Shown here one piece after another: positions 1-34,103 of a stretch of DNA of 34,103 nucleotides (within the stretch, counting starts at the first letter, position 1; each line of letters opens with the position of its first letter). A program made the translations under genes and the position numbers. The notes beneath the pieces were generated by a model that was not told where the DNA came from, did not search any database, and worked only from the letters and a program-made list of their open reading frames with translations. This stretch comes from Thiomargarita sp. (lineage in GTDB: Bacteria; Pseudomonadota; Gammaproteobacteria; Beggiatoales; Beggiatoaceae), in assembly GCA_020721045.1 (NCBI GenBank), contig DYNN01000021.1, positions 1 through 34,103 on the forward strand. Reading direction: 5' to 3'.

Positions 1-230
1 AAATTGTTTGCATGATAATGCATAGCCTGTAATATACATCACTTAAACAAAAGATTATTCTGCTAAAAATTATCTGTTGACGTGCAAGCTTCAAATGACG
101 TGTGTAAACGTAATACTCAGTATAACAAAATAATTATATGTTAATCATAAAGTTAACAGCATCCATTGAGCTATCTACAGTCAATTTTTACACTAATTTT
201 TAATTATCTAACACATTAAGGAGTCATAAA

Positions 231-593
231 ATGCGCGAAGAAATGCTCAAATCTATCCTCAGCGAACTCAATGGTACGTCAGCAGACATTTTAGCATCAG
301 CTGTGATTTCTACTGATGGTCTGATTATGGCTGCCATTTTGCCGGTGGGGATGGATGAAGATCGAATTGGGGCGATGGCAGCTGCCATGCTCTCTTTAGG
401 AGAGAGAACTTCTCATGAATTAGAACGAGGTGATTTAGAACAAGTTTTAATTAAGGGGAATAATGGATATGTCCTAATGACACATGCGGGACCTGAGACA
501 GTACTTACAGTTGTTGCAAAACCTTCTGCAAAATTAGGGCTTATTTTTCTTGATATTAAACGGGCAGCTGAATCTATTGGTAAAATTATGTAG
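231..593 (+). CDS. Roadblock/LC7 domain protein (MglB-like)
   Basis: A 120-residue protein that is a single Roadblock/LC7 domain, the usual length for the family. Visible features are the N-terminal helix, the strand-turn-strand segment around ISTDGL (residues 26-31), the central helix rich in Ala and Met (about 46-60), and a last helix ending AAESIGKIM. Family members are dimers that act as GAPs, exchange factors or scaffolds for small Ras-like GTPases; MglB acting on MglA is the best-known bacterial example. A good AAGGAG ribosome binding site (218-223) precedes the ATG. The next gene follows after 65 bases on the same strand. A MglA-type GTPase lies at 9965-11443; pairing the two is inference. 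No signal peptide or membrane segment is seen. Confidence 0.85.
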   Translation: MREEMLKSILSELNGTSADILASAVISTDGLIMAAILPVGMDEDRIGAMAAAMLSLGERTSHELERGDLEQVLIKGNNGYVLMTHAGPETVLTVVAKPSAKLGLIFLDIKRAAESIGKIM

Positions 594-658
594 GCATGGA
601 TCTAGCAATTTTATACGCATATGTAGACGCAACTCCATAAATAAAGCGAGGTATCACA

Positions 659-1018
659 GTGGCAAAAACGGCGTTTTTTATGAAGCGTCTTAACGATCAT
701 ATTCAGTACCTGAAAAAGATAGACGCTACCCTAAATGCTAAAGGGGATTTTCAAGGCACAGATCATGCGGAGTGTCAGTTAGGGCAATGGCTCTGTGGAG
801 AAGGAACTGCTGAGGTTAAAGCAATGTCGGATAGTCGGGCAAAAGCAGTATTTGACAGTTTATTAGAACCACATCAGAAATTTCACTCTATGAGTCATCA
901 GGCTTTGGAAAAAAAACGGTCGGGTGATGAAGCCGGCGTGAAAGCTGCACTGACTGAAATGCATTTATTATCAACAGTTCTAACCAATAAGTTACTTGAG
1001 TTGGATGGCATGAATTAG
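659..1018 (+). CDS. CZB (chemoreceptor zinc-binding) domain protein
   Basis: A 119-residue soluble protein that is almost entirely a CZB domain. The expected zinc ligands are visible: His14 in the first helix, the Cys of HAECQLGQWL (about residue 39), and two His in EPHQKFHSM (about 72 and 76). CZB domains bind zinc through this 3His/1Cys set. They occur in chemoreceptors and diguanylate cyclases, where they sense zinc or oxidants such as HOCl. This is a free-standing copy without a receptor or GGDEF domain, so it may act as a sensor subunit in trans. The start is GTG at 659, with GCGAG (646-650) as ribosome binding site. It probably shares a transcript with the Roadblock gene, which suggests a common signalling module, but the partner is unknown. 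Confidence 0.82.
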   Translation: MAKTAFFMKRLNDHIQYLKKIDATLNAKGDFQGTDHAECQLGQWLCGEGTAEVKAMSDSRAKAVFDSLLEPHQKFHSMSHQALEKKRSGDEAGVKAALTEMHLLSTVLTNKLLELDGMN

Positions 1019-1134
1019 ATGTTTATGTTCACTATTGAAAAATAGGTGAAGCACTTCTATTGATAATTTACTGTAAATTATAAACTAAAAATTATAGAGA
1101 TAATTCGCTATATTATTTTCTATTAATCTCAAAG

Positions 1135-1166
1135 ACTGGCATTTTTTTTACAGAATGTCAGTTTTG
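1135..1166 (+). terminator. possible terminator after the CZB gene
   Basis: An inverted repeat with 9-bp arms (1135-1143 and 1154-1162) containing one G-U pair is followed by a short T run (1162-1165). It lies 115 bases after the CZB stop codon and before the next gene. The T run is short, so termination is only plausible. Confidence 0.35.
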
Positions 1167-1252
1167 CGGCTTGTTTTTGCAATAAACTTTGATAATTAAC
1201 TGATACCACCTATGACGATTTTACTTTCCAAATTATTGAATAAAAACTTATT

Positions 1253-2392
1253 ATGACGAATAACCCTATACCTATTGCAGTTTTTGGCATGGATAGATCA
1301 ACGCGACAAATGCTAGAAATTTTGTTTCGTGGTCCTGGTAAAGGAAACTATGTCTTAGTTGAACAAGACCAAACGGCAGCAGCCAGTATTTTCGATTTAG
1401 ACAATTTACAAGCAAGTCAGCTTTGGGCAGATTATCGTAAGAATCATCCTAACTTACCGATAATCATTTTGTCACTTGCTCCAAAAAATATAGACCATGT
1501 ATTATTTGTTGAAAAACCGATTAAAGTCGGTAACTTACTAAAGACGTTGGTTAAATTAAAAGAATTAATTGAAAATAAAACCAATGTCGTGTTGCCCAAA
1601 AATGAACAAGAAAAACCAATTACTTACCATCATGTAAAATTACAGACGGAAATTAATCTTGAAGAAGCAGAAGAAAAATATCATGAATTTTGCGGTTTTA
1701 TTGAAGATATAACACTTCAAGATACTGATAAATTAGATCGAATTTACTATGATCCAAATCAATATTTACAGGGTTACCTTGAAAAAGCGACTGCGTTGGC
1801 TGAACAAACTAGAAACGGAGGAGTATTTATTGAAGGATTGTCAGAACCGATTATCTTGATTCCAGAGCAAAATTTAGCACTGTTGGGTAAAAATTTAAAT
1901 GAGCGCACCTTACGCACAATGAATTCATTGCCACTTTCAAATAGTCGTCGTTTACATATGCATACAATAACGGATAACGAGATTAAACAACATTATCTCG
2001 AACAATTGGAACCACAGCCACTAAGCAATTTTTTGTGGAAAACATCTCTATGGACTGCCAGAGGTCGCTTACCTAAAGAAACTGATTTATCTAAAGATAT
2101 TATATTGTTGGAGTGGCCCAATTTTACACGTTTGGTTGTGACGCCTCATGCTTTAGAAATTTCTGCGTTGTGGCTTTCACAGCCTTGTTCTTTATTAGAT
2201 ACTGCACAAATACTGAATATTCCACAACGTTATGTATTTACTTTTTTTAGTGCTGCACGCATGATTAAATTGGCATTGGTGGATCGACAAGCCAGTCATC
2301 AAACTAAAATAATGATTAATGGCAAATCACTTTTACCACATTCAGAAAAACGTGGACTGTTGCAGCGTCTTCTATCACATTTGCGTAGTTAG
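1253..2392 (+). CDS. receiver-like signalling protein of unknown function
   Basis: A 379-residue soluble protein that I cannot assign to a named family. Residues 6-105 have the strand/helix rhythm of a response-regulator receiver: a first strand IAVFGMD, a central strand FDLDN where the phospho-acceptor Asp should lie, IIILSL where the Thr/Ser strand should be, and EKPIKVGNLLKTL, which resembles the conserved Lys-Pro of strand 5. The acidic pocket after strand 1 is not clear, so the domain may be degenerate. A charged linker follows (about 110-150). The C-terminal 120 residues end in a helical part (SLLDTAQILNIPQRYVFTFF) that could be winged-helix. Its position after the Roadblock and CZB genes suggests a signalling role. 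The ATG has no strong ribosome binding site. Confidence 0.6.
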   Translation: MTNNPIPIAVFGMDRSTRQMLEILFRGPGKGNYVLVEQDQTAAASIFDLDNLQASQLWADYRKNHPNLPIIILSLAPKNIDHVLFVEKPIKVGNLLKTLVKLKELIENKTNVVLPKNEQEKPITYHHVKLQTEINLEEAEEKYHEFCGFIEDITLQDTDKLDRIYYDPNQYLQGYLEKATALAEQTRNGGVFIEGLSEPIILIPEQNLALLGKNLNERTLRTMNSLPLSNSRRLHMHTITDNEIKQHYLEQLEPQPLSNFLWKTSLWTARGRLPKETDLSKDIILLEWPNFTRLVVTPHALEISALWLSQPCSLLDTAQILNIPQRYVFTFFSAARMIKLALVDRQASHQTKIMINGKSLLPHSEKRGLLQRLLSHLRS

Positions 2393-2425
2393 GCTATAAA
2401 ATCATTAAGTTAGCTAAAAGCATAT

Positions 2426-3430
2426 TTAGCAAATTCTTGGCAAGGGATCGTCTTCTAATTCATCTAGTAATCGTTCGCCGCCTAATTCTGTTTGTAAAGT
2501 AACTCTAGCGGTACCCGTGTGTATTTTTCCGATAATTGCTGCTTGTTGTCCTTGTGGTAGTGATCGCCATGTTGCTAAGGCAACTTCAGCTTGTTCGGCG
2601 GCAATGATTGCAACCACACGTCCTTCACAAGCTAAATATAAGGGATCGAAGCCTAACATGTCACAAACTGATTGGACGGCTGGTTGAATTGGAATAGCAG
2701 TTTGAGATAATTTAACTGTAGAACAAGTTGCTTGACTGATTTCATGGGCAACCGTTGCCAATCCGCCACGTGTAGGGTCGCGCATAAAACGTAATCCTGA
2801 GAAAGGTAATAAGGCTTGTGTGAGCGGTAAAACACTGGCAGCATCGGATTGTAAATCGCCACGTAAACCAAATTGTTCTCTTGCTAACATGACCGCAATG
2901 CCGTGATCACCAACACTACCGCTAACCAAAATCATGTCATTTGGTTGAATGTATTGCATGCCTAATTTTAATGTAGATGCACGTATACCAACGCCGGTTG
3001 TTGCAAGATACAATCCGCCGCCTTCTCCCCGTCTAACAACTTTAGTATCTCCTGCGACTACGTGGACATTAATTGCTTGGGCTGTTTGGGCTAAGCTTTT
3101 GATTATTCGTTCTAATTGAGCAATTTCAAGCCCTTCTTCAATGAATGCATTTAATGTCAAATAACGGGGCAAAGCACCGGCAACTGCTAAATCATTGGTT
3201 GTACCATGAACAGCGAGTGAACCAATATTGCCGCCGGGAAATTCAAGCGGTTGAACTGTGAAACCATCGGTTGTAATCACGATTTCATCAGCTTCCCACG
3301 CTAGTATTGCGGCGTCATCTAAAGTATCGAGTGCAGCATTGTGTAAGTAACGTTTAAAAATTTGTTCAATGAGTTCGCGCATGTAATGTCCACCATTGCC
3401 ATGCGCCAGTGAGATGTGGGTGTCTTGCAT
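2426..3430 (-). CDS. hypE: HypE, [NiFe]-hydrogenase maturation carbamoyl dehydratase
   Basis: HypE dehydrates the thiocarbamate on its own C-terminal Cys to a thiocyanate, the source of the CN ligands of the [NiFe] active site; HypF supplies the carbamoyl group and HypCD receive the cyanide. The 334-residue length is typical. The N-terminal HGNGG motif, the conserved stretch GNIGSLAVHGTTNDLAVAGA, VAGDTKVV and DPTRGGL of the PurM/ThiL-like ATP-binding fold are all present. The protein ends exactly in PRIC, the tail carrying the catalytic cysteine. It starts 2 bases after the glycosyltransferase stop, so the two are probably translationally coupled. No other hyp gene or hydrogenase subunit is in this window, so its partners must lie elsewhere. 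Confidence 0.95.
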   Translation of the reverse strand: MQDTHISLAHGNGGHYMRELIEQIFKRYLHNAALDTLDDAAILAWEADEIVITTDGFTVQPLEFPGGNIGSLAVHGTTNDLAVAGALPRYLTLNAFIEEGLEIAQLERIIKSLAQTAQAINVHVVAGDTKVVRRGEGGGLYLATTGVGIRASTLKLGMQYIQPNDMILVSGSVGDHGIAVMLAREQFGLRGDLQSDAASVLPLTQALLPFSGLRFMRDPTRGGLATVAHEISQATCSTVKLSQTAIPIQPAVQSVCDMLGFDPLYLACEGRVVAIIAAEQAEVALATWRSLPQGQQAAIIGKIHTGTARVTLQTELGGERLLDELEDDPLPRIC

Positions 3431-3432
3431 TG

Positions 3433-4341
3433 TTATTTACGAAAATGGCGTTGCCAAAAATGTAACCCATAAGTTGTGATTGATAGCAAAAAGAACCGTG
3501 CCCATACTGCTACAATCACACTCCATGAAATTAATATACTATACTGACTATAAAAGAATTTTCTATAAAATTTTACCATGCCACGGTGTTTATACCATAG
3601 AATTTTGATTGGTTGCGTTCGACTGCACGCGCCTTTTACATGAATAATTTTAATCGCGGGAATGAATAGAATGAGCCAATTTTTAATCCGAAAACGCATA
3701 AACCAATCTAAGTCTTCGCAATGTAAAAAGTAACTTTCATCCATCGGACCCACATCGTCTAAGGCGGTGCGTCTTACAAACATGCAAGCACCAGAAATGC
3801 CTTCGATTTCAATTGGTTTATCAGGCAAAGGTTCTTGGGTTAGCACGAAACTTTTAAACCGTGGATGATGGGGAAATAATTTATTTAAATGTAATACGCG
3901 AATCACTGCACGCCACGGACTGGGTACGCTGCGTCGACATCCAGCTTGCTCTGTTCCATCAATATTACATACTAATCCACCTGCCATGCCTATTTTTGGG
4001 TATTGATCTAGCGTGGCTTGAAATTGTGCTAAAGCATCAGGTTGCAAGATACAATCAGGGTTTAGAAATAGCAAATAGTGACCTTGTGCTTGCTTTAACA
4101 CTTGATTGGATGCAGCCGCAAATCCGATATTATGTTTATTTTCAATAAAATGAACAGTAGATTGCGTTATACCAATCGTTGATCTGAGTAAACTCATGCT
4201 GTGGTCAACTGATGCATTATCAATCACAAAAACTTCAACAGGTATCGTACTCATCAATACGGATTGAACACAGGTAGTTACTAAGTTTCCACTATTGAAA
4301 TTAACGATAATGACAGAAATTGGTTTATTAAGTGCGCGCAC
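3433..4341 (-). CDS. family 2 glycosyltransferase
   Basis: A 302-residue GT2 (GT-A fold) enzyme resembling the RfbF/rhamnosyltransferase group, which transfers sugars from nucleotide donors during O-antigen or exopolysaccharide synthesis. The N-terminal strand SVIIVNFNS and VIDNAS bind the nucleotide. FLNPDC occupies the DXD metal-binding position. The acceptor-side motif is CEDLDWFMR, with the likely catalytic base Asp. Near the C-terminus a hydrophobic stretch (about residues 270-292) could anchor it to the inner membrane. The start is GTG at 4341 without a clear ribosome binding site. It lies between yqeY (52 bases upstream) and hypE (2 bases downstream). The sugar and acceptor cannot be deduced. 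Confidence 0.88.
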   Translation of the reverse strand: MRALNKPISVIIVNFNSGNLVTTCVQSVLMSTIPVEVFVIDNASVDHSMSLLRSTIGITQSTVHFIENKHNIGFAAASNQVLKQAQGHYLLFLNPDCILQPDALAQFQATLDQYPKIGMAGGLVCNIDGTEQAGCRRSVPSPWRAVIRVLHLNKLFPHHPRFKSFVLTQEPLPDKPIEIEGISGACMFVRRTALDDVGPMDESYFLHCEDLDWFMRFRIKNWLILFIPAIKIIHVKGACSRTQPIKILWYKHRGMVKFYRKFFYSQYSILISWSVIVAVWARFFLLSITTYGLHFWQRHFRK

Positions 4342-4393
4342 AATTAAAAATTATCCAAACCATATTTTAATAGTTTAATCAAATTATTTAGTA

Positions 4394-4840
4394 TCAATTT
4401 AAACCTTGTTTTACCTTTTCACTCACGGCTTTCATATCAGCGCGCCCTTGTATTTGTGGTCTCAGTAAATTCATAACTTTACCCATGTCTTTGGCTGAAG
4501 TTGCCCCGCTTTCACTGAGTGCTTGATGGATTAATGCGTCTAATTCGGCTTCGGTTAATGCTTGCGGCATATACTCTTGTATTACTTTGATTTCAAAAGC
4601 TTCTTGTTCAGCTAAATCTTGGCGACCGGCTTGTTCATATTGCATTAGTGAATCACGACGTTGCTTGTTCATTTTTTCCAAAATAGCAATCACTTGGGTA
4701 TCATCTAATTCAATCCGTTCGTCAACTTCTTTTTGTTTCAATGCGGCGAGAATGAGACGAATGGTGCCTAAACGTTGTTTGTCTTTAGCACGCATGGCAT
4801 TTTTCATATCTTCTTGAATTTTATTTTTTATTTCAGACAT
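4394..4840 (-). CDS. yqeY: YqeY / GatB-Yqey domain protein
   Basis: A 148-residue, mostly helical protein that matches the YqeY family in length and sequence: an N-terminal helical bundle starting KIQEDMKNAMRAKDK, LGTIRLILAALKQKEVDER, and a C-terminal part resembling the tail of GatB (DMGKVMNLLRPQIQGRADMKAVSEKVK). The GatB tail contacts tRNA, so YqeY has been proposed to act on tRNA or amidotransferase-type reactions, but its role is not settled. In many gammaproteobacteria this gene lies in the rpsU-yqeY-dnaG-rpoD region. Here it is about 13 kb from rpoD, between glgA (40 bases upstream) and the glycosyltransferase. Confidence 0.92.
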   Translation of the reverse strand: MSEIKNKIQEDMKNAMRAKDKQRLGTIRLILAALKQKEVDERIELDDTQVIAILEKMNKQRRDSLMQYEQAGRQDLAEQEAFEIKVIQEYMPQALTEAELDALIHQALSESGATSAKDMGKVMNLLRPQIQGRADMKAVSEKVKQGLN

Positions 4841-4880
4841 AATTGTTTCAATTTATAGTTGGGTGAAAAGGGAATTTAGG

Positions 4881-6338
4881 TTATTTTATTAACTGTTGAT
4901 ATAAATCCAAATATTGTTGGGCACTACCCCGCCAGCTAAAATCTTTGATCATGCCAGTTCTTTGTAATTTTTGCCAAGTGGTTTTATCTCGAAAAGCGGT
5001 CATCGCTCTTTCTACACATTGCAGCAAATGGCGCGAATCTTCTTGCTCAAAGACAAAACCTGTCGCTGTTTGCTGATTTATATTTTCAGAAGTAGCGTCA
5101 GTCACGGTATCGGCTAATCCACCAGTACGACGCACAATAGGAATAGTACCATAGTGCATACTGTACATCTGATTAAGTCCGCATGGTTCAAATAGCGAAG
5201 GCATGAGAAAAATGTCTGCACCAGCTTCGATTTGATGTGCGAGTGCTTCGTCGTAACCTAAAGTAATGCTGATTTGTCCGGGCATCATTTTGGCTAATTT
5301 TTGCAATTCAGTTTCTAATTCTTTGTCACCACTGCCTAAAATTGCTAATTGTGCGCCTTTATTAACAATTTCGGGAATAATCGGAATGAGTAGATCGAGT
5401 CCTTTTTGATAAGTTAAACGACTGATCATACCTAATAGTGGCTTGTAATGAGAAGGCTCTAAACCAAGTTTTTGGCGTAATTGTTTCGTATTTTCTGCTT
5501 TACCGGCTAAATTATTGGTATCATATTGGGTAAATATATATTTGTCTGTCGTCGGATTCCAAATATCGGTGTCGATGCCGTTTAAAATGCCGCTCAAATC
5601 ATGATACCGTTCTGCTAATAAGCCGTGTAAACCATAGCTATAAGCCGGTGTTTGAATGTCTTTGGCATAAGTGGGACTGACTGTAGTAATGCGATCAGCG
5701 TAAAACAAACTGGCTTTTAAGAAAGAAACTGAGCCATAATATTCCAAGCCATGTATACCAAAACTTTCTGGTGGCAATTGTAATAACGGCATTATGTCAG
5801 GTGTAAAAATACCTTGATAGGCAATATTGTGAATACTTGCAATTGTATGTGCATGTGGCTGTTTGGCATAGTGTAAATAAGTGGGTGCAAGTCCAGATTG
5901 CCAATCATTACAGTGTATAATTTCTGGTTTGAATAAAAATTGACCTTGACCAAATAACGCTGCCACTTTAGACAGCAATCCAAAACGTAAGGCATTATCG
6001 GGCCAATCTTTACCATGTTGATCTTGATAAGGATTGCCTTCACGTTGATATAAAGCCGGGCAATCGATCAAATAAATCGGTGTCTTACCGCTGGGCATCA
6101 CGCTGGCTAAAATATTGATCGGTTCAAGGTGAGGAAAAACAGTAATTTGTTGATGTACTTCAACTAACGGTAACGCTTTTAATACAGAGGGATAACCCGG
6201 CAATAGAATGCGAATATCAACATCTAATTGTTGCAAGGCGTTGGGTAAAGCACAACTGACATCAGCCAACCCTCCTGTTTTTATTAAAGGGTATACTTCT
6301 GAGGTTACAAAAAGAATACGTGGTTTTAATATACTCAT
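4881..6338 (-). CDS. glgA: glycogen synthase (ADP-glucose type, GT5)
   Basis: GlgA transfers glucose from ADP-glucose to the non-reducing ends of alpha-1,4-glucan in the cytosol. The 485-residue length is normal. The GT5 signatures are present: KTGGLADVSCALP near residue 20 (ADP-glucose binding), the HNIAYQG region near 170, SRLTYQKGLDLL at the start of the second Rossmann domain, and PSLFEPCGLNQMYSM followed by a second GGLADTV loop. It is divergent from the GH57/malQ pair across 330 bases, which fits a shared glycogen function. yqeY, the glycosyltransferase and hypE follow on the same strand and may be read through from it. No glgC (ADP-glucose pyrophosphorylase) is in the window. Confidence 0.96.
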   Translation of the reverse strand: MSILKPRILFVTSEVYPLIKTGGLADVSCALPNALQQLDVDIRILLPGYPSVLKALPLVEVHQQITVFPHLEPINILASVMPSGKTPIYLIDCPALYQREGNPYQDQHGKDWPDNALRFGLLSKVAALFGQGQFLFKPEIIHCNDWQSGLAPTYLHYAKQPHAHTIASIHNIAYQGIFTPDIMPLLQLPPESFGIHGLEYYGSVSFLKASLFYADRITTVSPTYAKDIQTPAYSYGLHGLLAERYHDLSGILNGIDTDIWNPTTDKYIFTQYDTNNLAGKAENTKQLRQKLGLEPSHYKPLLGMISRLTYQKGLDLLIPIIPEIVNKGAQLAILGSGDKELETELQKLAKMMPGQISITLGYDEALAHQIEAGADIFLMPSLFEPCGLNQMYSMHYGTIPIVRRTGGLADTVTDATSENINQQTATGFVFEQEDSRHLLQCVERAMTAFRDKTTWQKLQRTGMIKDFSWRGSAQQYLDLYQQLIK

Positions 6339-6668
6339 CGTAGTTTCTACAAAAGCTTTATGAAGTAAAAGGGATCATCTGCTGAATATCTTAAGGAAAT
6401 TAAACGTGATCACACTTTGGGTGGTAAAGAAAGTTTTTATTATAGTGTGAGACCACGAAAAATTATACCTAATCAAGCATAACTATTTAATTTTATTGGT
6501 AGTTTAGTCATAAGTCTATTATATAACGACTGCTATGACGCTTTATCAAGGCGACAGCGTATTAAAATTTCATTATTCTAACACGATGTCGAAGATTCAT
6601 TATGATAATAGATTTCACTAGTTTGTTCTTTTGAAAATTTTGCTTAAATAAGCTCTAGGAAAGATAGC
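6339..6668. other. divergent intergenic region between glgA and the GH57 gene
   Basis: This 330-base spacer should hold the divergent promoters of glgA and the GH57-malQ pair. I could not identify a convincing -35/-10 pair. Bases 6369-6482 read as 37 sense codons ending in TAA, without a start codon and preceded by an in-frame stop. The translation looks protein-like, so it could be a remnant of a lost gene, but an open stretch of this length can arise by chance. An AGGA ribosome binding site for the GH57 gene lies at 6657-6660. Confidence 0.5.
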
Positions 6669-8393
6669 ATGTCTACTAAATTAAAAGTCGTTTTATGTTG
6701 GCATATGCACCAACCTGCTTACCGTGATCTGCATAGTAATCAATACCAATTGCCTTGGACTTATTTACACGGTATTAAAGATTATGTCGATATGATAGCG
6801 CATTTAGAAGCCGTGCCTAATGCAAAAGCTGTAGTCAATTTTGCGCCCACATTGCTTGAACAAATTGACGATTATGCGATTCAACTCAACAATTATCTGA
6901 CTCAATGCACTGATCCTAAAGACGCAGAACGTTTTATTCACGATCCATTTTTAGCCGCCTTAATAAAATATCCATTAGCCCCGTTTTCTCAGACAGCGGA
7001 TTTACCAGAACATAAAGCGCGTTTGCATTTTATCAAACTGTGTTTACGAGCAAATGAAGAACGACTGATTCAACGCTTTGCACCTTATCAAAAATTGGTT
7101 AGTATGGTCCCATGGCTTAAAGAAAAACCAGAAGTACTAGAATATATAGGCGAACAATATTTTATTGATCTCATCGTTTGGTACCATTTGGCTTGGATGG
7201 GCGAAACCGTGAGACGTAGTGATTCGCGTGTTAATGCATTAATGAAAAAAGCCAGTGGATTTGATCAAGCTGATCGTAGACAATTAATTGAATTAATTCA
7301 TGAAATAATGAGTAGTTTAATTCCGCGTTATCGTGCTTTGGCAGACAAAAAACAAATAGAACTCTCTGCAACCCCTTATGCGCACCCCATTGTACCTTTA
7401 TTGCTAGATGTTAAAACAGCAGCAGAAGCAATGCCTAACGTTGTGTTACCGACTTGTGGACAGTATCCAGGTGGACAAGAACGGGTGCGTTGGCATGTAC
7501 AAAAAGCATTTACAGTATTTCAAAAATACTTTGGTCGGATTCCACAAGGTTTCTGGCCCTCAGAAGGCGGTGTGAGTGAAGCTACAATTCGAGAATTAGA
7601 AAAACATGGTATTCGTTGGGTAGCGACAGGTCACGGCGTATTACATAATAGCTTGATTAAATGCGGCTTATTGGGACAACCTACACATCGCGCTTATCGC
7701 CTGCCTAGCAGCAAAGTCAGTTGTTTCTTTCGTGATGATCATTTTTCTGATCTAGTGGGTTTTGAATTTTCCAAATGGCACGCAGATGATGCGGTTGCGC
7801 ACCTAATTCATCATTTAGAAAATATCGGCAATCACTTACCTGCTGATCAACACGTCGTATCTATTATCTTAGATGGCGAAAACGCTTGGGAATATTATCC
7901 TGAAAATGGTTATTATTTCCTCAGTGCTTTATATAAAAAATTAGCCGATCATCCACATTTAGAACTCAGTACTTTTACAGAAAATTTAACGACTGGCGTA
8001 ACCGAATTACCCAAATTAGTCGCTGGCAGTTGGGTTTATGGTAGCTTTTCGACTTGGATTGGCAGCACCGATAAAAATCGTGGTTGGGACATGTTAATTG
8101 AAGCAAAACGAGTCTATGATCGCGTTATTAACACATTACCCACTACACAACGACAATTAGCCGAACAACAACTTGCCATCTGTGAAGGATCAGATTGGTG
8201 TTGGTGGTTTGGTGATTATAATTCAACAAATACGGTACATGACTTTGATCGCCTTTATCGCTTGCATTTAACGCAATTATATCATGTACTTAAGCAAGAA
8301 CCACCAGAATATTTACAACATATTTTTAGTCATGGCGGTGGCGATCCCATAGCCGGTGGAGTTATGCGTACAGGACAGGAGCGTAAAGTGTAA
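6669..8393 (+). CDS. glycoside hydrolase family 57 alpha-glucan enzyme
   Basis: A 574-residue cytosolic GH57 protein. The family acts on alpha-1,4/1,6-glucans with retention and includes alpha-amylases, 4-alpha-glucanotransferases, amylopullulanases and branching enzymes. The first conserved block is WHMHQPAYRD (residues 11-20). The nucleophile block is GFWPSEGGVSE, where the Glu is the expected nucleophile. The acid/base block is ILDGENAWEYYPENG, with its Asp. Length and motifs resemble the alpha-amylase/glucanotransferase subgroup; the exact specificity cannot be read. The stop codon shares a base with the malQ start (TAATG at 8391-8395), so the two are translationally coupled. It probably trims or remodels glycogen. 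No signal peptide is seen. Confidence 0.92.
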   Translation: MSTKLKVVLCWHMHQPAYRDLHSNQYQLPWTYLHGIKDYVDMIAHLEAVPNAKAVVNFAPTLLEQIDDYAIQLNNYLTQCTDPKDAERFIHDPFLAALIKYPLAPFSQTADLPEHKARLHFIKLCLRANEERLIQRFAPYQKLVSMVPWLKEKPEVLEYIGEQYFIDLIVWYHLAWMGETVRRSDSRVNALMKKASGFDQADRRQLIELIHEIMSSLIPRYRALADKKQIELSATPYAHPIVPLLLDVKTAAEAMPNVVLPTCGQYPGGQERVRWHVQKAFTVFQKYFGRIPQGFWPSEGGVSEATIRELEKHGIRWVATGHGVLHNSLIKCGLLGQPTHRAYRLPSSKVSCFFRDDHFSDLVGFEFSKWHADDAVAHLIHHLENIGNHLPADQHVVSIILDGENAWEYYPENGYYFLSALYKKLADHPHLELSTFTENLTTGVTELPKLVAGSWVYGSFSTWIGSTDKNRGWDMLIEAKRVYDRVINTLPTTQRQLAEQQLAICEGSDWCWWFGDYNSTNTVHDFDRLYRLHLTQLYHVLKQEPPEYLQHIFSHGGGDPIAGGVMRTGQERKV

Positions 8394-9877
8394 TGAATGC
8401 AACAGTAGAATTTTTCAAGAAACGTCGAGCTGGAGTTTTATTACATCCCACTTCATTACCCGGTCGCTATGGTAATGGCGACTTAGGTAAAGAAGCGTAT
8501 CATTTTATTGATTTTTTAGTCAATTGCGGCTTATCTGTATGGCAAATGTTACCCTTAGGACCGCCTCATGCCGATTTATCTCCTTACCAATGTCAATCGG
8601 TTCATGCCGCCAATCCAGCATTAATTTGCTTAGATTCTTTAGTAGAAAAGGGTTGGTTAAATGCATTTCATTTGCCCGAATTATCATGTGTTCAAGACGC
8701 TTTAAGTTATCGTTACGCCCGTTTAAAAGAAGCGCGAGTTGGTTTTAATTTACATGCCAGCCAAACAGATAAAGCAGATTTTAAAACATTTATCGAAAAA
8801 AACGCTTTCTGGCTAAATGATTACGCCTTATTTCGAGCATTAAAAACCAATTCACACAACAAAGCGTGGTGGGATTGGGAAGCAGGATTGCGCGATCGTA
8901 AACCACAAGCCTTACGTAAAGCACAAAAACAATTGGCTGAATCGATAGAACAACACCAATTTGAACAGTTTATTTTCTTTAGTCAATGGCAAAAATTAAA
9001 AAATTATGCACATCAAAAGGGCGTTTCACTTTTTGGTGATATGCCGATTTTTGTCGCGGGCGATAGTGCCGATGTATGGGCGCAACGAGAAAATTTTCTG
9101 TTAGACAAAAAGGGACAACCTACCGTTGTTGCTGGCGTGCCACCTGATTATTTTTCTGCCACCGGACAACGTTGGGGTAATCCGCATTATAATTGGGAGG
9201 TGATGCAAGCAGACGGATTTTCTTGGTGGATCAAACGATTAGAAACTGCTCAGGTACTATTTGATGTCATACGCATTGATCATTTTCGCGGTTTTGAAGC
9301 CTGCTGGATGATTCCCGCTTCTGAACCCGTTGCGATTAAAGGCGAATGGGTTAAAGTACCGGGATTAGCATTATTTGAAAAATTGGAACAAGTCAATACT
9401 TTACCATTAGTCGCTGAAGATTTAGGCGTTATTACGGAACCCGTGATTGAATTGCGAGATAGATTTGGGTTACCGGGGATGAAAATTTTACAATTTGCTT
9501 TTGATAGCGGTTCGGATAATCCCTATTTACCGCACAATCATGTACCTAACTGCGTCGTTTATACGGGAACACATGATAATAATACGACATTGGGTTGGTT
9601 TAAAGAATTGCCTGTAGCCACACAACAATATATGTGTGAATATTTACACACCACGCCTTACGAAGTACCTTGGAATTTGATAGAAGCGGCTTTTGCATCA
9701 GTCGCAAGATTAGCAATTATACCGATGCAAGATGTATTAACCGCTGATGCGAATCAAAGAATGAATACACCCGGCACTGCTGAAGGGAATTGGCAATGGC
9801 GATTTAATTGGTCGCAATTGCCGGTTGGCGTGAGTGAAAAATTAAAGCATTGGGCAACATTTTATGAACGTATTTAG
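8393..9877 (+). CDS. malQ: 4-alpha-glucanotransferase (amylomaltase, GH77)
   Basis: MalQ transfers alpha-1,4-glucan segments between maltooligosaccharides (disproportionation), making chains suitable for phosphorylase. The 494-residue length is typical of bacterial amylomaltases. GH77 landmarks are RAGVLLHPTSLPG at the N-terminus, SPYQCQSVHAANP, the nucleophile Asp in VIRIDHFRGFEA, the acid/base Glu in LVAEDLGVITEPV, the third catalytic Asp in YTGTHDNNTTLGWF, and NTPGTAEGNWQWR near the end. The ATG overlaps the GH57 stop by one base. With glgA on the other side this forms an alpha-glucan storage island. No glgP, glgB or glgC is in the window. Confidence 0.96.
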   Translation: MNATVEFFKKRRAGVLLHPTSLPGRYGNGDLGKEAYHFIDFLVNCGLSVWQMLPLGPPHADLSPYQCQSVHAANPALICLDSLVEKGWLNAFHLPELSCVQDALSYRYARLKEARVGFNLHASQTDKADFKTFIEKNAFWLNDYALFRALKTNSHNKAWWDWEAGLRDRKPQALRKAQKQLAESIEQHQFEQFIFFSQWQKLKNYAHQKGVSLFGDMPIFVAGDSADVWAQRENFLLDKKGQPTVVAGVPPDYFSATGQRWGNPHYNWEVMQADGFSWWIKRLETAQVLFDVIRIDHFRGFEACWMIPASEPVAIKGEWVKVPGLALFEKLEQVNTLPLVAEDLGVITEPVIELRDRFGLPGMKILQFAFDSGSDNPYLPHNHVPNCVVYTGTHDNNTTLGWFKELPVATQQYMCEYLHTTPYEVPWNLIEAAFASVARLAIIPMQDVLTADANQRMNTPGTAEGNWQWRFNWSQLPVGVSEKLKHWATFYERI

Positions 9878-9910
9878 TTGAATTAAAACGGTAAAGTAAC
9901 CATCAAAGTT

Positions 9911-9952
9911 AAATTGGGTGGGCAACGATGAACTTATCGCTCCCCCCAATTT
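9911..9952. terminator. hairpin between convergent malQ and the GTPase gene
   Basis: A long stem-loop in the gap between two convergent genes. The arms are AAATTGGG (9911-9918) and CCCAATTT (9945-9952). They are extended by three G-C pairs after a single bulged T, and a small inner CGAT/ATCG stem lies in the loop. Neither side has a strong T run, so it may act as a factor-assisted or processing-type end for both transcripts. Confidence 0.5.
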
Positions 9953-9964
9953 ACTGGATTATAT

Positions 9965-11443
9965 CTAATTGATTGTATGCAAAAATAATTCAGATATAAC
10001 TTTAGGAATAAAATTATATTGTTCTAGTGATATACTCTCTATTTCTGCGCATATTTTCACTACATCCAATGATTGCGCATGTTCCGCGATTGGTGCACTA
10101 AAAGCTTGTTTAAGTGCTTCAATTAATACAATATCTGTTTCTGAGAAATGGTGTGGAGTGTGTCCATTATCAATGCAACCTAAATAAATCAATTGTTCCG
10201 CAGAATCCAGACCGATATTATCTAAACTCAAATTAAATTCAGGCGAATAATTCGCAGCTTGTTGCTGGGCGTGAACATAATATTGCGCACAAGCCAACAC
10301 TTCTGTCGCTAATTGATGCATATCCGTGCGTTGTAAGGCTTGCTGCAATTTATCTGTTAGTGTTGGTACTTTATGTAAAATTTGCCATAAACGCCATTGT
10401 TGTTCATCTTGAGCTAAGGCAACGCAACGCTGCTCTGATAAAAATGGGCTACATTGCAAATGTAATTTAATATATGTTCTTAAGGCAGCACGTGCGACTG
10501 TTGGATTTGTGTAATACCAATCCGCTTTAGAAAAACAACGCCAACCATTATTAGAATCAATAATCCATGTTTTATCGTATTTTAAATGCGGTTTTAACTG
10601 ATTTTTTAACAACGCCACCAACATTTTTTTCCCTAACAATGGGGGCCAAAGCCATTGTGGTGCAGTGCTTTCGTCCGGTAATTGCGGTAAATGGATTATC
10701 GTTGATTCTTCATTTTCTGCCGACAAAGCGATCTCTGTAGAAAGCAAAGCGGTTTCTGTTGATAAAGTATTATCTGGTAGTGTTTTAATTTCAACTGTAT
10801 TTTTTAATTGTGCAAGTAGTGATTCACCATCAACAATTTCAGCTCTACCAATTGCTAATTTGCCACGTTCCATCAATAAACTAGCACGTTCTGTGGCTAA
10901 ACGCACTGCTAATACAAAGGATTCTCGTATACCTTTACCTAAAGTTGCACTAGTTTCAATGACTTTAACCTCAGGATATTCACTAAATAATGCTTTCAAT
11001 TGCTGCGAAGATAAAGCACCTTTTAAATCTTGCTTATTTGCTTGAATCACGATTTTGACAGTTTCTTCAGCCTGTTGCGCCAACATCTGTTGCGTTTGCC
11101 AAAAATAATCTAAAGTGCTTTGTTCAGTATGCGTTGCGTCAAGCACAAAAATAATCGCATCAGCACTGCGCAACAAAAATTCTCGATGTTCTTTAAGGAT
11201 ATTTTGTCCAGGCACAGTGATGATTTGACAGGAAATACTATGTCCTTTGAAATAACCCCCCGTATAATCTAGCCAATCAAAAAAGATCGTATGACCTTCG
11301 ACTTCTTTTGGCGTATACACTTTTTTGGATTGTCCAAGTATTTTCCCCAAAGAATATAAGCTAGTCGTTTTACCAGATAAAGGTGGTCCGTCGTATACTA
11401 TACGAACAACAATGACTTCACGCTCGTTGTCTATTATTGCCAT
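9965..11443 (-). CDS. MglA-like small GTPase with long C-terminal extension
   Basis: A 492-residue protein. Residues 10-190 form a small Ras/Arf-like GTPase: P-loop GPPLSGKT (19-26), NKQD (136-139) for guanine recognition and ETSA (163-166). The G3 box reads TVPGQ (76-80) instead of DxxGQ, a hallmark of MglA, the GTPase that sets polarity for gliding and type IV pili in Myxococcus and is controlled by the Roadblock protein MglB. The remaining 290 residues are not found in ordinary MglA (about 195 residues) and match no domain I recognise. They contain a Ser/Thr/Glu-rich linker (about 205-250) and then a mainly helical region. A Roadblock protein is encoded at 231-593. The gene stands alone, convergent with malQ and divergent from radA. 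Confidence 0.85.
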   Translation of the reverse strand: MAIIDNEREVIVVRIVYDGPPLSGKTTSLYSLGKILGQSKKVYTPKEVEGHTIFFDWLDYTGGYFKGHSISCQIITVPGQNILKEHREFLLRSADAIIFVLDATHTEQSTLDYFWQTQQMLAQQAEETVKIVIQANKQDLKGALSSQQLKALFSEYPEVKVIETSATLGKGIRESFVLAVRLATERASLLMERGKLAIGRAEIVDGESLLAQLKNTVEIKTLPDNTLSTETALLSTEIALSAENEESTIIHLPQLPDESTAPQWLWPPLLGKKMLVALLKNQLKPHLKYDKTWIIDSNNGWRCFSKADWYYTNPTVARAALRTYIKLHLQCSPFLSEQRCVALAQDEQQWRLWQILHKVPTLTDKLQQALQRTDMHQLATEVLACAQYYVHAQQQAANYSPEFNLSLDNIGLDSAEQLIYLGCIDNGHTPHHFSETDIVLIEALKQAFSAPIAEHAQSLDVVKICAEIESISLEQYNFIPKVISELFLHTIN

Positions 11444-11657
11444 GCTTCAAAGCCCTTAGCTGCATTTTTGCTATCATGTTACAAATATTAACCACTCACA
11501 GCAAGCATTCTTTAATCACTTTTACAAAAATAATTACTTGCCTATATGCTACTTCTTATGCATACTTCTGATAAAAGAAAAGATTTGTGAGTAACTAGTT
11601 TAGCAAGTATACAAATAATTTGGTGATTATTTTTGAGATATGATTCAATAATTTTTT

Positions 11658-13031
11658 ATGGCGCGCAAAAAAACCGCTTACACTTGTCAACGTTGTGGTG
11701 CAATTTCGTCCAAATGGTTAGGACAATGTCCAGATTGTCATGAATGGAATTGTTTAGAAGAAACCATCGTTGAAACCACACCTTCACCACGTCAACAAAG
11801 TCGTTTTACGGGTTACACTGGTACACAAGCCACAGTTTATTCACTAGGCACAGTCACTGCCCAAGAAGAAAGTCGTACACATACAGGCTTAACAGAACTC
11901 GATCGCGTATTAGGCGGTGGCTTAGTCGTTGGTTCTGTGGTATTAATCGGCGGCGATCCGGGTATTGGTAAATCCACGTTATTACTACAAACATTAGCAA
12001 CTCTAAGTGTAGAAAATCTCACTTATTCCCCTTTATACGTCACAGGTGAAGAATCGCCACAACAAGTGAGTTTGCGGGCTTCACGTCTAGGTTTGAATGT
12101 AAGCAATGTCAAACTGCTGACAGAAACTCAAGTTGAACGCATCATAGAACAAGCGCGGATAGAACAACCACACATCATGGTAATCGACTCTATCCAAACA
12201 ATTTACACTGAAATGTTGCAATCAGCCGCAGGTTCTGTGGCACAAGTACGAGAAAGTGCCGCTCAATTAGTCCGTTTTGCCAAACAAACCAATACCACCG
12301 TTTTCTTAGTTGGTCATGTTACCAAAGAAGGCGCATTAGCCGGTCCGCGTGTTTTAGAACACATGGTTGACACCGTTTTGTATTTTGAAGGTGACACCAG
12401 TAGTCGGTTTCGCGTATTGCGCGCATTTAAAAATCGATTTGGTGCAGTCAATGAACTGGGCGTATTTGCCATGACTGATCGCGGATTAAAAGAAGTGAAC
12501 AACCCTTCCGCCATTTTTCTATCAAGACATGAAGAACAAGTTTCCGGTAGTGTCATCATGGTCACACGCGAAGGTAGCCGCCCCTTACTCGTTGAAGTAC
12601 AAGCCTTAGTTGACGAATCACACATGCCCAATCCACGCCGTGTAACCTTAGGTTTAGATCACAATCGTTTAGCCATGCTATTAGCCGTTTTGCATCGTCA
12701 TGGTGGCGTGGTCACTTACGACCAAGATGTCTTCGTCAATGTCGTGGGTGGCGTAAGAATTAATGAAACAGGTGCAGATTTAGCAGTTATTTTGGCAGTT
12801 CTATCCAGCTTACGAAACATCGCTTTACCCAGAGAACTCGTTGTATTTGGAGAAGTGGGACTAGCTGGAGAAATTCGTCCAGTACCCAATGGCGTTGAAC
12901 GTTTAAAAGAAGCGGCTAAACATGGCTTTAAACGGGCTATCGTTCCCAAAGCTAACATGCCTAAAGAAAATATTCCTGAACTTGAAATCATACCCGTCAT
13001 GCGCTTAGTCGACGCTTTGCACAGTATATAA
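11658..13031 (+). CDS. radA: DNA repair protein RadA (Sms)
   Basis: RadA is a RecA-like hexameric helicase that promotes branch migration of recombination intermediates. All family parts are visible in 457 residues: the zinc finger C10-x2-C13 ... C24-x2-C27, Walker A GGDPGIGKST (98-107), Walker B IMVIDSIQ (173-180), the RadA-specific KNRFG motif (258-262), and the C-terminal Lon-like domain that begins near SVIMVTREGSRPLLVEVQALV and includes GEVGLAGEIRPV. The start MARKKTAYTCQRCG matches the usual RadA N-terminus, although no ribosome binding site is seen. It is divergent from the GTPase gene. The ATPase/nuclease pair follows 105 bases later. Confidence 0.97.
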   Translation: MARKKTAYTCQRCGAISSKWLGQCPDCHEWNCLEETIVETTPSPRQQSRFTGYTGTQATVYSLGTVTAQEESRTHTGLTELDRVLGGGLVVGSVVLIGGDPGIGKSTLLLQTLATLSVENLTYSPLYVTGEESPQQVSLRASRLGLNVSNVKLLTETQVERIIEQARIEQPHIMVIDSIQTIYTEMLQSAAGSVAQVRESAAQLVRFAKQTNTTVFLVGHVTKEGALAGPRVLEHMVDTVLYFEGDTSSRFRVLRAFKNRFGAVNELGVFAMTDRGLKEVNNPSAIFLSRHEEQVSGSVIMVTREGSRPLLVEVQALVDESHMPNPRRVTLGLDHNRLAMLLAVLHRHGGVVTYDQDVFVNVVGGVRINETGADLAVILAVLSSLRNIALPRELVVFGEVGLAGEIRPVPNGVERLKEAAKHGFKRAIVPKANMPKENIPELEIIPVMRLVDALHSI

Positions 13032-13136
13032 AATAGAATGAAATCTACCAATCTTTCAAATAAGCAAGTGCTGGTTACCAAGTTCTACTTTACTTTTATT
13101 GTCAATTTTTCAAAAAATTATGGAATGTCGAGCAGA

Positions 13137-14525
13137 ATGAAAATATTAGTTAAAAATTTAGGTGAATTAAAACAAGCAGAATTTTCATTGGGTGAGATCA
13201 CTATTTTATGTGGCGGAAATAATACGGGCAAAACTTATGCAACTTATGCATTGTTCGGTTTTTTATCCACTTGGCGCAAATTATTTTCTATCAAAATCAG
13301 CAGTAACTACATTAAACAACTACTTGATGAAGGCGTGACCCACATTGATGTGTCAGAATATGTCAAGCAAACAGAACAGATTTTAGCTGAAGGCTGTCGT
13401 GCTTATACACAGGAATTACCCAAAATTTTTGCCGCGTCAGCAGAACGATTTAAAGAAACAGAATTTAAAATTATTTTGGATAACAACGATATACGCGCCA
13501 CTGGCAAATATGATCGTAAAATTCGTTCCGCTAATATTGAGCTTTTTTCACTTTCAAAACAAGAAGGTAACGATGATTTAGTGGTCACATTATTAGTTGA
13601 AAAAACGACAATGAAAATTTCCACTGATGTTATCACTCATTTTATTACCGATGCACTTAAAGATATTCTTTTTGCTTCATTTTTTCCTAAACCGTTTATT
13701 GCAAGTGCAGAAAGGACCGGCGCGGCTATTTTTCGTAAAGAATTAAATTTCGCTCGTAATCGTTTGTTGGAAGAAGTGAGTCAAGTGAACAAAAATATTG
13801 ACCCACTTGAATTATTATTTAAGGAATATCAAGATTATGCTCTGCCAGTAGAGAAGAATGTGGATTTTACACGGCAACTGGAAACGATTGTGAAAGATAA
13901 AAGTTTTATTGCTCAACAGCATTCTGAAATCTTAACGAATTTTGCGGATATCATTGGTGGCGAATATACCGTTACGCGCGATGATGAGCTTTACTATGTG
14001 CCTAAGAATAGTAAAAAAGTGAAACTGACGATGGATGAAAGTTCTAGCGCGGTGCGTTCGTTGTTAGATATTGGATTTTATCTGCGTCATGTTGCCCAGC
14101 GCGGTGATTTATTGATGATTGACGAACCTGAACTCAATTTACATCCAGAAAATCAACGACGTGTTGCTCGCCTATTTGCACGTTTGGCGAATTTGGAGAT
14201 TAAAGTTTTCATTACAACGCACAGCGATTATATTATCAAAGAATTAAATACGTTAATGATGTTGAACCATGATAAACCGCATTTAAAACGTATTGCAGAA
14301 GACGAAGGTTATCAATCCAAAGAACTTATTTCAGCGGCTAAAATCAAAGTGTATATTGCTGAAAAAGCACTCATTCAATTGGAGGGTGGGCAACGCAAAA
14401 CTCAGTGTCAAACCCTTGTTGCTGCTGATATTGATCCCGAACTGGGTATTGAAGCACGTAGCTTTGATGAAACTATTGACAAAATGAATCAAATTCAGCA
14501 AGACATTGTATGGGGAGGAGATTAG
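13137..14525 (+). CDS. AAA (OLD/AAA_15-type) ATPase of a two-gene module
   Basis: An ABC/SMC-like ATPase of 462 residues from the preferred ATG at 13137. In-frame ATGs at 13125 and 13038 would lengthen it, but homologues typically begin with a strand like KILVKNLGELKQAEF immediately before Walker A. Visible motifs are Walker A GGNNTGKT (26-33), a signature-like ESSSAVRSL, Walker B LLMIDEPELNLHPE with D329/E330, and the switch His in FITTHSDYI (H362). The middle (about 60-290) is helical, without a recognised insert. The last 50 residues (VYIAEKALIQ ... FDETIDKMNQIQQDI) may contact the partner. Its stop overlaps the GTG start of the nuclease-like gene. Such ATPases often drive anti-phage nucleases; the role here is inferred. 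Confidence 0.8.
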   Translation: MKILVKNLGELKQAEFSLGEITILCGGNNTGKTYATYALFGFLSTWRKLFSIKISSNYIKQLLDEGVTHIDVSEYVKQTEQILAEGCRAYTQELPKIFAASAERFKETEFKIILDNNDIRATGKYDRKIRSANIELFSLSKQEGNDDLVVTLLVEKTTMKISTDVITHFITDALKDILFASFFPKPFIASAERTGAAIFRKELNFARNRLLEEVSQVNKNIDPLELLFKEYQDYALPVEKNVDFTRQLETIVKDKSFIAQQHSEILTNFADIIGGEYTVTRDDELYYVPKNSKKVKLTMDESSSAVRSLLDIGFYLRHVAQRGDLLMIDEPELNLHPENQRRVARLFARLANLEIKVFITTHSDYIIKELNTLMMLNHDKPHLKRIAEDEGYQSKELISAAKIKVYIAEKALIQLEGGQRKTQCQTLVAADIDPELGIEARSFDETIDKMNQIQQDIVWGGD

Positions 14526-15106
14526 TGCCAAATTCTGATAAAAATGACATTGATATTCTGAAAGAAATATTGAAAGAACAAATTCTTGTCCCATTAGAAG
14601 ATCGTTATAACAAAAAACAGGTAGCATTGACTGAAGCCGACAATTATACTGTTAAAATTCAAGGGATACCTGATAACACTGTTGTTATAAAATCAGATGC
14701 TTTTCCTCCACCCAAAGCAGTATTTTCCAATTCCAAAGGTGAGTGCAAACGGGCTGACTTCGTTATTGTGGCAGACATGGGCAAAAAGAAATTTCTCATA
14801 TACATTGAGATGAAAGCACAACCAAGGACTAGCCAAAACTTTGAAGTTATTCAGCAATTTAAGGGGGCACAATGCTTTATCAGCTATTGCCAAGCCATCG
14901 GTAAATTGTTTTGGGAACAAAAAGAATTCTTGGACGGTTATGAATGTCGTTTTGTCAAAATTGTAACTAAAAGCAAGAGGATTGATAAACAAAGCAGTCG
15001 CCCTAACAATTCAACAGTTCACGATCGCCCCGATCAAATGCTAACGATCAAAAGTACTGATCATTTGCAATTTAATCAGTTAATTGGTAAACCAGCTAAT
15101 GTGTAG
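14525..15106 (+). CDS. PD-(D/E)XK nuclease-like partner of the AAA ATPase
   Basis: A 193-residue protein. I start it at GTG 14525 rather than at the ATG 15 bases upstream. GGGAGGAG (14513-14520) gives an excellent ribosome binding site for the GTG, and TAGTG couples it to the ATPase stop. Residues 76-97 hold ADFVIVAD, a short basic turn, then LIYIEMKA, that is D78 ... E95-x-K97, the metal-binding core of the PD-(D/E)XK nuclease fold. A helix with Q111 in QQFKGAQCFISY follows, as is usual after ExK. The C-terminal third is basic (VTKSKRIDKQSSR), consistent with nucleic-acid binding. I do not recognise a named family. With the ATPase it forms a candidate ATP-gated nuclease system. Confidence 0.68.
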   Translation: MPNSDKNDIDILKEILKEQILVPLEDRYNKKQVALTEADNYTVKIQGIPDNTVVIKSDAFPPPKAVFSNSKGECKRADFVIVADMGKKKFLIYIEMKAQPRTSQNFEVIQQFKGAQCFISYCQAIGKLFWEQKEFLDGYECRFVKIVTKSKRIDKQSSRPNNSTVHDRPDQMLTIKSTDHLQFNQLIGKPANV

Positions 15107-15120
15107 GATGCAGCGCATCC
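15106..15120. repeat. short perfect palindromic hairpin
   Basis: GGATGC-AGC-GCATCC overlaps the last base of the nuclease-like gene. It has no T run after it, so it is a weak candidate for an intrinsic terminator. It could instead be part of a dispersed palindromic element or an mRNA 3'-end stabiliser. Confidence 0.5.
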
Positions 15121-15145
15121 GACGAAAGAAATACGATCTACCTGA

Positions 15146-15175
15146 TTGATACTACAGGTAAATTTTTGTTAAAAT
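15146..15175 (+). promoter_or_regulatory. probable sigma70 promoter of the HlyD-family gene
   Basis: TTGATA (15146-15151) and TAAAAT (15170-15175) with an 18-base spacer lie 32 bases before the ATG of the membrane fusion gene. This suggests that the fusion-protein gene is transcribed separately from the ATPase/nuclease pair. Confidence 0.5.
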
Positions 15176-15207
15176 AGCACCATTTTTAGACTTGTCATAC
15201 AATACTC

Positions 15208-16497
15208 ATGCGCGAATATCAACATCTATTAAACGTCAACTCTACAGCCTCAAGTCACCTGATTTTATGGATGACCCTGCTATTTTTCATCGTTGCGGGT
15301 TGGTGGGCAAGCTACACCACTTTAGACGAAGTTACCCGTGGCACTGGTAAAGTCATTCCCTCACGCCACGTCCAAGTGGTACAAAATTTAGAAGGCGGTA
15401 TTGTCAGCGAAATTTTGGCTAAAGAAGGTGATGTCGTTGAAAAAGAACAGATTTTATTGCGTATTGATGACACTCGCTTTGCTTCTTCTTATCGAGAAAG
15501 TCAGCTAAAAGAAATTGATTTAAAAGCTAAAATTTCCAGACTAACTGCCGAAGTTGAAGGTAAAGATTTAAGAATTCCTAACAAACTTTCAGCGGCAGAC
15601 AGGCAAGTATTTAGTAATGAAGAAGATTTACTACGCTCACGTCGACGTGAAATGCAAAGCGGCATTGACGTGATTACGCAACAAAAAGCACAGAAAGAAC
15701 ATGAAATCAATGAATTAGCTTCTCAACGCGCACAATTTAAAAATGGTTATGACTTAGCCAACAAAGAATTAAAAATTACCGAACCATTGGTTAAGCGCGG
15801 CGTGATGTCTGAAGTTGATTTATTGCGTTTACAACGTGAAGCGGTTGAATTAAAAGGAAAATTAGACAGTACTTATGACGGAACTAAACGTGCAAAATCA
15901 GCATTAGCAGAATTAGATCGTAAAATTGAAGAATTACGCGCTTCTTTTCGTACCCGCGCACTGACAGAATTAAATGATGTTAAAGCAGAACTTTCTCGAA
16001 TTGGTGAATCGAATTTAGCACTAAAAGATCGTGTAGTTCGTACTGCTGTCCGTTCACCGGTCAAAGGCACAATTAAGCAAATAAAAGTCACTACAGTCGG
16101 TGGTGTGGTACAACCGGGAATGGATTTAGTTGAAATTGTTCCCTTAGAAGACACTTTGCTTATAGAAGCACAAATACGCCCTGCCGACATCGCATTTTTA
16201 CGCGCTGGACAAGCCGCAACAGTCAAATTTACCGCTTATGATTTTTCCATTTTTGGTGGTTTATCCGCACGTTTAGAACGTATCAGTGCGGACACTATTA
16301 TTAATGAACGCGGTGAATCATTTTTTTCTATCGCAGTACGCACTGACCGCAACTACTTAGGCTCATCTTCTGAACCTTTACCCATTATACCGGGCATGAT
16401 TGTATCCGTAGATATTTTAACTGGCAAAAAAACACTGTTAGATTATCTACTTAAACCTATTAAAAAAGCACAGCACATGGCATTACGGGAAAGGTAA
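15208..16497 (+). CDS. HlyD-family type I secretion membrane fusion protein
   Basis: A 429-residue periplasmic adaptor that would link an inner-membrane ABC exporter to a TolC-like outer-membrane channel. The N-terminus is cytosolic and short, followed by one transmembrane segment (about residues 17-36). The first half of the lipoyl domain is GKVIPSRHVQVVQNLEGGIVSEILAKEGDVVEKEQILLRID. Long coiled-coil hairpin helices follow (about 95-275). The second lipoyl half is VRSPVKGTIKQIKVTTVGGVVQPGMDLVEIVP. The beta-barrel and C-terminal part ends in IIPGMIVSVDILTGKKTLLDYLLKPI, a typical HlyD/LapC ending. The ABC transporter and secreted substrate are not adjacent, so it is an orphan here. Adhesin or RTX export is possible but not shown. 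Confidence 0.92.
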   Translation: MREYQHLLNVNSTASSHLILWMTLLFFIVAGWWASYTTLDEVTRGTGKVIPSRHVQVVQNLEGGIVSEILAKEGDVVEKEQILLRIDDTRFASSYRESQLKEIDLKAKISRLTAEVEGKDLRIPNKLSAADRQVFSNEEDLLRSRRREMQSGIDVITQQKAQKEHEINELASQRAQFKNGYDLANKELKITEPLVKRGVMSEVDLLRLQREAVELKGKLDSTYDGTKRAKSALAELDRKIEELRASFRTRALTELNDVKAELSRIGESNLALKDRVVRTAVRSPVKGTIKQIKVTTVGGVVQPGMDLVEIVPLEDTLLIEAQIRPADIAFLRAGQAATVKFTAYDFSIFGGLSARLERISADTIINERGESFFSIAVRTDRNYLGSSSEPLPIIPGMIVSVDILTGKKTLLDYLLKPIKKAQHMALRER

Positions 16498-16527
16498 ATT
16501 TTTTATTCACAGGCACAAAGTCATAGA

Positions 16528-16547
16528 TTAACGTGAGTTCGATATAA
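16528..16547. repeat. dispersed 20-bp repeat, copy A
   Basis: TTAACGTGAGTTCGA plus TATAA. A second copy at 19651-19670 shares 18 of 20 bases. The copies lie in two unrelated intergenic regions in the same orientation, which suggests the end of a mobile element or a regulatory motif. Confidence 0.5.
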
Positions 16548-16574
16548 GTTTCTTCAAAATAAATAGGAATGTAA

Positions 16575-17144
16575 ATGTCTATTATTGCAGCAAAAATTCA
16601 AGATGATAAAATTATCATTGGTGCAGATACACAAACTACCCGCGGTGGTTATCTTAAATTACTCAATACCCCTAAAAATGGACATGCTAAATTATATTGT
16701 ATTGATGAAATTATTGTGATTGGCGTGGCTGGAGACGCCGCAGTGATTGAATTTTTTAGACGTTTTTTAAAAGATACTAAAAAATTACGGAAAATTGGCT
16801 TTAATGATTCTGATTTTGCTGATTTAATGATGAGCTTTAATGAAAAATTACAAACAGATAGTGATGAAAAATTGAATATAAAACATAATGCCTTTTTATT
16901 TTGTTACAATGGCAAATGTTATCAATTTTCAGCTTGGCATATCTTTGAAGTACAAGAATTTACAGCGATTGGTTCAGGGAGTGAAATTGCGTTTGCAGCA
17001 TATGAAACTCAAAAATTATATGAACTTGAATTCAACATGACAAACATTTTACGCGCAGTTTGTCATATTGATCTTTTTTGCCATGAACCTTTGGTTATTT
17101 ATGAAATGGATAAAAAAACGGGCAAAGTTCAGTTGGTCGAATAG
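16575..17144 (+). CDS. proteasome/HslV-like Ntn hydrolase, stand-alone
   Basis: A 189-residue protein with the proteasome-subunit (Ntn hydrolase) fold. The start MSIIAAKIQDDKIIIGADTQTTRGG resembles the HslV and proteasome beta N-terminus, with Ser2 in the position of the Thr nucleophile once Met is removed. Counting from that Ser, Asp17 in GADTQ matches the catalytic Asp of HslV, and the Lys in GHAKLY (about 38) can fill the Lys33 role. AIGSGSEIAFAAYE corresponds to the conserved GSG turn before the last helices. No HslU, Lon or other unfoldase is nearby. A good AGGAA ribosome binding site (16565-16569) supports the start. Similar small Ntn-like proteins are poorly characterised. The next gene overlaps it by 44 bases. 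Confidence 0.72.
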   Translation: MSIIAAKIQDDKIIIGADTQTTRGGYLKLLNTPKNGHAKLYCIDEIIVIGVAGDAAVIEFFRRFLKDTKKLRKIGFNDSDFADLMMSFNEKLQTDSDEKLNIKHNAFLFCYNGKCYQFSAWHIFEVQEFTAIGSGSEIAFAAYETQKLYELEFNMTNILRAVCHIDLFCHEPLVIYEMDKKTGKVQLVE

Positions 17145-17529
17145 CGCGCCGTACTTTGCTCTATTGACATTCGCTGATGTTATCATTTTGTTGTTGGCAA
17201 TATTTTTGATTGCTTGGCTTATATTGCATTATTGGTTTAATGTTGGCAGTCCAGCAACTTATGCAATGATTACTATTGCTGATAAACCCCCATTACGAGT
17301 GAATTTAGATCGCCATGATGAACTTCGTGTAGCAGGTAGTTTGGGAGAAAGTATATTAGTGGTAGAACCGGGAAAAATTCGTTTTATTGCCTCGCCTTGT
17401 AGTGGTAAACAGTGTATTCATACCGGTTGGCTAACACACGGTGGTGATTTTTCTGCTTGTTTACCTAATAAAATCAGCGTGATAGTACAAGGAACAGACA
17501 ATGAACAGTTTGACGCTATCACTTATTAA
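17101..17529 (+). CDS. NusG domain II-containing membrane protein
   Basis: A 142-residue protein from the preferred ATG at 17101; an ATG at 17068 would give 153 residues and a larger overlap with the upstream gene. After a basic N-terminus (KWIKKRAK) there is one transmembrane segment (about residues 24-45). The exported domain carries the NusG_II pattern: GESILVVEPGKIRFIASPCSGKQCIHTGWLTHGGDFSACLPNKISVIVQG. Its Cys pair in CSGKQC and the Cys of ACLPN are family-conserved. Such proteins often lie beside Rnf/Nqr, FMN-transfer or thiamine-lipoprotein genes, and their function is not established. Here the neighbour is the Ntn hydrolase, whose 3' end it overlaps, so they are probably co-expressed. 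Confidence 0.82.
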   Translation: MKWIKKRAKFSWSNSAPYFALLTFADVIILLLAIFLIAWLILHYWFNVGSPATYAMITIADKPPLRVNLDRHDELRVAGSLGESILVVEPGKIRFIASPCSGKQCIHTGWLTHGGDFSACLPNKISVIVQGTDNEQFDAITY

Positions 17530-17565
17530 TTGACAACTTTCATAGTGAATCCAAAGTTGTCAATT
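17528..17565. terminator. bidirectional terminator between the NusG-II gene and rpoD
   Basis: A perfect 13-bp inverted repeat (17528-17540 and 17553-17565) with a 12-base loop, located between the convergent stop codons. The A/T ends of the arms supply short U runs for either transcript. Confidence 0.75.
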
Positions 17566-17578
17566 TGTAAAATCGCGC

Positions 17579-19438
17579 CTAATCCAAAAAGCTGCGTAGT
17601 AATTCTGAACGACTGGGATGTCTGAGTTTGCGCAATGCCTTAGCCTCTATTTGACGAATGCGCTCACGTGTGACGTCAAACTGGCGACCGACTTCTTCCA
17701 ACGTGTGGTCGGTGTGCATGTCTATTCCAAAACGCATACGCAATACTTTTGCTTCACGCGGGGTTAAACTGTGTAGCATTTCTTGCGTTGCCCGTCGTAA
17801 ACCTTCAAACATCGCCGATTCTAACGGGGCTGGAATAGAAGTATCTTCAATAAAATCACCTAAATGCGACTCTTCATCATCGCCGATTGGCGTTTCCATA
17901 GAAATGGGTTCTTTGGCAATTTTTAAAACTTTGCGCACCTTATCTTCAGGCATTTCCATCCGTTCTGCTAATTCTTCAGGCGTGGCTTCACGTCCTTTTT
18001 CTTGCAAAATTTGACGAGAGACACGGTTTAATTTGTTAATCGTTTCAATCATATGTACTGGAATACGAATTGTTCGCGCTTGATCTGCAATTGAACGAGT
18101 AATCGCTTGTCGAATCCACCAAGTGGCGTAAGTGGAAAATTTGTAACCGCGTCGATATTCAAATTTGTCCACGGCTTTCATTAAACCGATATTACCCTCT
18201 TGAATTAAATCAAGAAATTGTAAACCACGATTGGTATATTTTTTGGCAATAGAAATCACTAAGCGTAAATTAGCTTCAGTCATTTCTTTCTTTGCACGTC
18301 TGGCTTTAGCTTCTCCAATCGACATGTGGCGGTTAATTTCTTTGATTTCATGCAAGGTTAAACAGGCACGTTTTTCTTGTTCTATCAAATAATTTTGTAC
18401 CGCTTGTAATTCAGTTTGATACCGTTTAAGTGATTGTGTATAGGATTTATCTTTATCTAACAATGAGTTAATCCAATTTGGATTGGTGATATTGTTTTTA
18501 AAAGAAGCCAAAAATTCGCTTTTATCCATGCCTACTTTTTTGATGCAAATGTCACGAATTTTATTTTCATATTCACGAATAGCAGCAACGGCGATTCTTA
18601 GGTTTTCCGATAATTCTTCAATTAATTTGGGTACCAGTTTAAATTGCAAAAAGCAAAAAGCAACTTCTTTACGTTGTTGTTCATACTCAGTGGTGCCTAC
18701 ACCGTATTTATTTTTTATCTCTATCAACTGGTTATATTTTTCACTCAGTTGGGCAAAACGCGCTTGAGTTTCTTCTAAATCTAAGATATTTTCTTCTAAG
18801 ATAGCGGTTTCATCCTCATCATCTTCGTCTGTTGCAACTTCTGCTAAACTGTCATCATCAAGCGAATTGGCTGGATCCAACGTAGGATCATCGGATTCAA
18901 AATCTTCTGTTATATCTTCCACGGAACTTGGGTCTTTAAACCCATTAATTAAATCGGATAATTTGATTTCTTCTGAATTTACTGAGTCGTACAATTTCAA
19001 AAAAGCGTGAATAATGTCTGGATGATTAGATAAAGCCGACAATGTTTGGCTTAAACCCTCCTCAATGCGTTTGGCAATTTTAATTTCACCTTCACGGGTT
19101 AATAAATCGACCGTACCCATTTCGCGCATATACATGCGAACCGGGTCTGTTGTACGCCCAAATTCACTGTCAACAGTGGCAAGTGCGGCAACTGCCTCTT
19201 CTGCTGCATCATCATCTGAGGCAACCGCATCAGCAATGAGCAAACTATCCGCATCGGGTGCAAATTCATGCACAGAAATTCCCATATCATTAATCATGTT
19301 AATAATAGTATCAATCTGATCGGGATCGACAATATCATCAGGTAAATGATCGTTAATTTCGTGATAAGTCAAAAAACCCTGTTCTTTACCTCTTGCGATG
19401 AGTAATTTTAGTTGTGATGTATGGTGTTCTTGGTTCAT
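17579..19438 (-). CDS. rpoD: RNA polymerase primary sigma factor RpoD (sigma70)
   Basis: The housekeeping sigma factor, 619 residues, close to E. coli RpoD. Region 1.1 occupies the N-terminus ([24 protein letters not shown]). Region 1.2 is [27 protein letters not shown]. The acidic non-conserved region (about 190-220) is rich in Asp/Glu. Region 2 is [59 protein letters not shown], shown in part by that string of conserved motifs. Region 3 is [14 protein letters not shown]. Region 4.2 carries the helix-turn-helix [19 protein letters not shown] and the end [11 protein letters not shown]. It follows dnaG in the same direction, as in the macromolecular synthesis operon, but with a 517-base gap. 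Confidence 0.99.
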
Positions 19439-19955
19439 AATATACTAAAGCACCTGTGCGCTATATGGGTTGTTTGATATGACAAACCTATAATTATAAT
19501 ATACAAATACAGAAAAGCACTACGCAAATTTGAATGGCTTTTCCTTATCAGTGTTGTATAAAAATTAACAAAACAAACTACTCTTTTCCATTGAAAAAGA
19601 ATCGTTTGTCGGTTTAAAATAAGTCACATTTCGTTGAAAAAATGTACTTCTTAACGTGAGTTCGACGTAAATAAAAGGATAACTGTAGGTTTGTAGGGTA
19701 CGCAGTTACCCCATTTCATACTTCCTACTACATTTTGTGTACTGCGTTGTTCTCTTATCTAGTAATTGTAATAAATTGTCACCAATTGCTTCATTTTCAA
19801 GTAATTTTTTACTATTTGTTTTTGTATTTCTGTCGTAGAATACGCAACTTTCTTGCCTAAATATAAATTGTCGCACCTTATTTCATTAATGATTTGCTTA
19901 ATTATAGTTGAGCCAGCGAGCGTTTGTTTTTAATATTTTTATTTAAAAATAAGTG
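19439..19955. other. intergenic region between dnaG and rpoD
   Basis: 517 bases without a convincing gene, upstream of rpoD. A two-part hairpin lies at 19573-19609: outer arms ACAAAC/GTTTGT, inner arms TCTTTT/AAAAGA. One copy of the 20-bp repeat lies at 19651-19670. An AT-only palindrome lies near 19934-19951, just after dnaG. On the minus strand there are AT-rich -10-like sites near 19485-19495, but none has a convincing -35, so I do not assign the rpoD promoter. Confidence 0.5.
19651..19670. repeat. dispersed 20-bp repeat, copy B
   Basis: TTAACGTGAGTTCGA plus CGTAA, matching 16528-16547 at 18 of 20 bases. The core TAACGTGAG occurs again in a hairpin loop at 32803-32811. Confidence 0.5.
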
Positions 19956-21692
19956 CTAACTTTTCGATAGTAATAGCGTATTGAGTTCTTGAACCTCTTG
20001 ACTAGATAAAGAACCAAACTGTGCTTTTCGATGTAAAGATTCTATTCGTTGAGTTTTATAGTAGTCTTGTAAACACTTAATTTCTTCTACAAACTCCTTT
20101 TCTACATGTTCTTCAACGTAAGATTCTGTTAATAATGCTTTTTGTCCGTTCAACTCTTCAATGATATGACTGTATTGGGTGTTACGCCAATATTCATAAA
20201 TTCGTGCTAAAGTTAATTGTGGATTTCCTTTATATAATTCAAGTAGTTCAACTAATAAATTAATATCTGGCAAATTCACATTAGCTAATTCTTGTGGATT
20301 TACAACGAATTGAGACAGTTTAGGATAATAGAGTAAGTTTTTAATAATTTTTTGTATCAACGTATTTATAGGTGGTGTAGAAAAAATTGATTTACCAGTG
20401 TGAACTTTAGGATTTGGAAAGTTCTTTTTCATCAATTTTTCCTGTGGCACGCCAGTTAAGTTTGCCAAAACATTCCAAAATAAAGTAGCGTGACTACTTT
20501 GGGGTGGCAATTGTTCAAGCAAAGGTGTTGCCAACTCTATTAAACGCGCTTTACCATCCAGATGATTTAAATTCACTTGCTCTAGCAAAGAATCAAACAA
20601 AAATTTTGACAGTGGTGTTGGCGCATTAAGATAAGTATCAAATTTTTCTCTGCCAATTTGTCTGATTAATGTGTCAGGATCATTATTTTGTGGTAAAAAA
20701 ACAAAATTAATCAATCGTCCATTTTTTAATAAAGGCAAAGCGACATTTTTCAATATCCGTTCAGCAGCTTTATTACCAGCAGCATCGCCATCAAAACAAA
20801 AAATAACTTCAGCCACTTGACGAAATAACACAGCCAAATGTTCTTGAGTTGCAGCAGTACCTAATGTTGCCACAACATTGTGAATTCCATACTGTGCCAA
20901 CGCAATCACATCTAAATATCCTTCAACGATAATAATTTTATCAGGATGATATTTTTTAATTCGGTGCCACCCATATAACGTTTTGCTTTTGTGAAATAGA
21001 GCCGTTTCTGGAGAATTCAAATATTTAGGTTTGCTGTCATCTAACACACGTCCACCAAAAGCAATTACGCGTCCACGTTGATCATAGATGGGGAACATAA
21101 TTCGATGACGAAAGCGATCATAGGATTGTTTTTTATCGTTTTCAATGAGTAAACCGACTTTGATTAGAGATTCTTGTATTTTTACCGAAGAGCCCAAATG
21201 CTTGGATAAATTATTCCATCCTTCTGGTGCATACCCTAATCCAAATTCTTTGGCAATTTCGCCGCTTAATCCTCGATTTTTTAAATAATTTTTAGCAATA
21301 TCGGTGCGACGTAATTGTTGTTGATAATAATGCGCAACTTCTGCCATTAATTGATATAGTTCATCATGCTGTTCTAAAGAAGTTGGCGCACTACCTTGTT
21401 CATAAACCACTTGAACACCAACACGAGAAGCTAATTCATGAATCGCTTCTACATAATCTAAATGCGCATATTCCATAGTAAAAGTCAATGCGTTACCATG
21501 TGCTTGACAACCAAAGCAGTAGTAAAATTGCTTATCTGGATTAACAGTAAAAGAAGGGGTTTTTTCCTGATGAAAAGGGCAACAGGCAGCAAAATTTTTT
21601 CCGGTTTTACGCAGAGGAATATAACTATCAATAATATCAATAATATCAACACGACTAATTAGATCATCAATAAAATGATGAGAAATGCGCAT
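19956..21692 (-). CDS. dnaG: DNA primase DnaG
   Basis: DnaG makes RNA primers at the replication fork. I place the start at the ATG at 21692 (578 residues, E. coli 581). An upstream in-frame ATG at 21839 would add 49 residues unlike any primase and would overlap the hydrolase gene. The CHC2 zinc ligands are C38, H41, C59 and C62. The RNA-polymerase core contains YDRFRHRIMFPIYD and FGGRVLDDSKPKYLNSPET. The TOPRIM motifs are E257-GYLD and F-DGDAAG (301-306). The C-terminal DnaB-binding domain is present. It is the last of a closely spaced minus-strand run: the hydrolase stop is 20 bases upstream, so dnaG may be co-transcribed with metabolic genes. No rpsU is found. Confidence 0.97.
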   Translation of the reverse strand: MRISHHFIDDLISRVDIIDIIDSYIPLRKTGKNFAACCPFHQEKTPSFTVNPDKQFYYCFGCQAHGNALTFTMEYAHLDYVEAIHELASRVGVQVVYEQGSAPTSLEQHDELYQLMAEVAHYYQQQLRRTDIAKNYLKNRGLSGEIAKEFGLGYAPEGWNNLSKHLGSSVKIQESLIKVGLLIENDKKQSYDRFRHRIMFPIYDQRGRVIAFGGRVLDDSKPKYLNSPETALFHKSKTLYGWHRIKKYHPDKIIIVEGYLDVIALAQYGIHNVVATLGTAATQEHLAVLFRQVAEVIFCFDGDAAGNKAAERILKNVALPLLKNGRLINFVFLPQNNDPDTLIRQIGREKFDTYLNAPTPLSKFLFDSLLEQVNLNHLDGKARLIELATPLLEQLPPQSSHATLFWNVLANLTGVPQEKLMKKNFPNPKVHTGKSIFSTPPINTLIQKIIKNLLYYPKLSQFVVNPQELANVNLPDINLLVELLELYKGNPQLTLARIYEYWRNTQYSHIIEELNGQKALLTESYVEEHVEKEFVEEIKCLQDYYKTQRIESLHRKAQFGSLSSQEVQELNTLLLSKS

Positions 21693-21712
21693 ATTTGTGA
21701 AATTAAAATAAG

Positions 21713-22348
21713 TTAATCGTGAAAAAAATGACCCGCATGTAAAAATGTAGTGATTTGTTGAGCAACCTGCGTTGAAAATAACATACCAGTATGAGTGACA
21801 GATAAGGTCACATAATCGGTTGCATTGGCTAGTTGGCATTCTGCAACGCTGACAGTACCATCATGTGGCTTGGGTAAAGTAGTGATTAATTGTCCGAAAC
21901 CAAGAGGCGTTGTACCCACAAGATTACCTAACTCGCGTTGCCCTTGCCAATCGGGTATATTACCTAATAATCCGGCATGAATGCTTTGACCCAATAGCCA
22001 ACGCCCCATGGCAGAATTTGCTAATTTTTTAGCCACTTGACTACCTTGATGCGGTGTACCTAAAGTCACAATTCGTCCCATTTTTTGTATTGGAAAATCG
22101 TGAAATAATTGACGAATGATTAATCCACCTAAACTATGTCCCACAAAATGAACAGTTTCACTTTCTATTGATTGGAGCATTGTGTGTAATTTTCTCACAT
22201 TATCAATCATTGAATGACGAATAGAGGGATAATGGAAAGATTTTACTTGAAAACCTTGGCGGATTAAATAATGTCTTAGGCGATACATTACGACAGGATG
22301 CATCCATAAACCATGAATCATAATAACCGTATCAGTGGGAGAATGCAT
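21713..22348 (-). CDS. alpha/beta hydrolase (lipase/esterase-like)
   Basis: A 211-residue cytosolic alpha/beta hydrolase. The oxyanion strand is VIMIHGLWMHP (residues 8-18), the nucleophile elbow is GHSLGG with Ser72, the acid is probably Asp163 (PHDGTVSV), and the base is probably His186 (SVTHTGML), so a complete triad can be proposed. The TLGTPHQGS stretch after the elbow resembles triacylglycerol-lipase and PGAP1-like families. The order of the elbow, the Asp and the His is standard. The substrate is unknown. It lies 11 bases after the CitE-like lyase gene and 20 bases before dnaG, which indicates one transcript. No signal peptide is visible. Confidence 0.87.
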   Translation of the reverse strand: MHSPTDTVIMIHGLWMHPVVMYRLRHYLIRQGFQVKSFHYPSIRHSMIDNVRKLHTMLQSIESETVHFVGHSLGGLIIRQLFHDFPIQKMGRIVTLGTPHQGSQVAKKLANSAMGRWLLGQSIHAGLLGNIPDWQGQRELGNLVGTTPLGFGQLITTLPKPHDGTVSVAECQLANATDYVTLSVTHTGMLFSTQVAQQITTFLHAGHFFHD

Positions 22349-22359
22349 ATTATTTGAAT

Positions 22360-23283
22360 TTAATCCTCTGTATTCCGATCTTCTGGCTTAGCAGCAACAA
22401 TTCGTTTAGCATGTTTATATGAAGGGCTGCCAACATATTGTCCTGTTAAAATATCCACGTGCGCTCTGGATTCTGTATTGGATTCAAATGTGTTCACTAG
22501 TGATTCAGCGTGTTGATAATCTATACCACGAAATATCTGGTTAATAATGGCAATTTGTGAAGGATGAATAGCAATTTTACCACTACCTCCATTTCTAAAT
22601 ATATCGAGACATTCTCTTTCTACTTCTGTATGACAAGCTTTGTCTTTTGCAGGAATAAATCGACTTGGTGAATCGATAAAATTAACTTTATGGATTTTGG
22701 CAGAAATAAGTAGTGAAACGAAAATAAAATTTAATACGCTCAATGAATAATTTCTTTCTATATCAAGTTCATAACTCATATCGCCCGCACCAAAGACGAA
22801 TTGTTTAACGCCCAATTGTGACCAATTTGTCAGCAAAATATCTCGTTGTTCAAAACCTTTCAATGTTTCTATCGTAGGCAAACATAAATGCGGTTCGACA
22901 CCTGATTTTAATAGTACAGTCTGCACTTCGTCCGCTTGACCAACTTTAGGCAAAGCCAATCCAATTCCTTTGTGAACAACTGTTTGCACCAGTTTAATAT
23001 CATCTGCAATATAGTCAGTCAGTGTATCATTGACTTTAATAAACCATGTACAAGCGGTATTAATAGATTCAAATGCAGAGGAATGAAAAAAGTCATAAGC
23101 AAGATGTCGTCCCGTTTCTTTTTGATCAGGAGGAACGCTGTCTTCTAAATCAATAATGACAGCATCTGGCTTTTGTATTTTATTGTTATCTTGGAAAATT
23201 TCAGTTAATTTAATACTGAAACGAGGTAATTTTACAGAAGGAACGACAAGAAAGGATTTTAAATGAGTTTTTTGTGCTTTCAT
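22360..23283 (-). CDS. HpcH/HpaI aldolase - citrate lyase beta-like (CitE-like) protein
   Basis: A 307-residue TIM-barrel protein of the CitE/malyl-CoA lyase group, which cleaves or forms C-C bonds, or hydrolyses thioesters, of CoA esters with Mg2+. Visible are DAVIIDLEDSVPPDQKETGR (substrate and CoA binding), FIKVND, ALPKV, the metal Glu in LPTIETLKGF, and the metal Asp in FGAGDMSYELDIERN, with SPSRFI and AIHPSQI near the end. The usual Glu in LPKVE is Gly here, a small departure from typical members. It is more divergent than canonical citrate lyase, and the other citrate lyase subunits are absent, so the substrate is unknown. The lactonase gene lies 63 bases upstream and the hydrolase gene 11 bases downstream. 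Confidence 0.83.
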   Translation of the reverse strand: MKAQKTHLKSFLVVPSVKLPRFSIKLTEIFQDNNKIQKPDAVIIDLEDSVPPDQKETGRHLAYDFFHSSAFESINTACTWFIKVNDTLTDYIADDIKLVQTVVHKGIGLALPKVGQADEVQTVLLKSGVEPHLCLPTIETLKGFEQRDILLTNWSQLGVKQFVFGAGDMSYELDIERNYSLSVLNFIFVSLLISAKIHKVNFIDSPSRFIPAKDKACHTEVERECLDIFRNGGSGKIAIHPSQIAIINQIFRGIDYQHAESLVNTFESNTESRAHVDILTGQYVGSPSYKHAKRIVAAKPEDRNTED

Positions 23284-23346
23284 ATGAATGTTGGTTAATA
23301 GAAAGTGAATATTAACAGTAAATTACAAAATTCCTCTGTAGAAAAA

Positions 23347-24273
23347 TTAAAGGTGTGAAAACAATATTGGTTTTGAATAGGGAATATCTGCACATTGGAT
23401 CGAACCCGTTGACGCCTCTGTAATAAATAGAGTTGTTTGTTCAGAACCGCCTATTGCGAGATTAGTGAGCATACGTCCATCAGTGCAAGAATTAATCCGA
23501 CAAATAGGTTCTCCATAGCGATTAAATCCCCACACACATCCTAAAATAGGTTGCGTCACATACAAATTATCTTCTGCATCGATCGCAAGTCCATCAGGTC
23601 CGCCGCCACCAGAAAGATTAATAAAAACGCCGACCTTAGTTGTATAGTGATTTTGCGTAATCGGTATTCGCCAAATGGCATTGGCACGGGTAACTGCAAG
23701 AAATAAAACGGATTCATCTGTTGAGAGAACAAGACTATTTGGACTCGGAATTCCTTGCAATAAGAGTTCTAATTCACCAGATACTTTTAATCTAAACACG
23801 CGACCTGATGCATCTTGTAAACCACTTTGCCCTTGGTCGGTAAAATATAAATCTCCATTTTTTGCAAACACTAAATCATTCAATCCTTTAAAAGGTTCTC
23901 CAAAAGCCTTATTTATGATTTGTGATATTGCGCGGGTGTTAGGATCAACAGTTAATAATCCTTTTTTATGATCGGTAATGAAAAGAGTGCCATCACGATG
24001 TATTTGTAAACCATTTGGCGCGCCGTCATATTCCACAAAACACTCGAACTGTCCTTGACTATCAATTTTAAAGATTCTGCCATAAGCAATATCGACGCAA
24101 TATAAATTACCGTGGCGATCAAATGCCGGTCCTTCAAGAAAAGAACCAATTGCGCCTTTATGGTAAGGTCGATCAGCAAGCCATGCGGAATGACGTCCAC
24201 TGTTTGCCAAATTTAATGTGCTAGGTAGTGTTGTGAAAACGTGTGCGGAAATTATAGGTGGTGGAGCAAACAT
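23347..24273 (-). CDS. SMP-30/gluconolactonase-like beta-propeller
   Basis: A 308-residue six-bladed propeller of the SMP-30/gluconolactonase/LRE family, which hydrolyses sugar lactones or related esters with one divalent metal. Repeated blade motifs are clear: LEGPAFDRHGNLYCVDI (metal Glu), NGLQIHRDGTLFITDHKKGL, NDLVFAKNGDLYFTD (metal Asn), PNSLVLSTDESVLFLA, and GGPDGLAIDAEDNLYVTQ (metal Asp). There is no N-terminal signal peptide, so it is probably cytosolic. It starts 16 bases after the P-type ATPase gene. The CitE-like lyase follows, so a shared catabolic route for a lactone or sugar acid is possible, but no transporter or dehydrogenase supports it. Confidence 0.85.
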   Translation of the reverse strand: MFAPPPIISAHVFTTLPSTLNLANSGRHSAWLADRPYHKGAIGSFLEGPAFDRHGNLYCVDIAYGRIFKIDSQGQFECFVEYDGAPNGLQIHRDGTLFITDHKKGLLTVDPNTRAISQIINKAFGEPFKGLNDLVFAKNGDLYFTDQGQSGLQDASGRVFRLKVSGELELLLQGIPSPNSLVLSTDESVLFLAVTRANAIWRIPITQNHYTTKVGVFINLSGGGGPDGLAIDAEDNLYVTQPILGCVWGFNRYGEPICRINSCTDGRMLTNLAIGGSEQTTLFITEASTGSIQCADIPYSKPILFSHL

Positions 24274-24289
24274 ATATCACTCATCAATG

Positions 24290-26329
24290 TTATTGTAAGT
24301 TGGGTTTGTGATCTAATTGTTGTTTTTTATCATTTTTCACTACAGGATAACCCGCATACAAGGAATAACCAATACTGGTAGATAAACTTAACATCGTAAG
24401 AACCATCATGCCACTCATGCCAGCACCCGTAAGAAAAATCGTACTTATCCCAAAAATTGAGGGTACAAGAATCATTGCTTGTTGCACGTTCATATGATGA
24501 TTAAAACCTTGTGCCAATTCAAACAGACGAGATAAATGCTGAATACCTTGATCTAACAATAAAATTTGTGCCGTATCAGTAGCCAATTGCGAAGCACCAT
24601 TCAAGGAAATAGAAACTTGAGCTTGTTTCATAGCAATCGCATCATTAATCCCATCACCAATATAGCAAATGAAATGACCTTCTTGTTGCAATTTCTCAAT
24701 AATTTCAGCTTTTTGTTGAGGTAAAGTGTGAGCAAAATAGTGATCAACGTCAAGTTCTTTTGCTAAATGGGCTGTTGGAGTTTCAGCGTCTCCAGAAATG
24801 ATATAAGTTTTTTTAATTTGTGCCAGTTGTTTTAGTTTTCGAATAGTGGCTTTCGCTTCTGGTCGTATCGTTGGCAATAATTCAATAGCTCCAACGAGTT
24901 GTTTGTCGACTGCAATCATGATCAAACTATGACCTTGTTGTCGAGCTGTTTCTTGCGTATATTTTACAGATTCAGGAATATCAATATTTTCCGAAGTCAT
25001 GAACCGATAACTACCTATAGTGATTATCTTTTCCTTTATCACTACTTTAACTCCGTAACCTAAGCGATATTCACTATGTTCTGGTTCATAGAAAGTAGTA
25101 TCTCGTTGTTTTGCTTCTTGTAAAATAGCGCGTGCTAGAGGATGCGTTTGTTTATGTTCAGCAATTGCTGCAAATTGTAGAATTTCATTTTCTGTATACT
25201 CTGAAAAAGAATAAATATGACCAACATGAGGTTGTTCTTCTGTTAAAGTGCCTGTTTTATCAAAAATGAGCGTATCCACTTGACTGAGTAAATCTAATGA
25301 ACGCCCATCTTTTATTAATATACCTTCATCCATAGATTGCTTAAGGTAACGTGATAAACTTAAAGAACCAGCAATTTTGAGTCGTTCTTTAGGATGGACA
25401 AATAATACAGCAACGGCGGATTCAAAACCAAATAATGGTAAAGCAATAAGCCCTGTCATTAGCGTGGGTTTGACCAATTGACGCGAGAACGATTCAAATT
25501 GAAGGACAGTCAACGATTTATAATCAGCAGTTTGATTGAGTACTTCTACAATCTTTGTAGCATTGGTTTCTGCGCCTGCTTTTTCTACTAAGAGATGAAT
25601 TTTTCCTGATAATACAATGGTCATGGCAAATACTTTATCACCTTGACCTTTTTCCACTGGCATAGATTCACCTGTAAATCGATGCTCATCAATGCCGGCA
25701 ACTCCCCAAACAATCTGTCCATCAGCCGGAATTAGTTCTCCTGCACTCACTACCAAAATATCACCGGCATGAATCTCAAATAAGGGAACAGAAATTTCAA
25801 TATTATCCTTTAGTAGCCACACTTTTTTAGGCATATCTTGATAAATATCTACTAATTGATGATGAGAATCACGTAAAACACGCGAAGTTAAAATATCACC
25901 CAATGTACTGACAAATGCTAATAAACTACCAATAAAGAGATGTTGTCCAGCGATTGCTCCCAAAATTGTCATAGTTGATAAAGTTTCAACGTCAATTTTT
26001 CCTTTTTTTAGCAATTCCCAAGTAATATATATTTTTCTTCGCACAGCAAAGAGCATGAATGGTGCTGCAAGCCAACTTAATGGTGGATATACTAAATAAC
26101 CAATGGAAGCAAAACCGATAGCAATAGAAGTATAAGTTAAATCTTTCGTTGTTCTTTTTTTGCTAACAGATGAATTTGCTAATTTTTCTTCAACTTTGTT
26201 CTCTTTTAAGTGTTTAGTATATTGTTTTTGCTTAAGAATTAATTTTCTGTTATGCAATTGCTTTTGTTCACGCCAATTTTGATAACCAATTCCGAAAACG
26301 CCACTTAAAATAATTAAATTAATAATCAT
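24290..26329 (-). CDS. P1B-like P-type ATPase lacking the CPC metal motif
   Basis: A 679-residue membrane pump of P1B-like layout. The catalytic set is complete: TGES (219-222), DKTGT with the phosphorylated Asp357, HP at 396-397, and GDGIND (558-563). Hydrophobic segments lie near 1-17, 67-95, 118-145, 288-311 and 610-660. Where P1B pumps have CPC/CPx, about 44 residues before the phosphorylated Asp, this protein has V-H-P-K (311-314), so the Cys ligands are lost. The only Cys in the first 600 residues is C555. There is no N-terminal HMA domain, only a Lys/Glu-rich cytosolic stretch (20-62). The transported ion is unknown. It lies 20 bases after the c-di-GMP regulator gene, 16 bases before the lactonase gene. 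Confidence 0.85.
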   Translation of the reverse strand: MIINLIILSGVFGIGYQNWREQKQLHNRKLILKQKQYTKHLKENKVEEKLANSSVSKKRTTKDLTYTSIAIGFASIGYLVYPPLSWLAAPFMLFAVRRKIYITWELLKKGKIDVETLSTMTILGAIAGQHLFIGSLLAFVSTLGDILTSRVLRDSHHQLVDIYQDMPKKVWLLKDNIEISVPLFEIHAGDILVVSAGELIPADGQIVWGVAGIDEHRFTGESMPVEKGQGDKVFAMTIVLSGKIHLLVEKAGAETNATKIVEVLNQTADYKSLTVLQFESFSRQLVKPTLMTGLIALPLFGFESAVAVLFVHPKERLKIAGSLSLSRYLKQSMDEGILIKDGRSLDLLSQVDTLIFDKTGTLTEEQPHVGHIYSFSEYTENEILQFAAIAEHKQTHPLARAILQEAKQRDTTFYEPEHSEYRLGYGVKVVIKEKIITIGSYRFMTSENIDIPESVKYTQETARQQGHSLIMIAVDKQLVGAIELLPTIRPEAKATIRKLKQLAQIKKTYIISGDAETPTAHLAKELDVDHYFAHTLPQQKAEIIEKLQQEGHFICYIGDGINDAIAMKQAQVSISLNGASQLATDTAQILLLDQGIQHLSRLFELAQGFNHHMNVQQAMILVPSIFGISTIFLTGAGMSGMMVLTMLSLSTSIGYSLYAGYPVVKNDKKQQLDHKPNLQ

Positions 26330-26349
26330 AACTTATATTCTCTTATTAC

Positions 26350-28500
26350 TTATGGATTAAAATTATCAAGATACAAAGGTTTGGCGGGTGCAATCCAATG
26401 TCCTTGAATGTAATTAACCCCAATCGTTTGTAATTGTTTGAAAATTTCTTCTTCTTCTACATGTTCGGCAATTGTTTGTAGTGACATAAGACTTGCAAGC
26501 TTGTGAATCGCATCTACCATAGCGTAATCAATAGAATCTGTTAGCATATGTTGAATCAAAACTTTGTCAATTTTAATAAAATCAACGGGTAAATGTTTTA
26601 AATAAGCAAAAGATGCAATGCCAGAACCAAAATTATCTAAAGCAAAATAACAACCTAACTTTTTCAATTCGTTAGCAAAGTAATCGGTGTGACTCAAACT
26701 GGTAATAGCACAGGTTTCGTTGACTTCAAAACACAATTTTTCTGGTGGGATATGGCTTTCTTGCAAACCATGAATGAGACTTTCAATAAAATTTTTATCA
26801 CTCATGGAGTAGCCAGAAACATTGATATGAACCAGTGATAGTTTTTCCGTATGTTGAGGGTGTTGAGTCAACCAATGAAGCACTTTGTTAATCACCCATT
26901 GATCAAGTTTTGCCATTAAATTGTAACGCTCTGTGGTTGACAAAAACGCACCAGGTAAAATCAAATTACCCTTACCGTCATTCATCCGTAATAAAATTTC
27001 ATAATGATGCGATGTTTGTTGCGAAGATAGCACTTGTTCTGTGGCAACAATAGGCTGATAAAACAAGACAAAACCATTTTCAATTTCAAAATTATTGCGT
27101 AATAGGGGCAACCATTGTATCTCTTGCTTAAGTCCTTTAGCATCTTCTTTTTGGTAAACGTGAATATTATTACGTCCAGCGTTTTTTGCTGTATAACAAG
27201 CTGCATCCGCCATCGCTAAAATACTTTCGTGACTGACTAATATATCCGCAGTAATCATCACTAAACCAATGCTGATGCCAATGGTAAATATTCCTTTTTC
27301 TTGACGACTACCATCCCAATAAAATCTGAATTTTTCTATATTTGCACGTAAATTGTAGGCAATATTTAAAGCGTGTTGTTGTGAGCAAAATTCGAGTAAC
27401 AAACCAAATTCATCGCCACCCAAACGCGCTAATGTCACTTGGTGAATGCCATGATGTATTTCAGTTTGTTTTTTTAAAATCAGCGCAACATCTCGCAGCA
27501 GTTGATCACCGGCTTCATGTCCACAAGTATCGTTGACAATTTTGAATCGATCCAAGTCCATGTATAGTAAGGCATGTTCCGATATTAATACGCTATTTTC
27601 CACATTGTTATCGTGACGATGATTGTGATTAACAACTTTTTCCAAACGTGCATTAAATTCATGTAAATTCCACAAATCAGTCAGTGCGTCATGTTTAGCT
27701 TGATAAGAAAGTTTTTGAGTTAATTTACGATTTTCAGTCACATCGTGAAAAACTAATACCATACCAATAATATCACCATTACGATCACGAATTGGCGCAG
27801 CAGAATCTTCAATCGCAAAACGTTTCTTGCCATTACGATGAATTAATACGGTGTCTTCCGATAAATCTATCATTCGACCTTCAACTGTACAGATATAAAT
27901 CGGAAATTCAATCGGTTGTCCAGAATTTTCTTCAATGATATTAAAAACTTGTTTTAGCGGTAATCCTCTGGCTTGTTCATTGTGCCAACCGGTTAATTTT
28001 GCAGCAATGGGATTTAAATATTCAACATAACCTTTGGCATCGGTAGTAATTACACCATCTGCAATTGAAGCAAGCGTGACTTGTGCTTTTTCTTTTTCTT
28101 CAAATAACGCTTCTTCAGCATGTTTGGCTTGTAAAATGTAATGAATACGATTGCGTAATACATCCCAATTGACGGGCTTGGTCACATAATCAACGGCACC
28201 GGCGGTATAAGCTCGATCTACCCATTCTCGTTCCACAAAAGCGGTGACCATAACAATCGGTAAATGTTGAGTATGCGGTAGTTGTCGAATAGCCGTGACT
28301 GCTGCAATCCCATCCAATACGGGCATGTCTGCATCCATCAAAATTAAATCAGGCGTTTTCGCGGCAACGTATTCTATGGCTTGTTGACCATTTTCAACCG
28401 TATCCACTTGATACCCACATTTTTGTAATATTTGAATGAACATTCCGCGAATTAAAGGGGCATCATCAACTATTAAAATATGAGCTCGCGCATTGATCAT
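26350..28500 (-). CDS. response regulator with REC-PAS-GGDEF-EAL domains
   Basis: A 716-residue soluble regulator of c-di-GMP. The receiver (1-120) is intact: D12/D13, phospho-acceptor D56, Thr86, Lys108. A PAS domain follows (about 136-255). The GGDEF domain has an intact GGDEF (361-365), so cyclase activity is likely. The EAL domain reads E501-IL, N560, E595, K643, E679 and Q699, all expected Mg or catalytic positions. The DDFG motif, however, is D622-N623, so phosphodiesterase activity may be weakened or lost. Its ATG overlaps the stop of the upstream receiver-Hpt gene (ATGA), so both are made together; the Hpt or a kinase encoded elsewhere could phosphorylate D56. Confidence 0.95.
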   Translation of the reverse strand: MINARAHILIVDDAPLIRGMFIQILQKCGYQVDTVENGQQAIEYVAAKTPDLILMDADMPVLDGIAAVTAIRQLPHTQHLPIVMVTAFVEREWVDRAYTAGAVDYVTKPVNWDVLRNRIHYILQAKHAEEALFEEKEKAQVTLASIADGVITTDAKGYVEYLNPIAAKLTGWHNEQARGLPLKQVFNIIEENSGQPIEFPIYICTVEGRMIDLSEDTVLIHRNGKKRFAIEDSAAPIRDRNGDIIGMVLVFHDVTENRKLTQKLSYQAKHDALTDLWNLHEFNARLEKVVNHNHRHDNNVENSVLISEHALLYMDLDRFKIVNDTCGHEAGDQLLRDVALILKKQTEIHHGIHQVTLARLGGDEFGLLLEFCSQQHALNIAYNLRANIEKFRFYWDGSRQEKGIFTIGISIGLVMITADILVSHESILAMADAACYTAKNAGRNNIHVYQKEDAKGLKQEIQWLPLLRNNFEIENGFVLFYQPIVATEQVLSSQQTSHHYEILLRMNDGKGNLILPGAFLSTTERYNLMAKLDQWVINKVLHWLTQHPQHTEKLSLVHINVSGYSMSDKNFIESLIHGLQESHIPPEKLCFEVNETCAITSLSHTDYFANELKKLGCYFALDNFGSGIASFAYLKHLPVDFIKIDKVLIQHMLTDSIDYAMVDAIHKLASLMSLQTIAEHVEEEEIFKQLQTIGVNYIQGHWIAPAKPLYLDNFNP

Positions 28501-29894
28501 TGTGTATTTTCCAACTGTAACATATGGGCAATTTGATGTTTTACGATATAATTAACTTGTTCTATTTCGTCTTTTATTATGAGCAAGCATTCAGTTATTT
28601 GTTCTTTTTGATTACTTTTGGCAAATTTCTCCAAATCATGACATAAACGAGCTAATTTGATTGCACCGATTTGCGCACTCTCCCCTTTAAATTGATGCGC
28701 TTTATGTTGCAATGATTCAAAATTTTCATATTTGGCAAATGTATTCAGACTGGTTAGCTGTATCGGTGCATATTCAATAAATTGGTATAATAATGAATGA
28801 GTACCTTCTCCCATAATCGAGTGTAAATCTTCAATAATTTTGAAATCTATCGATGAATCAAAGTCTGTTTTTTTATTTTCTTCAATGGGTTGCATAATCC
28901 GTTTGCTACCTAACCAATGTTTTAGAAGATTAGCCAATGTATCTAGGCGAATAGGTTTAGTTGCATGCTCATCCATATCGGCTGCTTTGGCGGCAAGGCG
29001 ATGTTCTGGCAAAGCGTAAGCTGTGAGTGCAATAATTGGTGTACGCAATTGTCCGGTTTCCTTTTCACGCCGTCGAATTTCTCGCGCAGTTACGTAACCA
29101 TCTAATATGGGCATTTGACAATCCATTAAGATTAAATCATACACTTGTCCAGCAACTTTTTCTAATGCTTCTTGCCCATTTTCAGCAGTCTCTACTTGTA
29201 GATATCCTAAACGTTTCAACATGCTGATAATTAAGTTACGATTCAATAGGCTATCTTCAACAATCAGGATTTTATAGGGTAAGACAGTTTTTTCATCCAT
29301 AATAGGTATAATTGATTTAGTAGGTTCTGAATAAGATATTTTATTCTCATTAACAGGTATCACATGAGATACTGTATCATGCAAGCGATCAATAGAAAAT
29401 GGAAGGAGTAACTGTTCGAAAATACCCAATTGCATGATTTCTCTTGTGCTCATTGATACTAGCGTGGCTGTCAATAGAATGACCGGAAAAAAAGGAATTT
29501 CCTTCCGTTGGCGACATGCGCGTATAAACTCTATTCCATTCATGTCAGGAATATGATGTTCAACCAAACCAAGCTGAATTTTGCTTCCAAGATGAACGGC
29601 ATTTTCCAACTGCATCAATCCTTGTACAATGCTGTTTGCCAATATCACTTCTACTCCCCATATTTTTGCCCGTTCTTGCAATAAATCTCTTTGTATTTTG
29701 TCATTGCTAATAACAAACAAACTTCCGCGCGACATTTGACCTACCATCGGAGATTGGGAATCAAGTGATTGATTTAAATGGGATGTAAACCATTGCGGAT
29801 CATTGGCATTTAATTGTGTATATAAACCCATTTTTCCACCTATTTGGTCGATTGTTGGTGTGAAATTATGACGATACTCATACACATTATTCAC
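28497..29894 (-). CDS. two-receiver plus Hpt phosphorelay protein
   Basis: A 465-residue protein with two receiver domains and a C-terminal Hpt, but no kinase. Receiver 1 (about 58-178) is degenerate: the phospho-Asp is Glu112 in LVEHHIPDMNG, and the strand-5 Lys is Leu (L164 before P165), so it probably cannot be phosphorylated and may mimic the active state. Receiver 2 (about 207-328) is complete: E212/D213, D258 in LMDCQMPILDG, Thr291, Lys313. The Hpt domain (about 350-455) carries H400 in HKAHQFKGES. The arrangement is the tail of a hybrid histidine kinase such as BarA without its sensor and kinase, so it is likely a phosphorelay intermediate. It is first in the minus-strand run and coupled to the GGDEF-EAL gene. 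Confidence 0.92.
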   Translation of the reverse strand: MNNVYEYRHNFTPTIDQIGGKMGLYTQLNANDPQWFTSHLNQSLDSQSPMVGQMSRGSLFVISNDKIQRDLLQERAKIWGVEVILANSIVQGLMQLENAVHLGSKIQLGLVEHHIPDMNGIEFIRACRQRKEIPFFPVILLTATLVSMSTREIMQLGIFEQLLLPFSIDRLHDTVSHVIPVNENKISYSEPTKSIIPIMDEKTVLPYKILIVEDSLLNRNLIISMLKRLGYLQVETAENGQEALEKVAGQVYDLILMDCQMPILDGYVTAREIRRREKETGQLRTPIIALTAYALPEHRLAAKAADMDEHATKPIRLDTLANLLKHWLGSKRIMQPIEENKKTDFDSSIDFKIIEDLHSIMGEGTHSLLYQFIEYAPIQLTSLNTFAKYENFESLQHKAHQFKGESAQIGAIKLARLCHDLEKFAKSNQKEQITECLLIIKDEIEQVNYIVKHQIAHMLQLENTQ

Positions 29895-29983
29895 AATGTA
29901 AAAATATAGTTTTTAACCTGCAAAGCGCGTCATTCTAATCTTAGCATAATTATGGAAGAGGATTTTATTCTTAAAGATACAAT

Positions 29984-30000
29984 ATGTTATAATCTAACAT
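29984..30000. promoter_or_regulatory. dyad over a -10-like element upstream of lpxB
   Basis: TATAAT (29988-29993) sits inside a 6-bp perfect inverted repeat ATGTTA/TAACAT, 134 bases before lpxB. The -35 match (TTATTC, 17 bases upstream) is poor. This could be a promoter with an operator, but the region is very AT-rich. Confidence 0.3.
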
Positions 30001-30126
30001 AAATTTTCCTTATACCACGTTATAAAACTATATTATAAAATACTTATAAAGTAAATAAATTTGCAGCTATTCTCCCATGAAGACAAACCATTACGTTATA
30101 GTAATAATATTTATTAACTTAGGAAA

Positions 30127-31287
30127 ATGATGAAAATTGCTATCGTAGCCGGTGAATTATCAGGTGATTTACTAGGTGCAGGCTTAATTCGCGCATTAAA
30201 AAAATACTATCCACACGCCCAATTTGAAGGTATTGGGGGCAAAGATATGTTACAAACCGGATTTGTCAGCCATTATCCATTGGAAACTTTATCTGTTATG
30301 GGATTGGTTGAAATCATTAAACATTACCGTAAAATTAAACATTGTCGCGACAATTTACGAGATTATTGGCTAAAAAATCCGCCCGATGTATTCATTGGTA
30401 TTGATGCACCTGATTTTAACTTAGGATTAGAAACCGCACTAAAAATAGCAGGAATTCCAACAATACACTACGTAAGTCCCTCTGTTTGGGCATGGCGGCA
30501 ATATCGTTTACCCAAAATTGCACGCGCTTGCGACTTAATGTTAACGTTATTTCCTTTTGAAGCCACTTATTATCAACAACAGAAAATTCCAGTTAAATTT
30601 GTAGGACACCCTTTAGCCGACGCAATTCCCCTAAATAACACTGATCCACGACAGGCACGTCAACAACTTGGTTTATTAGAAAAAGCAGAGAAAACAACTA
30701 AATGGATTGCATTATTACCCGGTAGCCGTTACCAAGAGATTGAAAAACTAGGAGAAATTTTTCTACAAACAGCAAATTGGTTGTATCAACGAAATTCTCA
30801 CTTGCATTTTGTAGTGCCTTTAGTTAATAATAGCAGGATAAACAAACTATTTTCGTCTCAAGTAAATGCAATTGCACCCAAATTACCTTTGACAATTGTG
30901 ACAGAACAAGCCAAGCAAGTAATATCTGCAGCCGATGTAGTATTAATCGCATCAGGTACGGCAACATTGGAAGCCATGTTATTAAAACGTCCAATGGTCG
31001 TCGCCTATCGTCTGGCACCTTTAACTTACTGGTTAGCAAAATGGTTAGTGCATACAACCTATTTCGCTTTGCCTAATTTACTAGCACAAAAACCATTAGT
31101 ACCAGAATTTTTACAACATGAAGTCACTTGCGACAAATTAGGACACAGTATTTTGCTTTATTTAGAAGACGCTGAAGCTATCAATCAGTTAAAAACAGAA
31201 TTTATGGCATTACACCATCAATTACGACAATCAGCTGATCAACAAGCAGCAAAAGCGGTATTTTCCTTGCTTGAAAACACATTATAA
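30127..31287 (+). CDS. lpxB: lipid-A-disaccharide synthase
   Basis: LpxB (GT19) condenses UDP-2,3-diacylglucosamine with lipid X to form the lipid A disaccharide at the inner membrane. The 386-residue length is normal. Family motifs are IAVAGELSGDLLGAGL at residues 4-19 in slightly varied form, FEGIGGKDM, DFNLGLE after IGIDAPDF, YVSPSVWAWR, the FPFEATYY stretch, FVGHPL, LLPGSRYQEI, and ASGTATLEAMLLKRPMVVAYR near the donor site. AGGA at 30121-30124 is a fair ribosome binding site. ATGATG gives two adjacent possible starts. In many gammaproteobacteria lpxB lies in an lpxD-fabZ-lpxA-lpxB-rnhB cluster; here it stands without those genes. Confidence 0.97.
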   Translation: MMKIAIVAGELSGDLLGAGLIRALKKYYPHAQFEGIGGKDMLQTGFVSHYPLETLSVMGLVEIIKHYRKIKHCRDNLRDYWLKNPPDVFIGIDAPDFNLGLETALKIAGIPTIHYVSPSVWAWRQYRLPKIARACDLMLTLFPFEATYYQQQKIPVKFVGHPLADAIPLNNTDPRQARQQLGLLEKAEKTTKWIALLPGSRYQEIEKLGEIFLQTANWLYQRNSHLHFVVPLVNNSRINKLFSSQVNAIAPKLPLTIVTEQAKQVISAADVVLIASGTATLEAMLLKRPMVVAYRLAPLTYWLAKWLVHTTYFALPNLLAQKPLVPEFLQHEVTCDKLGHSILLYLEDAEAINQLKTEFMALHHQLRQSADQQAAKAVFSLLENTL

Positions 31288-31407
31288 TTTCAATTTTATG
31301 TTTGAAATAGCAAATAACTTAAAAAAATAATCCTATCGATGACTTGTTTTATCAAAAATATCCCTAATTTATACTCCTAATGATATTCACATTAAATAAG
31401 CTGACAT

Positions 31408-32169
31408 ATGTTTAAACGGTTAAAAGAAGACATAACCTGTGTGTTTGACCGTGATCCAGCGGCACGTAGCACGTTTGAAATACTGACAACCTATCCGGGT
31501 GTTCATGCAATTTTCATGCATCGCCTCAATCACTTCCTATGGCAAGCTAATTGGAAGTGGTTAGCCCGTTTTTTATCAATGTTTACTCGCTGGGGTACCG
31601 GAATTGAAATACACCCAGGTGCCACTATTGGACGGCGTTTTTTTATCGATCATGGCATGGGTGTAGTGATAGGTGAAACCACAATTATTGGCGATGATTG
31701 TACCTTGTACCATGGTGTTACCTTAGGTGGAACTACATGGCAAAAAGGACAACGCCACCCGATTCTAGGTAATGATATAGTCGTTGGTGCCGGTGCTAAG
31801 GTATTGGGACCGATCAAAATTGGCAATGGAGGGCGTATTGGCTCTAATGCAGTAGTCCTCAAACCTGTTCCCGAGGGTGCTACTGTTACCGGTATTCCGG
31901 CAAGAGTCGTTGAAGTTGATAACAAGAAAGCTCGGCATAAAAAAATTTTTGACGCCTATGGAATACCACAAGATATGCCAGACATCGACCCGATACAACA
32001 TGCTGTCGACAAAATGCTCGATCACATTCTCGCTATGGATGAAAAATTACAAGCTATCTGTCAGACATTAAAACAACTTGGTGCTGAAACTGAGGGCTTG
32101 TTGCCAAAAGAATTAGATTCCTGTCAGATTCGTGTTAAAGAAGGCGCGAATAATCAAGATGGAACCTAA
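31408..32169 (+). CDS. cysE: serine O-acetyltransferase
   Basis: CysE makes O-acetylserine from serine and acetyl-CoA, the committed step to cysteine. The protein has 253 residues: an N-terminal helical region ([20 protein letters not shown]) and a left-handed beta-helix of hexapeptide repeats. Catalytic motifs are [24 protein letters not shown] (active-site Asp-His) and [10 protein letters not shown] (second His). The C-terminal extension (about 180-253) is longer than in the short, EpsC-type enzymes but does not end in the usual CysK-binding Ile. It lies about 106 bases before iscR. The cysE-iscR order is seen in other gammaproteobacteria and links cysteine supply to Fe-S cluster assembly. 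Confidence 0.94.
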
Positions 32170-32196
32170 TAATAGCCTAGTATTTTTTACGGTAAA

Positions 32197-32228
32197 ATAC
32201 TTGACTATTTTAGTTCATTAAGTAATAC
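32197..32228 (+). promoter_or_regulatory. iscR promoter with IscR type 1-like operator
   Basis: The -35 TTGACT (32201-32206) and -10 TAATAC (32223-32228) have a 16-base spacer. Bases 32197-32221 fit the type 1 IscR site well: ATA, a pyrimidine pair, GACT, an A/T centre, then AGT and its partner half. In E. coli, [2Fe-2S]-IscR binds such sites over its own promoter and represses it, so autoregulation is expected. A second TATAAT lies at 32239-32244. Confidence 0.75.
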
Positions 32229-32275
32229 TTAATTATTATATAATCACTAATGTAAATATAGAGAAGGATAGAACC

Positions 32276-32749
32276 ATGAGACTAACAACAAAAGGACGTT
32301 ACGCTGTCACTGCGATGTTGGATTTAACCATCCATCACAACGAAGGTCCCATCACATTGGCTGATATTTCCCAACGTCAGGGAATTTCTTTATCCTACTT
32401 GGAGCAACTTTTTTCTAAGCTACGCAAAAAAGGCTTAGTGGACAGTGCTCGTGGACCTGGCGGTGGTTACCGTTTAAGTCGTCCAGCCACAGAAGTCACA
32501 GTTGCTGAAATCATCATGGCAGTTGATGAAAAAGTCGATGCCATGCGCTGTAAAGGGCAAAAAAATTGTAAAGACGAAAAACCTTGCTTAACTCACCAAT
32601 TGTGGGCAGACTTAAGCGATCAAATTTACGATTTTCTAAACGGCATTAGTTTAGCAAAAGTTGTAGAAAAACGGGCAAAAGAAGCTTCCCAAGAAGTGGC
32701 AGCCAGACAAGAAAAGACAGGTAGACGCACCAAACGTCAAATTAAATAA
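32276..32749 (+). CDS. iscR: Fe-S cluster assembly regulator IscR (Rrf2 family)
   Basis: IscR senses cellular Fe-S status through a [2Fe-2S] cluster and controls isc/suf genes. The 157-residue protein starts [17 protein letters not shown], the family signature. The winged helix-turn-helix contains [28 protein letters not shown] and the wing [11 protein letters not shown]. The cluster ligands C92, C98, C104 and H107 are at exactly the E. coli positions. The lysine/arginine-rich tail ([15 protein letters not shown]) is probably disordered. The ribosome binding site is AAGGA (32264-32268). The iscSUA genes do not follow; tRNA-Val and dusB do, so this regulator is separated from the assembly genes it normally heads. 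Confidence 0.97.
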
Positions 32750-32788
32750 TACGCTGATTTATTTAAATTAAGTGTTGTCACTTACATC

Positions 32789-32818
32789 GACCAATCTTGC
32801 CATAACGTGAGATTGGTC
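32789..32818 (+). terminator. hairpin after iscR
   Basis: A perfect 9-bp stem GACCAATCT/AGATTGGTC (32789-32797, 32810-32818) with a 12-base loop lies 40 bases after the iscR stop. There is no T run, so termination is uncertain. The loop holds TAACGTG, part of the 20-bp repeat core. Confidence 0.5.
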
Positions 32819-32869
32819 AATCTTAAATAGTAGAGACCTACGCGGGCTACCTTCAGTCAATTAAAAAGA

Positions 32870-32898
32870 TTGACGTAATGCCAATAGCACTCTAAAAT
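32870..32898 (+). promoter_or_regulatory. tRNA-Val promoter
   Basis: TTGACG (32870-32875), a 17-base spacer and TAAAAT (32893-32898) form a strong sigma70-type promoter. Its expected start near 32905 is only a few bases before the mature tRNA 5' end. Confidence 0.7.
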
Positions 32899-32911
32899 AA
32901 ACAATCTATTC

Positions 32912-32986
32912 GGGCGATTAGCTCAGCGGGAGAGCACTGCCTTCACACGGCAGGGGTCACTGGTTCGATCCCAGTATCGCCCACCA
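32912..32986 (+). tRNA. tRNA-Val (anticodon CAC)
   Basis: A complete 75-base cloverleaf with encoded CCA. The acceptor stem is GGGCGAT/ATCGCCC, the D stem GCTC/GAGC, the anticodon stem CTGCC/GGCAG with loop TTCACAC and anticodon CAC reading GUG, and the T arm ACTGG-TTCGATC-CCAGT. All stems are perfect. The dusB gene begins 74 bases later with no hairpin between, so a shared transcript is possible. Confidence 0.95.
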
Positions 32987-33060
32987 TTTTGATTTACCTG
33001 AATTATTTCTGCATTTCCCTTAGTTATCCATCTCCTCTATTATTTTCAAAAAATTTTCTC

Positions 33061-34020
33061 ATGCAAATTGGTCGTTATCTCATTAAAAATCGTTTAGTTT
33101 TAGCACCAATGGCAGGCGTAACTGATCGCCCTTTTCGTCAACTTTGCAAACAAATGGGCGCAGGTATGGCAGTTTCAGAAATGGTTTCTTCTAATTCATT
33201 GCTGTGGGGCAGTGAAAAAACCAAACGACGTACCGATCATGCCGGCGAAGTAGAACCCTGTAGCGTACAAATCGTAGGCGCTGATCCACAACTCATGGCA
33301 GAAGCTGCGCGTTATAATGTCGCTCATGGCGCGCAACTAATTGATATTAATATGGGTTGTCCAGCAAAAAAAATTTGCAATGTCATGGCAGGTTCTGCTT
33401 TACTAAAAGACGAAAAGTTAGTAAAACGTATTTTGGAAACAGTTGTTAATGCAGTTGATGTACCGGTAACTTTGAAAATTCGTACTGGTTGGGATAAAAA
33501 TAATCGTAATGGTGTTAAAATTGCACAATTAGCCGAACAATGTGGTGTGCAAGCACTGGCAGTACACGGACGTACACGCGCTTGTGGTTACAGCGGAGAA
33601 GCAGAATATGACACAATTGCCGCCATCAAAGCAGCGATTAAAATACCTGTTATTGCTAATGGCGATATTCGCACTCCTGAAAAAGCTAAATATGTCTTAG
33701 AATACACAAAAGCAGATGCCGTAATGTTAGGTCGTGCAGCACAAGGTAATCCTTGGATTTTTAAAGAAATTGATTATTATTTACGCACTGGTGAACACTT
33801 ACCCACACCTTCAGTTTTAGAAATCCGAGATATTTTATTACATCATCTCAATAACTTATATCAGTTTTATGGTGAATACACCGGTGTACGTATGGCGCGC
33901 AAACATCTTTCATGGTATAGCAAAGGACAACCCCACGGTGCTGTTTTTCGTCATACAATCAATCAGGTAGAAACTTGTGAAGATCAAATACGATTAATCA
34001 AAGAATTTTTTACACCATGA
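33061..34020 (+). CDS. dusB: tRNA-dihydrouridine synthase B
   Basis: DusB is an FMN enzyme that reduces uridine to dihydrouridine in the tRNA D loop. I start it at ATG 33061 (319 residues), because MQIGRYLIKNRLVLAPMAGVTDRPFRQL matches the DusB N-terminus. The longer frame from TTG 32989, just after the tRNA, adds an unrelated stretch. Motifs are APMAGVTDRPFR (FMN binding), INMGCPAKK with the catalytic Cys100, KIRTGWD, VHGRTRACGYSGEAEYD, and IANGDIRTPEKA with LGRAAQGNPW. There is no clear ribosome binding site. In E. coli dusB precedes fis; the 83 bases after it here contain no gene, so fis, if present, lies beyond the window. Confidence 0.95.
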   Translation: MQIGRYLIKNRLVLAPMAGVTDRPFRQLCKQMGAGMAVSEMVSSNSLLWGSEKTKRRTDHAGEVEPCSVQIVGADPQLMAEAARYNVAHGAQLIDINMGCPAKKICNVMAGSALLKDEKLVKRILETVVNAVDVPVTLKIRTGWDKNNRNGVKIAQLAEQCGVQALAVHGRTRACGYSGEAEYDTIAAIKAAIKIPVIANGDIRTPEKAKYVLEYTKADAVMLGRAAQGNPWIFKEIDYYLRTGEHLPTPSVLEIRDILLHHLNNLYQFYGEYTGVRMARKHLSWYSKGQPHGAVFRHTINQVETCEDQIRLIKEFFTP

Positions 34021-34066
34021 TACTGAAACCCACCGCAACTCAATCCGCTAATATAGGAGTTACGCA

Positions 34067-34095
34067 TTGACAGCGATGTAGTATTGTGGTAAACG
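34067..34095 (+). promoter_or_regulatory. possible promoter for a gene beyond the window
   Basis: A perfect -35 TTGACA (34067-34072), a 17-base spacer and a weak -10 TAAACG (34090-34095) lie at the window edge. The gene it would serve is not visible. Confidence 0.35.
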
Positions 34096-34103
34096 ATTCG
34101 AAT

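Follow-up and report, generated by a model that had tools for sequence, protein, structure and literature searches.

The window, i.e., the whole stretch of 34,103 nucleotides of Thiomargarita sp. DNA that was analysed, contains a pair of overlapping genes, and all coordinates, reading frames and named residues given for this pair in an earlier note were found to be correct when the sequence was read again. The locus comprises the following features:

13137 to 14525, forward strand: gene A (PDC-M47A), encoding a 462-residue OLD-type ABC ATPase
14514 to 14520, forward strand: Shine-Dalgarno-like GGAGGAG, read from the sequence, 4 nt upstream of the gene B GTG and within the 3' end of gene A
14525 to 15106, forward strand: gene B (PDC-M47B), encoding a 193-residue predicted PD-(D/E)XK nuclease, with a GTG start
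15104 to 15124, forward strand: short palindrome GGATGC-AGC-GCATCC (its letters at about 15106 to 15120), with 6-bp arms and a 3-nt loop, directly 3' of gene B

The stop codon TAG of gene A (14523-14525) shares one base with the GTG of gene B (14525-14527), an arrangement that had been described before together with the ribosome binding site, and the chosen starts of both genes are backed by homologues, which have the same start sites. The gene radA lies upstream on the same strand and ends at 13031, leaving a gap of 105 bp to gene A, in which a sequence scan found no terminator. Downstream, an HlyD-family gene starts at 15208 and is followed by genes for a proteasome-like protein and a NusG_II-domain protein, and then by rpoD and dnaG (the last two judged from translations). 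The proteasome-like gene, between hlyD and the NusG_II-domain gene (16575-17144), encodes 189 residues with a Pfam proteasome-subunit match of 5e-7. Adjoining radA, the minus strand of 9965-11443 encodes a protein of 492 residues that begins with an Arf/Ras-like GTPase domain (Pfam 2e-10) and whose long C-terminal portion contains no named domain. In the tested part of the window, the genes seen in Pfam scans are ordinary metabolic ones, and none besides the pair is a defence gene; the pair stands by itself amid housekeeping genes, outside any other defence operon. Homologues of N6-methyltransferases are encoded on other contigs of the same genome.

It had been suggested that the pair is an inserted cassette, on the basis of its position between radA and hlyD, a separate hlyD promoter and the palindrome. 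A promoter-like site does lie upstream of hlyD (15146-15175), with 10 of 12 matches, by consensus only. The palindrome exists as well, but not as a sign of insertion: it is present in one copy in the genome, which rules it out as a repeat, and a sequence scan ruled it out as a terminator; it is probably irrelevant. The position itself also loses its value as evidence, since radA and hlyD were not adjacent in any relative examined, and none of the tested neighbour genes of the window was found beside radA or hlyD in relatives. Because the two genes are unlinked there, an insertion site could not be shown at the window.

Judged by its motifs and predicted model, gene A is an OLD-type ABC ATPase, as had been proposed. 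The motif set of the ABC fold is present, namely Walker A GGNNTGKT (residues 26-33), E192/R193, the signature-like S303/S304, Walker B D329/E330 and the H-loop residue H362, and G26, N28, N29, G31, K32, T33, R193, S303, S304, D329, E330 and H362 are invariant in an alignment of 15 sequences. Pfam gives a match to AAA_15 (7e-28) and also one to AAA_21. The nearest folds to the model (pLDDT 79) are the heads of SMC, RecN and Rad50 and the Septu/retron ATPase PtuA, with Z of 12-14 (maximum 14.2). A TOPRIM domain was not matched in gene A or gene B by Pfam at E-values up to 1.

Conservation and modelling lead us to predict confidently that gene B has a PD-(D/E)XK fold with conserved active-site residues. 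The candidate active site consists of D78, E95-x-K97 and Q111, the pattern recognised earlier by eye; across 77 gene B sequences, counting rows with a residue at the position, these are conserved in 74/74 (D78), 72/74 (E95), 72/74 (K97) and 73/74 (Q111) cases, i.e., 97-100%. In the model, which was built from 15 homologues (pLDDT 86), strands 79-84 and 89-97 border D78 and bear E95 and K97, and helix 102-129 bears Q111. Foldseek alone gave no significant E-value for gene B. Alignment of the Foldseek candidates with VIA-align yielded mostly PD-(D/E)XK nucleases with a middling best Z of 6.0, the matches including Can2, Card1, HamA, McrC, Bse634I, BsmI, FokI, Hjc, EndoMS and Cap4, so that the fold is supported and no one closest family is picked out. 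The gene B profile had no sequence match in the PDB, Pfam gave nothing above cut-off, and neither HNH nor PtuB was matched in Pfam or PADLOC. A GtgE peptidase identity was considered and rejected: the Pfam value (0.014) and the weak PDB matches were below cut-off and were deemed chance.

We compared both proteins to the PADLOC models. Gene A matched PDC-M47A at 5.5e-237 (785 bits, residues 1-460 on profile positions 1-459 of 461), followed by PD-T4-4_A at 9e-163 (541 bits); gene B matched PDC-M47B at 1.1e-67 (225 bits, residues 7-188 on profile positions 2-184 of 186) and had a weak, partial match to PD-T4-4_B (6.7e-6). On this profile evidence the window pair is an intact copy of PDC-M47, a candidate that is listed in PADLOC and has validated relatives; the gene order is the same, both models are matched near full length, and nothing sets the pair apart. 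The name refers to PADLOC-DB phage defence candidate, multi-gene number 47, which we take to originate from the preprint by Payne et al. about defences that lie inside immune systems. A literature search found no paper naming PDC-M47 and no experiment on any of its members. The earlier note had stated that the effector matches, by eye, none of those of Gabija, PARIS and Septu; the wider idea that it resembles nothing known is not supported: PDC-M47 in PADLOC matches both proteins, the ATPase matches PD-T4-4_A, and such dyads have been published (PMC12137116, PMC12839542). In four distant copies from the same bacterial family (L066, L068, L070 and L076), the top match of gene B is PD-T4-4_B, and two of the four (L066 and L070) have PDC-M47B as the second match; therefore, the two nuclease families appear homologous.

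A first genome scan with gene B alone returned no relative, and a gene A alignment was therefore used to find relatives. The two genes are closely paired: in 76 of the 80 homologous loci, gene B starts between -60 and +150 bases from the end of gene A, and in the other four the contig ends within about 500 bases of gene A. These loci span cyanobacteria, several proteobacterial and desulfobacterial groups, methanogens and other phyla, and include relatives in other Thiotrichaceae (Thiomargarita and Thiotrichaceae S06). Occurrence is patchy, PDC-M47B being found in 7 of 369 genomes of the class. In a maximum-likelihood tree of gene A, the window copy and two Thiotrichaceae copies are sister to a 32-row cyanobacterial clade, the remaining Thiotrichaceae copies are placed elsewhere, and phyla are mixed; this sequence tree is consistent with horizontal transfer, which it does not prove. 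One locus (L061; 8422-8613 and 11107-12432) contains, about 2.5 kb from its full pair, a second, short fragment that matches the gene A start (61% over 64 residues), possibly a remnant of another copy. ATPases resembling gene A (25-32% identity) were also seen on small plasmids (about 4.2-4.8 kb) of Klebsiella and Escherichia, on which gene B had no sequence match.

The pair could be viewed as a DNA-repair accessory tied to radA, given that it closely follows radA in the same orientation, that no terminator was detected in the gap, and that the gene A fold is SMC/RecN-like. However, radA is present in 37 of 40 genomes, whereas A-type genes occur in 15 of 40, at differing places and not next to radA, and we regard a repair role as highly improbable.

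A defence role of the PDC-M47-type pair is well supported by the gene context of its relatives. In one locus (L085), the pair is part of a BREX operon with the order brxA, brxB, brxC, A, B, pglX, two more genes and pglZ, and the same slot between brxC and pglX, or its visible part, is occupied in L130, L132, L133, L136, L138, L139 and L142, i.e., in eight loci with L085. Elsewhere, the pair is flanked by a type III methyltransferase gene and, downstream, a large gene (L097); L093 is arranged likewise, its downstream gene being type III restriction-like; and in L134 the pair comes after type I HsdM/HsdS. Other loci have GajB as a neighbour, with a GajA match within the same neighbour set (L122), HEC-01 and methylase genes (L150) or PDC-S26 (L087), and DISARM genes are among the pooled neighbours. 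For many close relatives, mostly cyanobacterial, and for the window, no recognised defence gene was found among the two nearest neighbours on each side; unlike the relatives inside R-M and BREX operons, the window copy is not embedded in one. The defence role that the earlier note had inferred agrees with these BREX, R-M, Gabija and DISARM neighbourhoods, and none of the three outcomes that the note had named as refuting its reading was seen: occurrence is patchy and non-syntenic with a defence association, the nuclease core is predicted, and D78, E95 and K97 are conserved.

Among characterized systems, PD-T4-4 shares a same-family ATPase, a PD-(D/E)XK second gene and an equal operon layout with the window pair; the difference lies in the weak resemblance of gene B to PD-T4-4_B. 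A functional selection in E. coli uncovered PD-T4-4, which is located in an ICE-like defence locus and is a validated anti-phage system (Vassallo et al. 2022, PMC9519451); a review lists it with a PD-(D/E)XK domain (PMC10952713). The best-studied look-alike is WonAB from the Vibrio WASA-1 prophage, described in 2025, whose authors see links with PD-T4-4 and with operons of the type "OLD-ABC ATPase + novel REase", and cite the Payne et al. preprint for operons organised alike (PMC12137116). Compared through its published description rather than its sequence, WonAB likewise combines an OLD-ABC ATPase with a small PD-(D/E)xK nuclease, although WonB is about 16 kDa and gene B has 193 residues. Experiments have shown that WonAB acts against phage and does so abortively. 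Its defence requires the WonA ATPase and WonB K71, and the required WonA residues are K34, R182, E300 and H333 (PMC12137116), which would correspond to K32, R193, E330 and H362 of gene A. WonB is toxic only with WonA; translation ceases while the genomic DNA remains intact (PMC12137116). OLD-ABC and PD-(D/E)XK dyads in BREX operons have been proposed to be backup effector modules (PMC12839542); the architecture and the idea are those of the window pair, but that paper lumps many dyads without naming PDC-M47, and the window copy lies outside BREX. Gabija, PARIS and Septu also join an OLD-type ATPase to a nuclease effector, and gene A has weak to moderate matches to the AriA, GajA and PtuA models of PADLOC. 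In contrast to the predicted PD-(D/E)XK nuclease of gene B, the effectors of Gabija and PARIS are TOPRIM proteins (GajA, AriB) and that of Septu is the HNH protein PtuB, which gene B did not match in Pfam or PADLOC; Gabija also has the GajB helicase, which is not part of the window pair.

Taken as a whole, the window pair is probably a PDC-M47-type anti-phage system made up of two genes, in which A would serve as sensor and gate, and B as a nuclease that stops phage production, likely via cell shutdown. A would be a dimerising OLD-type ABC ATPase; B, translationally coupled to A and so made at a similar level, would be held by it. Upon detection of an infection cue by A, which in R-M and BREX operons could plausibly be interference with the host system, the ATP cycle of A would license B to cut nucleic acid, and this cutting would stop phage production, most likely by shutting down the cell. 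The analogy with WonAB and PARIS suggests that the two proteins form a complex, that activation is gated by ATP, that the outcome is abortive and that the target is RNA and not DNA, and for PDC-M47 we infer the trigger, the target and the abortive outcome in the same manner. It should be noted that WonAB and PD-T4-4, although related to PDC-M47, belong to other families, so that what is known of their mechanism may not apply to it.

Pairs of an SMC-like ATPase and a nuclease also act in anti-plasmid systems, e.g., Wadjet, and the pair could be directed against plasmids or other mobile elements instead of phages. We consider this improbable: relatives are embedded in BREX and R-M operons, PD-T4-4 and WonAB act against phage, and relatives of A are themselves plasmid-borne.

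The BREX-embedded copies, in operons from unrelated phyla, carry two alleles of gene B, one in L133, L142 and L085 and another in L132, L136 and L139. Between the two sets, A is 90-95% identical and B 47-50% identical at the amino acid level, and only four A positions separate the sets; DNA identity is about 54% at B and returns to 83-91% in pglX (L132, L136). This drop at B, with recovery in pglX and retention of A, suggests that the nuclease appears to have been replaced in place. In addition, gene B is damaged and gene A remains open in four Thiotrichaceae relatives: in L058 (around 11330-11442) the end of A is joined to the final residues of B by an in-frame deletion, an insertion of roughly 0.8 kb lies in B, downstream of A, in L063, and the B frames are split in L065 and L067, where a draft-assembly error is possible. 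Broken B with intact A is as expected if B is costly.

This loss is relevant to direct restriction, under which A would recognise phage DNA (ends, modification or replication intermediates), B would cut it, and the cell would survive. The structural neighbours of gene B include the DNA nucleases Bse634I, BsmI, FokI, McrC and HamA, gene A resembles the DNA-binding ABC heads of Rad50, RecN and UvrA, and seven of 11 putative-DNase systems gave direct immunity (PMC9519451). However, WonAB, the closest system studied in detail, aborts infection with genomic DNA intact (PMC12137116), and the frequent loss of B with A retained suggests a cost; we consider direct restriction unlikely next to the gated, likely abortive nuclease that we favour. 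As a tentative extension of the latter, which we hold to be somewhat doubtful, PDC-M47 might be a portable guard of BREX and of type I and III R-M systems, in which the conserved ATPase would sense that these systems are inhibited and set free a PD-(D/E)XK effector that is interchangeable.

These results give the PDC-M47 candidate support at the levels of fold, conservation and context, and predict the residues to mutate. Beyond the catalogued candidate, the additional interest lies in the effector exchange. In-place nuclease exchange and repeated nuclease-only breakage are clues that the ATPase may be a general sensor or gate, and that the nuclease may be an effector that is costly and exposed to pressure from phage or host.
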